Position numbers and translations under genes: made by a program
Shown here: positions 1 to 64,000 of the stretch, piece after piece
How positions within the stretch are numbered: position 1 is the first letter of the stretch
How the letters are laid out: every line of letters begins with the position of its first letter
The notes under the pieces: generated by a model
The model's database searches: none
What the model saw: only the letters and a program-made list of their open reading frames with translations
Told to the model about the DNA's origin: nothing
NCBI RefSeq assembly: GCF_000257645.1
Contig: NZ_AJHJ01000013.1
Coordinates: 1-64,000, forward strand
DNA: 64,000 nt
Source: Serratia sp. M24T3
GTDB taxonomy: Bacteria > Pseudomonadota > Gammaproteobacteria > Enterobacterales > Enterobacteriaceae
Direction: 5' to 3'

Positions 1-81
1 GTTGAAAGAATTGGATAAAGCGTTCGATAAGTACGTGATTTAATAGCGTATATAGTGTAGAGTAAGTCAGCAGTAAACGGA

Positions 82-158
<77 letters not shown>

Positions 159-196
159 ATCTAATGTCTTTTAGAAAAGAAGCTGTTAAAAACAAG

Positions 197-218
197 CACC
201 CAATAGGGTGTTTTTTTT
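197..218 (+). terminator. Rho-independent terminator after tRNA-fMet
   Basis: Stem CACCC (197-201) with GGGTG (206-210), four-base loop, then eight T. It ends the tRNA transcript. An A-rich stretch on the other side could let it also serve the converging amiC gene. Confidence 0.85.
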
Positions 219-258
219 GCCTGTAATTTACCCCCTTCTTAATCATTATTGGTTCGAT

Positions 259-1521
259 CTAGCGCCTTGCCAGCATACCGCCATCGGCGAAGTAAGCTTT
301 GATCCCTGCTAAAATCGACTCGGCTATCTGCTGCTGGAAATGAGCAGTTCGCAGTTTACGCTCTTCTTCAAGATTACTGATGTAAGCCGTTTCAACCAGA
401 ATTGATGGAATATCCGGCGCTTTCAACACTGCGAACCCGGCCTGATCAACTTTGTGCTTGTGTAGATGATTGACCTTGCCGATGCGAGTTAGCACCTCTT
501 TACCAAACTTCAGGCTGTCATTGATAGAGGCGGTTTGCACCAAATCGAATAAGGTGTGATCCAGATAGCGATCGCCGCTTTTACTGACTCCACCTATTTT
601 ATCCGACTCATTTTGTGTGTGGGCCAAAAAACGCGCGGCGGCACTGGTTGCCCCTTTGGTCGAAAGTGCGAACACAGAAGATCCTCGTGCGGCGCGACTG
701 GTAAACGCGTCGGCGTGAATCGAAATAAACAGATCGGCTCGCTGCTTGCGCGCCTTGGCAACCCGGACCTTCAATGGAATAAAAATATCCTCATTGCGAG
801 TCATATAGACAGTCATATTGGGCTGCTGCTTGATCAGTTTTTGCAATCGCCGCGCAATTTGCAGCACCACGTCTTTCTCTCGAGTTTTATGTTTACCTAT
901 TGCTCCCGGATCCTCACCGCCGTGACCGGGATCGAGCATAATAATAATTGGTCGTTGATGCCCTGCCCTCCCATCCTTTTTCTTTTCTGGCGGTAAGGTT
1001 CTGGCAACATTTCCTCGATTGTAATCTTCAAGCAGCGCCAATAGCGGATCATCGCTCTCACCATCACTGCTGGTTTGCGGATTATTCTCGGGATAAAGAT
1101 CGATAACCAGCCGATGACGAAATTCTGCAACTGGCGTCAGGGTAAAAAGATGTGGGCTGATGGGTTGCTTTAACTCGATCACCAGGCGAACGGTTGATGT
1201 GTCGAATTGCCCAACCCGCAGTTGCTGAATATTTGGATCCGTTGAGGTGATTTTCCGCCCCAGCTCTTTAAGCACCGAGTTAAGCTGAATTCCGGAAATA
1301 TCCACCACCAGTCGAGCAGGGTTTTGTAATCTAAACTGCTTATACTTGAGCGAATAGTTGGATTCAAGAGTAACGCGGGTATAGGTCGAGGAAGGCCAGA
1401 CACGGACTGCAACAACATGCGAAGAGGCAGCCATACCGATACGACTCACGCTCAACAACCAGGTTGCCGCAGCGCTTTGCAGGAGAAGGCGGCGGCCAGA
1501 ATTATGTTGTTCGTCAGGCAT
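259..1521 (-). CDS. amiC: N-acetylmuramoyl-L-alanine amidase AmiC, Tat-exported
   Basis: Periplasmic zinc amidase that cuts the amide bond between N-acetylmuramic acid and the stem peptide of murein, splitting the septum during daughter cell separation; in E. coli it is activated by NlpD. At 420 residues it matches the family length (417 in E. coli). The N terminus has a twin-arginine pair (R10-R11) and a hydrophobic stretch ending near A31, typical of a Tat signal. An AMIN domain (about 34-145) that targets the septum is followed by an amidase_3 domain (about 190-412). Probable zinc and catalytic residues are H200 (in DPGHGG), E215, H269 (in SIHAD) and E377 (in LVETAY). It converges on the tRNA gene and diverges from argA, as in E. 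coli. Confidence 0.97.
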
Positions 1522-1694
1522 GTAGTCTCAAAGATATCTAAAGATGAATAAAGGTAACAAAAAGCAATGAGACAAACTTTAACGAACTCTTCTCCCACTG
1601 TCACCCACAGGATTGTCAGGATTTTTCAGTTTTTGGTAGGTTAGAAATAATTGAATTTCAAAAACAGAGATTTCTTACTTGCCACACAGCCCTA

Positions 1695-1733
1695 AAAGAA
1701 TAAAAATACGAAAATTACGAATAAAAATGCAAA
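1695..1733 (+). promoter_or_regulatory. Pair of ARG boxes (ArgR operator) upstream of argA
   Basis: Two 18-base imperfect palindromes of the ArgR type (consensus core TGAAT-N4-ATTCA) lie at 1695-1712 and 1716-1733, separated by 3 bases as in known paired ARG boxes. Box 1 has three and box 2 two mismatches to the consensus. ArgR with bound arginine would repress argA. Box 2 ends only 12 bases before the start codon and abuts the ribosome binding site. Confidence 0.8.
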
Positions 1734-1745
1734 AGAGGTTTTGCC

Positions 1746-3071
1746 GTGAAGGAACGAAGCACTGAATTGGTCCAAGGTTTTCGCCACTCAGTTCCCTACA
1801 TCAATGCTCACCGGGGTAAGACTTTCGTTATCATGCTCAGTGGTGAGGCCATCGAACATGAGAATTTCACAAACATAGTCAATGATATCGGGTTGTTACA
1901 TAGCCTGGGCATTAGGCTGGTTGTGGTTTATGGCGCACGCCCACAAATCGACAGCAATCTTGCCGAGCATGGCTATGAGCCGACTTACCACAAGAATACT
2001 CGCGTTACCGATGCCCGTGCTCTGGAGTTGGTGAAACAGGCTGCCGGACTTTTGCAGCTCGATATTACGGCTCGTCTGTCGATGAGTCTGAACAATACGC
2101 CGCTGCAAGGCGCACATATCAACGTCGTCAGCGGCAACTTTATCATTGCGCAGCCGCTTGGGGTTGATGACGGCGTGGATTATTGCCACAGCGGCCGCAT
2201 CCGCCGTATCGATGAAGAGGCGATCCATCGTCAGCTCGACAACAATGCAATCGTGCTGCTGGGTCCGGTTGCTGTTTCCGTGACCGGAGAAAGTTTTAAT
2301 CTGGTGTCCGAAGAAGTGGCGACCCAGCTGGCTGTTAAACTTAAAGCAGAAAAAATGATTGGCTTTGGCGCCGAGCAGGGTGTCAGCGACGAAGATGGCA
2401 ATATTATTTCCGAACTGTTCCCCAATGATGCGCAAATTTTCATCGACAAGATTGAAGACGTTGGCGAGTATCATTCAGAAACCGTGCGTTTCCTGCGCGG
2501 GGCGGTTAAAGCCTGCCGCAGCGGCGTGCGTCGCAGCCATTTGATCAGCTATCAGGAAGACGGTGCGCTTATACAGGAGCTGTTCTCGCGCGACGGTATT
2601 GGTACACAAGTCGTGATGGAAAGTTCGGAACAAGTGCGCCGAGCGACTATCAACGACATTGGCGGAATACTGGAATTAATCCGCCCTCTTGAACAGCAGG
2701 GTATTTTGGTACGCCGTTCTCGCGAGCAGTTGGAAATGGAAATCGACAAATTTACCATCATTGAACGAGATAACCTGACCATCGCCTGTGCGGCACTGTA
2801 TCCGTTCCTTGATGAGAAAATTGGCGAGATGGCCTGTGTTGCCGTTCATCCCGACTATCGCAGTTCTTCGCGCGGGGAAATGCTGTTGAAACGCGTTGCG
2901 AGTCACGCCAGGCAAATGGGCCTGACCAAACTGTTCGTTTTGACTACGCGCAGCATTCACTGGTTCCAGGAGCGTGGCTTCAAACCTGCAGACGTTGATG
3001 TGCTGCCGATTCAAAAGCAGGAAATGTACAACTATCAGCGTCGTTCCAAGATCCTGATTGCCGACCTGTAA
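1746..3071 (+). CDS. argA: N-acetylglutamate synthase (amino-acid acetyltransferase)
   Basis: Cytoplasmic enzyme of the first step of arginine biosynthesis: acetyl-CoA plus glutamate gives N-acetylglutamate. It has 441 residues (443 in E. coli). An N-terminal amino-acid-kinase-like domain (about 20-285), which binds arginine for feedback inhibition, is followed by a C-terminal GNAT acetyltransferase domain (about 295-435) with a recognisable acetyl-CoA segment around [14 protein letters not shown]. The start is GTG at 1746, supported by AGAGG at 1734-1738 and by alignment with the E. coli start. It is controlled by the ARG boxes just upstream and followed by a hairpin terminator shared with recD, which converges on it. 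Confidence 0.98.
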
Positions 3072-3094
3072 ATAAGCCTGCTGTAGACCATTTG

Positions 3095-3124
3095 AAAAGG
3101 CGGGGTGAAATGACCTCGCCTTTT
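3095..3124. terminator. Bidirectional terminator between argA and recD
   Basis: AAAAGGCG (3095-3102) pairs with CGCCTTTT (3117-3124), with an inner GGT/ACC extension. The A and T flanks make it usable from both strands, fitting the convergent genes. Confidence 0.85.
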
Positions 3125-3137
3125 ACTTTATCTCAAT

Positions 3138-5018
3138 TCAACCCGCTGTTAGCCTCTCAACTAACCCACTGCGTCGCTGTGTTGGAGTTCGAATTGCCAA
3201 TCCCAGCACTTTCTCACTGGAATACAGCGATAACTGCCGCTTGGCTCGAGTAATCGCGGTGTAGACCAGCTCGCGCGTCAGCACTGGTAAAAAATGATTC
3301 GGCAGAACTAATAGCGTATGCTCAAACTCCGATCCCTGAGATTTATGCACTGTCATGGCATAGGCGGTATCGTGAATTGGCAAGCGGCTCGGCTGTACTG
3401 ACTTGATTTGCCCATCCGGCAGTTGGAAATAAACTCTTAACTCACCCAGCTCATTATGTAACGCAATTCCGATATCCCCATTAAATAATCCCAAAGCACT
3501 GTCGTTGCGGCTGATCATTATTGGACGACCGGCATACCAGCGACCGCCGAGGGCTATCGGTCGGCGAATTAACCCCTGACGTTGCAACATTTGCTCGATA
3601 CGCTCGTTTAAACCTGCCAGCCCAAACGGGCCTTCGCGCAAGGCACAGAGCACTTGAAAATCACCAAAAGCTTTTAAGATCACCACAGGATCGGCACTCG
3701 CCGCTACCGCCTGCAAATAAGGGCGGTAACCGGCAACACAGGCGTCGAGCAGGGATTTAAAATCGTCAGTCTCGCTAAGCGGAAAATTGCCGAGATCGGC
3801 TAAATTACGTGACAAAATCCGGCGTGCCAACTGGCTGTCACCGGCATTCACCGCTGCCGCCAAAATGCCTATCCCCGAACTGGCATCAAAGCGATAGCTC
3901 TTACGTAACAGGCATAGCGCATCACGCACGCTGGCTGGATGTTCCAGTTCATTACCCTCTACCAGGCAACCCGTTAGACGTTGCAACTGCTCGGCGCGAG
4001 CGGGACTGTAACCCTGTTCCGCAAAACGACAGATATCACCCAGCACGGCACCCGCTTCAACAGATGCCAACTGATCGCGGTCACCCAGAAAAATTACCCT
4101 GGCCTTCGCAGGCAGCGCGGCAATCAGCCTCGCCATCATCGGCAGATCCACCATCGAAGCCTCATCAACTACCAGCACGTCAAGGTGCAGTGGATTGCCC
4201 TGATGATAGCGCATCCTCTGGCTATTAGGCTGAGCGCCCAACAGGCGGTGCAGAGTAGAGGCTTCATCAGGAAACTGGCCGCGCTCTTCATCTGTTAAAT
4301 CAAGCTGACGGCTGGCCTGCCCCAGTGATTCAGTCAGCCTTGCCGCAGCCTTGCCGGTTGGCGCAGCAAGCTGAATACGCAGGCGCCTGTCACTTTGTAG
4401 CTGTACCAGCGCGGCTAATAACCTGGCCACGGTGGTAGTTTTTCCGGTACCGGGTCCGCCTGATATAATCGAAATTCTTCGTGTTACTGCCACCGCAGCG
4501 GCAACTTTCTGCCAGTTAACCTCATCGCTTTCGGCAGCACCAAACAGCTGGTCAAGCACCGCTCGCAGGCGAAGTTCATCCACCGCCAGTTCATTACCCT
4601 GCTCACCCAGCGCCAATAAAGGATTGGGCTCATCATTGATAAAGAATGCGGCAACCTGGCCTTCATCCTGCCACATACGCTGCAGATAAAGCCGCTGTTG
4701 CTGCAAGACTATCGGGGTGGCCTGACCACCGTCCCCCACCGCTGGATTACGGGCCAGCAGCTCTCGCCAAACCGCCTCATCTGGCTCACCGGCAGCTTGC
4801 CACAGGCCGCTGGCCAAAGCAGGAAAGCGCCCCTCAAACAGCGTATCGGGTTGTAATTCACTTAACCGAAGACAAACATGCCCGCGCCCGGCTTCGGCGC
4901 TAAGACTGGCAGCCGCCAACATTATCGCCGGATCATTTCCTGCTACCATGCGAGCAAACTGCACATCCAGCGCACGTAAAGCGCCCAAAGCGATCGCCTG
5001 TTCATAAAGCGCCATCAT
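3138..5018 (-). CDS. recD: RecBCD subunit RecD, 5'-3' helicase
   Basis: Fast 5'-3' superfamily 1B motor of the RecBCD helicase-nuclease, which resects double-strand breaks and loads RecA after meeting Chi. It has 626 residues (608 in E. coli). Walker A GGPGTGKT lies at about 187-194, DEAS (Walker B) at 284-287, and the motif VHKSQGSEF near the C terminus. The first ATG at 5018 overlaps the recB stop by 4 bases (ATGA), giving translational coupling; a second ATG follows directly and is an alternative start. It is the last gene of the recC-ptrA-recB-recD run. Confidence 0.98.
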
Positions 5019-8000
5019 GATGCATTCTCCTGTTGCAGGGATGCCAACCTCGGCAACTGCTCACCTTTAAACAGGGCGTCCATCGAATGAATAAACTCTT
5101 CATCGGGCCGTCGACGGAAAATGCCGTTGTCAGGCTTATTTGAGTCAACCCCTCGGAGAAACAGGTACACCACGCCGCCAAAATGTTGTTGATAGTTGTA
5201 GTCCGCCAACCGATGCCCAAGATATCGGTGCAGGGCCAGAGTATAGAGCTGATACTGCAAGTCATAACGATGCTGCGCCATGGCATTTTCCATGGCCGAC
5301 TGGGTATATGCGCTGCTGTCTTCGCCAAGCCAGTTGGATTTATAATCAAGCAGGTAATAACGACCCTGCCAGCAATAAACCAGGTCAATAAAGCCCTTTA
5401 GCATGCCACGAACTTGCTGGAAATTTAGCGGTGGGCACTGTGCTGACAGCGCATCGTAATGCTGCACCAACGCGTTGAGATCCTGCGGTTTCAACAGGCC
5501 GTCGATAGGCAAATAAAACTGCAATTCGGACTGATGTTGCGCCGGTTCCAAAGCGCTAAGCGACATACCGGTGTCATCAAGTGGCGTGGTCAATACGGTA
5601 TCGACCCACTCTTGCAAAATCGGCAACCACTCAGCGCTATAACCCTGTGCCTCAAGCATCTCGTGCAACCACTCCGGGTCGACGGGTTGGCTAAAATCAA
5701 TTTCTTCGAACAGGCTATGCAAGAACGTACCGGGGGACGCGCCACGCGGAAAGCTATGCGCCGTCATCTGCGGCTCGCTGTCCTGCGGTTGTTCACCGGC
5801 AGCATCAACATCAAGTTTTGGCAGCAGATCTTGTGCCAGCGCCGAGCCGTGCTGTTGTAGCCCGGAATAGCTGGTAACGCGCCAAAAATCGGCCAAAGTC
5901 CGCGTCAGGTGCGCGGCGGCAAGCTGCGGCTTCTTTAGCTCGGGCGGAATCCAGAGTGTCGAATCAATCGGTTCGACGGCAGTAACGGCAACGTTTTCAT
6001 CAGCCAGATTTTGCAGGCATTCTGCAAGATATGCCGCATCACCCGCCTGCCCGTTCTGAACCAGATAACCCAAAGCGCCAAGATGCAGGTCGGTGTCACC
6101 CTGCTTCTTGCGCGTGCCCTGAATCAATGGCGCAATCCCGATACTGCAGTGATAGATCGAACGAGTCAGGGCGACATACAGCAGACGCAAATCTTCTGCC
6201 AGACGTTCCTCCTCGGCGAGCTGAAGAGTTTGCTCATCCTCGCTTAGATCCAGCAAAGCGGCAAAATTTTCACGATCGTGATACAGGCCCCGCTGTTGCT
6301 GGCGGAAATTGCTGATAAATGGCAACCAGACCAGTGGGTATTCCAACCCTTTGGATTTATGGATTGTGACTACTTTTACTAGATGTTTGTCACTTTCCAG
6401 ACGCAGCTGCTGGCTTTGTGCCTGAGTGTCGGGTTGCGCTATCTGCTGTGCCAGCCAGCGTACCAACGCATGCTCGCTGTCGAGCTGTGCCGCCGCTTCC
6501 TGCAATAGTTCGCCCAGATGCAGTAGATCGGTCAAACGCCGTTCGCCCCCGGGATTTGCCAGCAGGTCTTCGGCAATGTGCCTCTGCATTATCAGGTTTT
6601 TAAGCATCGGTAATACACCGCGTTGCATCCAGCGCTGACGATAGCTGTCAAACTCGTCTACCAGTTTGTCCCAGGCGATCTCATCCTGACTCAGCGCGTC
6701 TAGCGTCAAGGCATCCAAACCCATCAAACCGGTTGCCATGGCACTGCGCAGGGTTCTTTCATGTTCTGGCGTCAAGACCGCCTGTAGCAGCCAAAGCACA
6801 TCGAGCGCTTCCGGCGTATCAAACACACTGTCGCGATTTGAAAGATAAACAGAAGGGATGTTGAGCATGCTGAGCGCATCGCGGATTAATGCCGCTTCGC
6901 GACGGCTGCGGATCAAAATTGTGATGTCGGAAGCCTGCACCGACCGACGTTTTTCGCCTTCGATTAACCACGCCTCCTGCTGCTGCCCAGCAGTTAACCA
7001 ATCGCGGATCTGCGCCGCACAGTGTGCCGCCATAAATTGCTGATAATCGTTTACCCCAACGCCTTCTCCCGGCTGAACCCAGCACTGCATCCCCGGTTGA
7101 GTTTTGCCGTGAAGCTCGAAACCGAGCGCCGCGTTTTTTGACGCAGGTTGCACGGATATAAACGGAATTTGCGAAAATAGAAACGGTGACGCTAGCCGGG
7201 AAAATAGCTGGTTCACGCTCCTGACCATCGACACAGAGGATCGCCAGTTAGTGTCCATAGTGTAATGAGCACTGACCTCAGAGCGTGCGCGCATATAGGT
7301 AAAAATATCGGCGCCACGGAAAGCATAAATTGCCTGTTTTGGGTCGCCGATCAGCAGCAGTCCACACTGCGTTTGATTACCGTAAAGGCAATTAAAGATG
7401 CGATATTGTTGTGGATCGGTGTCCTGAAATTCATCGATCATCGCCAGTGGATAACGCTGACGGATCGCCTGTGCCAATAGATTTCCAGAAGGCTGCTGTA
7501 AGGCATTGTCGAGACGGCTCAGCAAATCATCAAAACCCAACTCGGCGTGCTGACGCTTTTCTTCAGCTATCGACTGACGTATTTCGGTGAGCGCGCGAGC
7601 AATCACCAAATCGCGAATCGTCAGTGATTCTTCATAAAGCCGGTCAATCGCGTCAAAAATTGCATGCTGTGGCGGCTCGCCTTTTTTTGTTTTCTCCAGC
7701 AGAACCGACTGCCGGAAACGCTCAAGCTCCTTCGGCAAAGTGTAGCTTTCGGTGGATTGCGAGGCCCAGGCAGCCACGGCCACCAGCCAGTTGGGCAGAA
7801 AACGAGTACTGTAGCTGCGTTTATCTACCCCAGACTGAGTGATGATGGCCTCGATATCTGCCGCAGCGGATAACCACTGTTGCTTGATATCATTCAGTCG
7901 CGCAACAATTCGCTGATGTCGGCTCTCCAGCGTTTCCCCTTGTTCCGGCGGAAAGCGCAATTGTGGAGCCTCTCCGTGGAGATAAGATGACAAATCAGCT

Positions 8001-8584
8001 AACAGCGCTTCAGGGCCGCTCCACTCTTGAGAAATAATCCGAGCAATATCAAGCGGCAATGGGTAACAATAGCGTCGCCAAAAATCGGCGCAGGCCTGTC
8101 GACGCAGCGGCATCTCGTCTTGTATCAGCGTCTGCTCAAATAAGATCCCGGATTCAAAGGCATTGTGCATCAACATGCGCTGGCAGAAACCGTGAATGGT
8201 GTAAATTGCCGCCTCATCCATTTGCCGCTCTGCCGCCAATAAAGTCGATGCAGCTTCAGAAAGGTCAGCAATTTCAGTCATTAACGCCGCCAGCATTGGG
8301 TTATTGCTGGATTTACGAATACAGGCAAGCCTTAGCTCATGAATATTGCTACGGATGCGCCCACGCAGCTCTTCGGTTGCCGCTTCGGTAAAGGTCACCA
8401 CCAGAATTTCTTCTACCGTTAATCTGCGGGCGAAAGCTGCCTGCCCGCCCAGCCCCAATAGCAATCGCAGATACAGCAGAGCCAGGGTGAACGTTTTTCC
8501 AGTACCCGCAGAAGCCTCAATAAGTCGTTCGCCAGATAGCGGCAAAGTCAGAGGATTAAGCTTGTGCGGGATTATTACTGTCAT
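5015..8584 (-). CDS. recB: RecBCD subunit RecB, 3'-5' helicase and nuclease
   Basis: Slow 3'-5' helicase and the only nuclease of RecBCD; it also delivers RecA. It has 1189 residues (1180 in E. coli). Walker A (ASAGTGKT) lies at about 24-31, the helicase DEFQDTDP motif in the first half, and the nuclease domain at the C terminus. D1067, D1080 and K1082 (GFID and LLDYKS) fall on the same numbers as the E. coli catalytic residues, so the nuclease looks intact. The start codon overlaps the ptrA stop by one base (TAATG) and the stop overlaps recD by four, so all three are translationally coupled. Confidence 0.98.
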
Positions 8585-11469
8585 TATTTATTAACCTGAT
8601 GTGGAAAGGTTTTTTGCAAACTGGACGTCGTCGGATAGGTTTTCCAACCGACAGGAGCCGCATACGCAGGCGTTTGGCTATCCTTTCCTGAAACTTGTGA
8701 AAGCATGGCAAACCCGGTTTGCTTAATCACCGCCTGATGATAGAAATCAGCCAGTTCTTTCTGCGTCAGCCCCTGGATGACCGCAATCACTTTCTCTCGG
8801 GTATTAAACCGATCGTTGCCACGGCTAAAGTCTTCAGAAAATCGTCCAATTTCCTCGCCCATAGTCTGCGGGCGTTGCTGCATATCGCTTAATAGCCCCT
8901 GCTTATACTGACTAAACTCGCTGTCTTTCATTTCACGCAGGCGTTTTTCAGCCTGCGGGTAAAACGCCAGATAACGCTCATAAAGATATTTAGGCTGTTT
9001 ACTGTTACTTTGCAGCAGGAAACCTATTCCCCACTGCTTGCCAACCGGCATTGGGAAGGCGAATACAGCATAGCCAAGCTGTTCCTGCGTTCTCAACTGG
9101 CTATAGAACCAAGGCTGGATAATCTGCCCTAACAAGGCGCTGTAGCCCATGCTGCGGACTTCATCGTAGCCCACAGGAACATAGACTGCCGCCAAAGCAG
9201 AATCGGTTGAAGTACCCACCCGCTGCATGTTGACCTTCTGAGGGTGGTTTACAATGATGCGGCTACCTCGCCACCATGTTGTTCCCTGAGGCTTCACCCT
9301 GGCCTGAATATTGCTGACCATTTTCTTTACTTCATCAGCAGTCATATTGCCGTCGACCAATACTTCCAACGCCCCTTTATCCAGCAATTGTTTACGATAA
9401 TTTGTAACCTCTTGCAGAGTAATGTCTTTCACCAGCCTCTCGCGCACATCACGCTCGCTGTATGGGATGCGGGAGATCAGCTGCACAGGTTGTAACGCCA
9501 GTTCAAACGCCTTGCCTTTGTCGGCAGAATCAAGCCGCTCCAGATACCATGATTTGGCCTGATCGAGCTGCTGCTGGGTCGGCACTACCTTTGGATATTC
9601 CTCCACCAGCTCGCTAAGCAAATCAGGCAAATGATCGGTGAAGCCGTTGGCATTGAACTCCAGGCCGTGATCTGGACTAGTGGAAAAACTAATACCGCCG
9701 ATCGACGCCTGATAGCTCAGCTGGTCAAAGGCTACACCGGTCAGGTAATCATTCAGACCATACATCACCTGCTTTTTAGCCGTATCTAGAGACTCTTGGC
9801 TACGAAATGCCAAAGTAACGTCGGCCTTGGGTTCAGCACTGAAATAGTGGCTTGGCATATATAGGACGCGCAAACCTTTCTGATTAACAATGAGTTCAGG
9901 ATGCGTTTGCGTATCGCTTTTGTTTACCAGATCCAAATTTTCAGGAATATACGGGTTCAGCTTAGGTAAGGATAAACTGATTTGCCCCTCCATCTGACGC
10001 CATTTAGTAAAATCATCGGCTGGGACTTTATCAACCTCATAGGGTGCATCAACAAAATAGGCCATTTTATTGTGCGGCTCATCAGGGCTGATGAACCAGT
10101 AACGCGCCTTCTCTGGCGTCAACCCGTCCAACCGGTTATCAATCGCCTGCGGATCAAATCGGTCGGTGATATAAGGCGAATCCAGCACGTGATCGACCGG
10201 TACACGAATCATGGTATCAACCAACCACTCTACGTAGTCCATGTCGCGGGTGACCGCCGGATAGCGGAAATCCAGCGCCATTACGTGAGCGATTTCATCG
10301 AAATACTCTTTTTTCACACCTTGAGAGCGGATAAGAGACAGATAATTGAAAATAGCGGCAATGACCTGATCTTTATTAGCCATGCCCTTATCAGTGAGGG
10401 ACACCGAAATAGCGAAGATCCCCTGATTTCGCTGCACCATCGGGTCTGCCCCAGCACTGATACCATCTGCCAAACCTTGTTTTTGCAGCCAGTCAGACAA
10501 GGTATTAGTGCTTCGATTTCCTATGAGATAGCTGACATAGGTGTCTGTCTTGCTCCTGAAGGCTGCACTGTTATTGTCGATGGCAAATTCCAGACGCAGC
10601 TGTTTGCGCGGCTCGGCCGGAACATAATGAATGATTATTCCCTGTTGGGCAGGCGTAACGCTCGGTACAGTGATAGGCGGCACTGTAGCGTTATGATTAG
10701 CGATTTTGCCAAAGGTGTCGGAGGCAATCTGTGCCAGTTCAGCCAAAGGCTTGTTGCTGTAAATGACTCCGACCATTAGATTTGCGGAGTAATAGCGATG
10801 GTAAAAGTCCACCAGCGCATCATGCAGTTTATTTCCCGGCTTATCGCGCAGGGTTTCGAGATTCCCCCCCGCATAGCGAGAACCAGGGTGCGCAGGATTC
10901 AGTGTTTCAGCTCTGACCTGGCCCATGCGCATACCGTCGCGTGAGCGCGCCATCGTCAGTTCAGCGTTTACGGCGTTGCGTTCTTTGTCGGCATAGTTGG
11001 GGTCCAATAGCGGCTCACCTACCGCATCGGCAAGGCGATCTACCGCCTCTTGCAGGGCATCGTTTTCAACTTCAAGGTAGAACGCAGTGCGATAAGAAGC
11101 CGTACTGCCGTTATGGCTGCCGCCGTGCATTTTCAGAAATTCTGACAGGCTTTCAGGTTTCGGATATTTTTTTGAACCCATCAGCAACATATGTTCGGTA
11201 AAATGCGCCAAACCTAACTGTCCATTAGGGTCCTGAAGAGAACCCACGGAAACGGCAAGTGCTGCCAAGGACTTAGAAGCCTGATTATCAGAGACCAGCA
11301 ATACCGTCATGCCATTAGCTAATTTAATAGCCTGATACTGACGAGGATCATTCTGGCTTTTATGAATTGTTTCTGTAATTGGTTGCCAGTCTGTTGCGGA
11401 CCAGACTACGGGGGCCCAAAACGTCATCAACAACAGTAACCCGCTTACACGGGTAAGCTGTTTCAACAT
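8584..11469 (-). CDS. ptrA: Protease III (pitrilysin), periplasmic zinc peptidase
   Basis: M16-family metallopeptidase that degrades small polypeptides in the periplasm. It has 961 residues (962 in E. coli). An N-terminal Sec signal peptide (about 1-25) precedes the inverted zinc motif HFTEH (H89, E92, H93), with E170 as the third ligand. A second, inactive M16 half follows, as usual for the family. The start is backed by a GGAGACAGGT ribosome site. It sits between recC and recB as in E. coli, a conserved placement with no known functional link to recombination. Confidence 0.97.
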   Translation of the reverse strand: MLKQLTRVSGLLLLMTFWAPVVWSATDWQPITETIHKSQNDPRQYQAIKLANGMTVLLVSDNQASKSLAALAVSVGSLQDPNGQLGLAHFTEHMLLMGSKKYPKPESLSEFLKMHGGSHNGSTASYRTAFYLEVENDALQEAVDRLADAVGEPLLDPNYADKERNAVNAELTMARSRDGMRMGQVRAETLNPAHPGSRYAGGNLETLRDKPGNKLHDALVDFYHRYYSANLMVGVIYSNKPLAELAQIASDTFGKIANHNATVPPITVPSVTPAQQGIIIHYVPAEPRKQLRLEFAIDNNSAAFRSKTDTYVSYLIGNRSTNTLSDWLQKQGLADGISAGADPMVQRNQGIFAISVSLTDKGMANKDQVIAAIFNYLSLIRSQGVKKEYFDEIAHVMALDFRYPAVTRDMDYVEWLVDTMIRVPVDHVLDSPYITDRFDPQAIDNRLDGLTPEKARYWFISPDEPHNKMAYFVDAPYEVDKVPADDFTKWRQMEGQISLSLPKLNPYIPENLDLVNKSDTQTHPELIVNQKGLRVLYMPSHYFSAEPKADVTLAFRSQESLDTAKKQVMYGLNDYLTGVAFDQLSYQASIGGISFSTSPDHGLEFNANGFTDHLPDLLSELVEEYPKVVPTQQQLDQAKSWYLERLDSADKGKAFELALQPVQLISRIPYSERDVRERLVKDITLQEVTNYRKQLLDKGALEVLVDGNMTADEVKKMVSNIQARVKPQGTTWWRGSRIIVNHPQKVNMQRVGTSTDSALAAVYVPVGYDEVRSMGYSALLGQIIQPWFYSQLRTQEQLGYAVFAFPMPVGKQWGIGFLLQSNSKQPKYLYERYLAFYPQAEKRLREMKDSEFSQYKQGLLSDMQQRPQTMGEEIGRFSEDFSRGNDRFNTREKVIAVIQGLTQKELADFYHQAVIKQTGFAMLSQVSGKDSQTPAYAAPVGWKTYPTTSSLQKTFPHQVNK

Positions 11470-11614
11470 TACCTGTCTCCCTTGAATAAAAAATAAAAAA
11501 GAGGCTAAAGAGTCGGATGGTGCGAGCCCGTAACCAAAAGCGTACTTAATAATTAAGACCTCAGGGGTAGCAGATAGTTTTGGTTTCTCTGCCCTTTTCA
11601 GACTTTGCAGGTCT

Positions 11615-14600
11615 TTATGCCAGATTATGTTGTACCACTGGCAAAAGAAAGCGTTGAGCCTCAGCGATTATTGTCTGAATATTTTCTGAATCAAGCTGAC
11701 GCATCACACGTTGAACGTAAGGGTCCTCCCCTTCGCCCGGTACTCGGCTATCCCCTTGCCAAGCCTGCACTAGCTTATTGATTCCTTTATTTTGTATCTC
11801 AGGATCACTATTTATGGTCCCATTGGTCTTGTCAAAGCATACACTTAGCCACGCCCAGCCGCTTTTAGTTAATAGTTTCAACGGTAAGCAAAGACCTTGT
11901 TTGTAGCCATCGATTAACTGTTGAAGATGCTGTTTGGCGACCTCAGGTTTCAGATTGCCATAGCGAAAAGCAGTGCCAGTCCGGCCAAAAATACGGCTTT
12001 CGCCCATACCGCCACTGGCACAATAGATAACGTGCTCAATCCACAACAAAAGGCCATCACGAGCAAGCAGTGCGGCAGGACGCCAACGCAAAAGGCCATC
12101 GTCTTGTACCTGGTGCATCCAACCGGTTATCTTGCAGTCCTGCAAACTAAGATCCAACTCGGTACTGCTGCTATCGGCACGTTCTTCACGCACAATTGCT
12201 GCAAGTTCTGCCATGTCCTCACACTGTTTGTTCCAAAAAATCTCACCAAAAGAACCATAAGGCAATCCACCGGAAGCTTTGGTATGACTGAACAAAATAG
12301 CGGAATCCTGCTCTTCGATCAGAGAATTCAGAAGCTGCGTATTCAACTGATAGCGATTGAGGTTATCAACAATAAAAGGCTCTTCATCAGACAGCTCGGT
12401 CTCTTCAATCAGAAAGCTGACATTAAGACGCATCTGGAAAAAAGCTTTCACCGGATGCCGGTAAAAACGCAACAGGTCATCCAGTGAAATCTCAGTTAAG
12501 GTTAATTCGCTTAGTGGTTGATTGAAGTCACTGGCCGGGGTTCCTAACCCTCCCGCTGCGGGTAACCACTCACTGGCGAAGCTTGGTGCCTGAGCATCAA
12601 TGTCAAAGTTACCGGCATCAAATGGCGTTCTTGAATGCAACTGTTCAAGATGCTCACGTACTCTTCTCTCACTCTCATCGGCATTGAGTTTTTGGTCATC
12701 CTGCAGGCAATAACTCTGCCCGACATACTCGAGTAATTCACTGACTAACACCGAGGGATAGCGCACGCTGTTGTCTTGGATTGAACGGCTGATATAGCTG
12801 ATATAAAGCTGATTCTGAGCCGAAAGGATCGCTTCAAGAAACAGGTATCTATCATCATCACGGCGGCTTCTGTCGCCCCGCTTAACCTGCTTTGCCATCA
12901 GGTCAAACCCCAGGGGCGGCAAAGTTCTTGGATAAACCCCGTCATTCATACCCAACAGGCACACCACCTTGAAGGGGATAGAGCGCATGGGCATCAGGGT
13001 ACAAAAATTGATTGGACCGGCCAAAAAACGCTGACTTATACGTTCTTGATCCAGTCGAGATGCTAGTTCATCACGCAAAATCGAAATAGGCACATCGTCA
13101 GGATAACGCGCAGCTACCCCCTGATTCAGCACTTTTTGCCACTGTTGTTCAATTAGCGCCAATGCAACTTCGGTTTCGCCTTCAGGAGAAAAGAAGGTCA
13201 TCAATAGCTCATGACAAACAGGCAGCCAGTCTGTCAGGCTTCGCGCCTGCGAGAGGCGAATGCGCCACTGGCTAAGTTGCATCAGCAACTCGGCCAGGTG
13301 CCCGGCAAGCTCCGCAGCCAACCCCGTAGACTCATCATAGGGCAGTACCCCTTGCCAATCCCCGGCGCGGCTATCCATGGCATAACCCAGCAGCATGCGG
13401 GTTAGTCCAAAATGCCAGGTATGTTGGCCAGTAGCTGGTAGCGCCAATTCACGAACGTTATCATCATCCAATCCCCAGCGAATACCAGACTCGCCTACCC
13501 ATTGGCGTAACAGCCGCAGGCCGTCTTCATCAATCGAGAAACGCGTGGCTAATGCGGGTACTTCAAGCAACGCTAAAACCTGCTCCGAGGTAAAACGGCT
13601 CAAAGGCAAGTCCAATAAAGAGATAAACGCTTGCAGTGCCGGATGAGATTGGCTTGCTTTACGGTCAGAGATAGCAAAAGGTAAATAACGCTCTTTAGGG
13701 GCATTACCAAATACCGCCTGAATGTAAGGCGCGTAGGCATCGATATCTGCCACCATTACAATGATATCGCGCGGCGTAAGGTCTGGGTCATGCTCCATCA
13801 TCGCCAGAAGGTTGTCGTGTAAAACTTCAACCTCTCTCTGAGGACTATGACAGAGATGCACGCTCACGGAATTGTCGGAGGCCTGCAAAATGCGCTTTGT
13901 TTCGCTACTGTTGAGTGTTTCCGCAGTCATGCCAATAACCGCTCGGTCTTCAAGATCGAGCATATCCTGTTGAATGGCGTGTAACAGCGTTTCATTTCCG
14001 ACATCTACAAAAGCATGTACTTCCTGAATGCCATCAACTTGCGACAGCAGGTACATGTGATCCCGCCCCAATTTGCCCCAGGATGCCAGCAGTGGATTGC
14101 TAAGGTTTTGCTCACCGTCTTCATTAAATAATTGCTCTGCCAGCGCAGGGTCTCTGAACAGCCCTGATTCACTTTTCTCAAGATAATGTCGCCGCTTGCG
14201 ACTTTGCAGCCGTGCCAAAAAAGCGTAGTTCTGAATATCGCCCCAATAATATTGGCAAGGGTTGGTAAACATCAGATGAATATCAATGTGTTTACCCAAA
14301 GCTTGCAGCGCTTGCAGATAAACCGGTGGCAGAGCAGAGATACCGCAGATGAAAACTCTCTTCGGCAATCCATCGGGGCAGACAGCAGCTTTATTCAGTG
14401 CTTGAATAAATCGCTCATAGAGATTTGCCCTGTGCCATTCAGGTTGCTCCAGCTCTTGAGTGTATTCGCAAAGCGCTCGCCACAGCGGAGCCTGCCATTG
14501 TTGAGAGGCATCTAACTCTTCATCTACCAGACTGCCCTGCTGCCAGGTTTTAAGCCATTCGGGGCGATAAACCAGATATTGGTCGAAGAGGTCAGCAACT

Positions 14601-14989
14601 CGTGCCGCAAGTTGGTGGATCTTTCTCTTATCGCGATCGTCAGTCAGATAATGCTGCAACGGTGCAAATTCTGGTTGTTCAAGCTTGCCCGGCAGCAGCC
14701 ACATCAGCTTCCAGGTCATCGCATCTTTACTAAAGGCACTTTCTTTGGGAATACCAGGCAGAACTTTGGTAAACATGTCCCAGATGAATGTCGCAGGCAG
14801 AGGAAAAGCAATGTTGGCGGCAATCCCAAATGACTGAGCTAGTTCCATCTGTAGCCATTGAGCCATTCCGGGACTTTGAACCAGTATGACCTCTTGCTCA
14901 AAAGGATTGTCCAAGGGACGCCCCTCTATAAGGCTGGTCGTCAGCATTTTTAGCAGGTCTAGCTGATTGGAATGGTACACCGTAAACAT
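11615..14989 (-). CDS. recC: RecBCD subunit RecC, Chi recognition
   Basis: Scaffold subunit of RecBCD whose inactive helicase-like channel reads the Chi site on the 3' strand. It has 1124 residues from the start chosen here (1122 in E. coli). An in-frame ATG 27 bases earlier exists, but ATG at 14989 has the AGGAAA ribosome site (14995-15000) and gives MFTVYHSN, which lines up with the E. coli N terminus. Conserved blocks such as LVQSPGMAQWLQ, FICGISALPPVYLQAL and TLMPMRSIPFKVV are present. It is separated from ptrA by 145 bases, which likely hold a promoter for ptrA. Confidence 0.98.
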   Translation of the reverse strand: MFTVYHSNQLDLLKMLTTSLIEGRPLDNPFEQEVILVQSPGMAQWLQMELAQSFGIAANIAFPLPATFIWDMFTKVLPGIPKESAFSKDAMTWKLMWLLPGKLEQPEFAPLQHYLTDDRDKRKIHQLAARVADLFDQYLVYRPEWLKTWQQGSLVDEELDASQQWQAPLWRALCEYTQELEQPEWHRANLYERFIQALNKAAVCPDGLPKRVFICGISALPPVYLQALQALGKHIDIHLMFTNPCQYYWGDIQNYAFLARLQSRKRRHYLEKSESGLFRDPALAEQLFNEDGEQNLSNPLLASWGKLGRDHMYLLSQVDGIQEVHAFVDVGNETLLHAIQQDMLDLEDRAVIGMTAETLNSSETKRILQASDNSVSVHLCHSPQREVEVLHDNLLAMMEHDPDLTPRDIIVMVADIDAYAPYIQAVFGNAPKERYLPFAISDRKASQSHPALQAFISLLDLPLSRFTSEQVLALLEVPALATRFSIDEDGLRLLRQWVGESGIRWGLDDDNVRELALPATGQHTWHFGLTRMLLGYAMDSRAGDWQGVLPYDESTGLAAELAGHLAELLMQLSQWRIRLSQARSLTDWLPVCHELLMTFFSPEGETEVALALIEQQWQKVLNQGVAARYPDDVPISILRDELASRLDQERISQRFLAGPINFCTLMPMRSIPFKVVCLLGMNDGVYPRTLPPLGFDLMAKQVKRGDRSRRDDDRYLFLEAILSAQNQLYISYISRSIQDNSVRYPSVLVSELLEYVGQSYCLQDDQKLNADESERRVREHLEQLHSRTPFDAGNFDIDAQAPSFASEWLPAAGGLGTPASDFNQPLSELTLTEISLDDLLRFYRHPVKAFFQMRLNVSFLIEETELSDEEPFIVDNLNRYQLNTQLLNSLIEEQDSAILFSHTKASGGLPYGSFGEIFWNKQCEDMAELAAIVREERADSSSTELDLSLQDCKITGWMHQVQDDGLLRWRPAALLARDGLLLWIEHVIYCASGGMGESRIFGRTGTAFRYGNLKPEVAKQHLQQLIDGYKQGLCLPLKLLTKSGWAWLSVCFDKTNGTINSDPEIQNKGINKLVQAWQGDSRVPGEGEDPYVQRVMRQLDSENIQTIIAEAQRFLLPVVQHNLA

Positions 14990-15146
14990 AGCTGTTTCCT
15001 TGAGGCCCTTAAGCAACAGTTAAGTGGATCCGCTGCAACTCAGAGAAAAGTTACCGGGATATTTCATACTTTACCGACCGACCACGTTATTGCAAAGGAA
15101 GCTGGGCAGTCTGAGGCATTATTGTTTAGTAAATCGATTTTTTGCC

Positions 15147-15503
15147 CTAAAAGTCGTCAATTGGTTTGCAAATCAAACGACTCAGCTGACTGGTATAGCG
15201 CATTGGCGTCGTGACTGTCGCAGTCACCTGTTGACATGCCGGTGACATCTGAACCAGACTTATATCCACCCGCCAGCCAATTTTATCAATGACCTTGCCT
15301 TTGCCTGTAATGGCAAAACTCTCAAGCTGTTCGTGAGCCTCGCTCCATGCCTGCCTAACCTGCCACTGACGAGTAAACCCCTGACTTAATGACTGATAAT
15401 AATGCAGTAATCCCAGAACCGAGATTGAAAGCAGCAACATAGCGATCAGCGTTTCTGGCAGACTTAATCCCGTCTGATTCTTTTCGACACTTAATTTATT
15501 CAT
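15147..15503 (-). CDS. ppdC: Prepilin-type protein PpdC
   Basis: A small minor-pseudopilin-like inner-membrane protein of about 118 residues. The N terminus has a prepilin peptidase site (G before LSLPE) followed by one hydrophobic helix. ATG at 15503 was chosen over an upstream ATG at 15563 because it puts the short leader right before the cleavage site and overlaps the ygdB stop by 8 bases. It is the last gene of the ppdA-ppdB-ygdB-ppdC operon upstream of recC. These genes resemble the minor pilins that prime type IV pilus or type II secretion fibres; their role in enterobacteria is poorly settled. Confidence 0.88.
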   Translation of the reverse strand: MNKLSVEKNQTGLSLPETLIAMLLLSISVLGLLHYYQSLSQGFTRQWQVRQAWSEAHEQLESFAITGKGKVIDKIGWRVDISLVQMSPACQQVTATVTTPMRYTSQLSRLICKPIDDF

Positions 15504-16020
15504 AGCACTGGGTTTCGTCTTTAAATGGGCAAAAATCAAGCCAGCCATTTTGTATGGATTCAAAGCGACTTGCTCCTGCTTCTGCCGTTTTCAAGGTCGC
15601 CAATTGATAAAGGTAGACCGTTAAAAACCCGGCCAGATACCGCCCTTCCCCTCTTAATACATATTGCCCTTCCGTTGCCGAGGGCCTAACGCAGCTGCGC
15701 AATGTGATACCTGAAACCAAAGTTGATGAAGCCTGAGTTCCCGCCCTTGATGGTTGCTTAAGTTGCGAAGACTCGACGCACTGCCATTGCTCGGCATGCT
15801 GATAACTCCCGCTTTGTGCCAAGCCCCAATTGAGCGAAGAAACTGCAAGCTCCCAGGATTGAAAGTAAGTTTTCTCACTACGGGTCAATGCCAATGCCGC
15901 ATTCAGATGTTGATTGACTGTATTCAGGCCCAACAGCCCCAATGTCATCATCATCATGATAGTCACGATTAGCGCACTGCCGCGCTGACGAAAATTAAAC
16001 CCACCAATCTGCTGACTCAT
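15496..16020 (-). CDS. ygdB: YgdB-like protein of the pseudopilin operon
   Basis: A membrane-anchored protein of about 174 residues, longer than E. coli YgdB (about 135). An N-terminal hydrophobic segment (around residues 14-35) is followed by a periplasmic domain that ends with WLDFCPFKDE, close to the E. coli C terminus. It lacks the usual prepilin glutamate motif but resembles PilX-type minor pilins. ATG at 16020 overlaps the ppdB stop as ATGA, which favours it over an ATG 27 bases upstream. Function is inferred only from context. Confidence 0.85.
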   Translation of the reverse strand: MSQQIGGFNFRQRGSALIVTIMMMMTLGLLGLNTVNQHLNAALALTRSEKTYFQSWELAVSSLNWGLAQSGSYQHAEQWQCVESSQLKQPSRAGTQASSTLVSGITLRSCVRPSATEGQYVLRGEGRYLAGFLTVYLYQLATLKTAEAGASRFESIQNGWLDFCPFKDETQCYE

Positions 16021-16586
16021 TGGATTTTCACCACTGTATTCAGCCAACTACTCACTTTTGGCGTTTTCTTCCAGTTTGCTTTTATTTCCATGGTTAGCAA
16101 TGCGCTACCGCTGGCTGCGCGGATAAGCGACAACTCAAACTGACTGAATTTCACCTCGCCGGGGTCAAGCATGCGCTCCCAACCAGAGCCATTGCAGTTA
16201 GCCACCCCGCGCTGACTTTCGATCATGCCGTCACGTAATCGGTAACCAAAATACTCTGACTCTGCATTCCCGATAGGTTCCCATCGTCCATTACGATTGA
16301 GATCGTAGGCTACAATAATGCATGAGTTTTTTACTTCACCACTCGCCTGGCCGATGACCAACGGCTTGCCACTGCAGGTTCCCGCGCAAAATCCTGCTCT
16401 TCTAAAATCCTTTTGTAGTGTGCGTGCCGTTTGCCGCAACAGCTGATCTAGCTGGTAATGTTGGCTCAGTTGCTGTGTTCGCTGCCTGAGCATCGGCAAA
16501 AACTGCATCGCCCCCAAAATCAACATGCTGCCAATCCCCATCGCAAGCATCGTCTCAGGTAGAGTAAAGCCTTTGGCATTCAACAT
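16017..16586 (-). CDS. ppdB: Prepilin-type protein PpdB
   Basis: A 189-residue minor pseudopilin. It begins with a very short leader ending in G before FTLPE, the prepilin peptidase motif, followed by a hydrophobic helix of about 20 residues. Several cysteines in the periplasmic part (around FCAGTC and VANCNG) could form disulfides. The start overlaps the ppdA stop by 7 bases and the stop overlaps ygdB by 4, so the operon is tightly coupled. Confidence 0.88.
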   Translation of the reverse strand: MLNAKGFTLPETMLAMGIGSMLILGAMQFLPMLRQRTQQLSQHYQLDQLLRQTARTLQKDFRRAGFCAGTCSGKPLVIGQASGEVKNSCIIVAYDLNRNGRWEPIGNAESEYFGYRLRDGMIESQRGVANCNGSGWERMLDPGEVKFSQFELSLIRAASGSALLTMEIKANWKKTPKVSSWLNTVVKIQ

Positions 16587-17071
16587 ACGGCCATCCCTGC
16601 GATCGATTTTCCTTCACTGCACAAACGGATCCTGCCACGGGCCGAGAGTATGACTCTTATGGTACCTGCGGCATTTGTTAATGTGATATGACCGGCCTGA
16701 GCCATATTTCGCAAGCCGTAAAACCCCATAGTTTTTTCAGAATAAACACCCACTGTTATATCAGGTGCCGTTGGCTTAAAGAGGCTGCCGCCAGCCGAGG
16801 CACAATCCACTGGTTTAATGCCGCTGCCTACGCAACCAGACTTGCCGACGATCGTCCATAGCAAATGACTTAGATTGTATTGGTAGGACTGAGCCTGTAA
16901 TCCGCTCAGATAAATCCGCAGCATCTGTGCCTGTTGCTCAAGCCGGGCTCGTTGCTGATGTTCTCGCCAGCCTTGCAACGACCCAATGCTTAGCATCGCT
17001 ATAAGGCCAAGCACCAGCATGATTTCTATCAGGGTCATTCCGCGCTCTTTTGCCGATGTGTGATTTTTCAT
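16580..17071 (-). CDS. ppdA: Prepilin-type protein PpdA
   Basis: First gene of the pseudopilin operon, 163 residues. The N terminus carries a positively charged leader (residues 1-11) and the prepilin peptidase site G before MTLIE, followed by a hydrophobic helix; this is the GspH/FimT-like type. No strong ribosome site is visible before the ATG. The 240 bases between it and thyA should hold its promoter. Role in fibre assembly is inferred from the family. Confidence 0.88.
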   Translation of the reverse strand: MKNHTSAKERGMTLIEIMLVLGLIAMLSIGSLQGWREHQQRARLEQQAQMLRIYLSGLQAQSYQYNLSHLLWTIVGKSGCVGSGIKPVDCASAGGSLFKPTAPDITVGVYSEKTMGFYGLRNMAQAGHITLTNAAGTIRVILSARGRIRLCSEGKSIAGMAVC

Positions 17072-17281
17072 GTGGCAAGTTTACGGGGAGAAAAGGTGAT
17101 GAAAAGCAGGGAAAATGGGGTTTCCAGGACATCTCGCAAAAAAACGTTAGAGATTGCAAGAGGTGACAATCAAACAGGAATCTCTATTCCAAACTCTGAC
17201 ATTGGCATCACAAAGTAATTGGAAAATCACATAACAGGAGTAAAAAAGAGGGAGAGGAATATGGGGCCAGGAAGAGAAACT

Positions 17282-17301
17282 GCCCGACAGGATAGCCGGG
17301 C
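17282..17301 (-). terminator. Hairpin after thyA
   Basis: GCCCG (17282-17286) pairs with CGGGC (17297-17301), 12 bases after the thyA stop. The following minus-strand tract is T-rich but interrupted, so termination may be weak. Confidence 0.5.
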
Positions 17302-17313
17302 GTTAAAGAAAGT

Positions 17314-18108
17314 TTAGATTGCAACAGGCGCTTTAATAGCCGGATGCGGGTCATAACCTTCGATTTCAAAGTCTTCAAAATTATAATCGAACAGCGAGGC
17401 AGGCTTGCGTTTGATGATTAATTTCGGTAGTGCGCGCGGTTCACGGCTCAGTTGCAAATGCGTCTGTTCCATGTGATTGCTGTAAAGGTGGGTATCACCA
17501 CCGGTCCAGACAAAATCACCGACTTCAAGGTCGCACTGCTGCGCCATCATGTGCACTAACAGCGCATAGCTGGCGATATTAAACGGCAAGCCGAGGAACA
17601 CGTCGCATGAACGCTGATAGAGCTGGCAAGACAGTTTTCCGTCCGCAACGTAAAACTGGAAGAACGCATGGCAAGGCGCCAAAGCCATTTGATCGAGCTC
17701 GCCTACATTCCAGGCAGAAACAATAATACGTCTGGAATTGGGATCATGCTTCAGTTGGTTAACCACATTGGCAAGCTGGTCTATCTGCTTGCCGTCAGGT
17801 GCGCCCCAGGCACGCCATTGCTTGCCGTAAACCGGGCCAAGGGAGCCATTTTCATCGGCCCACTCGTCCCAGATAGTGACATTGTTATCACGCAGATAAG
17901 CAATGTTGGTTTCACCCTTCAGGAACCATAGGAGTTCATGAATGATTGAACGCAGGTGGCATCGCTTGGTAGTGACAAGCGGAAAACCTTCTTGCAGATT
18001 GAAACGCATCTGATGACCGAAAATCGACAAAGTACCTGTTCCGGTACGATCGGCTTTTGGCGTGCCTTCATCAAGCACTCGCTGCATTAATTCCAGATAC
18101 TGTTTCAT
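17314..18108 (-). CDS. thyA: Thymidylate synthase
   Basis: Cytoplasmic enzyme converting dUMP to dTMP with methylene-tetrahydrofolate. At 264 residues it equals the E. coli protein. The catalytic cysteine is C146 in [10 protein letters not shown], and the motif with D169-type residues in [12 protein letters not shown] follows. It starts 6 bases after the lgt stop, so the two are probably cotranscribed, as in E. coli. Confidence 0.99.
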
Positions 18109-18114
18109 ATTACC

Positions 18115-18984
18115 TCAAGACAATTGTTTCTGCGGGCGACGGTAGGCCCAGACGAACATAATGATACCAAAGACGATCATTGGGATGGAGAGAATTTGCC
18201 CCATACTGATGATACCGTCGAATAAACCGAGCTGGGCGTCTGGCTGGCGGAAGTGTTCCACAATAATACGGAAGGCACCGTAGAAGATCAGGAACAGGCC
18301 AGAAACGCTGCCCATCGGGCGCGGTTTACGGATAAACAGGTTAAGAATGATAAACAGCACCACACCTTCAAGCAACAGTTCATAAATTTGCGAAGGGTGA
18401 CGTGGCAGAACGCCATATTGGTTTAACAGCGGTTGCCATTTAGGATCTGCAGCCGCGATAGCCACGTCCTCATCGTGAGAACCTGGGAACAGCATCGCCC
18501 AAGGCACATCGGTGGTAACTCGGCCCCAAAGTTCGCCATTAATAAAGTTACCTAAACGACCAGCACCCAGACCAAATGGAATTAAAGGCGCAATAAAATC
18601 AGAAACCTGGAAGAAAGTGCGTTTGGTGCGGCGTGCAAACCACAGCATCACCAGAATTACGCCAATCAAACCGCCATGGAATGACATGCCGCCATCCCAG
18701 ACTTTGAACAGATATAGTGGATTATCAATAAACAACGGCAGGTTGTAGAACAGCACATAGCCTACTCGGCCACCGACAAAGACACCCAGGAAGCCCGCAT
18801 AAAGCAGGTTTTCGACTTCTTCCTTTTTCCATCCGCTGCCGGGTTTGTTAGCACGACGGACGGCCAGCCACATGGCAAAAACAAAACCAACCAGATACAT
18901 CAAGCCGTACCAGTGAAGTGAAATCGGCCCTAATGAAAAAATGACCGGATCAAACTTGGGAAACGCCAGATAGCTGTTACTCAT
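18115..18984 (-). CDS. lgt: Prolipoprotein diacylglyceryl transferase
   Basis: Inner-membrane enzyme that moves diacylglycerol from phosphatidylglycerol to the lipobox cysteine of prolipoproteins, the first step of lipoprotein maturation. It has 289 residues (291 in E. coli), about seven membrane helices, the conserved HGGLIG and the Lgt signature around [14 protein letters not shown]. It serves all lipoproteins in the window, including ygdR and the efflux lipoproteins. It is the first gene of the lgt-thyA unit. Confidence 0.98.
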
Positions 18985-19225
18985 CCATCACCACAAATTA
19001 TAAGTTGTTGTGGGCCAAAAGTTTAACTCGATCATTATCATACCAGCAGTAATTAGCTTCCCGAGAGGGAGTTGCGATGGGTGCAGCTCGGCGGCGTATT
19101 AGCATGCCAACATAACTACAGCTTCAATCACGACAGGTAACAATATGAACGACTCAAGGCCAGAGGGTGCAAAGCATAGCATAAGAGAACAGTTGTCTGT
19201 TCCAACGGAGCGGGAAAAGATCTGT
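18985..19225. other. Intergenic region upstream of lgt
   Basis: No gene or strong motif was recognised here. It should hold the lgt promoter and separates lgt from the ptsP terminator. The gap between lgt and ptsP is about 317 bases including the terminator. Confidence 0.5.
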
Positions 19226-19274
19226 AAAAAAAAGTCTCCTCACGATGCAATGCATTAACGTGAAAAGACTTTTT
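19226..19274. terminator. Terminator after ptsP
   Basis: A long hairpin: AAAAGTCT near 19229-19236 pairs with AGACTTTT near 19267-19274, with an inner CACG/CGTG stem. On the minus strand it is followed by a run of T, so it ends the rppH-ptsP transcript; the plus side also has T. Confidence 0.85.
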
Positions 19275-19301
19275 AGCTAGCAGAAAGTGCTAGTTAGTGC
19301 G

Positions 19302-21548
19302 TTATTTACCGCCGCGAATAAGTCCGCCGAGGCCACGGCGCTCCATAAATGCTGAAGTCATGTGTCGCACCTCGCTGGTAAACTGCGCCTGTAATGTGCG
19401 AGCTACCAGTTCCTGGGCATCGGCAAGATCAATCTGCCGCAGGAGATATTTGACTCTGGCAACGCTGCGGCCGTTCATGCTCAGATTGCGATAACCCATG
19501 CCCACCAACAGTAGCGCCCCCATAGGATCGCCAGCCATTTCACCGCATAGGCTAACATCAACACCGGCGGTCGCCCCGTCGCGTGCTATCTGGTTCAGTA
19601 CCCTCAGCATAGCTGGGTGAAGGCTGTCATAAAGCCCGGCGACGCGGGTATTGTTGCGGTCTACGGCCAGCAAATATTGCGTCAGGTCATTAGTACCGAC
19701 AGAGATGAAATCCACACGCCCGGCAAGAGATGGCAGCATGAAAATCATCGAAGGAACTTCAATCATCACGCCAATACGCGGTTTTGGCTGTGCGTAACCC
19801 AGCGCCTCCTCGACCTCACGTCCGGCGCGATCAATCAGCCTGCGAGCTTCATCGATCTCTTCGAGACTGGTGATCATCGGTAACAAAATACCAAGATTTC
19901 CCGTCGCCGCATTAGCACGCAGCATGGCTCTGACCTGGATGAGGAAAATTTCCGGCTGGTCGAGGGTAATGCGGATCCCGCGCCATCCGAGGCAAGGATT
20001 CTCCTCACTGATAGGCATGTAAGGGAGCTGCTTGTCGGAGCCAATGTCCAGCGTACGCAAAGTTACTGGTTTAGCCGGGAATAGTTGAAGCATCCCCTGA
20101 TACTGCGCGACCTGCTCCTCTTCAGACGGAAACCCGCTTTGCAGCATAAAAGGAATTTCCGTGCGATACAGGCCAATACCATCGACACGGCCGCCGAATA
20201 ATTTCTCATGGTCAGCGCTTAGGCCAGCATTCAGCATCACCTGAACTCGCTCGCCGCTTTGCATTTTGGCCGGTTGTTCGACATCGCTCTCGGCGCGCTC
20301 ACTCAGTTCCATTTCTTCACTGATTAAGCGGCGGTACTCCTTGACCAACACCGGCTCAGGATCGATCAGCAGCTCGCCGCGATAACCATCAACAATCAGC
20401 TGCCTTTGGTTGAGGAGCGAAGGCTGAATATCAGCCCCCATAACTGTCGGGACGCCCATGGCGCGTACCAGAATTGCCGCATGAGAGTTGGCTGCACCGT
20501 CACGCACCACCACACCTTTAAGGCGTTCCTGAGGAACTTCGGCGAGTAGCGTGGCCGTTAATTCATCTGCGACCAGAATAAAATTCTCTGGCCACTGGGT
20601 ATCACCCTGAATGCTATCGTCAAGATGGAAAACAAGGCGTTGCCCCAAAGCACGCAAATCGCTGCCTCGTTCACGCAGATAGGTATCTTGCAGGCTGGCA
20701 AACTGTGCTGCGAACTTCTCTACAACCTTTTTAACAGCCCATTCAGCCACCGCGCCCTGATCAATTTCATCAAAAAGCTCGCGCTTGAGTCTGGCATCGT
20801 TAAGCAGGTGAGAATAGAGATCGAAAATGGCTGCACTTTCTTTCTGTGCGCTGGCGGTAAAGCGTTTGCTAAAACGACGAAATTCGGCACCCGCCTCTTC
20901 CAAAGCGCGCGTCAGGCGTTCCCGCTCGCGGATGGGGTCGAGCGTCGAAGCCATATAAACGTGATCGAGCGAGGGCTGATTGCTATCCTGCCAGCCGATG
21001 CCGATAGCTACACCGGGTGACGCAGGTAGTGCTTTGACTCGTGTTTGACGAAAACGCCCGTATAACACGTTGAGTTGAGCCTGCGAAAGAATCGCCGCCA
21101 TCTGGGTTGCCAGCGTGACCATGAAAGACTCTTCGCTTTCGTCAAACTGACGGTGCTCGCGCTGTTGAATAACCAAAACGCCCAGCAACTGACGGCGGTG
21201 AATAATCGGCACGCCCAGAAACGAGCGGAACAGATCTTCTTTAACCTGCGGAATATATTTGAAGCTTGGATGGCTCTGAGCATCTGCCAGATTGATAGGC
21301 TCTGCAAGACGGCCTACCAACCCGACAATGCCTTCGTCAAATGCAAGCGCGATAGTTCGCCCACGAGGCTTTTTCAAACCTCGCGTAGCCATTAGGTAGT
21401 AACAACGACGATCGTTATCAGCGAGATAGATCGAACACACTTCTGTGTCCATCGCCATGCAGGTTTCATTAACCAGCACATCCAGCGCATCATTCAGGCT
21501 GGACGCCATCGCCACCTTTTCAACTATTTCTCGCAACCGCGTGAGCAT
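19302..21548 (-). CDS. ptsP: Phosphoenolpyruvate-protein phosphotransferase PtsP (EI-Ntr)
   Basis: Enzyme I of the nitrogen-related PTS: takes phosphate from PEP and passes it to NPr and then EIIA-Ntr, a regulatory cascade for nitrogen and potassium. It has 748 residues, exactly the E. coli length. An N-terminal GAF domain (about 1-150) that senses small ligands is followed by the EI helical and phosphohistidine domains (active histidine near residue 356 in ANSHAAIL) and the PEP-binding barrel (CGEMAGDP near 670). The gene starts 11 bases after the rppH stop and likely shares its transcript. Confidence 0.98.
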   Translation of the reverse strand: MLTRLREIVEKVAMASSLNDALDVLVNETCMAMDTEVCSIYLADNDRRCYYLMATRGLKKPRGRTIALAFDEGIVGLVGRLAEPINLADAQSHPSFKYIPQVKEDLFRSFLGVPIIHRRQLLGVLVIQQREHRQFDESEESFMVTLATQMAAILSQAQLNVLYGRFRQTRVKALPASPGVAIGIGWQDSNQPSLDHVYMASTLDPIRERERLTRALEEAGAEFRRFSKRFTASAQKESAAIFDLYSHLLNDARLKRELFDEIDQGAVAEWAVKKVVEKFAAQFASLQDTYLRERGSDLRALGQRLVFHLDDSIQGDTQWPENFILVADELTATLLAEVPQERLKGVVVRDGAANSHAAILVRAMGVPTVMGADIQPSLLNQRQLIVDGYRGELLIDPEPVLVKEYRRLISEEMELSERAESDVEQPAKMQSGERVQVMLNAGLSADHEKLFGGRVDGIGLYRTEIPFMLQSGFPSEEEQVAQYQGMLQLFPAKPVTLRTLDIGSDKQLPYMPISEENPCLGWRGIRITLDQPEIFLIQVRAMLRANAATGNLGILLPMITSLEEIDEARRLIDRAGREVEEALGYAQPKPRIGVMIEVPSMIFMLPSLAGRVDFISVGTNDLTQYLLAVDRNNTRVAGLYDSLHPAMLRVLNQIARDGATAGVDVSLCGEMAGDPMGALLLVGMGYRNLSMNGRSVARVKYLLRQIDLADAQELVARTLQAQFTSEVRHMTSAFMERRGLGGLIRGGK

Positions 21549-21559
21549 TTCTTCGTGAC

Positions 21560-22087
21560 TTAGCCTCTTTTACGACGATAAGCAGGAGGTGTTCGGCTAA
21601 CCGGCACTTCCTGCATTGGCATCACAGTGGTGGAAAATTCCTTCATCACCCGGCGATACACGTCACGTTTGAATGACACTACCTGACGAACCGGATACCA
21701 GAAACTCACCCAACGCCACCCATCAAACTCGGGCGTGCTGCTGCGCTGCATATTGATGTCTGCATCATTACACATGAGTTGTAGAAGGAACCATTTTTGC
21801 TTTTGGCCGATACAGACCGGCTTTGTGTCCCAACGCACCAAACGTTTTGGCAATTTATAGCGTAACCAGTTGCGAGTCGAAGCCAGGATTCGAACGTCTT
21901 TTCTACTCAATCCCACTTCTTCAAACAGTTCACGATACATGGCTTGCTCGGCCGTTTCTCCGGGGTTGATGCCCCCCTGCGGAAACTGCCATGAGTGCTG
22001 TCCATATCGACGGGCCCATAACACTTGCCCCTGTTTGTCACAGATTACGATACCAACATTCGGGCGGTAGCCATCATCATCGATCAC
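21560..22087 (-). CDS. rppH: RNA pyrophosphohydrolase RppH
   Basis: Nudix enzyme that removes pyrophosphate from the 5' end of mRNA and so triggers RNase E decay. It has 175 residues (176 in E. coli). The Nudix box covers about 38-60 (GG..., REL, EEVGL) with metal ligands E53, E56 and E57. The start is GTG at 22087, as in E. coli, with GAGG seven bases upstream. It is first in the rppH-ptsP unit and divergent from mutH. Confidence 0.98.
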
Positions 22088-22248
22088 CGGACTACCTCGA
22101 TAAGCTTAAAATGCATAGATACACTGATTGTTTCATACTACTACTAGGCGGTAAACCACTGGTTATCACTCAGTTCAAATGGGGAAATCAGGGATAACTT
22201 TGTCAAATTATCGAAGTTATAAACAGCCTCTCGCGTTTTACGCCAATT

Positions 22249-22587
22249 TTATTCACTTTTTCTGTGGATAGGTGTGTGAAGAACATAAGAGTAAGAGGGG
22301 TAAAACTAATTCCAACCTGCGTGGCACCTCTCAAAAATATAAAATAAAATTCATATAAAACATATAAATAATAAGATATCCACCGCTTTAATACAGGTGT
22401 TATCCTCAGGCGAAACCAGCAGAGATCCTAAAGTGGCGAAAGATCGCACAATGTTGATTTTATCCACAGATAAATCCCCATTACAGGTTATATATGGGAC
22501 AAAACCTCATAAAAACCCCCTAGTCAAGCCTGTAAATGGAAACAGTGCTATCAAATATTGTGGGTTATCCCACAAATCTGTGGATAA
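22249..22587. promoter_or_regulatory. Cluster of DnaA boxes in the rppH-mutH gap
   Basis: The gap between rppH and mutH (22088-22783) has no convincing gene but contains two perfect DnaA 9-mers, TTATCCACA at 22460-22468 (plus) and its complement at 22579-22587, and one-mismatch boxes at 22249-22257, 22263-22271 and 22400-22408. At 22565-22587 a TTATCC-C-ACA copy with one extra base faces the perfect box as an inverted repeat. From memory, high-affinity DnaA boxes have been reported near mutH in E. coli. It may titrate DnaA or tie mutH expression to replication. Confidence 0.65.
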
Positions 22588-22783
22588 CTAGGTGGAAGAT
22601 CCTGTTCATTATGCCCTTCAACGGGTGGTCAACTCTAAAAATTAGCTTAATCATTGGGAATGAAGGACAAAAAAACCTGCGGCAAATCATGCTATTATTC
22701 GGGTTAATCACAGCGTCGAGATTTAATTTTCTGTCGACGCGAACGGTTGTTTGTTTTTTGACCAATAAAAATGAGACTTTTTT

Positions 22784-23470
22784 ATGTCGATCCCTCTGCC
22801 CGCTCTTAAGCCACCTCAAGATGAACATGCCCTGTTTCACCGTGCTCAGTCTTTGGCAGGTTATAGCTTAGGGGAGCTTGCCGAGCGGGCTAATATGGCG
22901 ATCCCTCCTGACCTGAAAAGGGAAAAAGGTTGGGTCGGCATGTTGCTTGAAGTTTATCTAGGCGCTAGTGCAGGCAGCAAGCCAGAGCAAGATTTTCCGG
23001 AGATAGGCATTGAACTCAAAACTATTCCGATAGATGCCTCAGGCAACCCTTTAGAGACAACCTTTGTCTGCGTGGCGCCGTTAACTGGCAATAGCGGTGT
23101 GACCTGGGAAAGCAGTCACGTCAGACACAAGCTGGCACGCGTACTGTGGATACCTGTGGAAGGCGAGCGACAAATCCCGTTGGCGGTGCGCAGAATCGGC
23201 AGCCCGCTGCTTTGGAGTCCATCAGTAGAAGAGGACGAGCAGCTACGGCAGGATTGGGAAGAATTAATGGATCTTATCGTTTTGGGAAAAGTTGAGAGTA
23301 TTACAGCTCGTCACGGCGAGTTCCTGCAACTACGCCCTAAAGCAGCCAATAATAAGGCCAGAACCGAGGCTATCGGGGAAATGGGCCAGCCAATCATGAC
23401 CTTGCCGCGTGGCTTTTATTTAAAGAAGCGTTTTACTCGTGAATTGCTGGCTCGTCATTTTTGGTTATAA
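22784..23470 (+). CDS. mutH: DNA mismatch repair endonuclease MutH
   Basis: Nicks the unmethylated strand at hemimethylated GATC sites when called by MutS and MutL, so that the new strand is repaired. It has 228 residues (229 in E. coli). The catalytic triad D70, E77 and K79 (in [11 protein letters not shown]) is intact and numbered as in E. coli. Its presence implies Dam-directed repair. The upstream gap with DnaA boxes holds its promoter. Confidence 0.98.
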
Positions 23471-23581
23471 ACCTTTTTATTACCAAATAACACGCCACAG
23501 CCAAGCTCGGCGCTGCATTATGCTCTTTTTTTGCTAATCTTAAATGAGTGGTCTGTGATGACCAATTCCAGGGGATACATA

Positions 23582-23800
23582 ATGAAAAATGCAGTGAAGA
23601 TCGTCAGTACGATAGCTTTGGCATTTATCCTCGCAGGTTGCTCGAGCGACTATGTGATGGCAACTAAAGATGGCGATATGATTTTAACCAACGGCAAGCC
23701 AGAGCTTGATAAAAGTACCGGCTTACTGAGCTATGAAGACCAACAAGGCAATCATCGCCAAATCAATAACGATCAAGTTACCGAAATTATGGAACGCTGA
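23582..23800 (+). CDS. ygdR: YgdR-type small lipoprotein (DUF903)
   Basis: A 72-residue lipoprotein, the same length as E. coli YgdR. A signal peptide ends in the lipobox LAGC (cysteine 20), followed by [11 protein letters not shown], a YgdI/YgdR hallmark, and a small SH3-like beta domain. ATG at 23582 was chosen because it places the lipobox correctly and has GGGAT upstream; longer starts add an unlikely leader. Function is unknown. A weak hairpin at 23854-23883 follows. Confidence 0.93.
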
Positions 23801-23887
23801 TTTGGCGAGTGCCTTACCCATTGAATTCAGCAGCTTTAACATCCGTTAAATTTAAGCACCGGCGTGAAGTTATGCCGGCACTTGTGT

Positions 23888-25051
23888 TTACAATGGATGT
23901 GTTCTGCGAATGGCGGGCACTGTAGCGACAGCAAGTTCAAGGCTGGCTATCACCGCCACAAGGCTTATAAAACACACTTTTCCAGCTTCTACCAATACCC
24001 AGCCTCCAAATACCGGAAAACCGAAGATTCCAACAAAATAAGAAATAACAAACCAGGTCAGTGCTGCATGCCTATTTTCTAAATCAGATTCATTGATAGC
24101 CCAGGTTTGGATGACTGGATAAACCAGTCCGTATCCCAAACCGGTCAACACGGCAGACATTATCTGGAACGACGGATGAATATTGAGCCCCAGCATGCAC
24201 AGAACGCCGAGTATTAAACACAGCATTAATGAACTAACCAGTTTTAAACGCGGTAATACAGAAAGATAGCGAGCAAATAAGAGTCTGGAAACAACCACTG
24301 TAACAGCGTGGACGGCAAAGAAAGTGCTTGCCCGTGAACCTGTACCATCAACCAGTGAACTTTGAAAAGTCATTATCGCAGAAAATACGCAACCGCCCAG
24401 GCCCACCATAATGATGGGCCTGATTGCGCTACTTAAGCCAATTTGGGGCAATTTTTTGACCCATGATCTGGTAGCTGACTCATGGATACTCCGCCTTTCT
24501 TTAACACCAAACACGATCAATAAAAAAGATGCCAGTACACCGGCAAGCCCAACATAATTAAATGCAGAATGCAGACTCACTTCTGACTGTTCAACGATTG
24601 CGGTAAGTAATATCGGGCCGCCACAAATGCCTGCCATTTGGAAGGCACTAAAACGAGTAAACCAACTGCCTCGATTTAAATCATTGATACGTTCTGATAA
24701 TGCCATTGGCCCGCTGATATAAAACATTCCCCATCCCAGGCCAATAAGCAACGCGGCAAAATTGATTATGTGTCCGGAATTATCACTCGACGAGCCAAGC
24801 ATCAGAAACCCTGCCGCTAAGGTCAAAGCGGCTATTGCAGCAAGCCACGCGGCTTCAACCAATCCGGCAAACCACCCGACTAAAGGTACCCCTATCAATG
24901 TGCCTATCAATGCAAAACTCATCGCTATGCCGGTGTCTATGTCACTCCCTCCCTGCATACTAAAGTAGCTTGATATCAGAAAGGTAGCGCCATAACCCGC
25001 GGCCATGAATAAGGTTCCAAATAATAAAAACAGCGCTGAGGTCGTTCGCAT
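23888..25051 (-). CDS. MFS transporter of the desulfurase cassette
   Basis: Inner-membrane carrier of the major facilitator superfamily, 387 residues with about 12 predicted hydrophobic helices and the usual central cytoplasmic loop (near KERRSIHESATRSWVKK). The substrate cannot be read from the sequence; a drug or metabolite exporter is plausible. ATG at 25051 was chosen because it has GGAG 7 bases upstream, whereas the ATG at 25063 has no ribosome site. It starts 20 bases after the cysteine desulfurase stop and is the last gene of a three-gene cassette absent from this position in E. coli, possibly exporting its product. Confidence 0.85.
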   Translation of the reverse strand: MRTTSALFLLFGTLFMAAGYGATFLISSYFSMQGGSDIDTGIAMSFALIGTLIGVPLVGWFAGLVEAAWLAAIAALTLAAGFLMLGSSSDNSGHIINFAALLIGLGWGMFYISGPMALSERINDLNRGSWFTRFSAFQMAGICGGPILLTAIVEQSEVSLHSAFNYVGLAGVLASFLLIVFGVKERRSIHESATRSWVKKLPQIGLSSAIRPIIMVGLGGCVFSAIMTFQSSLVDGTGSRASTFFAVHAVTVVVSRLLFARYLSVLPRLKLVSSLMLCLILGVLCMLGLNIHPSFQIMSAVLTGLGYGLVYPVIQTWAINESDLENRHAALTWFVISYFVGIFGFPVFGGWVLVEAGKVCFISLVAVIASLELAVATVPAIRRTHPL

Positions 25052-25071
25052 TTTAAACTCCATTTAAATAA

Positions 25072-26253
25072 TTATTTAGTGATGAAGGGCGTGGGCACCA
25101 TCTTGCGAAGTTTTTTTAGAACCTCATTAATTCTCAGGCAAACGTATTTTACTTCTTCTTCGTTATTAAACCTTCCGAACCCCAAACGCACACTTGACCG
25201 TGAGTTGGCATCGCTTAGGCCGATCGCCTTAAGAACATGGGAAGGTTGTCTCCCAGCCGAATTACATGCTGATCCCGCCGATAAAGCTATTTCAGGGATC
25301 TCTAATAATAAAGAGTCGGCATCAATACCCAAAAAAGAAATATTTAATAGACCAGGCAGGCATTCCAGATGATGACCATTGATGCAAAACCCATCGTGAT
25401 CAACATTAATGTTTTCAAGAAAAATACTTTTTAATCCTTTTAATCTAATCGACTCTTGTTGAAGAGTTTCCATTGCGATTCTTACTGCATGCCCAAAACC
25501 GACAATTCCAGGAACATTCAAAGTCCCAGAACGCAAGCCATTTTCTTGCCCTCCGCCTACGATCAAAGGTTCCAATATTATTTTTTTTAATGAATTATTT
25601 ATATACAGCGCTCCAGAACCCTTGGGGCCGTAAATCTTGTGCGAGCAAAACGAAGCCATATCAATATTCATTGCCTGAACGTCAAAGTATATTTTACCTA
25701 CCGCTTGCGTGGCATCCGTGTGAAATACGACATTTTTATCGAGACAAATTTTCCCTATTTCTTCAATTTTTTGAATGGAACCTATTTCATTGTTAGCAGC
25801 CATTATCGACACAAGGTAGGTATCATCTCTTACTGCATCGTAGACTGCCGAAGGTGATACTACTCCATCCCTTTGTGGAGCTAAGTAAGTGACTTCAATA
25901 CCTTGGCTTTCAAGTCTTGCACAACTTTCCAGCACCGATTTATGTTCAATTGCCGAGGTAATAATATGACGGCCAGAAGCTTTTTTTTGCATACCACAAA
26001 TTGCCAGATTTACTGATTCAGTAGCCCCTGAGGTGAACACAATTTGATGTGAATGATGAGCATTTATCGCTTTAGAAATCTCGGCCCGTGCCTGTTCGAC
26101 AGCACTGGAAGCATCCCATCCCAAGGAATGGCTTTCACTTGAAGGATTTCCATAATTGATTGTTAAATAGGGAATCATGGCATCAAGCACTTGCGGATCT
26201 ATCCTGGTAGTTGCAATATTGTCTAAATATATAGGTCCCTTGCAGCTGCTCAA
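25072..26253 (-). CDS. Cysteine desulfurase, NifS/IscS type
   Basis: PLP enzyme that takes sulfur from cysteine as an enzyme-bound persulfide and releases alanine. It has 393 residues. The PLP lysine is K206 in CSHKIYGPKG, the cofactor-stacking histidine is H104 in EHKSVL, and the catalytic cysteine is C330 in SAGSACNSAG, close to the IscS loop. It is divergent in sequence and lies apart from any isc or suf genes, suggesting a special sulfur donor rather than housekeeping Fe-S assembly. It probably begins with TTG at 26253, backed by AAAGGA. It lies 29 bases after an unrecognised gene and 20 bases before a transporter, on the same strand. Confidence 0.92.
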   Translation of the reverse strand: MSSCKGPIYLDNIATTRIDPQVLDAMIPYLTINYGNPSSESHSLGWDASSAVEQARAEISKAINAHHSHQIVFTSGATESVNLAICGMQKKASGRHIITSAIEHKSVLESCARLESQGIEVTYLAPQRDGVVSPSAVYDAVRDDTYLVSIMAANNEIGSIQKIEEIGKICLDKNVVFHTDATQAVGKIYFDVQAMNIDMASFCSHKIYGPKGSGALYINNSLKKIILEPLIVGGGQENGLRSGTLNVPGIVGFGHAVRIAMETLQQESIRLKGLKSIFLENINVDHDGFCINGHHLECLPGLLNISFLGIDADSLLLEIPEIALSAGSACNSAGRQPSHVLKAIGLSDANSRSSVRLGFGRFNNEEEVKYVCLRINEVLKKLRKMVPTPFITK

Positions 26254-26282
26254 TTTCTTTTTCCTTTATAAGATTTCTTATT

Positions 26283-27008
26283 TTAAGAACTGATGAATTT
26301 TGGAGGAAAGATGATCTCTCCTCGACTAATCTCACCGGCTTCGCTGACAAGATTTAACCTAATTGCAGTATTGAGACCTAGCAAATGACTTAACTGTATG
26401 CCGCGTGCAAATATCAAGCTTTTTGACCAGGGGCTTTCTTCAAAGAACACGTCTAAAAATGCATGAGCATCCTTCTTTCCTCCTGCAGCTCTATCAAAAT
26501 ATTCTTTTGTTATAGCTCCGCAAGTCAATTTCAGGCTTTGTGCCTGAGCAACAATTGAATCATCTTTTATAATTTCATTAACATGGACTTTAGTTACAAG
26601 CCTTTGATAAATATCTTGCGAAATATCTTTAGTAGAAATTATATGCATTAAATGCTGCCTGGCAGAATCCTCATGAATGGCGATTATTTTATCCAGCGGT
26701 ATTTGGTACTTTTCTGAAACAGGTTCGTATATCTTTCTTATGGTTGGATGTAAATTATTTATTCGAGGATGCCGTTTTTGAGAATTAGTCAGTCCTTCAG
26801 TTAAAAACTGAAGGCGAAAAATACCTATATGATCGAAAGCTACTGATATTTTTGGAAGATACCCCTGCTCCTCTCTAATCTTATAAGCGAATTTGAGGGC
26901 AGCCTCAAAAGCTGCCACTTGGCATTCAATATCAATGTTATTATTATCATTTATACTGACTCTTGAATTGCCAGCAAGAATACTAATCTTTTTGACAGGC
27001 TTGAACAT
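26283..27008 (-). CDS. Unrecognised 241-residue protein, first gene of the desulfurase cassette
   Basis: I do not recognise this protein. It is soluble-looking, with no signal peptide or membrane segment, and mixed alpha/beta in character, with two cysteines (residues near 29 and 169) and several histidines in the middle (around RHPRINNLHP and IHEDSARQHLMHI). It has no P-loop or PP-loop motif that I can see. A strong ribosome site (GGGGGAGGTG) precedes the ATG. It is AT-rich compared with the core genes. Its place before a cysteine desulfurase and an MFS carrier suggests it accepts or uses sulfur, for example in a small-molecule pathway, but this is only inferred from context. Confidence 0.8.
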   Translation of the reverse strand: MFKPVKKISILAGNSRVSINDNNNIDIECQVAAFEAALKFAYKIREEQGYLPKISVAFDHIGIFRLQFLTEGLTNSQKRHPRINNLHPTIRKIYEPVSEKYQIPLDKIIAIHEDSARQHLMHIISTKDISQDIYQRLVTKVHVNEIIKDDSIVAQAQSLKLTCGAITKEYFDRAAGGKKDAHAFLDVFFEESPWSKSLIFARGIQLSHLLGLNTAIRLNLVSEAGEISRGEIIFPPKFISS

Positions 27009-27544
27009 GAATGAGCACCTCCCCCTTCCTTGAGGATAAATGGCTTAAGCTTTATAATAACTTTTAGTAAAAACAACTATCGCACTGGTTAGCGAGAACG
27101 ATGAGAATAGTAATTTATTAAGCAAAAAAACAGCGCGAACTTGATATTTCACCACTATTTTACAAAATAGAGATCCACTTCAAATTACTACTGCAAAACA
27201 AACTCTCATGATTTTAATAATTAAAACAAATATTAATATGTATTTAATAAATCAATTTATTTTAAATAAAATATAACTTACTAATGAATAAACTCTGATA
27301 AAATTCGCTTTTAAAAACGAAAAGTATTTACTCCGGCCCACACATACCTCAAGGTAGCAAAACTGGCGCTTTACTCCTTTGCTCTTCCCCCTCCGGCATC
27401 CCTTGTATATAGTCAATAATGCGTGGCTGCTTAGATACGCGCTTGTTTGGCTATAAGAGGGCGATGCCTGCTCATGCAGCACGGTTCAACGACCACACAT
27501 TCAAGCGCCAGCCAGACATTCTCAGACACTAAGGAAGACAGGCA
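27009..27544. other. AT-rich gap between the desulfurase cassette and tas
   Basis: About 536 bases, strongly AT-rich at 27180-27310. No gene was found that has a ribosome site and convincing codon use. It must hold divergent promoters for the cassette and for tas (ribosome site AGGAAGACAGG just before 27545). Confidence 0.5.
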
Positions 27545-28585
27545 ATGCAATATCACCGTATACCCCACAGTTCTTTAGAAGTGAGCGTACTGGGATTAGG
27601 CACCATGACCTATGGTGAACAAAACAGTGAAGCAGAAGCTCACCAGCAACTTGATTACGCCGTTGCGGCAGGGATCAACCTGATTGATACTGCAGAAATG
27701 TATCCTGTCCCTCCGCGTCCGGAAACACAGGGTTTGACTGAAAGCTACATCGGCAGTTGGATTAAGGCGCGCGGTAATCGTGAAAAAATTATTCTTGCCA
27801 GTAAAGTAGCAGGACCTTCACGAGGCAATGATGCGTCGATTCGCCCAGGGCAGGTGCTGGACCGCAAAAACATTCGTGCGGCGCTGGATGCCAGCCTGAA
27901 ACGTCTTAATACCGACTACCTTGACCTGTACCAGTTACACTGGCCGCAGCGCCCGACCAATTTCTTCGGCAAGCTTGGCTACACCTACAGCGAAGACAAC
28001 TCGGCGGTAACCCTGCTAGAAACTCTCGAGGCACTGAACGAGCAGGTGCGTGCCGGTAAAATCCGCTATATCGGTGTGTCAAACGAGACGCCCTGGGGTG
28101 TGATGCGTTATCTGCAACTGGCAGAAAAACATGATTTACCACGCATTGTCTCCATCCAAAACCCTTACAGCTTGCTGAACCGCAGCTTTGAGATTGGTTT
28201 GGCGGAAATTAGCCAGCACGAAGGGGTCGAACTGTTGGCTTACTCAAGCCTGGCATTTGGTACGCTGAGCGGCAAATATCTGAATGGCGCAAAACCGGCA
28301 GGCGCGCGTAATACGCTGTTTAGCCGCTTTACCCGTTATTCTTCAGCCCAGTCGGAAGCAGCGATTGCCGAATACGTCGGATTGGCGAAAAAGCTGAATC
28401 TGGATCCTTCGCAAATGGCGCTGGCATTTGTTCGCCAACAGCCATTTGTTGCCAGCACTCTGCTGGGTGCAACCACGCTGGAACAGCTGAAGATTAACAT
28501 CGACAGCCAGGACTTGACGCTGGACGAAGAAGTGATTAATTCACTGGAAGCTATCCACAAGCGCTTTACCATTCCTGCGCCATAA
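27545..28585 (+). CDS. tas: Tas, aldo/keto reductase family protein
   Basis: NADP(H)-dependent aldo/keto reductase-like protein, 346 residues as in E. coli. The catalytic tyrosine lies in TAEMYPVP (about residue 54) and a TIM-barrel pattern follows, with NPYSLLNRSFE as a conserved segment. In E. coli it was isolated as a suppressor of tyrosine auxotrophy; its natural substrate is unclear. It is followed by a terminator shared with the convergent lplT. Confidence 0.95.
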   Translation: MQYHRIPHSSLEVSVLGLGTMTYGEQNSEAEAHQQLDYAVAAGINLIDTAEMYPVPPRPETQGLTESYIGSWIKARGNREKIILASKVAGPSRGNDASIRPGQVLDRKNIRAALDASLKRLNTDYLDLYQLHWPQRPTNFFGKLGYTYSEDNSAVTLLETLEALNEQVRAGKIRYIGVSNETPWGVMRYLQLAEKHDLPRIVSIQNPYSLLNRSFEIGLAEISQHEGVELLAYSSLAFGTLSGKYLNGAKPAGARNTLFSRFTRYSSAQSEAAIAEYVGLAKKLNLDPSQMALAFVRQQPFVASTLLGATTLEQLKINIDSQDLTLDEEVINSLEAIHKRFTIPAP

Positions 28586-28602
28586 GCGATTACAGAATTG
28601 CA

Positions 28603-28632
28603 AAAGGGCGCACGCAGCGCCCTTTATTTTTT
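28603..28632. terminator. Terminator between tas and lplT
   Basis: AAAGGGCGC (28603-28611) pairs with GCGCCCTTT (28617-28625) around a 5-base loop, followed by a T-rich run on the plus strand. The A-rich flank allows use from the other side. Confidence 0.88.
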
Positions 28633-28642
28633 CTACGGAGTT

Positions 28643-29851
28643 TTACTTTCTGCTGCGTTTTTGTTTAATCTGCCAAGCCCATAGAGCCGCAATCGCCAGC
28701 GCGAATACCACGCCGAAGCCGACGCCGATAGCAATAACCGGCGCTCCCACCAATACCACCAGCGAGTAAAGCCCCAACATCAGTAGCATCGCGGTATTTT
28801 CACCAAGATTTTGCACGGCAATCGCATTGCCCGCGCCGACAGTCTCTTTGCCTAAATGCTGCAATAGAGCATTTAATGGCACCACGAAGAAGCCGCCGAG
28901 CACGCCAATCAGTGCCAGCAGAACATAAGCATTCAGCATGTTATGTTGCAGGGCAAATAGCACCACCACAACGCCAATGCCGATACCCGCAGGCAGACAA
29001 CGCTGCACCGTTTTCAGGGTTATCAAGCGTGCTGCAGCACCGGCACCAAAGACTATCCCCACGGCGACCATGGCGTTTAGCAGAGTAGGTGTAGTGTTAT
29101 CGCTAATCCCCAATGCTACCGGCACCCACAGCACCAGCAGGAATCGCAATGTCACCCCCGCTCCCCAGAACAGGCTAGTGCCAACCAGAGAGAAACGCGT
29201 GTCGGCATCGGCCCACAGTGAACGGCAGGCGTGGAAAAAGGTCGATGACATGCGGCGAGGATCCCAGGATTGCCCTGGGCGTGCCGCCGTGAGTTTGGGA
29301 ATAAACACGTTGGCCGCCACGGCAGCCGCATAGGCCAGCCCGCAGATCATCAGGGCCGCCGTGATATGCCAGTCGGCCAGAGCGCCGCCCGCGACCGATC
29401 CCAGCAGGATTGCCGCGATGGTCGAGGACTCCATCAGACCGTTGGCCTTGACCAGCTTATCGCCGGAGGTGATTTCCCCGAGAATGCCGTATTTGGCCGG
29501 AGAATAGGCCGCAGCGCCAACGCCAACCAGCCCGTATCCCAGGAATGGGTTAAAGCCAAAGCAAATCACCAACGCGCCAATGAGTTTCAACCCGTTGGCA
29601 AACATCATCACCCTGCCCTTGGCAAAGCTGTCGGCAAACTGGCCAACAAATGGCGCAAGAATAATATAGGCAGCCACAAAGGCCATTTGCAGCACTGGCT
29701 GGCTCCAGTCGGGATAAAGCTGCTGTTTGATCAGAGCCAGCGTCGCGAACAGCAAGGCGTTATCACCAAAGGCGGATAAAAACTGCGCGACGATAACCGC
29801 AGTCATGCCACGGGACATCAGGGGAAACTTGCTCCCCAGGGGCTTAATCAT
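28643..29851 (-). CDS. lplT: Lysophospholipid transporter LplT
   Basis: Inner-membrane MFS-type flippase that moves lyso-phosphatidylethanolamine from the outer to the inner leaflet, so that Aas can re-acylate it. It has 402 residues (397 in E. coli) and about 12 membrane helices. It overlaps aas by 4 bases (ATGA) in the conserved aas-lplT pair. Confidence 0.96.
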
Positions 29852-32016
29852 GCTTTACTCTCCGGTTTTTCTGCCATTTCGCGCAGGGTAACAAAATCAG
29901 GTTTTCCGCTTCCGAGCAGCGGCAGCGCTTTGATAACGCGAATATCACGCGGCACGGCCAACTCTGGAATGCCCAGCTCGCGAGCACTTTTGCTGAGCTG
30001 ATCGCGCGTCAGCTGCGGGTCAGTGGTGAACAACACCAGCGCTTCCCCTTTAGCATTATCACTGCGAGAAGTGGCGGCATGCTGGGCTTCTGGAGATCCG
30101 TGTTGCGCCAACAGCTCAACGTTTTCCAGCGACACCATTTCGCCGGCAAGTTTGGCAAAACGCTTCACTCGACCGCGAATAGCGCAATAACCTTGCTCAT
30201 CCAGCGTGACAATATCGCCCGTGTCATACCAGCCCGGCTCAATTTCCCCCAGCGCGTTTTCTGCCGTCGGCAGTTCAAGCACGCCCGGATTCTCTACGCG
30301 CAAATAGCCTTTCATGATGTTAGGGCCGCGTAATTGCAGTCGACCGCCTTTATCGATCCCCGTCACCGGCATCAGGCGTGATTCCATACCCGGCAGGATT
30401 TTGCCCACGGTATTGATTTTGGTCGACATTGGCACGTTGATGGCCACAACCGGCGCGCATTCAGTCACGCCGTAACCTTCAAGAATGCGCAGGCCAAACT
30501 TGTCTTGCCAGATTTGTTTGGTACTTTCAGAAAGCTTTTCGGCACCGGCCACGACATAACGCACGCGCGCGAAATCGTACGGATGGGCAAAGCGGGCGTA
30601 GTTACCCAGGAAGGTCGAGGTGCCAAACAGCACCGTACAGTTTTGGTCGTAAACCAGCTCCGGCACGATTCGGTAGTGTAATGGGCTTGGATAAAGAAAC
30701 ACGCGCGCACCGGTCATCAACGGGGTAAATAAGCCCACGGTAAGGCCAAAAGCGTGGAACAGCGGCAACGCTGACATAAAGCGATCGCGCGGGGTGAAAT
30801 CAGCGACCGTGCGAATTTGTTCGACGTTGGCGATAAGACTAGCGTGTGAATGCACTACGCCCTTGGGATTGCCTTCGGAGCCTGAAGTAAACAGCACCAG
30901 CGCCGCATCATCTGGCTGTTGAAAGAGCATCGCGCGGCGCGGGAAAATGAGATGGAACAAGATCCACAGTTTGTCCTCCTTGGTCACCGTATCTTTTAGA
31001 TCTTCCAGATAAACCCATTTGACTTCAGTGACCTGCTCCGGCAGGTGGGTAAGCTTGCCCTTCTCCAAAAATTGTCTCGAGGTGACGATAGTTTCAATCT
31101 GCGCCGCTTTCACCGCGCTTTTGATCCCCTTGGCGCCGGAGGTGTAGTTAAGCAATGCAGGAATACGGTTGCGCATCGAGGCACCGAAAATCGCCGCCGC
31201 GGTGATGGTAGCATTGGGCAGCAGCATGCCGACGTGCTCCCCCTCGCGGGTGGAGCGTTGCAAAATACGGCTTACGCCCAGCGATTTTTTCAACAGCCCC
31301 TGATAGCTGTCTTCTTTGAATGCGATATCGGCAATGCAGGGTTTGCGGCGGCCATAGCGAGTCTGCGCCGAAAGCAGTGCCTGATACAGTGTTTCGGGGG
31401 GGCGGGTCGCCATTCGGGCGTTCATCATGATGCCGTGCAGCTGCTGCCCTGCGAGAACACGACGGTCACGAGCGCGCGGAGCCTCTGGCATGGCCACAGT
31501 TTGCGCGGGCAGAATGTTGATTGAGATTTTCGGGAACCAGCGCAATTTGAAGCTGCCCAAAAGCCGGCTAAAAATCGTGAACTCTGCGCCATCGATGCGG
31601 ATAGGGATCACCGTTGCCTGGGATTTTGCAGCAACAAAAGCCGCGCCATCATAGATTTTCATCAACGAGCCGGTCACGGTAATACGTCCTTCAGGAAATA
31701 CGACTACCGGTCGCCCTTTTTCGATTTCGCGCACCAGGCGTTTAATCGCCATCGGTTTGGCAGGGTCCAGCGGCACAAAGTCGATATAAGTGCTCAACCA
31801 GCGCATATACCAGCTCTCGTTGATAGTCGAGTACACGGCGAATACGGGTTTTATCGGCAGAAACAGCACCAGCAGCATGCCGTCGAGAAACGAAACGTGA
31901 TTGGGGGTCAGCAACATTTTAGGATAGGTGAACTGGGCGTTTTCCGGCGTTACGCTGATGCGGAATATCACCTTAAACAAGGCGCGAAAAAATGAGTGTA
32001 ACAACCGATAGAGCAT
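29848..32016 (-). CDS. aas: Bifunctional 2-acyl-GPE acyltransferase / acyl-ACP synthetase
   Basis: Membrane-associated enzyme that activates fatty acids onto a bound acyl carrier protein and re-acylates lysophosphatidylethanolamine. It has 722 residues (719 in E. coli). The N-terminal acyltransferase domain has the NHVSFLDG motif (H40, D45) and the FPEGR motif; the C-terminal AMP-forming domain (from about 220) has [11 protein letters not shown] and YGVTECAP. It is upstream of and coupled to lplT; the OmrA/OmrB small RNA genes lie next to its 5' end, as in E. coli. Confidence 0.97.
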
Positions 32017-32140
32017 CCCGTTCTCCTGTTATATGAACCTATTCGAATAAGAACAGGCAGTTAACGAGGTTAGCATAATGGGGCTTTGGTTGACGACAGG
32101 TAAGGGAGTTTAAGAAAAAAATCAGAGAAAAATCTGAGGC

Positions 32141-32234
32141 AAAAAAAACCTACGCATCTGCGTAGGTTGGTGCAATTTTAATCGGTTTCAACATGCAGAA
32201 CATGTTGGATGATTCACCAATCAATACCTCTGGG
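32141..32234 (-). ncRNA. omrA: OmrA/OmrB-family small RNA, aas-proximal copy
   Basis: An Hfq-type small RNA of about 94 bases. The 5' end CCCAGAGGTATTGATTGGTG (32234 to 32215) is identical to the E. coli OmrA/OmrB seed, and the 3' end is a CCTACGC/GCGTAGG hairpin with eight T (32141-32148). The family is induced through EnvZ-OmpR and represses outer-membrane receptors and regulators such as cirA, fecA, ompT and csgD by pairing through the 5' seed. The position between aas and galR is conserved. Which copy is A and which B is not certain. A TAATGT at 32242-32247 is a fair -10 element. Confidence 0.95.
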
Positions 32235-32385
32235 ATCACCAACATTAAAGAACACTGCCGCAATGCACTACCTTTCAATCGCAAGAGTTCTGCGCAAACT
32301 GCAACCAACTGTAAAATTACCACACTGGATGTAATATTAAGGTTCTTTAGATGTGAATAAAAAGTTAACACCACGAATGCAGGCG

Positions 32386-32478
32386 AAAAAAAACCTACGC
32401 ATCCGCGTAGGTTGGTGCAAGTGTAATCGGTATCAACACACAAAGTATGCTGATGATTCACCAATCAATACCTCTGGG
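32386..32478 (-). ncRNA. omrB: OmrA/OmrB-family small RNA, second copy
   Basis: A tandem copy of about 93 bases on the same strand. It shares the 5' seed exactly (32478 to 32459) and nearly the whole terminator stem (32386-32420 region), while the middle 35-40 bases differ from the first copy. This same-ends, different-middle pattern is that of OmrA and OmrB in E. coli. A possible -10 element lies at 32485-32490. The 3' end of the molybdoenzyme gene ends about 80 bases upstream, transcribed toward it. Confidence 0.95.
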
Positions 32479-32561
32479 ACTGCTAATGTAGCCGCTCGGG
32501 CCAGCCAACCTCCAGCAGCCAATCGCAACATAGCTTCGCAAAGTGTAACCAGCGGTGAGAT

Positions 32562-34820
32562 TCAAACAGCCGATACTTCTACCAGGCAACTCATGGCGTT
32601 AGGCCCTTGCGTCAGGCGCGATGTGCCGATATCAAGCGTCAGGACATTCGGATTGCCTGACTGCTCGGTTTCCTGCCATTTTTTGCCGAATCCCGGATTG
32701 AACCATGACCCGGTAGCCATCAGTACGACACTGCGGGTAATACCGTCATTAAAGGAAATTCCAGCCAGACAGCTACCCCGCTCATTACTGACTTTCACCA
32801 CATCACCGTTTTTAAGCTGGCGCTGGGCGGCGTCCTCAGGATGCATAAACAGCGTTTCCTTACCGCCGATTTTATTGTTTTGCGCCAACGATGTTTGGTC
32901 AAGCTGACTGTGCAAACGGTCCTTCGGCTGAATAGATATCAAGTGCAGCGGCCACTTTTTCGCCGTTTGCGATCCCAGCCACTCGATCGGCGGCTGCCAT
33001 TCTGGATGAGGGGCGAAATCTTCATAGTGATAGTCAGCAATTTTCTGACTGTACAGCTCAATCTTGCCGCTTTGCGTGCCTAGAGGGTTAGCGCGCGGAC
33101 TTTTACGGAACGAGTCAAAGAACACATAGTCTTTCTCCGGTTTGGGCAACTCGATGTAGCCGCGCTCCCAAAAAGTCTCAAAATCGGGCCACTCAATGTT
33201 GGTACCGTCCTGCGCCTGCCCGCATTGCTTATAGATGAGGCGCAGCCAGGCGTCTTCGTCGCGCCCCTGGGTGTAAGCTTCGCGATATCCCAGCCTGTCA
33301 GCCAGTTCGGCAAAAATATCGAAATCATTTCGCGCCTGATGCTGCACAGGAACAGCCTGATGCATCGCCAGCACGAATCTGTCGCGCGATGAGCCACCAA
33401 TATCATTGCGCTCGAGCGATGTCGTCACTGGCAGCACAATGTCGGCCATGCGGGCCGCGGGAGTCCAGACATTGTCCTGCACGATGACCGTGTCGGGCTT
33501 TTGCCAGCCTTCGACCAGCCGATTGAGCTGCTGATGGTGATGGAACGGATTGCCGCCGGCCCAATGCACCAGATGAATGTCTGGATAAGTCTGGGTTTCT
33601 CCCTGAAACTCGTAGGATTCTCCGGGGTTAAGCAGCATATCGCTGATTCGCGCCACCGGGATCGACAGGCCCGACGGGTTTGGCCCCGTGCTGAGCGCAG
33701 GCCCCGGCGTATCAAAACGCGGGTTGCCGACGCCGTTCATCGAACCGTGACCAAATGAAAAACCGCCGCCCGGCAGGCCGACTTGCCCTAACATTGCCGA
33801 CAGCGCAATCATCATCCAGTAAGGCTGTTCCCCGCGATGGGCTCGCTGAACCGCGTAGGCACAAGTGATAAAACTGCGCACGCCAATCAGCTGGTCTGCC
33901 AGTTTCGCGATACGCGCAGCAGGCACTCCAGTGATAGCACTGGCCCACGCAGGCGTTTTCGCTACACCGTCTTTAACACCGTTGAGATAGTCGGCCAATT
34001 GCGGATAACCCACGCAGTGACTGGCGAGAAACGCAGTATCCTGCGCCTCTTTTCTTTGGATCTCATAGCCTAATGCCAGCATCAATGCGACATCGGTATT
34101 CGGGCGGATAGGTATCCATTCGGCATTGACAAATTCAGGGCAGTCATCGCGCATCGGGCTGATATTAATTACCGGTGTGCCTTTTTTTGCCAACTGCTCC
34201 AGCGCAGGTTTCAGGGTGTGTTCCACCGCGCCGCCGGAGGCAACCTGGGCATTTTTCAACGCCAGCCCACCGAACGCCAGCAAAATATCGCAATGCTCAA
34301 CCACGCTCGGCCAGGTGGTAACCCTGCCAGTAAGCGGCGTGTAGGTGCCAATCACATAAGGCAGGAAAAACTGCGCCGAACCCCAGCTGTAGTTACCCTG
34401 CTGATCGACAGCGCCGCCGCCGGCGAAATAAAAGCGTCGCACCAAAGAGCGGGCATGATGAAGGCGTCCGGCTGATGACCAGCCGTAAGAGCCGCTGAAA
34501 ATCCCGGAGGCACCGTAGCTGTCGCGCACGCGGCGATTTTCTTCAGCCACCAAATCCAGCGCCAGATCCCAATCAACTTCAACAAAATCCTCTTTGCCGC
34601 GCAGGGTTCGGTCGCTGTTTTCGCGTTTTTGCAGCCAGGAACGACGGACTGCAGGTTTGCGAATACGCTTGTCGGAATAAACCAGTTCTGGAATAGAGGC
34701 CAGCATCGGCGAAGGGTCGGCATCCGCAGAGTAAGGTTCACACCTGACTAAGCGGCCGTCTTCAACCACGGCCGTGTAGGCACCCCAGTGAGCAAGCTGC
34801 GGATAGCGTTTAATTGACAT
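32562..34820 (-). CDS. BisC-like molybdopterin oxidoreductase
   Basis: Molybdenum enzyme of the DMSO reductase family, 752 residues, most like biotin sulfoxide reductase BisC and the catalytic part of TorA. It lacks a twin-arginine signal and an N-terminal Fe-S cysteine motif, so it is probably cytoplasmic and binds only bis-MGD. The Mo-ligand serine is likely S116 in SYGWSSAGRLHH, matching the position in BisC. Later motifs (HWAGGNPFHHHQ, ADIVLPVTTSLERND) fit the family. The likely reaction is reduction of a small S- or N-oxide such as methionine or biotin sulfoxide, but the substrate is not proven. It is inserted between omrB and galR, where E. coli has none. Confidence 0.88.
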   Translation of the reverse strand: MSIKRYPQLAHWGAYTAVVEDGRLVRCEPYSADADPSPMLASIPELVYSDKRIRKPAVRRSWLQKRENSDRTLRGKEDFVEVDWDLALDLVAEENRRVRDSYGASGIFSGSYGWSSAGRLHHARSLVRRFYFAGGGAVDQQGNYSWGSAQFFLPYVIGTYTPLTGRVTTWPSVVEHCDILLAFGGLALKNAQVASGGAVEHTLKPALEQLAKKGTPVINISPMRDDCPEFVNAEWIPIRPNTDVALMLALGYEIQRKEAQDTAFLASHCVGYPQLADYLNGVKDGVAKTPAWASAITGVPAARIAKLADQLIGVRSFITCAYAVQRAHRGEQPYWMMIALSAMLGQVGLPGGGFSFGHGSMNGVGNPRFDTPGPALSTGPNPSGLSIPVARISDMLLNPGESYEFQGETQTYPDIHLVHWAGGNPFHHHQQLNRLVEGWQKPDTVIVQDNVWTPAARMADIVLPVTTSLERNDIGGSSRDRFVLAMHQAVPVQHQARNDFDIFAELADRLGYREAYTQGRDEDAWLRLIYKQCGQAQDGTNIEWPDFETFWERGYIELPKPEKDYVFFDSFRKSPRANPLGTQSGKIELYSQKIADYHYEDFAPHPEWQPPIEWLGSQTAKKWPLHLISIQPKDRLHSQLDQTSLAQNNKIGGKETLFMHPEDAAQRQLKNGDVVKVSNERGSCLAGISFNDGITRSVVLMATGSWFNPGFGKKWQETEQSGNPNVLTLDIGTSRLTQGPNAMSCLVEVSAV

Positions 34821-35064
34821 GATTCTCTTTTTTGCGATTTGATGGTTATCGCTAACAAAATAGCAATCCTGCTTGCGGTACTCAAATCACAAATCGGCAT
34901 AAAAGAGTGAATAACGTCTTAACGCGCCATTTCAAAAATCTGACGAGCTTTAAGGCTTAAAATAGCCCCTTTTGCCGAGGTTTATTCGCTGTTTCAATGC
35001 GCTTGCTTGAGAAGTTGCGATCTACGTCCCTTGCAGACACCGACTTTTTCCGCAAAACTAGGCA

Positions 35065-35080
35065 ATGTAAACGTTTACCC
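35065..35080 (+). promoter_or_regulatory. GalR-type operator upstream of galR
   Basis: A 16-base site with a perfect GTAAACGTTTAC palindrome inside it; it has two mismatches to the GalR/GalS consensus GTGKAANCGNTTNCAC and also resembles PurR-type sites. It lies 22 bases before the galR start, so autoregulation is likely. Confidence 0.65.
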
Positions 35081-35101
35081 TCAATTCGTTGGATACTCAA
35101 A

Positions 35102-36106
35102 ATGGCTACGATTAAGGATGTCGCAAGACTGGCGGGCGTTTCTGTCGCAACAGTTTCACGCGTGATAAATCACTCCCCCAAAGCCAGCGAAAGCTCGCGC
35201 GATGCTGTAATGAGCGCGATGCAACACTTGCAGTATCATCCCAATGCCAATGCTCGAGCACTTGCCCAGCAGGCGACCGAAACGCTGGGCCTGATCGTCT
35301 CTGACGTCTCCGATCCTTTTTTTGGTGCCATGGTAAAAGCGGTTGAACAGGTTGCCTATACCACCGGCAATTTTTTGCTGATTGGTAACGGTTACCACAA
35401 CATTGATAAAGAGCGGCAGGCCATTGAGCAACTGATCCGCCATCGCTGCGCTGCGCTGGTGGTCCACGCAAAAATGCTGCCTGAGGATGAGCTTGGCAGC
35501 CTGATGCAACAGATCCCGGGCATGGTGCTTATCAACCGAACTCTGCCGGGTTTTGAGCACCGCTGCGTGGCGCTTGACGACCGTTACGGCTCCTGGCTCG
35601 CCACTCGACACCTTATTCAGGCCGGGCATCAGCGCATCGCTATCCTGTGTTCGACCCACGATATTTCCGACGCCCGCGACCGGCTGCAAGGTTATCTTGA
35701 TGCATTGAATGAGCACGGAATTCCGGTCGATGAAAGGCTGATTGTTTCTGCAGAACCCGATGAAATCGGCGGCGAGCAGGCGATTACCGAACTGCTTGGC
35801 CACGGTAAGAACTTTACCGCGGTGACTTGCTATAACGATCCGATGGCCGCTGGCGCGCTGTCAGTGCTGAGCGATAACGGCATCGATGTGCCGGGAGAAA
35901 TTTCGTTGATTGGCTTCGATGATGTGCTGATCTCACGCTATCTGCGCCCAAGGCTGACCACTATTCGTTATCCGGTCATCGCTATGGCCAATCAGGCCGC
36001 GCAGCTGGCACTTGCTCTCGCCAAAGGCCAACCGCTGCCGGAAACGACCAATATGTTCAGCCCTACGCTGGTACGTCGCCACTCGGTCAGCGTACCCAAC
36101 CAGTAG
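35102..36106 (+). CDS. galR: Galactose operon repressor GalR
   Basis: LacI-family DNA-binding repressor controlling galactose uptake and use, released by galactose. About 334 residues from the ATG at 35102, which opens with MATIKDVARLAGVSVATVS as in E. coli GalR; longer in-frame starts add a leader not seen in the family. The helix-turn-helix covers residues 2-25, followed by a periplasmic-binding-like effector domain. The C terminus is a few residues shorter than the E. coli protein. The identity is supported by position between aas/omr and lysA. Confidence 0.96.
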   Translation: MATIKDVARLAGVSVATVSRVINHSPKASESSRDAVMSAMQHLQYHPNANARALAQQATETLGLIVSDVSDPFFGAMVKAVEQVAYTTGNFLLIGNGYHNIDKERQAIEQLIRHRCAALVVHAKMLPEDELGSLMQQIPGMVLINRTLPGFEHRCVALDDRYGSWLATRHLIQAGHQRIAILCSTHDISDARDRLQGYLDALNEHGIPVDERLIVSAEPDEIGGEQAITELLGHGKNFTAVTCYNDPMAAGALSVLSDNGIDVPGEISLIGFDDVLISRYLRPRLTTIRYPVIAMANQAAQLALALAKGQPLPETTNMFSPTLVRRHSVSVPNQ

Positions 36107-36184
36107 CTTGCTATCCCCTTGTTATTAAAAATAAATAATTTGAAAACAAGGGGAACTAAGTCACACGACAGGTTAACGCTTAGG

Positions 36185-36958
36185 TTATACCATTTTACCC
36201 TGGAAGATCGGCACCGACTCAAACAGGTAGCCGTCAAACTCGGGAGCATCGACATCAGAAAGCTCCATCAGAGTATTTTTGACGTTTTCCATGTGCTGCC
36301 ACATCGCCTGGTAGGCGCCCATCACGTCGCGTCGGCGCAGTGCGGCAAGAATGTTTTGATGATCGGCCAACCACTTCAGGCGATAACCACGGGTAGCAAT
36401 ATGGCTGTGCAGCTGTTTCCATAACGGGCTAGATTCTCGATGGGCCCAGATGTTTTTAACAGAATCCAGCAGCATCTGATTTTGCGTAGCCCCGGCAATC
36501 AGCAGGTGGAACAGCTTGTCGTTATCGCCGCTTTCATCATTGGCAACAATGGCACTCTGTTCCTGCTCCAGCGTGCGGCGCAGGTTTTCAATGTCCGCTT
36601 TAGTGGCCATTTTGGCAGCAAAAGCAGCGATGTTGCTCTCAATCAGCTGTCGCGCCTGCAGGAGTTCAAAAGGCCCAATCTGCCCCTGATACACAGAATC
36701 ATCCCGCCCTTCTTCTTCCAGAGGAATGCGTACAACGTAAACACCTGATCCCTGACGGATATCGACAATCCCTTCCAGCTCAAGCATCAGCAGTGCTTCG
36801 CGGACAATAGTACGGCTCACGCCATAAGTTTCAGCCATATTGCGCTCGGGGGGCATGCGCGAGCCAATAGCAAAATGTCCCTGTTTGATTTTTTCACGCA
36901 GATCGTGACCTATTTCCTGATACTGTTTTCTTTCCTGCGAAACCACGGCCTTGTCCAC
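36185..36958 (-). CDS. GntR-family regulator, ExuR/UxuR-like, of the beta-glucoside locus
   Basis: A 257-residue repressor with an N-terminal winged helix (about 12-75, with PPERNMAETYGVSRTIVREAL) and a C-terminal FCD ligand domain. It resembles UxuR and ExuR, including GPFELLQARQL and the C-terminal FDGYLFES. Known UxuR sites have the core TTGGTATACCAA; three near-identical palindromes lie in the promoter region of the nearby PTS genes at 40229-40336, so it probably controls them. It lies 84 bases downstream of the PTS IIB gene on the same strand; a GC hairpin without T-run (37006-37031) in the gap may reduce read-through. Confidence 0.88.
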   Translation of the reverse strand: MDKAVVSQERKQYQEIGHDLREKIKQGHFAIGSRMPPERNMAETYGVSRTIVREALLMLELEGIVDIRQGSGVYVVRIPLEEEGRDDSVYQGQIGPFELLQARQLIESNIAAFAAKMATKADIENLRRTLEQEQSAIVANDESGDNDKLFHLLIAGATQNQMLLDSVKNIWAHRESSPLWKQLHSHIATRGYRLKWLADHQNILAALRRRDVMGAYQAMWQHMENVKNTLMELSDVDAPEFDGYLFESVPIFQGKMV

Positions 36959-37042
36959 TTTCCCACCTTACCCGCGGCAACAACCGCAAATTATGCCCCG
37001 TGACAGGCCGCCCTCACGCAGAGAAGCGGCCCTCGTTGTGGC

Positions 37043-37360
37043 CTAGTCTACCAAACCCAGCGCCTGATCGAGTACCTTTGCACCATTTAAGGTGCCATAA
37101 GCTACAGAATCAATCACCGCGATGGGAATGTGATAGTGATCGGTAAGTTTTTTATTTTCAGCCAGTTTGAAACGAACCTGCGGGCCTAGCAGCACGGCGG
37201 TGACATCCTGCGCGTAAGCTTCCAGCTCATCACGCAGATTTTGCTCGGGAATGGCATAGATTTTATATTCTAGCCCTCGCGCCGCGGCCTCTTTCTCCAT
37301 TTTGGTCACCACCAATGAGGTCGACATGCCCGCCGAGCAGGCTAATACGATACGTTTCAT
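37043..37360 (-). CDS. PTS lactose/cellobiose-family IIB component
   Basis: Cytoplasmic phosphocarrier of about 105 residues that passes phosphate from IIA to the incoming beta-glucoside. The active cysteine is C8 in LACSAGMSTS, the family hallmark (compare E. coli ChbB). ATG at 37360 was chosen over that at 37366 because GGAG then sits 8 bases upstream. It follows the 6-phospho-beta-glucosidase gene by 14 bases. Confidence 0.92.
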   Translation of the reverse strand: MKRIVLACSAGMSTSLVVTKMEKEAAARGLEYKIYAIPEQNLRDELEAYAQDVTAVLLGPQVRFKLAENKKLTDHYHIPIAVIDSVAYGTLNGAKVLDQALGLVD

Positions 37361-37374
37361 AGTCATTCTCCGGG

Positions 37375-38811
37375 TTATTTTTCTTCATCATCCAGGGTTA
37401 ATGAAAGCTTGCGTTGGTCGACCAGCGCTTTAAACCAGTGCGAAGATTTCTTGCGGCGGCGCTGGCGTTGATTATCCAAATCTATTTCGATCAGCCCATA
37501 ACGATTCTTGAAAGCATTCATCGGGGAAACGTTGTCGGTGAAGGCCCACAGCATGTAACCAAGGCAATTCGCGCCTTCTTCCCGCGCCTTTAAAGCCCAA
37601 TAAATATGTTCGGCAATAAACTCGATACGGTAATCGTCCTGTATTTCCCCACTCGATGCCTCCCGGAAACGGCCTTCATCCTCAATACCCATGCCATTTT
37701 CCGAAATAAACCATGGCTTGTTGCCGTATTCAGTTTTCATCCGCATTGCCATGTCATAAACAATTTTTGGATAAATCTCCCATCCGCGCGACTTGTTCAT
37801 ACGGCGGCCTGGCAGCTCAAAATGCTCGTAATAATAAGCAGGATGGAAAGGCGTTTCTTTATTCCATTCCCGACTTGGCGCTTTTACCCGATGCGGGTAA
37901 TAAAGATTAATTCCCACCTCATCGACAGTATTTTCGCGAATAATATCCAGCTCTTGCTGCGAATAAATAAAGTCAATCCGGTGTTTAGCCAGCAGATCGA
38001 GTAACTCCTGTGGATAAGCGCCCTTGATTAATGGGTCGAGAAAGACCCGGTTATAAAATAGGTCATAAAGATGCGCAGCCTGCCTGTCATGAGCGGCAGA
38101 GGAACGGGCGTAAGTTACTTCAGGATTGAGAATGACGCCAATACTGCCGTGATGGGAATATCCCTGCTCGCGGAAAAGCGCTACGACTTTAGCGGTTGCC
38201 AATACCTTGTGATGATTCCACTGCATCCATTTAGTGGTATTTTGCTCATAAGGCCAGCGAATAGCGTCGAGATAAACTCGCGTCTGCACTACAATCGGCT
38301 CGTTGAAAGTAAACCAGCGATTCACTTTGTGAGCAAAACGCGCAAAGACTTTCTCGGCATAAAGCACAAACAGCTCAACGACCTTTTTTGAACTCCAACC
38401 ATCATATTTTTCAATTAGATAAGCGGGAAGTTCATAGTGTTCAAGGCACAGCATCGGCTCTATGCCCGCGCTGCGCATTTCGTCCAGCAAGCTGTCGAGG
38501 TAGCTGGCGTACTCTTCATCAACGATGCCGTTTTCATAATCGGTAAAAAAGCGCGCCCAGTTGATGGAGGTGCGGTAATGGGTCAGGCCGCTGGCTTTCA
38601 TCAGTGCCACGTCTTCTTTGTAACGATTGATAAAATCCGTAGCTTTGGCCGGTCCGAAGCCGTTGTGCCACACGTGACGATCGTTTTTGTACCACAGGTC
38701 TAGATACGAATCCTGCCCCTGTTTTTTGCCGTCCCATCCTTCTGTTTGCCACGCTGACGCGGCGGCTCCCAGGATAAAATCTTCTGGAATATTTATCGAA
38801 ACCTTACTCAT
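37375..38811 (-). CDS. 6-phospho-beta-glucosidase, GH1
   Basis: Cytoplasmic family 1 glycosidase that splits phosphorylated beta-glucosides, such as cellobiose or plant aryl-glucosides, delivered by the PTS. It has 478 residues. The acid/base is E171 in FTFNEP and the nucleophile is E371 in FISENGMG. The usual HWDLP motif is EHYELP here, a mild variant. It sits between the IIC and IIB genes. Substrate range (cellobiose, arbutin, salicin) cannot be told from sequence. Confidence 0.94.
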   Translation of the reverse strand: MSKVSINIPEDFILGAAASAWQTEGWDGKKQGQDSYLDLWYKNDRHVWHNGFGPAKATDFINRYKEDVALMKASGLTHYRTSINWARFFTDYENGIVDEEYASYLDSLLDEMRSAGIEPMLCLEHYELPAYLIEKYDGWSSKKVVELFVLYAEKVFARFAHKVNRWFTFNEPIVVQTRVYLDAIRWPYEQNTTKWMQWNHHKVLATAKVVALFREQGYSHHGSIGVILNPEVTYARSSAAHDRQAAHLYDLFYNRVFLDPLIKGAYPQELLDLLAKHRIDFIYSQQELDIIRENTVDEVGINLYYPHRVKAPSREWNKETPFHPAYYYEHFELPGRRMNKSRGWEIYPKIVYDMAMRMKTEYGNKPWFISENGMGIEDEGRFREASSGEIQDDYRIEFIAEHIYWALKAREEGANCLGYMLWAFTDNVSPMNAFKNRYGLIEIDLDNQRQRRRKKSSHWFKALVDQRKLSLTLDDEEK

Positions 38812-38831
38812 GACTTACCTCCATTTTAAAG

Positions 38832-40178
38832 TCAGGCCGGGCGCTGTACGCCAGCAGATTGATTTTGAAGAGCTTCTTTCTGTGCCTGTTCTGCGCGACG
38901 AGAAGCGACTTTGACGAACGGCAGATAAACCCCGGTCGCTACCACAATGCACACCAACTGAGTGACCACGGCTCCCATTGAACCCGCGGTTGACAGCCAG
39001 GCGTTGATTACGGGCGGCGTAGTCCACGGCACCATCACCACCGCGCGTCCCGCAAAGCCGAGGCTGGTCGCGAAATAGCCAATAGTGCCGGTAATAAGTG
39101 GTGTGATAACGAACGGAATGGCGAGAATCGGATTAAGCATGATCGGCATGCCGAAAATTACGGGTTCATTGATATTGAAGAAGCCCGGACCAAGTGAAAG
39201 CTTGGCAATTTCTTTCATCTCTTTGCGGCGAGTCGCCATCAGCACGGCCAACAGTAAGCCAATGGTGCAGCCGGAGCCGCCAATACTCATATAAACGTCC
39301 CAAAAAGGCATGGTAATGATGTTGGGAATTTCTTTACCTTGTTCAAAAGCGGTCATGTTGACCATGATTGCGCCAAGCAGCAGCGGTTCGCGGATCGGTT
39401 TAATCATCTGATTGCCGTGAATACCGATCACCCAGAACAGTTGCGATACAAACATCAGCAGCAAAATACCCGGCAGGCTTTGCATTACTGATTCAAGCGG
39501 GCGTTGAATTACCTGATACACGGCGTCGTAAAGATAAATACCCGTCAGACGATGGAAGACAAACCCAAAAGTCGCCACTACTATCACGGTAATAATGGCC
39601 GGAATCAGCGCAGAGAATGAGGCAGAAACGTTAGGCGGTACGCTTTCTGGCATTTTGATGCGCAGCCGGTCAAAAGACTCAAGCTTGGAATAGACTTCGA
39701 CGGCGAGGATTGCAATAAACATTCCCAGGAACAGACTTTTAGTATCAGAGAACTGTTTTGCCAATACGTCTTTCACCTCCTGCATATGTCCGTTAACCAT
39801 CATATCCAGCGTGGTTGGCGTGACTGAAATAAAGCAGATGACCGCCAGCAATCCTGGAAATAATGAGCGTGAGCCGTTTATTTTTCCGAGTTCAATACCA
39901 ATCAGAAATACGGCACCGATAGTCAGAAAACTCAGCGTGGCGTAATTAATACTGGTCATGATCGGTTTTAGTGTGGCGAGAAACGAGAACATCTCGAAAT
40001 GCGCCAGACCGTTTTTCGGGTCCATCACCATATTGGAAATAAGCACTGAAAATGCACCGACAATAATCACCGGCATCAGTGTGATAAAAGAGGCCTTAAT
40101 CGCCATAATATATCGCAGGCTATTAAAGGTGTTGGCAAAGCCCCCCAGAGAATCAATAAAACGGTCTTTATAAGACAT
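38832..40178 (-). CDS. PTS lactose/cellobiose-family IIC permease
   Basis: Inner-membrane sugar channel of the lactose/diacetylchitobiose class, about 448 residues and around 10 membrane helices. Conserved blocks include IIGIHGNQMIKPI-like sequence near the middle and FFNINEPVIFG, the signature for sugar binding in this family. ATG at 40178 was chosen because AGAGG lies seven bases upstream; the ATG at 40229 lies inside an operator palindrome and has no ribosome site. It is the first gene of the IIC-glucosidase-IIB(-GntR) operon. Confidence 0.93.
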   Translation of the reverse strand: MSYKDRFIDSLGGFANTFNSLRYIMAIKASFITLMPVIIVGAFSVLISNMVMDPKNGLAHFEMFSFLATLKPIMTSINYATLSFLTIGAVFLIGIELGKINGSRSLFPGLLAVICFISVTPTTLDMMVNGHMQEVKDVLAKQFSDTKSLFLGMFIAILAVEVYSKLESFDRLRIKMPESVPPNVSASFSALIPAIITVIVVATFGFVFHRLTGIYLYDAVYQVIQRPLESVMQSLPGILLLMFVSQLFWVIGIHGNQMIKPIREPLLLGAIMVNMTAFEQGKEIPNIITMPFWDVYMSIGGSGCTIGLLLAVLMATRRKEMKEIAKLSLGPGFFNINEPVIFGMPIMLNPILAIPFVITPLITGTIGYFATSLGFAGRAVVMVPWTTPPVINAWLSTAGSMGAVVTQLVCIVVATGVYLPFVKVASRRAEQAQKEALQNQSAGVQRPA

Positions 40179-40228
40179 GACAGCACCTCTGCGAATTGCA
40201 TGGTTGTGTTGTTGTGTTTTTACACTCA

Positions 40229-40240
40229 TTGGTATGCCAA
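40229..40240 (-). promoter_or_regulatory. Operator 1 of the beta-glucoside locus
   Basis: TTGGTATGCCAA, one base off the UxuR/ExuR core palindrome. It overlaps the predicted start of transcription for IIC (candidate -10 TATTTT at 40241-40246). Confidence 0.7.
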
Positions 40241-40266
40241 AAAATAGCGTAACTGAGCTTTATTTC

Positions 40267-40282
40267 TGTGACCGCATTCGCA
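40267..40282. promoter_or_regulatory. CRP site between IIC and IIA
   Basis: TGTGA-N6-TCGCA, one mismatch to the TGTGA-N6-TCACA consensus. Its centre (40274.5) lies about 41 bases from the candidate starts of both divergent promoters, the class II activation spacing, so one site may serve both. Confidence 0.7.
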
Positions 40283-40292
40283 GAAGCAAATA

Positions 40293-40304
40293 TTGGAATT
40301 CCAA
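40293..40304 (+). promoter_or_regulatory. Operator 2 of the beta-glucoside locus
   Basis: TTGGAATTCCAA inside the perfect 16-base palindrome 40291-40306. It abuts the candidate IIA -10 TATGAT (40305-40310). Confidence 0.68.
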
Positions 40305-40324
40305 TATGATGAATTACGCCAATT

Positions 40325-40336
40325 TTGGTATGCCAA
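40325..40336 (+). promoter_or_regulatory. Operator 3 of the beta-glucoside locus
   Basis: TTGGTATGCCAA, identical to operator 1, just downstream of the predicted IIA transcription start. Centres of operators 1, 2 and 3 are 64 and 32 bases apart. Confidence 0.7.
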
Positions 40337-40337
40337 T

Positions 40338-40694
40338 ATGGATTTATCTATGACTTTTGACCTTGAACAGACCAGTCTTGAACAAACGATCATGGAACTG
40401 CTGATCAATTCAGGAGAAGCTCGATCCTGTGCCATGATGGCGATTCAAAGCGCTCGCCAGCAAAATTGGCAGGAAGCACAGCGGCAATTAGAGGCGTCAC
40501 AAACTGCGGCCCGCGAGGCTCACAAGATTCAGACGCTGTTGATTGGGCTTGACGAAGGGAGTGGGAAAATCCCGATGACGCTGATTATGGTGCACGCACA
40601 GGATCACTTAATGACCGCAATGCTGTGTCGCGATCTGGCAGAGGAAATTGTGCTACTGCGGCAAGAGATGTTCGCCAAAAATATCTCGGTGTAA
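40338..40694 (+). CDS. PTS lactose/cellobiose-family IIA component
   Basis: Cytoplasmic phosphocarrier of about 119 residues that takes phosphate from HPr. The active histidine lies in AREAHKIQ, matching the ChbA motif EAHLVQT, and the conserved VHAQDHLMTAML follows near the C terminus. The start may be ATG 40338 or ATG 40350; neither has a strong ribosome site, and the first lies directly after operator 3. It is transcribed away from the IIC operon, an unusual split of one PTS into divergent units. Confidence 0.9.
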   Translation: MDLSMTFDLEQTSLEQTIMELLINSGEARSCAMMAIQSARQQNWQEAQRQLEASQTAAREAHKIQTLLIGLDEGSGKIPMTLIMVHAQDHLMTAMLCRDLAEEIVLLRQEMFAKNISV

Positions 40695-40702
40695 AAGTAA
40701 TA

Positions 40703-40737
40703 AAAAAGCCGTGGCGCTTATCACGACACGGCTTTTT
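40703..40737. terminator. Terminator between IIA and lysA
   Basis: AAAAAGCCGTG (40703-40713) pairs perfectly with CACGGCTTTTT (40727-40737). It works on both strands for the convergent IIA and lysA genes. Confidence 0.92.
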
Positions 40738-40752
40738 CAACTCATTGATAGG

Positions 40753-42024
40753 TTAGATGAGTTCTAACGCCAGCAGCTCTTCAATGGTCTGACGGCGGCG
40801 GATAAGACGCGGAACGCCATTCTCAAACAGCACTTCCGGGATCAGCGGACGGCTGTTGTAGTTTGATGACATTGAAGCGCCATAAGCGCCGGTGTCGTGG
40901 AAAACCAGATAATCGCCGATGTTTGCCTCAGGCAGATGGCGAGTCTCAACGCCGCCTCCAGCTTGCTGGGTAAACACATCACCGGATTCACATAGCGGCC
41001 CGGCAATCACCGATTCGCGCAGCGGCTGCTGGCTAAGGTCACGCCCATCAACAGGCAGCACGGAAATATGGTGATAGCTACCGTACATCGACGGACGCAT
41101 CAAATCATTGAAACCGGCATCGACCAGCACGTAATGACGGCTGCCCATCGCTTTGGCAGCGCGAATTTGCGCCACCAGCACGCCAGATTCTGCTACCAGG
41201 AAACGACCCGGTTCAATCTCAAGGCTGACCGGATGCCCAAGATGTGCGGCAATCTGCTCACGCGCACGGTTCCACAAACCATAATAGTGGCCGGTGTCGA
41301 TTGACTCACCGCCAAACTGGTAAGGGATTGACAGGCCGCCACCGGCAGAAATCGCTTCAATATCATGCCCCAATTCAATAACCTGCCGCACCATGGTATC
41401 GCACACCTGCTCGAGATGCTGGTAGTCAACGCCAGACCCGATGTGCATATGAATGCCCACCAGCTTGAGTTGATAAGTACGAATTTTTTCCAGCGCCTGC
41501 GGCAGATCGCCAAACCAGATACCGTGCTTGCTGTTTTCACCGCCAGTATTGGTTTTTTGACTGTGGCCGTGACCAAAACCGGGGTTAACGCGCAACCAAA
41601 TCGGATGTCCAGGCTTCTGCTGACCAATCTGCTCCAGCATATCAATAGAACCCGCATTGACCGGGATTGATAATTCGGTGACACGATCCAGCGTCCCCTG
41701 ATCCAGCAGATCGGCGGTAAACACTATTTCACTGTGCTCTCCCGACTGATAGCCCGGCTTAAAACCGGCGGCCAGCGCGCGCTCGATTTCGCCTAAGGAA
41801 ACTGAGTCCACTTTTACACCTTGCTCGCGCATCAGGCGCAGAATATGAATATTGGAGCTGGCCTTCTGGGCAAAACGGATCACGTCAAACTGGCGCAACT
41901 GATTGATACGTTGCTCAATAACCTGTGCATCATAGGCCCAAACCGGGCAGCCAAATTCTTTAACCACTGCCAGCAAATTATCAGCGTTGAGGGCGTTTTC
42001 TTTATTCAGAAGATCAAAAGGCAT
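40753..42024 (-). CDS. lysA: Diaminopimelate decarboxylase
   Basis: PLP enzyme of the last lysine biosynthesis step, removing CO2 from meso-diaminopimelate. About 423 residues from the ATG at 42024 (420 in E. coli), which has GGAG in good position; an upstream ATG at 42087 would add 21 residues not in the family. The PLP lysine is K54 in FAQKASSN; the substrate-binding cysteine lies in GPLCESGDVF. It is divergent from its activator lysR. Confidence 0.97.
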   Translation of the reverse strand: MPFDLLNKENALNADNLLAVVKEFGCPVWAYDAQVIEQRINQLRQFDVIRFAQKASSNIHILRLMREQGVKVDSVSLGEIERALAAGFKPGYQSGEHSEIVFTADLLDQGTLDRVTELSIPVNAGSIDMLEQIGQQKPGHPIWLRVNPGFGHGHSQKTNTGGENSKHGIWFGDLPQALEKIRTYQLKLVGIHMHIGSGVDYQHLEQVCDTMVRQVIELGHDIEAISAGGGLSIPYQFGGESIDTGHYYGLWNRAREQIAAHLGHPVSLEIEPGRFLVAESGVLVAQIRAAKAMGSRHYVLVDAGFNDLMRPSMYGSYHHISVLPVDGRDLSQQPLRESVIAGPLCESGDVFTQQAGGGVETRHLPEANIGDYLVFHDTGAYGASMSSNYNSRPLIPEVLFENGVPRLIRRRQTIEELLALELI

Positions 42025-42188
42025 CACGTTCTCCGGCGGGAGCCACGCTGTTTCAGCGCCACTCTCGATATTAAGGGTTTCTAACAATCTGGCTTGATTA
42101 TGCCGCAGCGCTTTTCGGGATTAAAATATCTATTTAGCGATAGTCTATTCATTTATGATATGGCTTAACCCAATCGAGGAGACAGAAC

Positions 42189-43130
42189 ATGCCTGCCCTG
42201 TCACTGCGCCATATCGAAATATTCCACGCTGTAATGACTACCGGCAACCTGACGGAGGCCGCAGCGTTATTGCAAACGTCTCAGCCAACGGTCAGTCGCG
42301 AACTGGCGCGCTGTGAAAAGCTGCTGAATCTACAGCTTTTTGAACGGCGGCGTGGGCGGTTATTCCCCACTGCGCAAGGGCTGCGGCTGTTCGAAGAAGT
42401 CCAGCGTTCCTACTATGGCCTTGATAGAATTATCAATGCTGCCGCAGGTATCCGCCAGTTCGAACAGGCGCAACTGTCGATAGTTTGCCTGCCGGTGTTT
42501 AGCCAGTCGCTGCTGCCCGCTGTCTGCCAGATTTTTTTGCAGCAGCATCCACAAGCCAGCTTTAATATCGTGCCGCAGGAGTCGCCGCTGCTGGAGGAGT
42601 GGTTATCGGCGCAGCGTCATGATTTAGGGATTACTGAAAACTCGCACACTCCGGCGGGCACCGAACGGCAAACGTTGTTGACGCTCAATGAAGTCTGCGT
42701 TTTACCGGCGGGTCACCCTTTGGCAGAGAAAGCGATTATCACGCCGCAGGACTTTAGCGATTTGAACTATATCAGCCTGTCGGCTACTGATAATTATCGT
42801 CAGTTGTTGGATGCGCTGTTTAGTGAACACAACATTTCGCGCCGCATGGTGATGGAAACTCACAGCGCTGCCTCGGTGTGTAGCATGGTCGCGCAGGGGA
42901 TTGGTGTATCGATCGTTAATCCGCTTACCGCGCTGGAATACGCGCAAGCAGGTTTGAAAGGCGCTGGGCGAATCGTTGTCAGGCGGTTCAGCGAAAATGT
43001 ACCTTTTACCGTAAGCCTGATCCGACCGCTGCATCGCCCGGCCTCGGCGCTGGTTGACGCCTTTATTAACCACTGTCATCAGCAGGCCGAGCATTTTCCT
43101 GTTCGCCTGGCCGAAGCGCTTGGAGAATAG
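42189..43130 (+). CDS. lysR: LysR, transcriptional activator of lysA
   Basis: The founding LysR-type regulator; activates lysA when diaminopimelate is abundant and lysine is low. It has 313 residues (311 in E. coli), with an N-terminal winged helix (about 4-62, LTEAAALLQTSQPTVSRELA) and a substrate-binding domain. The divergent arrangement with lysA across 164 bases is the classic one. Confidence 0.96.
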   Translation: MPALSLRHIEIFHAVMTTGNLTEAAALLQTSQPTVSRELARCEKLLNLQLFERRRGRLFPTAQGLRLFEEVQRSYYGLDRIINAAAGIRQFEQAQLSIVCLPVFSQSLLPAVCQIFLQQHPQASFNIVPQESPLLEEWLSAQRHDLGITENSHTPAGTERQTLLTLNEVCVLPAGHPLAEKAIITPQDFSDLNYISLSATDNYRQLLDALFSEHNISRRMVMETHSAASVCSMVAQGIGVSIVNPLTALEYAQAGLKGAGRIVVRRFSENVPFTVSLIRPLHRPASALVDAFINHCHQQAEHFPVRLAEALGE

Positions 43131-43175
43131 AGGGCAAAAGCCCCATCAACGAAAACAAAGCGCAACCCTCTATGA

Positions 43176-43895
43176 TCAGTAATCTTCAACCTTCACGTAC
43201 TGCCCTGTAGCCTGAACGTTTTCCCCAAACCCGCAGTCTCCGGTGGTTTTCAGGCTCAGGCTCTGCCCGGCAAAGCTCATGGCTACTGTGCAGTCGGAGC
43301 CTGCAGCGCTGGCATCATTAATCGAGTTATAAAGTGCCTGATGATGTTTAATCGCTGTCATGGTAGAGAAATCCCCGGTATTAGGACCGTAGTACAGTGA
43401 CATCGCGCCCATAAACATTCCCCGAAATTGAATAACATACTGACTCTCTTCAGGTTTTACCTCGACAGTGTTCCAGCTCCCCTGCCCGGCATACTGCCAG
43501 TAAAGTCCGGCAGGATCTTCTGTGATCGGTTTGGCGAGCAGCTTATTTTCAACTTTTTTGAAGTTGAATTGGGTCTTTCTGTCCTGCGGTGCCAGACTTA
43601 ACCAGGCTTTGGCTTTGCCATATTGGCCCAGATGTAGATAGGTCAACGCAATATTGTTATACGCAGTAGACGTCTCGCTTGCAGGCAAGTGGCAGAATTC
43701 GCTCCAGGCAACCTGATTGCGAAACAGGTTTTGCGCCTTGGTGTAATCGCCCTGCTGGTAGGCCACCTTGCCTGCCGAAGCATAAATACCTGTCTTCAGG
43801 CAGTCAGTTTTAATATCGGGCTCATCAATCTTTGCCCAAACGTTAAAGCACATAAACCAGCCTGCCAAAAAGCATGCAGGCAACCAAAATTTCAT
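43176..43895 (-). CDS. Secreted tetratricopeptide-like protein, unknown function
   Basis: A 239-residue protein with an N-terminal signal peptide (about 1-21). The first half has TPR-like helices (AYQQGDYTKAQNLF and YNNIALTYLHLGQYGKAKAWL). The second half (about 125-239) looks beta-rich, with two cysteines (near SDCTVAMSF and GDCGFGE) that could form a disulfide. I do not recognise its family. It probably acts in the periplasm, perhaps holding a partner protein or cell-wall component. It lies between lysR and an ABC transporter, divergent from the latter. Confidence 0.85.
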   Translation of the reverse strand: MKFWLPACFLAGWFMCFNVWAKIDEPDIKTDCLKTGIYASAGKVAYQQGDYTKAQNLFRNQVAWSEFCHLPASETSTAYNNIALTYLHLGQYGKAKAWLSLAPQDRKTQFNFKKVENKLLAKPITEDPAGLYWQYAGQGSWNTVEVKPEESQYVIQFRGMFMGAMSLYYGPNTGDFSTMTAIKHHQALYNSINDASAAGSDCTVAMSFAGQSLSLKTTGDCGFGENVQATGQYVKVEDY

Positions 43896-44056
43896 TGATC
43901 TCCCCTTTGTATTGCTAACTTACTCACTGTGGCAAAGGTATAGAACTGTGGCGGACGAAAAACATCCTTACAAGTAGGGCATTGCCCTCTCGCACACTGT
44001 CACTCATTCTGGGATGATTAGGAACCACCACTTATTAATATTTTATATGGCTATTT

Positions 44057-45814
44057 ATGACTAAAAAACCTGGGAAAACGGCACGGTGGCGTGCAGTCTG
44101 GCAGCTGATTAAGCCCTATTGGCACTCTGAAGAGAAGTGGAAGGCCTGGGGCATGTTGGCGGCAATCATCATTCTTTCGTTGGGATCTGTCTACCTTAGC
44201 GTGCAGTTTAACGAATGGAACCGCGTTTTCTACGACGCACTGCAAAACAAAAACTTCCCGATCTTCAAGCAACAGCTGTTTAAATTTACCTGGCTGGCTC
44301 TGATATTTATTGTCGTATCCATTTACAAGGTTTACCTGACGCAAGGTTTAGAAATGAACTGGCGTCGCTGGATGACCAACCAATACATGGATAGATGGCT
44401 TCATAATCACGCCTATTACTATACCGAGCATCAGCATCAGGTCGATAACCCCGATCAGCGTATTGCCTCCGACCTAAGCGCGTTGACCTCGGGCACTTTG
44501 TCGCTGTCTCTCGGCCTGCTTTCGAGCCTGGTCACGCTGTTTTCGTTTGTCACTATCCTGTGGTCGGTCAGCGGGCCAATCAGCTTTATGCTCGGCTCGC
44601 ACAACATAACCATTCATGGTTACATGCTGTGGTTTGCACTGCTTTATGCGCTGGTAGGGTCGGTTATTGTCGGCTTGATTGGCCGTCCGTTGGTTAAACT
44701 GAGCTTTAACCAGGAATGGTTCGAGGCAAACTTCCGTTTCGGTCTGATTCGTATCCGTGAAAACAGTGATGCCATCGCGCTGTATCACGGTGAAAAAAGC
44801 GAGAAAAAACAGCTGACCGATAACTTTGAAGCGATCAAGTCTAACTGGTGGTCCTCCATGCGCGTCACTCGACGCCTGAACTTTGCCAGCTCGTTCTACG
44901 GTCAGTTTGCGATTATTTTCCCGATCCTGGTTGCTGCCCCGCGCTATTTCTCAGGCGCTATTCAAATGGGTCTGCTGATGCAGATTTCCTCCGCATTCGG
45001 GCAGGTACAGGATTCCCTTTCCTGGTTTATCAATGCATTCAACGATCTGGCTAGCTGGAAGGCCTGTGTTAACCGTCTTGCCGGTTTTAATGCTGCCATC
45101 GATCAGGTTAACGCCCAACCGCGCAATATCTCTCTGGGTCACGCAAAAGGCAGTGATTTGCAGTTAGATAATCTGACTTTGAACCTGCCGAATGGCAACC
45201 CGCTGTTCTCATCGGTTTCTGCTTCACTGGCGACCGGTGAGCGCGTACTGGTGGCCGGGCCTTCAGGCTGTGGCAAATCTACGCTGCTGCGGGCAATTGC
45301 AGGAGTATGGCCTTACGGCTCTGGCGAGATTAATACCGCCGAGAACAAGAAACAGCTTTTCTTGCCTCAGCGCAGTTATATTCCCATTGGCTCACTGCGC
45401 GAAGCTTTGACTTATCCAGAGGAGACCAGCCTGGAATACACTGACGAGCGGCTTTGCGAGGTGCTGGAATGGTGTAATCTCAGCTATCTGCAACCGGGGC
45501 TGGATCAGTACGCTAACTGGAGTCAGCGCCTGTCTCCGGGTGAGCAGCAGAGGCTGGCATTTGCCCGCGCGATGCTGATTAAGCCTGAAATTTTGTATCT
45601 CGATGAAGCGACAAGCGCGCTTGACGATGATACCGAGCAGCGAATGTATTCCCTGTTATTGGAAAAACTGCCGAATACCACCGTGCTCAGCGTCGCCCAC
45701 CGCAACAGCGTGGCCAAATATCATCAGCATTGCTGGCGTTTTAGAGTTCAGGATGATGGCCAGTGCAATATGACGGCGTCAAACTTGCATCCAGAACTGG
45801 TAGTAAATAAGTAA
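44057..45814 (+). CDS. SbmA/BacA-like ABC transporter with fused ATPase (YddA type)
   Basis: A half-transporter of 585 residues: an SbmA/BacA-like membrane domain (about 1-340, several helices with a large loop) and a C-terminal ATPase with Walker A GPSGCGKST (about 403-411), signature LSPGEQQR and Walker B ILYLDEATSAL. Related proteins include E. coli YddA and mycobacterial Rv1819c, which import hydrophilic compounds such as peptides, vitamin B12 or bleomycin. The substrate here is unknown. It is followed by a strong terminator. A link to the divergent secreted TPR protein is possible but unproven. Confidence 0.9.
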   Translation: MTKKPGKTARWRAVWQLIKPYWHSEEKWKAWGMLAAIIILSLGSVYLSVQFNEWNRVFYDALQNKNFPIFKQQLFKFTWLALIFIVVSIYKVYLTQGLEMNWRRWMTNQYMDRWLHNHAYYYTEHQHQVDNPDQRIASDLSALTSGTLSLSLGLLSSLVTLFSFVTILWSVSGPISFMLGSHNITIHGYMLWFALLYALVGSVIVGLIGRPLVKLSFNQEWFEANFRFGLIRIRENSDAIALYHGEKSEKKQLTDNFEAIKSNWWSSMRVTRRLNFASSFYGQFAIIFPILVAAPRYFSGAIQMGLLMQISSAFGQVQDSLSWFINAFNDLASWKACVNRLAGFNAAIDQVNAQPRNISLGHAKGSDLQLDNLTLNLPNGNPLFSSVSASLATGERVLVAGPSGCGKSTLLRAIAGVWPYGSGEINTAENKKQLFLPQRSYIPIGSLREALTYPEETSLEYTDERLCEVLEWCNLSYLQPGLDQYANWSQRLSPGEQQRLAFARAMLIKPEILYLDEATSALDDDTEQRMYSLLLEKLPNTTVLSVAHRNSVAKYHQHCWRFRVQDDGQCNMTASNLHPELVVNK

Positions 45815-45819
45815 TTGTT

Positions 45820-45848
45820 AAGCCCTCCTTTGATTAAGGGAGGGCTTT
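45820..45848. terminator. Terminator after the ABC transporter gene
   Basis: AAGCCCTCCTT (45820-45830) pairs with AAGGGAGGGCTT (45836-45847), with one bulged G, followed by a short T-rich tract. It may also act for the gene converging from the right. Confidence 0.82.
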
Positions 45849-45874
45849 CTCTCTGTAGATTCTCTTCTTTTTAG

Positions 45875-46810
45875 TCACACTATTCTTCTCGACGATAATC
45901 CGTTGCGCTGTCTCATACGACGAAAATCCTGTTGCAGCTTATCGAACAGTTTGATGCTTTTGAGTTCATCTTTATCATCGAATGGCGCTGTTTCTATTTT
46001 TAGCGGAGCCGTTTGCTCGCGACTTACTTCAATGATTTTTTTCGTCCACGGAATTTTTGCTTTAGATTTTAGGTACTGATTAAAAACAACGGAAAACTCC
46101 TTTAACCCAGGTTCAGGGGCAGCTTCCGGCTCTAATTTTCGAAGTTTTAAAAGATGAGCAGGCTTGGGCGGAACAGGAGGCTTACTCACCACCGGCGGCT
46201 TCTCAGGCACAGGCTCGCTGATTTTTGCTGATCTTAAACTTTCGTATTTCCCCACATTATCAATATCGTTATAAAAATCGACCAACCCTTTAAAACTAAC
46301 CTTTCTTTGCCCATAAGGCGTTGCGGCTTTAACGGCTGGAGGATTGATCATATTTAACCGGCTAATTTTATAGCCATGCAAAGGCTTTTTTGGCTCGGCT
46401 TTACCTCCATCAGTAGACTTTTCAATCAATGGCTGGGTCTGGATTCTGGGCGTTATATTTTCCTGAGGAATCACAGCATCAGTTTGCGTTTGCTTATCCG
46501 CGAACTCTTTTACCGTAAGTGTTCGCCAACTTGATGAGCCGTTATCCCCGAAACTATTTTGGACCTCATCAATATCAGCATATAACGCCTCATATCTAGC
46601 TCGTGTATTATTTAATAGCTTCATATAATCTTTATTAAAAGATATCTCCTCCTGAGGTATATTTCTTACTGTAGTCATTGCCTGGCAAAAATTCGATGAT
46701 TGCAAGGTGGCTTTGACTTGCTGATACGGCGTTACGTTTACTTGCTTATTTAATGGCGTGTTATTATATATTCTCAAAAGGTTGCCCTCCCTGGCATAGT
46801 CAAAAATCAT
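45875..46810 (-). CDS. Effector-like protein with EPIYA-like and SH3-type proline motifs
   Basis: A 311-residue protein that I do not recognise. It has no signal peptide or membrane segment. Three features are eukaryotic-looking. A tyrosine motif YEALYADIDEV at about 73-83 resembles the EPIYA/EPLYA phosphorylation sites of translocated effectors. A second FYNDIDNV stands at 179-186. A proline-rich stretch at 199-219 contains PPVPPKP, which fits SH3-binding PxxPxK. The C terminus is basic (FRRMRQRNG). The DNA is AT-rich against its neighbours. It lies 15 bases after another unknown gene, on the same strand, likely as an operon. It has no clear ribosome site of its own, so it may be translationally coupled. 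A host-targeted secreted protein is a reasonable guess, but no secretion system is in view. Confidence 0.75.
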   Translation of the reverse strand: MIFDYAREGNLLRIYNNTPLNKQVNVTPYQQVKATLQSSNFCQAMTTVRNIPQEEISFNKDYMKLLNNTRARYEALYADIDEVQNSFGDNGSSSWRTLTVKEFADKQTQTDAVIPQENITPRIQTQPLIEKSTDGGKAEPKKPLHGYKISRLNMINPPAVKAATPYGQRKVSFKGLVDFYNDIDNVGKYESLRSAKISEPVPEKPPVVSKPPVPPKPAHLLKLRKLEPEAAPEPGLKEFSVVFNQYLKSKAKIPWTKKIIEVSREQTAPLKIETAPFDDKDELKSIKLFDKLQQDFRRMRQRNGLSSRRIV

Positions 46811-46825
46811 AGAATCATTGATTTG

Positions 46826-47515
46826 TTATTCAACATTTTTACGAGAAGCTAAATCAGCATTAGCTTCTAATGCAAGTTTTGTATAGAGCGAGCTCTGTCC
46901 GTGGTTATTTATTCTTTCGGCCGGATCTTTTTTATTAAAATCCACTGAAAGCACGGGTGATCTTACTACACCGTCCCAGATGTTAAATTGGCCCTGAGGC
47001 TGCCTAAAAACCATGCTACTTTCAAGTTCAGCCGGGGTCATTTCTTTCCTCATCCAGGAAAACTTATCGCCGCCCAAAGATTTTTTCTCATATTTATCAA
47101 GAATAGAACCGGTAGGCGAGTTTGGCGTTAGTGCTTCTTTAATGCTCACTTCCTCTCCGGCGCTTTTATTCTTGCCAATAGGGCCAAACTTGGCATAGAC
47201 ACTGCTGATAATTTTAAATTTTTCTTTCCCCACCTGCTCTTCAGGTTTTATTTTACCTCGAGAAATAGCATCTAAATTCAATTTACCTACAGCAAGACCT
47301 ATAACACTACTTTTCTGATATGACTTTAGAAAGTTTGTGACTATTTTCTTCTCCGTGTTGAGGTGATTTATTTCACTGGCAAAATTTGACGTTATTTTCT
47401 TGGCAGAGTTTTTCAGTAATTCAATTAAATGATTGGTTCTAGGGGCGATATTTGCTTTTTGAATAAACTCTGCTCCTATTCTTTGGGAGGCAAAACTTAA
47501 TTGGCTAATTGACAT
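46826..47515 (-). CDS. Unknown protein, partner of the effector-like gene
   Basis: A 229-residue protein that I do not recognise. The N terminus (MSISQLSFASQRIG) is Ser/Gln-rich and amphipathic, without a Sec signal, like many type III secreted proteins, though this composition is not proof. The body is hydrophilic and lysine-rich with helical stretches (about 28-65). GAGGG lies 8 bases before the ATG. It is AT-rich, first in a two-gene unit, and bounded on the right by the terminator at 47593-47626, so it needs its own promoter in about 75 bases. I saw no HrpL box there. Confidence 0.75.
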   Translation of the reverse strand: MSISQLSFASQRIGAEFIQKANIAPRTNHLIELLKNSAKKITSNFASEINHLNTEKKIVTNFLKSYQKSSVIGLAVGKLNLDAISRGKIKPEEQVGKEKFKIISSVYAKFGPIGKNKSAGEEVSIKEALTPNSPTGSILDKYEKKSLGGDKFSWMRKEMTPAELESSMVFRQPQGQFNIWDGVVRSPVLSVDFNKKDPAERINNHGQSSLYTKLALEANADLASRKNVE

Positions 47516-47592
47516 GGTAATTCCCTCGGCAGTTTGGGTCTGAAATGTTTTGACGTCTAGACATTACCTCCCTGCTGGAAATATGAACAGTC

Positions 47593-47626
47593 AGAAAACG
47601 CTCATTTAAAAAAATGAGCGTTTTCT
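47593..47626. terminator. Terminator after the PTS IICB gene
   Basis: A 15-base perfect stem: AGAAAACGCTCATTT (47593-47607) with its complement at 47612-47626. It isolates the PTS gene from the effector-like pair. Confidence 0.9.
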
Positions 47627-47649
47627 ATAAGACTTTATTAATAGAACCT

Positions 47650-49278
47650 TTAACTGGCTAGCTTAACTTTTACATCATTGGCTATTTTTTCCACCTGCGG
47701 ACCATAAATCACATGGACATCTGTCTCGGTTACTCGTTTCACGCCCATAGCTCCGGTTGTCATCAGCGTTTTATCCACTACCTGCGACATGTCTACGACT
47801 TTTACTCTCAATCGCGTAAAACAGCAGTCGACGCTGGAAATATTACCCTCTCCCCCTAATCCTTTAATTATATTGGTCGTCTTTTCGCTCGCGGAAGATG
47901 TTGCTGCAGAGGTTGAAGCAGGGCCCACCGCCGAGATTCCACGCAGGTCTTCGCTTTCGGCATCATCTTCACGGCCAGGCGTTTTGATGTGCATTCTGGT
48001 AATTACCCAATGGAAAGAAAAATAGTAAAGCGGTGCGTAAACGATCCCCAGAATCAGTGGATACCACCAATGCGTTTTGCTCCCGCCAAGAATCCCAAAT
48101 ATCACCCAGTCAATTGCCCCGCCCTGCACATTACCAATCATCACGTGCAGTGATTGCATCAGTACAAAGGAAATACCCGTCAATACGGCGTGCAAAATGT
48201 AGAGCACCGGCGAGATAAAGATAAAACAGAATTCCAGCGGTTCTGTGATGCCCGTGGTGAATGAGGCTAGCGCCCCTGCCAGCATCAGCGCCTTTACGCG
48301 CTCTTTATGCTCAGGTTTGGCGGTGTGGTACATCGCCAATGCCGCAGCAGGAAGGCCAAACATCATGACCGGGATTTTCCCCTGTGCCAGAAAACGGGTT
48401 GCCTCCCGCGTGACGTCATCGCTCACAGCTCCGGGATTAGCCAGCGAGGCGTTGAAAATATTCAGCGCGCCCACCACGCTTTGGTGGTCCACAGTCGCCA
48501 CGCCGCCCAGCGGTGTAAAACGCACGGTTTCATTAATAATGTGATGTAGTCCGGTGGGAATAAGCAGCCGTTCAGAAGTCGCGTAAATAAATGTGCCGAC
48601 TTCTCCTGTTCGGCCAATCAGCTCACCCACCCACTGAATCCCCAGCGCTACGGTCGGCCAGACGAGAGAAACCAAAACGCCAACGATTGGCAGCACCACT
48701 ACGGTAATAATCGGCACAAAACGGCGGCCACCAAAAAACGCCACTGCGGTAGGCAAAACGATCGTATAAAAGCGGTTATGCAGGAACATGGTAATTAGCC
48801 CGACCAGCACCCCGCCGAGGACACTCATGTTGTAGGTAAAAATCCCCAGCGTGTTGGTGAACTCAGAGGCAAAGATCATCGCGTCGCTGGACGACATGCC
48901 CTGCGCAGTAAGATGCTGAACCGACGTAGTCGCCGGAGTAATGTTTTGCGCCAGCAGGCTGTAATTAATCCCGACATGCAGCCCGACGAAACCAATCACT
49001 GCGGAAAAGGCAGCGGTTGCCTTCTCTGCATTGGCCAGTCCCATTGCCGTAGCCACGGCGAAAAATATCGGTAGATTGGCAAAAAGTGCGCTCGACACCT
49101 GACGAATAAAGCCTATGACCAGCTGCAAAGCCCTCAAATGGGTAAATGTATCGCCAGTGACATTGGGGTTTTGTAAAGCCGATGCCAACCCAAGAAAGAT
49201 CCCCGCTGCGGCAATAACCGAGATGGGTGTCATCAGTGCCTTGCCTAAGTCATGGATTTTGCTTCCTAATTTCAACAT
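47650..49278 (-). CDS. PTS glucose/maltose-family IICB component
   Basis: Fused sugar permease and phosphocarrier of 542 residues. The IIC domain (about 1-420) has around ten membrane helices and the family motifs IPTGLHHI and GITEPLEF; a Ser/Ala-rich linker (about 435-460) leads to the IIB domain with active cysteine C486 in CCFTRLR. It is similar to MalX and other alpha-glucoside or glucose transporters and should use the shared Crr IIA. No hydrolase or regulator gene is beside it, so the sugar is unclear. GAGGG lies 7 bases before the ATG, and a CRP site lies upstream. Confidence 0.9.
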   Translation of the reverse strand: MLKLGSKIHDLGKALMTPISVIAAAGIFLGLASALQNPNVTGDTFTHLRALQLVIGFIRQVSSALFANLPIFFAVATAMGLANAEKATAAFSAVIGFVGLHVGINYSLLAQNITPATTSVQHLTAQGMSSSDAMIFASEFTNTLGIFTYNMSVLGGVLVGLITMFLHNRFYTIVLPTAVAFFGGRRFVPIITVVVLPIVGVLVSLVWPTVALGIQWVGELIGRTGEVGTFIYATSERLLIPTGLHHIINETVRFTPLGGVATVDHQSVVGALNIFNASLANPGAVSDDVTREATRFLAQGKIPVMMFGLPAAALAMYHTAKPEHKERVKALMLAGALASFTTGITEPLEFCFIFISPVLYILHAVLTGISFVLMQSLHVMIGNVQGGAIDWVIFGILGGSKTHWWYPLILGIVYAPLYYFSFHWVITRMHIKTPGREDDAESEDLRGISAVGPASTSAATSSASEKTTNIIKGLGGEGNISSVDCCFTRLRVKVVDMSQVVDKTLMTTGAMGVKRVTETDVHVIYGPQVEKIANDVKVKLAS

Positions 49279-49318
49279 GTGCTATCCCTCGGAGTTCGTT
49301 GCTTAAAAAGCGTTCACT

Positions 49319-49334
49319 ATTGAGTAAAGTCACA
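49319..49334 (-). promoter_or_regulatory. Weak second CRP-like site before PTS IICB
   Basis: Read on the minus strand, TGTGA-N6-TCAAT, matching 8 of 10 consensus bases. It is closer to the gene than the main site and would overlap the transcribed region. Confidence 0.35.
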
Positions 49335-49368
49335 CAATGAATTGCTGTATAGACCTGTAGGCCAGGAC

Positions 49369-49384
49369 TATGAAAGAGATCACA
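49369..49384 (-). promoter_or_regulatory. CRP site before PTS IICB
   Basis: Read on the minus strand, TGTGA-N6-TCATA, one mismatch to the consensus. A candidate -10 TATACA at 49346-49351 would place the start near 49338, about 38-40 bases from the site centre, so CRP activation fits. Confidence 0.65.
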
Positions 49385-49472
49385 GTTTGTTAACATTTAG
49401 AAAGCAGAGTATAGTGTAGCAGTTAGTGCTATCGGCTTAGGGAAAGTAGGGGTTTTGCAGAAGGTTTGGGCG

Positions 49473-49499
49473 AAAAAAAGCCCACATCGGACAGTGGGC
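49473..49499 (-). terminator. Minus-strand terminator in the PTS-efflux gap; possible small RNA end
   Basis: GCCCAC (49480-49485) pairs with GTGGGC (49494-49499), followed on the minus strand by seven T. No gene lies just upstream of it on that strand, so it may end a small RNA or act as a leader terminator for PTS IICB. A second hairpin (GTTGC/GCAAC with inner ACCG/CGGT) sits just before it at 49506-49545. The rest of the gap 49279-49946 is AT-rich with no convincing gene. Confidence 0.6.
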
Positions 49500-49946
49500 A
49501 TCAGGGTTGCGATATACCGATTTTTATAAACCGGTTGCAACAATGCAAATGTGAGAACTGCTCGCTCTCAAGGAGTACGTTAACGGCATTTATCGGATAA
49601 CAGCAGTCATTTCTGGTAAGGCCACTGTTAAAAAGTATTTCTTACTTTGATCGGGATCATACTTTTATGAATTCCTGCAAAACCTGAAAAGCAGAATATC
49701 CTTCTGCTTTATGCTGATAAAATAGTTTTGTATGTGACTACTTTTCGCCCTTGGGTTTTAAAAGTTCTAAAATTTGATAGCTATTCACAAAATTCATTAT
49801 CAGATTTGACTTTTCTTGTCACGAAACATTGAAATATTTAGACATATCTAACAACCAAATACTTACAGAGTGAATTGACCGCCTCTCGTATAGTGGGGGA
49901 CTTATTGAGAATGATTGTTCTCAACCCCCCTAAGAGAGTGAATTCT

Positions 49947-51080
49947 ATGCGCCTGAAGGTTCTTTCTGTCAGTACTGTGCTACTGCTTTCCGCTTGTGAT
50001 GGGTCCAGTTCGGCCCCGCAAGCAGCTGCCCAAGCTCCAGCTGTTGAATACGTCAACCTGCAATCAAAACCAGTTACCTTGACGACTAGTCTGCCAGGCC
50101 GTACCGATGCGGTAAAAACTGCAGAAGTTCGTCCTCAGGTCAGCGGCGTTATTTTGAAACGTACCTTTGTTGAAGGTGGTGAAGTCAAGGCTGGTCAACA
50201 GCTTTATCAAATCGATCCTGCAACTTATCAGGCAGCTTATGATAAAGCACTTGCCACCTACAAAAGCGCAGCGGCAACCTCTACTCGCTACAAAGGTCTG
50301 GTTTCCTCCAACGCCGTCAGCCGCCAGGTTTATGACGATGCTGTAGCATCGACCGGCGAAGCAGCTGCCGATCTGGAAACAGCCCGCGTCAACCTGCAAT
50401 ACACCAAGGTTTATGCACCAATTTCTGGCCACATTAGCCGCTCTACCGTGACAGAAGGTGCATTGGTCACCAACGGTCAGACTACTGACCTGGCAACCAT
50501 CACTCAGCTGAATCCTATCTATGTTGACGTCAGCGAATCATCCACTGATTTGCTAAAACTGCGTCGCGCTCTGGCTGAAGGCAAAGTCGCTTCCGCCGGT
50601 GAAAATGCGGCCAAAGTTCAACTGACTCTGGAAGACGGTAGCCAATACAGCCTGCCGGGTAAACTGGAATTCTCCGAAGTGACCGTAGATGAAGGTACAG
50701 GTTCTGTTACGCTGCGTGCCTCGTTCCCCAACCCGAATGATGAGCTGTTGCCAGGGATGTTCGTTCACGCAACCCTGAGTCAGGCTGTTGATCAGAATGG
50801 TATTCTGGCTCCTCAGGAAGCCATCATGCATAACAACAAAGGCAAACCTTATGTCTATATTGTTAATGCAGATAACACCGTTGAAGAGCGTGACATCAGC
50901 ACTGGCCCAATGATTTCTGGTGACTGGCTGGTCACTTCCGGCTTGAATGCCGGCGATAAAGTCATTACTGACGGACTGCAAAACGTACACCCTGGCGCCA
51001 AAGTTAACGGCAGCGAACGTAAAGAAGCAGCCCCGAAAGTGGACGCAAATCTGTCAATGACTGATCCATCCGCGCAATAG
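49947..51080 (+). CDS. RND efflux periplasmic adaptor, AcrA/EefA type
   Basis: Membrane fusion lipoprotein that links the RND pump to an outer-membrane channel. About 378 residues from the ATG at 49947, which gives a signal peptide with lipobox LSAC (cysteine 17); the longer start at 49875 would spoil this. It has the usual lipoyl, alpha-hairpin and beta-barrel parts and a tail near SMTDPSAQ. It is first in a three-gene operon with a pump and a channel, like eefABC of Klebsiella (formerly Enterobacter) aerogenes; standard acrAB lacks a channel gene. No acrR-type repressor is adjacent. Confidence 0.93.
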
Positions 51081-51090
51081 AGGAACACAG

Positions 51091-54000
51091 ATGTCTACTT
51101 TCTTTATTAACCGCCCGATATTCGCCTGGGTGGTCGCGATTGTCATTATGTTAGCCGGTGCGCTATCGATAATGAAATTGCCAATAAACCAATATCCAAA
51201 CATTGCGCCTCCAGCCATCTCTGTTGCCGTTACCTATCCTGGTGCATCAGCCGAGACGACTCAGAACACTGTGGTTCAGGTAATTGAACAACAGCTGAAC
51301 GGTCTGGATGGATTACGTTATATCGAATCGCAAAGCGCCAGCGACGGTAGTGCAACTATCATCGTTACTTTCGATCAGGGTACTGACCCGGATATCGCTC
51401 AGGTTCAGGTTCAGAACAAAGTGTCTCTGGCCGAATCTCAGCTGCCGACTGAAGTTGTCAATCAGGGGATCCGCGTAGCCAAGTATCAGCAAAACTTTAT
51501 GCTGGTAGTCGGCCTGGCCTCGACTGATGGCAAGCTCAGCAATTCCGACTTGGGTAACCTGCTGGTGACCAAGATGGAAGACCCGATCGTGCGTACCAAA
51601 GGCGTGGGTGACTTCCAGGTGTTCGGTTCAGAGTACGCGATGCGTGTCTGGCTCGATCCGGCCAAGATGTACAAATACTCGCTGGTTCCTAGTGATGTTA
51701 CTACTGCGATTGAAGCCCAGAACGTTCAGGTTTCATCTGGTGCGCTTGGCGGTCTGCCAACCATTAAAGATTCAAAAATCAACGCCACTATTATTGGTAA
51801 AACGCGTTTCGACAGCGTTAAACAATTCCAGAACGTGCTGTTGAAAGTGAATCCGGACGGTTCTCAGGTTCGTTTGAGTGATATTTCGAACATTGATCTG
51901 GGTCCTGAAAGCTACTCTATTTCCGGTGCCTACAACGGCAGTCCGGCTACGGGTATCGCATTACGTCTGGCTACCGGCGCGAACGTGCTGGACACTGCCA
52001 ACGCGGTTAAAGCCACCATCGCCGGTTTGCAGTCTTCATTACCTGCAGGCGTGAAAGTTGTTTATCCGTACCAGACTTCACCCGTGGTTAGTGCATCGAT
52101 TCATGAAGTGGTGAAAACCCTGATTGAAGCGATCATCCTGGTGTTCTTCGTGATGTTGCTGTTCCTCCAAAACCTGCGTGCGACTCTGGTAACGACCATG
52201 GTAGTTCCAGTGGTGTTGCTGGGTACCTTCGGTCTGTTGAACGCATTTGGCTTCTCGATAAACACCCTGACGATGTTCGGGATGGTGCTCGCCATCGGCC
52301 TGTTGGTGGATGACGCCATCGTGGTGGTAGAGAACGTCGAACGTATAATGCACGAGGAAAAACTGTCGCCGAAAGAAGCGACCATCAAGTCGATGGCGCA
52401 GATTCAGGGCGCGCTGTTTGGTATTGCACTGGTACTGTCTGCCGTATTGGTTCCAATGGCATTCTTCGCCGGTTCCACCGGTATTATCTATCGTCAGTTC
52501 TCGATAACCATCGTTTCCGCGATGGCGCTGTCAGTGCTTATGGCGCTTATCTTTACCCCTGCGCTGTGTGCAACTATCATCAAGCAGGGTTCTGAAGAAC
52601 AGAAAACCACCGGATTCGCCGGCTGGTTTAACCGTAACTTCGACAAGGGCGCTGCTAAATACACCTCCAGCGTTGCGGGCGTAATCTCCCGTCGTCGTCT
52701 GTTTATGGTGATTTATCTGCTGATCGTGGTCGCCATGGGTTATATGTTTACCCGTGTTCCAACCACCTTCCTGCCGGATGAAGACCAGGGGATTCTGTTC
52801 GTGCAGGCAACGTTGCCAGCCAACGCCTCGGCTGAACGTACTCAGGCGGTTCTGGATAACGTCCGTGAATACTTCCAGAAGAATGAAAGCGCCAACGTGG
52901 TTTCCGTGTTTACTGCCAACGGCTTTAGCTTCGCCGGTCGTGGTCAGAACGTCGGTATCGGCTTCGTTTCATTAAAAGACTGGGATTCCCGTCCAGGCAC
53001 GGCAAACAGTGTGCAGTCCATCGCCGCACGCGCCATGGCTCACTTCTCGACGATGAAAGATGCCAAGGTATTTGCCTTCGTACCGCCAGCCGTACTTGAG
53101 TTGGGTAATGCCACCGGTTTCGACTTCTATCTGCAGGATACCAACGCGCAGGGCCATGCAGCACTGATGGCAGCACGTAATCAGTTCCTCGGAATGGCGG
53201 CCAAAGACAAACGTCTGATGGCAACGCGTCCAAACGGTATGGAAGATGAACCACAGTATCAGCTGGAAATTAACGACGAGAAGGCAAGTGCTCTGGGCCT
53301 CAGCCTAAGCGACATTAACGCCACCTTGTCTGCGGTGTGGGGTTCAACCTACATCAACCAGTTCATGTTTAATGACCGTGTCAAGAAAGTCTACATGCAG
53401 GGCCGTTCTGCATCGCGCGTAACGCCTGAAGATTTGAACAAATGGTATTTCCGTAACAGTTCTGGTCAGATGGTTCCGTGGTCTGCGTTTGGTTCAGGTA
53501 AATGGGTCTACGGTTCTCCACGCTTCGAGCGCTTTAACGGCGTGTCATCGGTAGAGATCCTGGGTTCACCGTCTGCGGGTTATAGCTCCGGTGATGCCAC
53601 TAAAGCTGTGCTCGAAATTGCCAAGAAACTGCCACCGGGCTTCAAAATCGCATGGCACGGTTTGTCATACGAAGAGCAGGCAGCAGGATCGCAGACTCCA
53701 GCACTGTATACTCTGTCGATTATCGTGGTATTCCTGTGTCTGGCAGCACTATATGAGAGTTGGTCTATTCCATTCTCTGTCATCCTAGTGGTTCCATTGG
53801 GTATACTGGGTACAATCGGTGCAGTATTACTCCGTGGATTATCCAACGACGTCTTCTTCCAGGTAGGCCTTTTGACTACGGTGGGGCTGGCAGCCAAGAA
53901 CGCCATCCTGATCGTTGAATTTGCCAAAGAACTACACGAAAAAGAAGGAATGTCGCTCATTGATGCAGCCGTAGAAGCAGCTAAACTCCGTATCAGGCCA

Positions 54001-54240
54001 ATTATTATGACCTCGATGGCGTTTATCCTCGGTGTTATACCTCTGACCATTTCGCATGGTGCAGGTTCTGGTAGTCAGCACTCGATCGGTACTGCGGTAG
54101 TAGGTGGGATGATAACGGCAACATTCCTGGCGATTTTCTTTGTTCCAATGTTCTACGTGGTCGTGGTTAACCTATTTACACGTAAGTCAAAAAAACAAGA
54201 TAAGCCGCATTCAGATACTGAGGTTTCGAACCATGAATAA
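51091..54240 (+). CDS. RND multidrug efflux pump, AcrB/EefB type
   Basis: Proton-driven inner-membrane exporter of 1049 residues (HAE1 class), trimeric, with 12 helices and two large periplasmic loops. The proton-relay pair of aspartates is in [14 protein letters not shown] (near 407-408) and the TM10 lysine in [13 protein letters not shown] (near 940). It should export dyes, drugs and detergents from the periplasm and outer leaflet. It starts 11 bases after the adaptor stop and its stop overlaps the channel gene by 8 bases. Confidence 0.96.
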
Positions 54241-55645
54241 ACCACGTTTTGCGCTGCCAATGTTCTCAGCGCTGACATTGACTATTTTGGCCGGCTGTAC
54301 CATGGAGCCCAAGTACAACCGACCGGCACTGCCGGTTGCGAGTGACTGGACCACCAGCAAAGGCGTTGATGCTGGTAAAATCCAGGACATCGGCTGGAGT
54401 CAATTCTTTAATCAACCTGATATGAAGCAGGTGATTACTTTAGCTCTGGCAAACAACCGCGACCTTAGGGTCGCGGCATTAAACGTCGATACCGCGCGTG
54501 CGACCTTCCAGATTGATCGTGCAGCACTGCTGCCGACGCTGGATGGCACCGCCAGCGGCACCGGTACTCACCTGCCTGCCGGAATTTACTCGACCAAAAG
54601 TACCGGCGCGGTTACCTATCATGATTACTCGGCTGGCGTGGGTGTAAGCGCCTACGAACTTGACCTGTTTGGTCGCGTTCGCAGCCTGCGTGATCAGGGT
54701 CTGGAAACTTACCTGGCAACCGCAGCAACTCAGCGAGCAACCCAAATCAGCCTGGTAGCCCAGGTTGGTGAAGGTTACCTGAGCCTGGCGGCAGATAACG
54801 ACTTGCTGAAACTGGCTATCGATACTGCCAACAGCCAGAACAATTCTTACCTGTTGACCAAACGCAGCTACGATCAGGGCGTAAGCAACTCGCAGGATCT
54901 GGCTCAGGCCGAAACCACCGTACGTAGCGCGCAGGCTGATATCGCGCAATACACCCGTCAGGTTCGTCAGGACGTTAACGCCCTGACCCTGCTGGTCGGT
55001 GCCGAAATCCCAGAAAAATTGCTGCAAAATGCCAGTCTGAACAACAACTGGAACTTCCCGCAAACCCCGGCGGGTCTTCCTTCAGACCTGTTGACGCGTC
55101 GCCCGGATATCATCGCAGCCGAGCACACACTGAAAGCGGCCAACGCCAACATCGGTGCAGCGCGTGCAGCGTTCTTCCCACGCATCTCTCTGACCGGTTC
55201 TTACGGTACCGAGAGCGGCAGCCTGAGCAACCTGTTCAGTGCTGGCAGCGGCGCATGGTCATTCGGTCCGTCACTGAGCATTCCTATCTTTGACGGCGGC
55301 GTGAACCGTGCAAATCTGGATATTGCCAAGGACGAGAAGAAAATCGAGATTGCCAACTACGAGAAAGCCATTCAGACCGCCTTTAAAGAGGTTTCTGATG
55401 GTCTTGCCGGTCAGGCAACCTACGGCAATCAGTTGAAATCTGTTCAACAGGCGACCGATGCCAACCAGCGTAACTTCGACCTGTCACAGCAGCGCTTCCA
55501 GGGTGGCGTAGACAGCTACCTGAGCGTACTGGTTGCGCAGCGTTCACTGTATGCCTCTCAGCAAACGCTGATTTCTACCAAACTGGCGCAGTTGAACTCT
55601 GACATTACTCTGTTCAAAGCACTGGGCGGCGGCTGGAAGGAGTAA
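54233..55645 (+). CDS. Outer-membrane efflux channel, OprM/EefC type
   Basis: Outer-membrane factor of about 470 residues, NodT/OprM family, that completes the tripartite pump. ATG at 54233 (overlap ATGAATAA with the pump stop) gives a signal peptide with lipobox LAGC; an upstream start inside the pump gene is rejected. Two repeats of coiled-coil plus beta barrel are expected, with motifs such as [15 protein letters not shown] and [12 protein letters not shown]. The presence of a cognate channel matches eefABC, mexAB-oprM and adeIJK. Confidence 0.94.
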
Positions 55646-55670
55646 TCTTCCGTCCCCTGTCACCAGAAAC

Positions 55671-55701
55671 AAAAACGCCAGCAAATGCTGGCGTTTTTTT
55701 T
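55671..55701. terminator. Terminator between the two efflux operons
   Basis: AAAAACGCCAGC (55671-55682) pairs with GCTGGCGTTTTT (55687-55698), with a T-run to 55701. It serves both convergent operons. Confidence 0.92.
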
Positions 55702-55713
55702 GACAATGAATAA

Positions 55714-57141
55714 TTACTCTTTGGCTTGCCAGCCACCGCCGAGAGCGGCGATGAGTTTGACGCTGGTCACCATCTGCGTGCCGAGCAGGGACAGTACATT
55801 CTGCTGCTGGCTCAGACTGGTATTTTGCGTCGTTGCCACGTCAAGATAGTTAATCATCCCCGCCTGATACTGATTGAAAGTCACCCTCGCAGAGTCTTTG
55901 GCTGACTGGGCCGCATTTTGCTGGGCAGTCATCTCGCTGTCGATGGTGTGCAACTCAACCAGATAGTCTTCCACCTCACCCATGGCGGTTAACACGCTTT
56001 GGCGATAAGCCGCTACGTCTGCATCATACGCAGCTTCCGCTTCGGCAACCTTGCCGCGCGTTGCGCCAAAATCAAGCACCGTCTGGCTCAGCTCGGGTCC
56101 TAACGACCAGACGCGATTCGGCAATGTGAACAGGTTATGCAGCGCCGTGCCGGTAAAACCTCCGCTGGCGCTGAGGGTTAAGTCAGGATAGTACGCGGCT
56201 GTTGCAACTCCCACCGCCGCATTGGCCGAAGCCATGTTGCGCTCGGCAGCAGAAATATCCGGGCGGCGCTGCAACAGTTGCGAAGGCAGGCCCGCCGGAA
56301 TGGACGGCAGCGTAAACTTGATAGGCTCTGCCGCAAGGCTGAACTGGGCCGGAGGCTTGCCGATCAGAATGGCGATTGCATGTTCGAGCTGCGCGCGCTG
56401 CCACTGCAAATCCAGCGCCGAAGCTTTGGTGGTTTCGAGCTGAGTTTGCGCCTGCGCCAGCGTCGCCCGCGAGGTGTTGCCACCGGTATACTGATTCTGA
56501 ATAACCGTCAGGTAACGCTGATAGTCATCAACGCTTTGCTGGTAGAGCGCAATCTGCGCGTCCATCACCCGCAGTTGGAAATAATCCTGCGCCAGCTCCG
56601 ACTGCGCGCTCAGCGTGGCGTTGGCCAGATCCGCCGCGCTGGACTCCGCATTGGCACGCTGTTCTTCAACCGTGCGGCGCAGCTTGCCCCAGATATCAAG
56701 TTCCCAGCTCGCTCCGAGACTCACCGACTGTTTGTTGCTGGCAACCGACCCAGTGCCGCTGCGCGTGCTGTCACCCGTGGCGGTAACCTGCGGGAAAAGC
56801 TCGGCTCGCGCCTGTGTCACCAATGCCTGCGCCTGACGATACTGCGCGGCATACTGCGCCACGTTCTGGTTGGAAATTTGTACCAGGCTCATCAGAGCAG
56901 AAAGCTGTGGGTCCTGATAAACCGACCACCAGTCGCCCTTGCTCTGGTTATCTTTTGGCGTAGTCGCCGTCCAGCCCTTGGCCTCTTTAAAGGCGGTCGG
57001 CATTGCTACCGCAGGACGGTGATAGTCAGGGCCAACGGTACAGCCGACCAGCGCTAACACCAGCGCCAATGGGGCCAGACGAAAAGTCCGGGAACCTGCT
57101 TTAATTGATGTCATCACGGGCTTCACTTTATTAAAAATCAT
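55714..57141 (-). CDS. Outer-membrane efflux lipoprotein of the mdt operon
   Basis: NodT/OprM-family outer-membrane channel of 475 residues. The signal peptide ends in lipobox LVGC, followed by TVGPDYHRP, a family hallmark. The start overlaps the mdtC stop by 4 bases, so it is translationally coupled to mdtABC. In E. coli mdtABC is followed by mdtD and baeSR and uses TolC; here a dedicated channel takes their place, as in the Pseudomonas muxABC-opmB operon. Confidence 0.93.
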   Translation of the reverse strand: MIFNKVKPVMTSIKAGSRTFRLAPLALVLALVGCTVGPDYHRPAVAMPTAFKEAKGWTATTPKDNQSKGDWWSVYQDPQLSALMSLVQISNQNVAQYAAQYRQAQALVTQARAELFPQVTATGDSTRSGTGSVASNKQSVSLGASWELDIWGKLRRTVEEQRANAESSAADLANATLSAQSELAQDYFQLRVMDAQIALYQQSVDDYQRYLTVIQNQYTGGNTSRATLAQAQTQLETTKASALDLQWQRAQLEHAIAILIGKPPAQFSLAAEPIKFTLPSIPAGLPSQLLQRRPDISAAERNMASANAAVGVATAAYYPDLTLSASGGFTGTALHNLFTLPNRVWSLGPELSQTVLDFGATRGKVAEAEAAYDADVAAYRQSVLTAMGEVEDYLVELHTIDSEMTAQQNAAQSAKDSARVTFNQYQAGMINYLDVATTQNTSLSQQQNVLSLLGTQMVTSVKLIAALGGGWQAKE

Positions 57142-60100
57142 TTCGAATGGCCTTCAGATCCGGCTGGCGTAGGGTGCGGACGAATACGCGCCCATAAACG
57201 CCTGGTCGCACGGCTGCTTCTGTCCATATAGAGATAGACAACGGGTGTGGTAAACAGCGTCAGTATCTGGCTCATTGCCAGGCCACCGGCAATGGCCAGT
57301 CCCAGCGGGCTTCGCAGGTCAGCATCGCCGCCGCTGCCCAGTGCCAAAGGTAATGCACCGAAAAATGCGGCCAGCGTGGTCATCATGATCGGACGAAAAC
57401 GCATCAGGCAGGCCTGAACTATCGCCTGCTGCGGCGTTAAACCTAGCCTGCGTTCGGCATCGAGCGCAAAGTCGATCATCATAATGGCGTTTTTCTTCAC
57501 GATACCGATCAGTAGCAAAATACCGATCAGCGCAATCACCGTTAGCTGCGTATTGGTTATCAGCATCAGCAACAATGCCCCCAATCCCGCCGATGGCAGC
57601 GTTGAGAGGATGGTCAGCGGATGAATATAACTTTCATACAGCATGCCCAGCACGATATAAACCGCAGCCAGCGCCGCCAGAATCAGCCACGGCATTTGCT
57701 GCGCCAGCGCCTGAAACGCCTGCGCAGTGCCTGCATAACCTGCCTGAATCGTATCCGGCAGCCCAATTTTAGCCATCTCGGTTTTTACCGCCGCCTGCCC
57801 CTGCTCAATGGAAACACCATCGGCCAGGTTAAAGGAAACCGTGGTGGTTGCCGACTGCCCCTGATGCGCCACCGACAGCGGTGCGTTGGCGCTGCTGAAA
57901 GTCGTAAATGCCGACAGCGGCACCTGAGTGCCGGAGCTGGTCACCACATACATTTGCTTAAGCACATCAGGGTCGTTGGTGAAGTCCGGCGTCAGATACA
58001 TCACAACGTGATACTGGTTCAGCGTTTTATAAATAGTGGCAACCTGGCGCTGCGAGAACGCGTTATTGAGCAGCGCATCAATGGTTTTAACGTTCACTCC
58101 GAGCTGCGTCGCTTTGTCGCGGTCAATATTCAGCATCACTTCCTGGCCGCCGGTCTGAGAGTCAGAATCGACCCCGGTCAGTTCCGGCAAAGTGCTTAGC
58201 GCCGCTTTGACTTTCGGTCCCCACTCGCGCAGCAGCCCGAGATCGTCGGCCTGAAGACTGTATTGATACTCAGAATTGGAGCTACGGCCCCCGACCCGCA
58301 AATCTTGTGCCGCCATCAGGAACAGCTGCGAACCCGGAAGCTTGGCGGTTTCCATCATGATGCGGTTGGCAACCTGATTGGCTGTAGATTTACGCTGGCT
58401 GAAATCTTTCAACCTGACGAAGAACAACGCAGTATTGCGCGATCCAAAACCGCCGTTGCCCGCCGAGCTTAATACAGCCGAAACGTCAGGATCGTGCTGG
58501 ATAATCTTGGCATAGTTGATCATCTGCGGCTGAATAGACTGGAATGAAGTGTTCTGGTCGGCGCGCAACATGCCCATTAACATGCCAGTATCCTGCTCGG
58601 GGAAAAACCCCTTTTCGACCACGGTATAAAGATAAAAATTCAGCACCACGGTGAGCAGTAAAACCAGCATGGTCAGTGGCTGATGGCGCATTACCCAATT
58701 CAGCCCGTTGGAGTAGGCCTTCAGCAGGTTATTCAGCCAGCGTTCAATAAGGCGATAAATATGCGGCTGGCGTTTTTCTACCGGCGGTTTGCGCTTCAGG
58801 AAACGGGCGCACAGCATGGGCGTCAGGGTTAACGACACCACCATCGAAATCACCAGCGACAGCGACAGCGTGACCGCAAACTCGCGGAACAGGCGGCCAA
58901 CAATACTGCCCATCAGCAAGATAGGAATAAACACTGCAATCAGCGACAGCGTCATCGCCAGCACGGTAAACCCGACCTCCCCGGCACCGCGAATAGCCGC
59001 CCTGACCGGACTCAGCCCTTCTTCTATATGTCGGGTAATATTCTCGAGCACTACGATGGCGTCATCGACCACAAAACCCGTCGCGATGATAAGCGCCATC
59101 AGCGACAGGTTATCCAGGCTATAGCCCAGTAAATACATGATAGAACAGGTACCGATCAGCGAAACCGGCAATGCCAGAGCCGGGATCAATACTGCCCGGC
59201 CATTGCGCAGGAATACAAACACCACTGCAATAACCAGCAGAGTAGCTTCCAGCAGCGTGGTTTCCGTGTCGCGCAGAGATTCGGAGACAGTCGGTGAACG
59301 GTCCAGCGCCATATTGAGTTTAACGTCGCCCGGCAGCTCTTTTTCCATCACCGGCAATGCGGCTTTAATCGAGTTGATGGTGTCGAGCATGTTAGCCCCG
59401 GCCTGGCGCGTCACCGCAATCATTACCGCTGGCGTGCCGTTGTAATAACCGACATTGTATTTGTCTTCAACCGAATCATAGACGTTGGCAATATCGCCCA
59501 GGCGAATCGCGTTACCGTTTTTATAGGCCACAATCAGCTTGCGATACTGCGCTGCGGTGCTTTGCTGACCGTTACCCTCGACCATCCACGATTGATCGTT
59601 GCCCTGCAATACCCCCTTCGGCAGATTGGTGGTGCTGTCGGCGACAGCGGTGCGAATGGTGTCGAGTGAGATGCCAAAAGAGCTTATCAACTGCGGGCGC
59701 AGGTCGATTCGCACGCCCGGCAACGCACTACCGGTCAGTGAGACTTGCCCCACGCCGTTGACCTGCGCGATTTTCTGCTGCAACTGGCTCGAAGCGATAT
59801 CATAAAGCTGCCCGTTGCTGCGCGTTGAAGAAGTCAGCGCCAACATGACGATCGGCGCATCTGCCGGGTTGGCTTTACGGTAGGTCGGCAGCGAAGGCAT
59901 GCTGCTCGGCAACAGCGAGCGAGAGGCGTTGATCGCCGCCTGCACATCTCGCGCCGCGCCGTTGATATCGCGGTCGAGATCAAACTGCAACACGATGCGC
60001 GTGGAGCCTTGCGAACTGGATGAGGTCATTTCACTGACCCCTGAAATGGTGCCCATCGCCCTTTCCAGCGGCGTAGCTACCGTGGCCGCCATGGTCTCCG

Positions 60101-60266
60101 GACTCGCGCCCGGCAAGCTGGCGGTGACCATGATAGTCGGAAAATCCACCTGTGGCAGCGGAGCCACCGGCAGCAGGTTATAGCCCAGCAACCCCAGCAA
60201 AACAATTGCCGAGGTGAGCAGCAGCGTAGCTACCGGTCGAAAAATAAAGAAGCGGGAAATATTCAT
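57138..60266 (-). CDS. mdtC: Multidrug efflux RND pump subunit MdtC
   Basis: One of two pump proteins of the MdtB2C heterotrimer, exporting bile salts, novobiocin and others. It has 1042 residues (1025 in E. coli), 12 helices, relay aspartates in [17 protein letters not shown] and the motif [15 protein letters not shown]. Its start overlaps the mdtB stop by 4 bases and its stop overlaps the outer-membrane channel gene. Confidence 0.96.
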
Positions 60267-63200
60267 TCCTGTTCCTGTACTTTACGGCGAGCCGGACGCC
60301 AGCGGGTGGCCAGTCGGTCAAACATCAAATAGATTACCGGCGTCGAGAACAGCGTCAGAACCTGACTAAAGATAAGGCCGCCGACGATGACCAAGCCCAG
60401 CGGCTGGCGCAGTTCTGCACCACTGCCGCTGGCCAGCATCAACGGCAGTGCGCCGATCAGTGCAGCCATAGTTGTCATCAGGATGGGGCGAAATCGCAGC
60501 AGACAGGCCTGATGAATGGCATCTCGCGGCGACATATGGTGCTTCTGCTCCGCCTCCAGCGCAAAGTCGATCATCATGATGGCATTCTTCTTGACGATAC
60601 CAATCAGCAGTATCACCCCGATTAGCGCAATCAAACTGAACTCTGTGCCGCTGAACAGCAGAGAAAGCAGCGCACCCACCGCGGCTGACGGCAGCGTAGA
60701 CAGAATAGTCACCGGATGGATAAAGCTCTCGTAAAGGATGCCCAGAACCACATACATTGTCAGTAAAGCCGCCAGAATCAACCACAGCGTATTGCCGGTG
60801 GCGCTCTCAAACGAGGCCGCAGAACCCTGATATCGCAGAGTAATACTGTCTGGCAGAGCTATCTCCTGAGTGGTTTTCTTAATCGCCTGCTGCGCCTGTT
60901 CAATCGAGTAGCCATCATTAAGGTTAAATGAAACCGTGACCGCTGGCAGCTGATTAAGACGCGCCTGCAACAGCGCACCAGTGCGCATGTGAATAGTAGC
61001 GATAGACGTCAGCTTGATCATTCCGGTCGTCGAACTGTTGGACGTAGACGATGAGCTATTGCTGTCGGTACTTGTCGAGCTACTGCTGCCAGTCGTTGAA
61101 CTGGTACTGCTGCTGGAACTGGAATTTGAGTTCGTCGAATTACTGCTGGTCGAACTGCTGGTGCTGGTACTGCTTGAGTTATTGCTGTTGCTGGTCGCCA
61201 GATAGATATCATCGAAAGAGGCCGGCGATTGCTGGTACTGCGGCGCAACTTCAAGCACCACGCGATACTGGTTGGACTGAGTAAAGATAGTTGAAACCAG
61301 ACGCTGGCCAAAGGCGTTATACAGCGCCGTATCGACATCAGAAGCGGTAATCCCATAGCGCGATGCAGCATCACGGTTGAGTTCAACATAGGCCACTTGC
61401 CCCTGATCTTGCAGGTTGCTGACTACGCTGTTGAACTCCGGCTCATGACTAAGTTTGTCGAGCAGCTTGGGCGTCCATGAAACCAGATTGGCGCTATCAG
61501 TGTCATCAAGGGTAAATTGATACTGGCTCGGAGTGACCTGATCATCAACGGTCAAATCCTGCGAGGCCTGCATATATAACTCAATACCCGGCACAGAAGA
61601 CGTTTCCTGCTTTAGACGGGCAATCACCGCTGGGGCGCGATCGTCACGCAAATTGATGGCTTTGAGGTTTATCTGAAAACGCCCGCTGTTGAGGCTGGTG
61701 TTATTGCCATCGACACCAATGGTCGAGGCCACACTTTCAACGTCTTTATCCTTGAGAATTGCCGCGGCCAGCGCCTGCTGACGGCGACCCATCTCACTGA
61801 AGGACACGTCCTGCGAGGCCATGGTAATACCTTGGATCATGCCGGTGTCCTGCGATGGGAAAAAACCTTTCGGCACAATCACGTACAGCAGCCCGGTAAA
61901 TACCAGCGTTGCCAGCGCCACCAGCAGTGTCAAACGCTGATGGTTAAGCACCACCGTCAACATGCGGTCGTAACCAGCGATCAGTTTGTCAAACACCTGA
62001 CCGCCCTTGCGATAAAACTTGCTCTGTTTCTCTTCGGGAATGTGCCGCAAAAGGTAGGCACAAAGCATGGGCGTCAGAGTCAGCGAGACCAGCATCGACA
62101 CGACGATCGACACCGCCAGCGTAATCGCAAACTCGCGGAACAGACGACCCACCACGTCCCCCATAAACAGCAGCGGGATCAGCACGGCAATCAGCGAGAA
62201 AGTCAGTGAAATGATAGTGAAACCGATTTGCTGCGAGCCTTTCAGCGCCGCCTCCATCGGACTTTCTCCGTCCTCGAGGCGGCGAGAGATGTTCTCGACC
62301 ACGACGATGGCATCATCAATGACAAAACCGGTGGCGATAGTCAGCGCCATCAGTGACAGGTTATTCAGACTGAAACCGCACAGGTACATGACGCCAAAAG
62401 TGCCCACCAGCGACAGCGGCACCGCCACGCTTGGAATAAGCGTCGCAGCAATGTTGCGCAGGAACAGGAAGGTCACCATCACTACCAGCGCAATCGACAG
62501 CAGCAGCTCGAACTGAACGTCGCTGATTGAGGCGCGGATGGTTTGAGTACGGTCAGAAAGAATGGTGACTTTGATTGAATCCGGCAGCGAGGCCTGCAGT
62601 TTTGGCAACTGAGTCTTGATGTCGTCAACCACGGAAATCACGTTGGCACCGGGCTGGCGCTGCACGTTGATAATGATTGCCGGTTTATTGTTGGCCCAGG
62701 CAGAAAGATATTCGTTCTCCGGTGCTTCGCTCAGAGTCGCGATATCTTTCAGGCGCAACGCGGCACCGTTGCTGTAGGTCACAATAAGATTGCCGTACTC
62801 GTCGGCGGTACGCAGCTGATCGTTGGCATCAATAGTGATGGAATGGTGTTTGCCATCGAAACCACCCTTGGAGCCGTTGACGTTGCTGTTGCCGATAAGC
62901 GTATTAATGTCTTGCAGCGTCAGGTTGTGTGCGGCAAGAGCGCGGGGATTCACTTGCACACGTACCGCAGGCTGATGCCCACCGGCCAGCGTCACCAAGC
63001 CTACGCCCGAGATCTGCGACAGCTTGAGCGCCACGCGGGTGTTCACCAGATCCTGTACTTTAGTCAGCGGCAACGAGTCAGAGGTCACTGCCAGCGTAAT
63101 TACCGCGCTGTCGGCCGGGTTAACTTTTTTATAGGTCGGCGGATTGGGCAAATCGCTGGGTAGAAGGCTGTTGGCGGCGTTAATGGCCGCCTGAACTTCC

Positions 63201-63517
63201 TGCTCGGCTACGTCCAGCGACAAGTCGAGAGAAAACTTCAGTGTAATAATCGATGAACCGGTGGAGCTGGTGGAATACATCTGGCTCAGACCAGACATCT
63301 GCCCAAGCTGGCGCTCAAGGGGAGCCGTAACGCCGGAGGCCATCACATCCGGGCTTGCACCTGGATAAAGCGTGGTCACCTGAATAGTCGGATAATCTAC
63401 CTGCGGCAGCGCCGAGGTGGACAGCATGTTGTAGGCAAAAATGCCCGACAGCAGCACCGCCACCATCAACAAGATGGTGGCTACCGGCCTTTGGATAAAG
63501 AGGCGTGATGGATTCAT
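60263..63517 (-). CDS. mdtB: Multidrug efflux RND pump subunit MdtB with serine-rich insertion
   Basis: Partner of MdtC in the heterotrimeric pump, 1084 residues against 1040 in E. coli. The relay aspartates are in [17 protein letters not shown] and the motif [15 protein letters not shown] is intact. The extra length is explained by a low-complexity Ser/Thr/Asn stretch at about residues 774-832, in the second large periplasmic loop where E. coli has a short turn (near TSSDGG). The frame is open through it, and the codons for serine are mixed (AGC, AGT, TCG, TCC, TCA), which argues against a sequencing artefact or a simple DNA repeat. The start overlaps the mdtA stop by 4 bases. Confidence 0.96.
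61022..61196 (-). repeat. Low-complexity Ser/Thr/Asn-rich segment in MdtB
   Basis: About 58 codons made almost only of serine, threonine, asparagine and a few glycine and aspartate. Units such as SSSTS and SNSS recur without a fixed period. Probably a flexible periplasmic linker or loop. Confidence 0.85.
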
Positions 63518-64000
63518 TTAGTCCCGCTGTCTTTGCCGGTGGTGGCTTTATCTACGCCGGTTTTATCAGGCTGTGCGGTGCCTGTCGCCGCGGCTGCCGC
63601 ACTCGCCGCAGTCACGACTTGAACTTTGGTGCCGTCGTTCAGTCTGTCGATACCGGTAGTCACCACCCGATCGCCCGGCTTGACGCCAGACAACACGGCA
63701 ATCTGATCGTCGCCATAGTTTGGACCCGCTTTGACAGCGGTACGGGTCACGCTGCCATCGGTCTTGATGACATAAACAAAGTCGCCGTCGGAGCTTAGCT
63801 GTAAGGCAGCAGATGGAATAACGGTAGTGTTTTCGAGCGTTCCAACCTGCAAGCGCGCATTGACAAACTGATTCGGATACAGCGCATCATCGTTGTTGTC
63901 GAACACCGCTTTAAGCTTGACGCTGCCGGTACTGGTGTCGATTTCATTGCTCATAAACTGTAGCTTGCCTTGCGCCAGAACCTTGTCGCCGTCCTGATCA
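63514..64000 (-). CDS. mdtA: Multidrug efflux adaptor MdtA, 3' part only
   Basis: C-terminal part (about 161 codons) of the periplasmic adaptor of the MdtABC pump. The reading frame stays open to the right edge of the window, with [21 protein letters not shown] matching the family, so the internal ATG at 63954 is not the start. The tail is rich in Ala, Thr and Lys. The stop overlaps the mdtB start by 4 bases. It is cut by the window edge, not broken. Confidence 0.93.

Follow-up and report, generated by a model that had tools for sequence, protein, structure and literature searches.

Few routes are known by which sulfur is placed onto small molecules, and for most of them the mark is a protein of the PP-loop, ThiF-like or radical-SAM kind. 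The tgsA-F operon of Staphylococcus chromogenes, whose TgsA, TgsB and TgsD are predicted to be a desulfurase, a sulfur transferase and an efflux protein respectively, is reported to confer production of 6-thioguanine (PMC7994395). The three-gene cassette analysed here, which lies in a stretch of 64,000 nucleotides (the window), resembles this operon and the ycf operon of Erwinia amylovora in combining a predicted desulfurase, an enzyme of sulfur transfer (a role that we infer for gene 1) and an efflux protein in a small operon of patchy occurrence (PMC7994395). TgsB is described as a TtuA-like nucleotide hydrolase accompanied by NUDIX and HAD proteins (PMC7994395), whereas none of these was seen in the cassette. 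The tgs desulfurase is SufS-like and its carrier EmrE-like, in contrast to the IscS-like desulfurase and MFS carrier encoded here, and identification of the cassette as a 6-thioguanine operon of the tgs/ycf kind was rejected, since it has three genes and none encodes a nucleotide-hydrolase-type sulfur transferase or a NUDIX protein. In the paulomycin cluster, the desulfurase Pau31 is proposed as the source of the sulfur in the isothiocyanate of the antibiotic; the cluster is large and includes a ThiF/MoeZ-like gene, pau30 (PMC4425429), whereas neither a ThiF-like gene nor a large cluster was seen here. Searches of the open-access PMC literature brought up no recognised description of the cassette.

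Organization and base composition of the cassette

The first-pass annotation had placed three same-strand genes at positions 23888 to 27008 between ygdR and tas, separated by gaps of 29 and 20 bases, and the open reading frames, which lie on the minus strand, and the flank identities bear this out (Table 1); the neighbours encode a DUF903 protein (ygdR) and an aldo/keto reductase (tas). The 29 bases separate genes 1 and 2, and the gap between genes 2 and 3 is 8 bases when gene 3 is read from its first ATG and 20 when it is read from the ATG at 25051 (MRTTSA...), which is the start common to its homologues.

Table 1. Features of the cassette and its flanks in the window.
Feature	Coordinates	Strand	Description
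Gene 3	23888..25063	minus	391 aa from first ATG; MFS carrier (PF07690)
Gene 2	25072..26253	minus	393 aa, TTG start; group-I (IscS/NifS/DndA/SspA-like) PLP cysteine desulfurase
Gene 1	26283..27008	minus	241 aa, ATG start; no family match; orphan protein
Upstream A+T-rich region	27009..27340	none	absent from the empty site in G002; boundary by eye, approximate
Left flank, outside cassette	23582..23800	plus	ygdR-like DUF903 protein
Right flank, outside cassette	27545..28585	plus	tas-like aldo/keto reductase

The G+C content is 41.4% for the cassette and 36.5% for gene 1 against 50.5% for the window, and the base composition of the cassette is foreign to its surroundings. Promoter-like sites are as numerous as in shuffled sequence (10 versus 10.5), and terminator-like sites number 7 against a shuffle mean of 3.8 (sd 2.2). 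No Rfam match was obtained in 23400-27700 and no tandem repeat in 23000-28000; short direct and inverted repeats of 14-24 nt are present within 23780-27560, with no repeat pair located at both ends of the cassette.

Distribution, mobility and decay

Species genomes were scanned with a profile of three gene 1 sequences, using exact peptide seeds that distant relatives may escape. This profile retrieved 14 loci, comprising nine in Photorhabdus and one each in Xenorhabdus, Burkholderia multivorans WS-FJ9, Winslowiella arboricola, Rouxiella aceris and R. silvae, and the same scan with a single gene 1 sequence returned no match. Within the genus of X. anantnagensis, 6 of 30 genomes are positive for gene 1, five of them new. 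Sampling by taxonomic rank gave little more: among 198 genomes of the family, gene 1 was found in the genome of origin and its sister, together with one weak match in a 0.8-Mb genome (28% over 81 residues, E 8.6e-4) that was taken as chance, and among 394 genomes of the order, 369 of the class and 398 of the phylum it was found in its own genome only. None was detected in plasmids, phages or viral contigs, the viral scan being seed-based.

Co-occurrence had been set beforehand as one of the tests that could refute the first-pass annotation, and the cassette passed it. Seventeen loci carry a full-length gene 1, namely the window, its sister G004, R. aceris, four Xenorhabdus, eight Photorhabdus, Winslowiella and Burkholderia, and in all 17 the same three genes follow one another in the same order and direction, gene 1, desulfurase and MFS carrier, although the Burkholderia contig stops inside the MFS gene. 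A further Photorhabdus locus (L032), where the contig stops inside gene 1, was left out of the count. When the loci are compared in pairs, the identities obtained for one protein follow those of the other two (correlations of 0.98, 0.94 and 0.94); these values come from related rows and are not independent evidence. The loci occupy about ten chromosomal sites (ygdR/tas, greB/ompR, eno, pgpA, gcvT/ubiI, feoB with a biosynthetic cluster, speE, satP, an IS200-bearing site, and the Burkholderia site), the flanks having been identified for a single locus at each site other than that of Burkholderia. By eye, the open reading frame tables reveal neither a fourth co-moving gene nor a recombinase gene travelling with the cassette. 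Transposase genes occur near the cassette at single loci.

The extent of the moving unit was delimited from pairs of copies. Four pairs of Photorhabdus copies that occupy different sites were compared. Three of them are homologous over ∼240-280 bp on the upstream side of gene 1, and the P. asymbiotica/P. tasmaniensis pair has no upstream homology; on the downstream side one pair shares 18 bp and the other three share nothing. P. luminescens and P. asymbiotica share an additional 130-bp piece farther upstream, and in the Xenorhabdus pair G1281/G1297 homology covers 312 bp on the upstream side and 57 bp on the downstream side, with another piece of 33 bp beyond the latter. The limits of the cassette are not sharp everywhere, and these homology limits indicate that the moving unit consists essentially of the three genes and the upstream region.

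The window comes from a Rouxiella genome, whose same-genus relatives include R. aceris, R. silvae (G003) and G002. The site is empty in G002, where the ygdR-tas interval measures 379 bp versus 3,744 in the window. Across five Photorhabdus/Xenorhabdus pairs, gene 1 has a dN/dS of 0.075-0.095, gene 2 of 0.06-0.12 and gene 3 of 0.08-0.15, and all three genes are maintained by purifying selection there. Between the window and G004 the ratio for gene 1 is 0.62 (10.5 versus 4.5 changes, too few to judge), which may be relaxation or noise; the copy in the window may be drifting.

Comparison of the window with other Rouxiella species gives 88-99% identity for the RppH, MutH, Tas and LplT proteins against 53-72% for the cassette proteins; YgdR, encoded immediately to the left of the cassette, is lower as well, at 68-81%. 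Gene 1 of R. aceris is 66% identical to that of P. luminescens versus 52% to that of the window. The cassette being less alike than its flanks, and R. aceris gene 1 being nearer to P. luminescens, point to repeated acquisition or replacement at the ygdR/tas site, which the trees resolve poorly; alternatively, the ygdR/tas interval may simply change faster.

Decayed copies were also found. G003 and G005 share one deletion that runs from inside gene 1 into gene 2 and leaves the MFS frame open. Xenorhabdus G1295 retains only residues ∼58-184 of gene 1, adjoining a piece of a mutator-family transposase, together with a gene 2 lacking its start and an open MFS frame, and ∼39 residues of gene 1 are left in G1301. 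An open MFS frame beside broken genes 1 and 2, seen in two events, is as would be expected for a carrier that serves self-protection, or it may simply reflect recent decay. Fixed co-travel, the many sites, purifying selection, and the empty and decayed sites together establish that the three genes are a real, compact and horizontally mobile unit.

Properties of the encoded proteins

Gene 2 matches PF00266 at 1.1e-79, and among solved structures it comes closest to cysteine desulfurases, both mitochondrial ones and ones named IscS (E from 1e-108 to 1e-107, with 2.6e-108 for one of them). The residues H104, K206 and C330, reported in the first-pass annotation as retained, are found at those positions and are invariant in 17 of 17 aligned homologues, as expected of a group-I desulfurase; D180, which has a functional role in cysteine desulfurases, is likewise invariant in all 17. 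The active loop reads SAGSACNS in the window and G004 and SSGSACTS in the other 15 rows. The fold and the H104, K206 and C330 loop are common to gene 2 and the IscS/NifS/DndA/SspA group, from which gene 2 differs in its short C-terminus, its sub-cut-off scores and its tie to the cassette. It falls below the equivalog cut-offs that NCBIfam sets for IscS, NifS and DndA, an SspA model not being among the matches listed, and identification as IscS proper was rejected on scores below NF010611 (462 of 548 bits) and TIGR02006 (454 of 643 bits). The distance from the LRxMxP motif to the end of the protein is measurable in 13 of 17 rows and amounts to 5-6 residues, whereas in the IscS chain 1p3w, of 404 residues, the match ends at 385 and 19 more follow. 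The C-terminal tail of IscS serves the binding of IscU, and the missing tail fits an IscU-independent gene 2 and would argue against a plain Fe-S role or service to IscU.

The carrier predicted for the last gene is confirmed as a member of the MFS. Drug:H+ antiporter motif C is a mark of MFS exporters, and an antiporter-like GxxxGP motif is present in 2 of 20 MFS rows, those of the window and G004 (two of the 20 rows are partial).

Gene 1 was unrecognised at the outset and has stayed so: neither Pfam nor NCBIfam gives a match at E<=1 for the window protein, and 14 members compared with PHROGs, Pfam and NCBIfam reach E 0.07 at best. An AbiGi match in PADLOC (0.016) is at chance level, and the AbiGi and DSBA (0.07) matches are confined to a short stretch or to 2 of the 14 members. 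The best PDB sequence match, to integration host factor at E 0.13, was dropped; the search used the five-row profile A1, in which two rows are the remnants from G003 and G005. A known regulator or unrelated enzyme, which would have spoken against the sulfur-cassette reading, was not matched in the libraries tried. Of the 241 positions of the protein, 89 do not vary among 17 homologues; they include the histidines H60, H87, H112, H119, H122 and H208 and a sole cysteine, C163, the conservation of which may be simply structural. The SGGxDS-type ATP loop is the mark of PP-loop thiolases, the class that includes TgsB. In agreement with the first-pass annotation, no such motif is visible by eye in 14 alignment rows, and the absence of the loop together with the lack of a Pfam match led to rejection of gene 1 as a PP-loop thiolase (MnmA, TtcA, YcfA, TgsB).

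Structure prediction, proposed in the first-pass annotation, yielded two AlphaFold models (pLDDT 72 and 69) and no significant fold match: Foldseek returned nothing at E<=0.001 for both models against the PDB or for model 2 against BFVD. Resemblances noted by eye are to cyclodipeptide synthases (CDPS) and aminoacyl-tRNA synthetases (aaRS), DsrE/TusD, PvcA and RNase H; in VIA-align a cyclodipeptide synthase is absent from the 50 rows of model 2, unlike model 1. The gene 1 profile was compared by hhalign with 14 candidate sequences and 142 decoy open reading frames from the cassette loci. The best candidate ranked 33rd of 156. Across the profile comparisons, the cyclodipeptide synthases, a TyrRS, the Tus proteins and the isonitrile synthases all lie at background, and the CDPS/aaRS, DsrE/TusD and PvcA resemblances found no support at this level. 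These searches demonstrate no relation of gene 1 to any sulfurtransferase, with a homologue set narrow enough (effective number of sequences 1.7) that a remote relation may escape fold and profile searches.

Proposed role and alternative explanations

Cysteine desulfurases convert the sulfur of L-cysteine into a persulfide on the loop cysteine. We tentatively favor, as a serious possibility, that the cassette is a mobile biosynthesis-and-export unit in which gene 2 would form this persulfide on C330, gene 1 would accept the sulfur, most likely on C163, and thiolate a common metabolite, and the carrier would export the product. As the cassette was not seen to bring any further enzyme with it, the substrate would be a common primary metabolite found in every host; gene 3, a predicted exporter, would at the same time protect the producer, and gene 1 would be a sulfur-inserting enzyme of a family not yet described. 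Of the original sulfur-cassette reading, the co-travel of the unit and the lack of a known-family match for gene 1 hold, and the transfer of sulfur to a small molecule and its export are retained here as a putative role.

Gene 1 might instead encode an enzyme that depends on tRNA or amino acids and has a class-I aaRS-like (HUP) fold, akin to cyclodipeptide synthases, with the desulfurase modifying its product or supplying sulfur; we regard this as unlikely. Cyclodipeptide synthases are derived HUP domains (PMC2922099), and gene 1 is of similar length, with a possible Rossmann-like topology in the weak models. Gene 1 has no sequence-profile relation to CDPS or class-I aaRS (for CDPS, no Pfam match to PF16715 and an hhalign probability of 0.7% or less) and carries leucine in place of the catalytic serine of CDPS (GISAGNS in AlbC).

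Comparably unlikely is a pure sulfur relay of the DsrE/TusD type, in which case the cassette would not make a dedicated metabolite but would supply persulfide, H2S or thiosulfate, either to be exported or to give redox protection. The desulfurase partner, the one invariant cysteine and a strand-helix-strand pattern that by eye resembles TusD of the same genome are consistent with a relay, but TusD (a single sequence), TusB and TusC rank 61, 77 and 139 of 156 in the hhalign comparison, which is background. Moreover, many of the 89 invariant residues are charged or histidine, suggesting an active site over a carrier, and relay proteins usually feed a downstream enzyme, none of which was seen to co-travel.

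Modification of a macromolecule (tRNA, DNA or protein) by genes 1 and 2, with the MFS carrier serving another purpose such as resistance, appears improbable. The desulfurase also matches the DndA and SspA models (495 and 492 bits), which serve DNA phosphorothioation, yet no further modification gene was seen by eye in the open reading frame tables to travel with the cassette, and in all 17 loci the carrier is a constant part of it, in third place. Least probable is that gene 1 encodes a diverged isonitrile synthase of the DIT1/PvcA type and that the cassette makes an isothiocyanate or thiocyanate-like product: PvcA (3e59) stands at Foldseek rank 3 for model 2, there is a loose motif likeness by eye, and a PF05141 gene is present in all 13 Photorhabdus/Xenorhabdus of 21 genomes searched, but the PvcA match has E 0.16 and TM 0.18, hhalign comparison with 12 or 13 members of the family stays at background, PF05141 does not match gene 1, and no PF05141 gene was found in the other 8 of 21 genomes (six Rouxiella, Winslowiella and Burkholderia).

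Returning to biosynthesis and export, a stronger form of this reading, which we regard as rather doubtful, holds that gene 1 founds a new sulfur-inserting class outside the PP-loop, ThiF/E1-like, YcaO and radical-SAM proteins and that, taking persulfide sulfur straight from the partner desulfurase, it would on its own convert a primary metabolite into a secreted thio-antimetabolite. The three-gene unit of Photorhabdus, Xenorhabdus, Burkholderia, Winslowiella and Rouxiella has no recognisable sulfur-inserting protein and is small enough to be expressed whole, and mining by known biosynthetic families would probably overlook it. If the new-class reading is true, the cassette would be among the smallest sulfur biosynthetic clusters, exchanged by insect-, plant- and soil-associated bacteria.

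Variation of the cassette at the ygdR-tas site and among its copies

The interval between ygdR and tas was compared in the window and in loci L015–L018 and L056. The cassette proteins encoded at this site in other Rouxiella species are only 53–72% identical to those of the window; in the same species the RppH, MutH, Tas and LplT proteins are 88–99% identical to the window's, and YgdR 68–81%. The interval of the Rouxiella relative G002 contains no cassette. Judged from these sequences, the interval is possibly an insertion hot spot or a site of allele replacement.

Two copies elsewhere look aberrant. The Burkholderia desulfurase (gene 2) may be inactive because approximately 23 residues are missing ahead of the cysteine loop, the cysteine being C307 rather than C330 as in the window. 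The MFS carrier gene (gene 3) of P. luminescens DSM 3368 looks split over two frames, by frameshift or sequencing error, since its match falls into two overlapping pieces.

Coordinates of apparently aberrant cassette genes and of the further Xenorhabdus clusters (locus:positions)
Feature	Position	Basis
Burkholderia gene 2 copy (desulfurase)	L027:8759-9859	∼23 residues missing ahead of the cysteine loop
P. luminescens DSM 3368 MFS gene (gene 3)	L024:9953-11145	two overlapping match pieces
Apparent sulfur cluster	L019:2002-7732	families by scan
Apparent sulfur cluster	L052:1756-7479	genes read by eye

Other biosynthetic genes in cassette-related genomes

A further apparent sulfur cluster is present in two Xenorhabdus genomes, with members assigned by family scan in L019 only and by eye in L052: a LuxE-like acyl-protein synthetase, a NifU_N protein, a second cysteine desulfurase, an AMP-ligase, a carrier protein and an FAD oxidoreductase. 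The cassette lies immediately 3′ of this cluster in L019; in G1301, the genome of L052, the search detected only a 39-residue remnant of gene 1.

In genome G1297 (locus L071) the DIT1_PvcA-type protein is diverged: it has 400 aa, matches the family at E 2.9e-10 and differs from the copies in the other 12 positive genomes. Two Photorhabdus genomes carry two different cyclodipeptide synthases approximately 10 kb apart or less (L040 and L041; L034 and L037, ∼10 kb off). The second of the pair scores under the family cut-off, and the gene ahead of this diverged synthase resembles, by eye, a 2-oxoglutarate-dependent dioxygenase.

A possible FliZ link in Xenorhabdus nematophila

Flagellar genes were not seen next to the cassette at the four intact Xenorhabdus loci. 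Among the X. nematophila F1 genes that FliZ represses, Table 1 of PMC3814329 includes XCN3_2410002 and XCN3_2410003, of which one encodes a conserved protein of unknown function and the other a putative cysteine desulfurase. Their labels are adjacent to each other and close to those of flgK and flgL. This FliZ-repressed pair could be a copy of the three-gene cassette.
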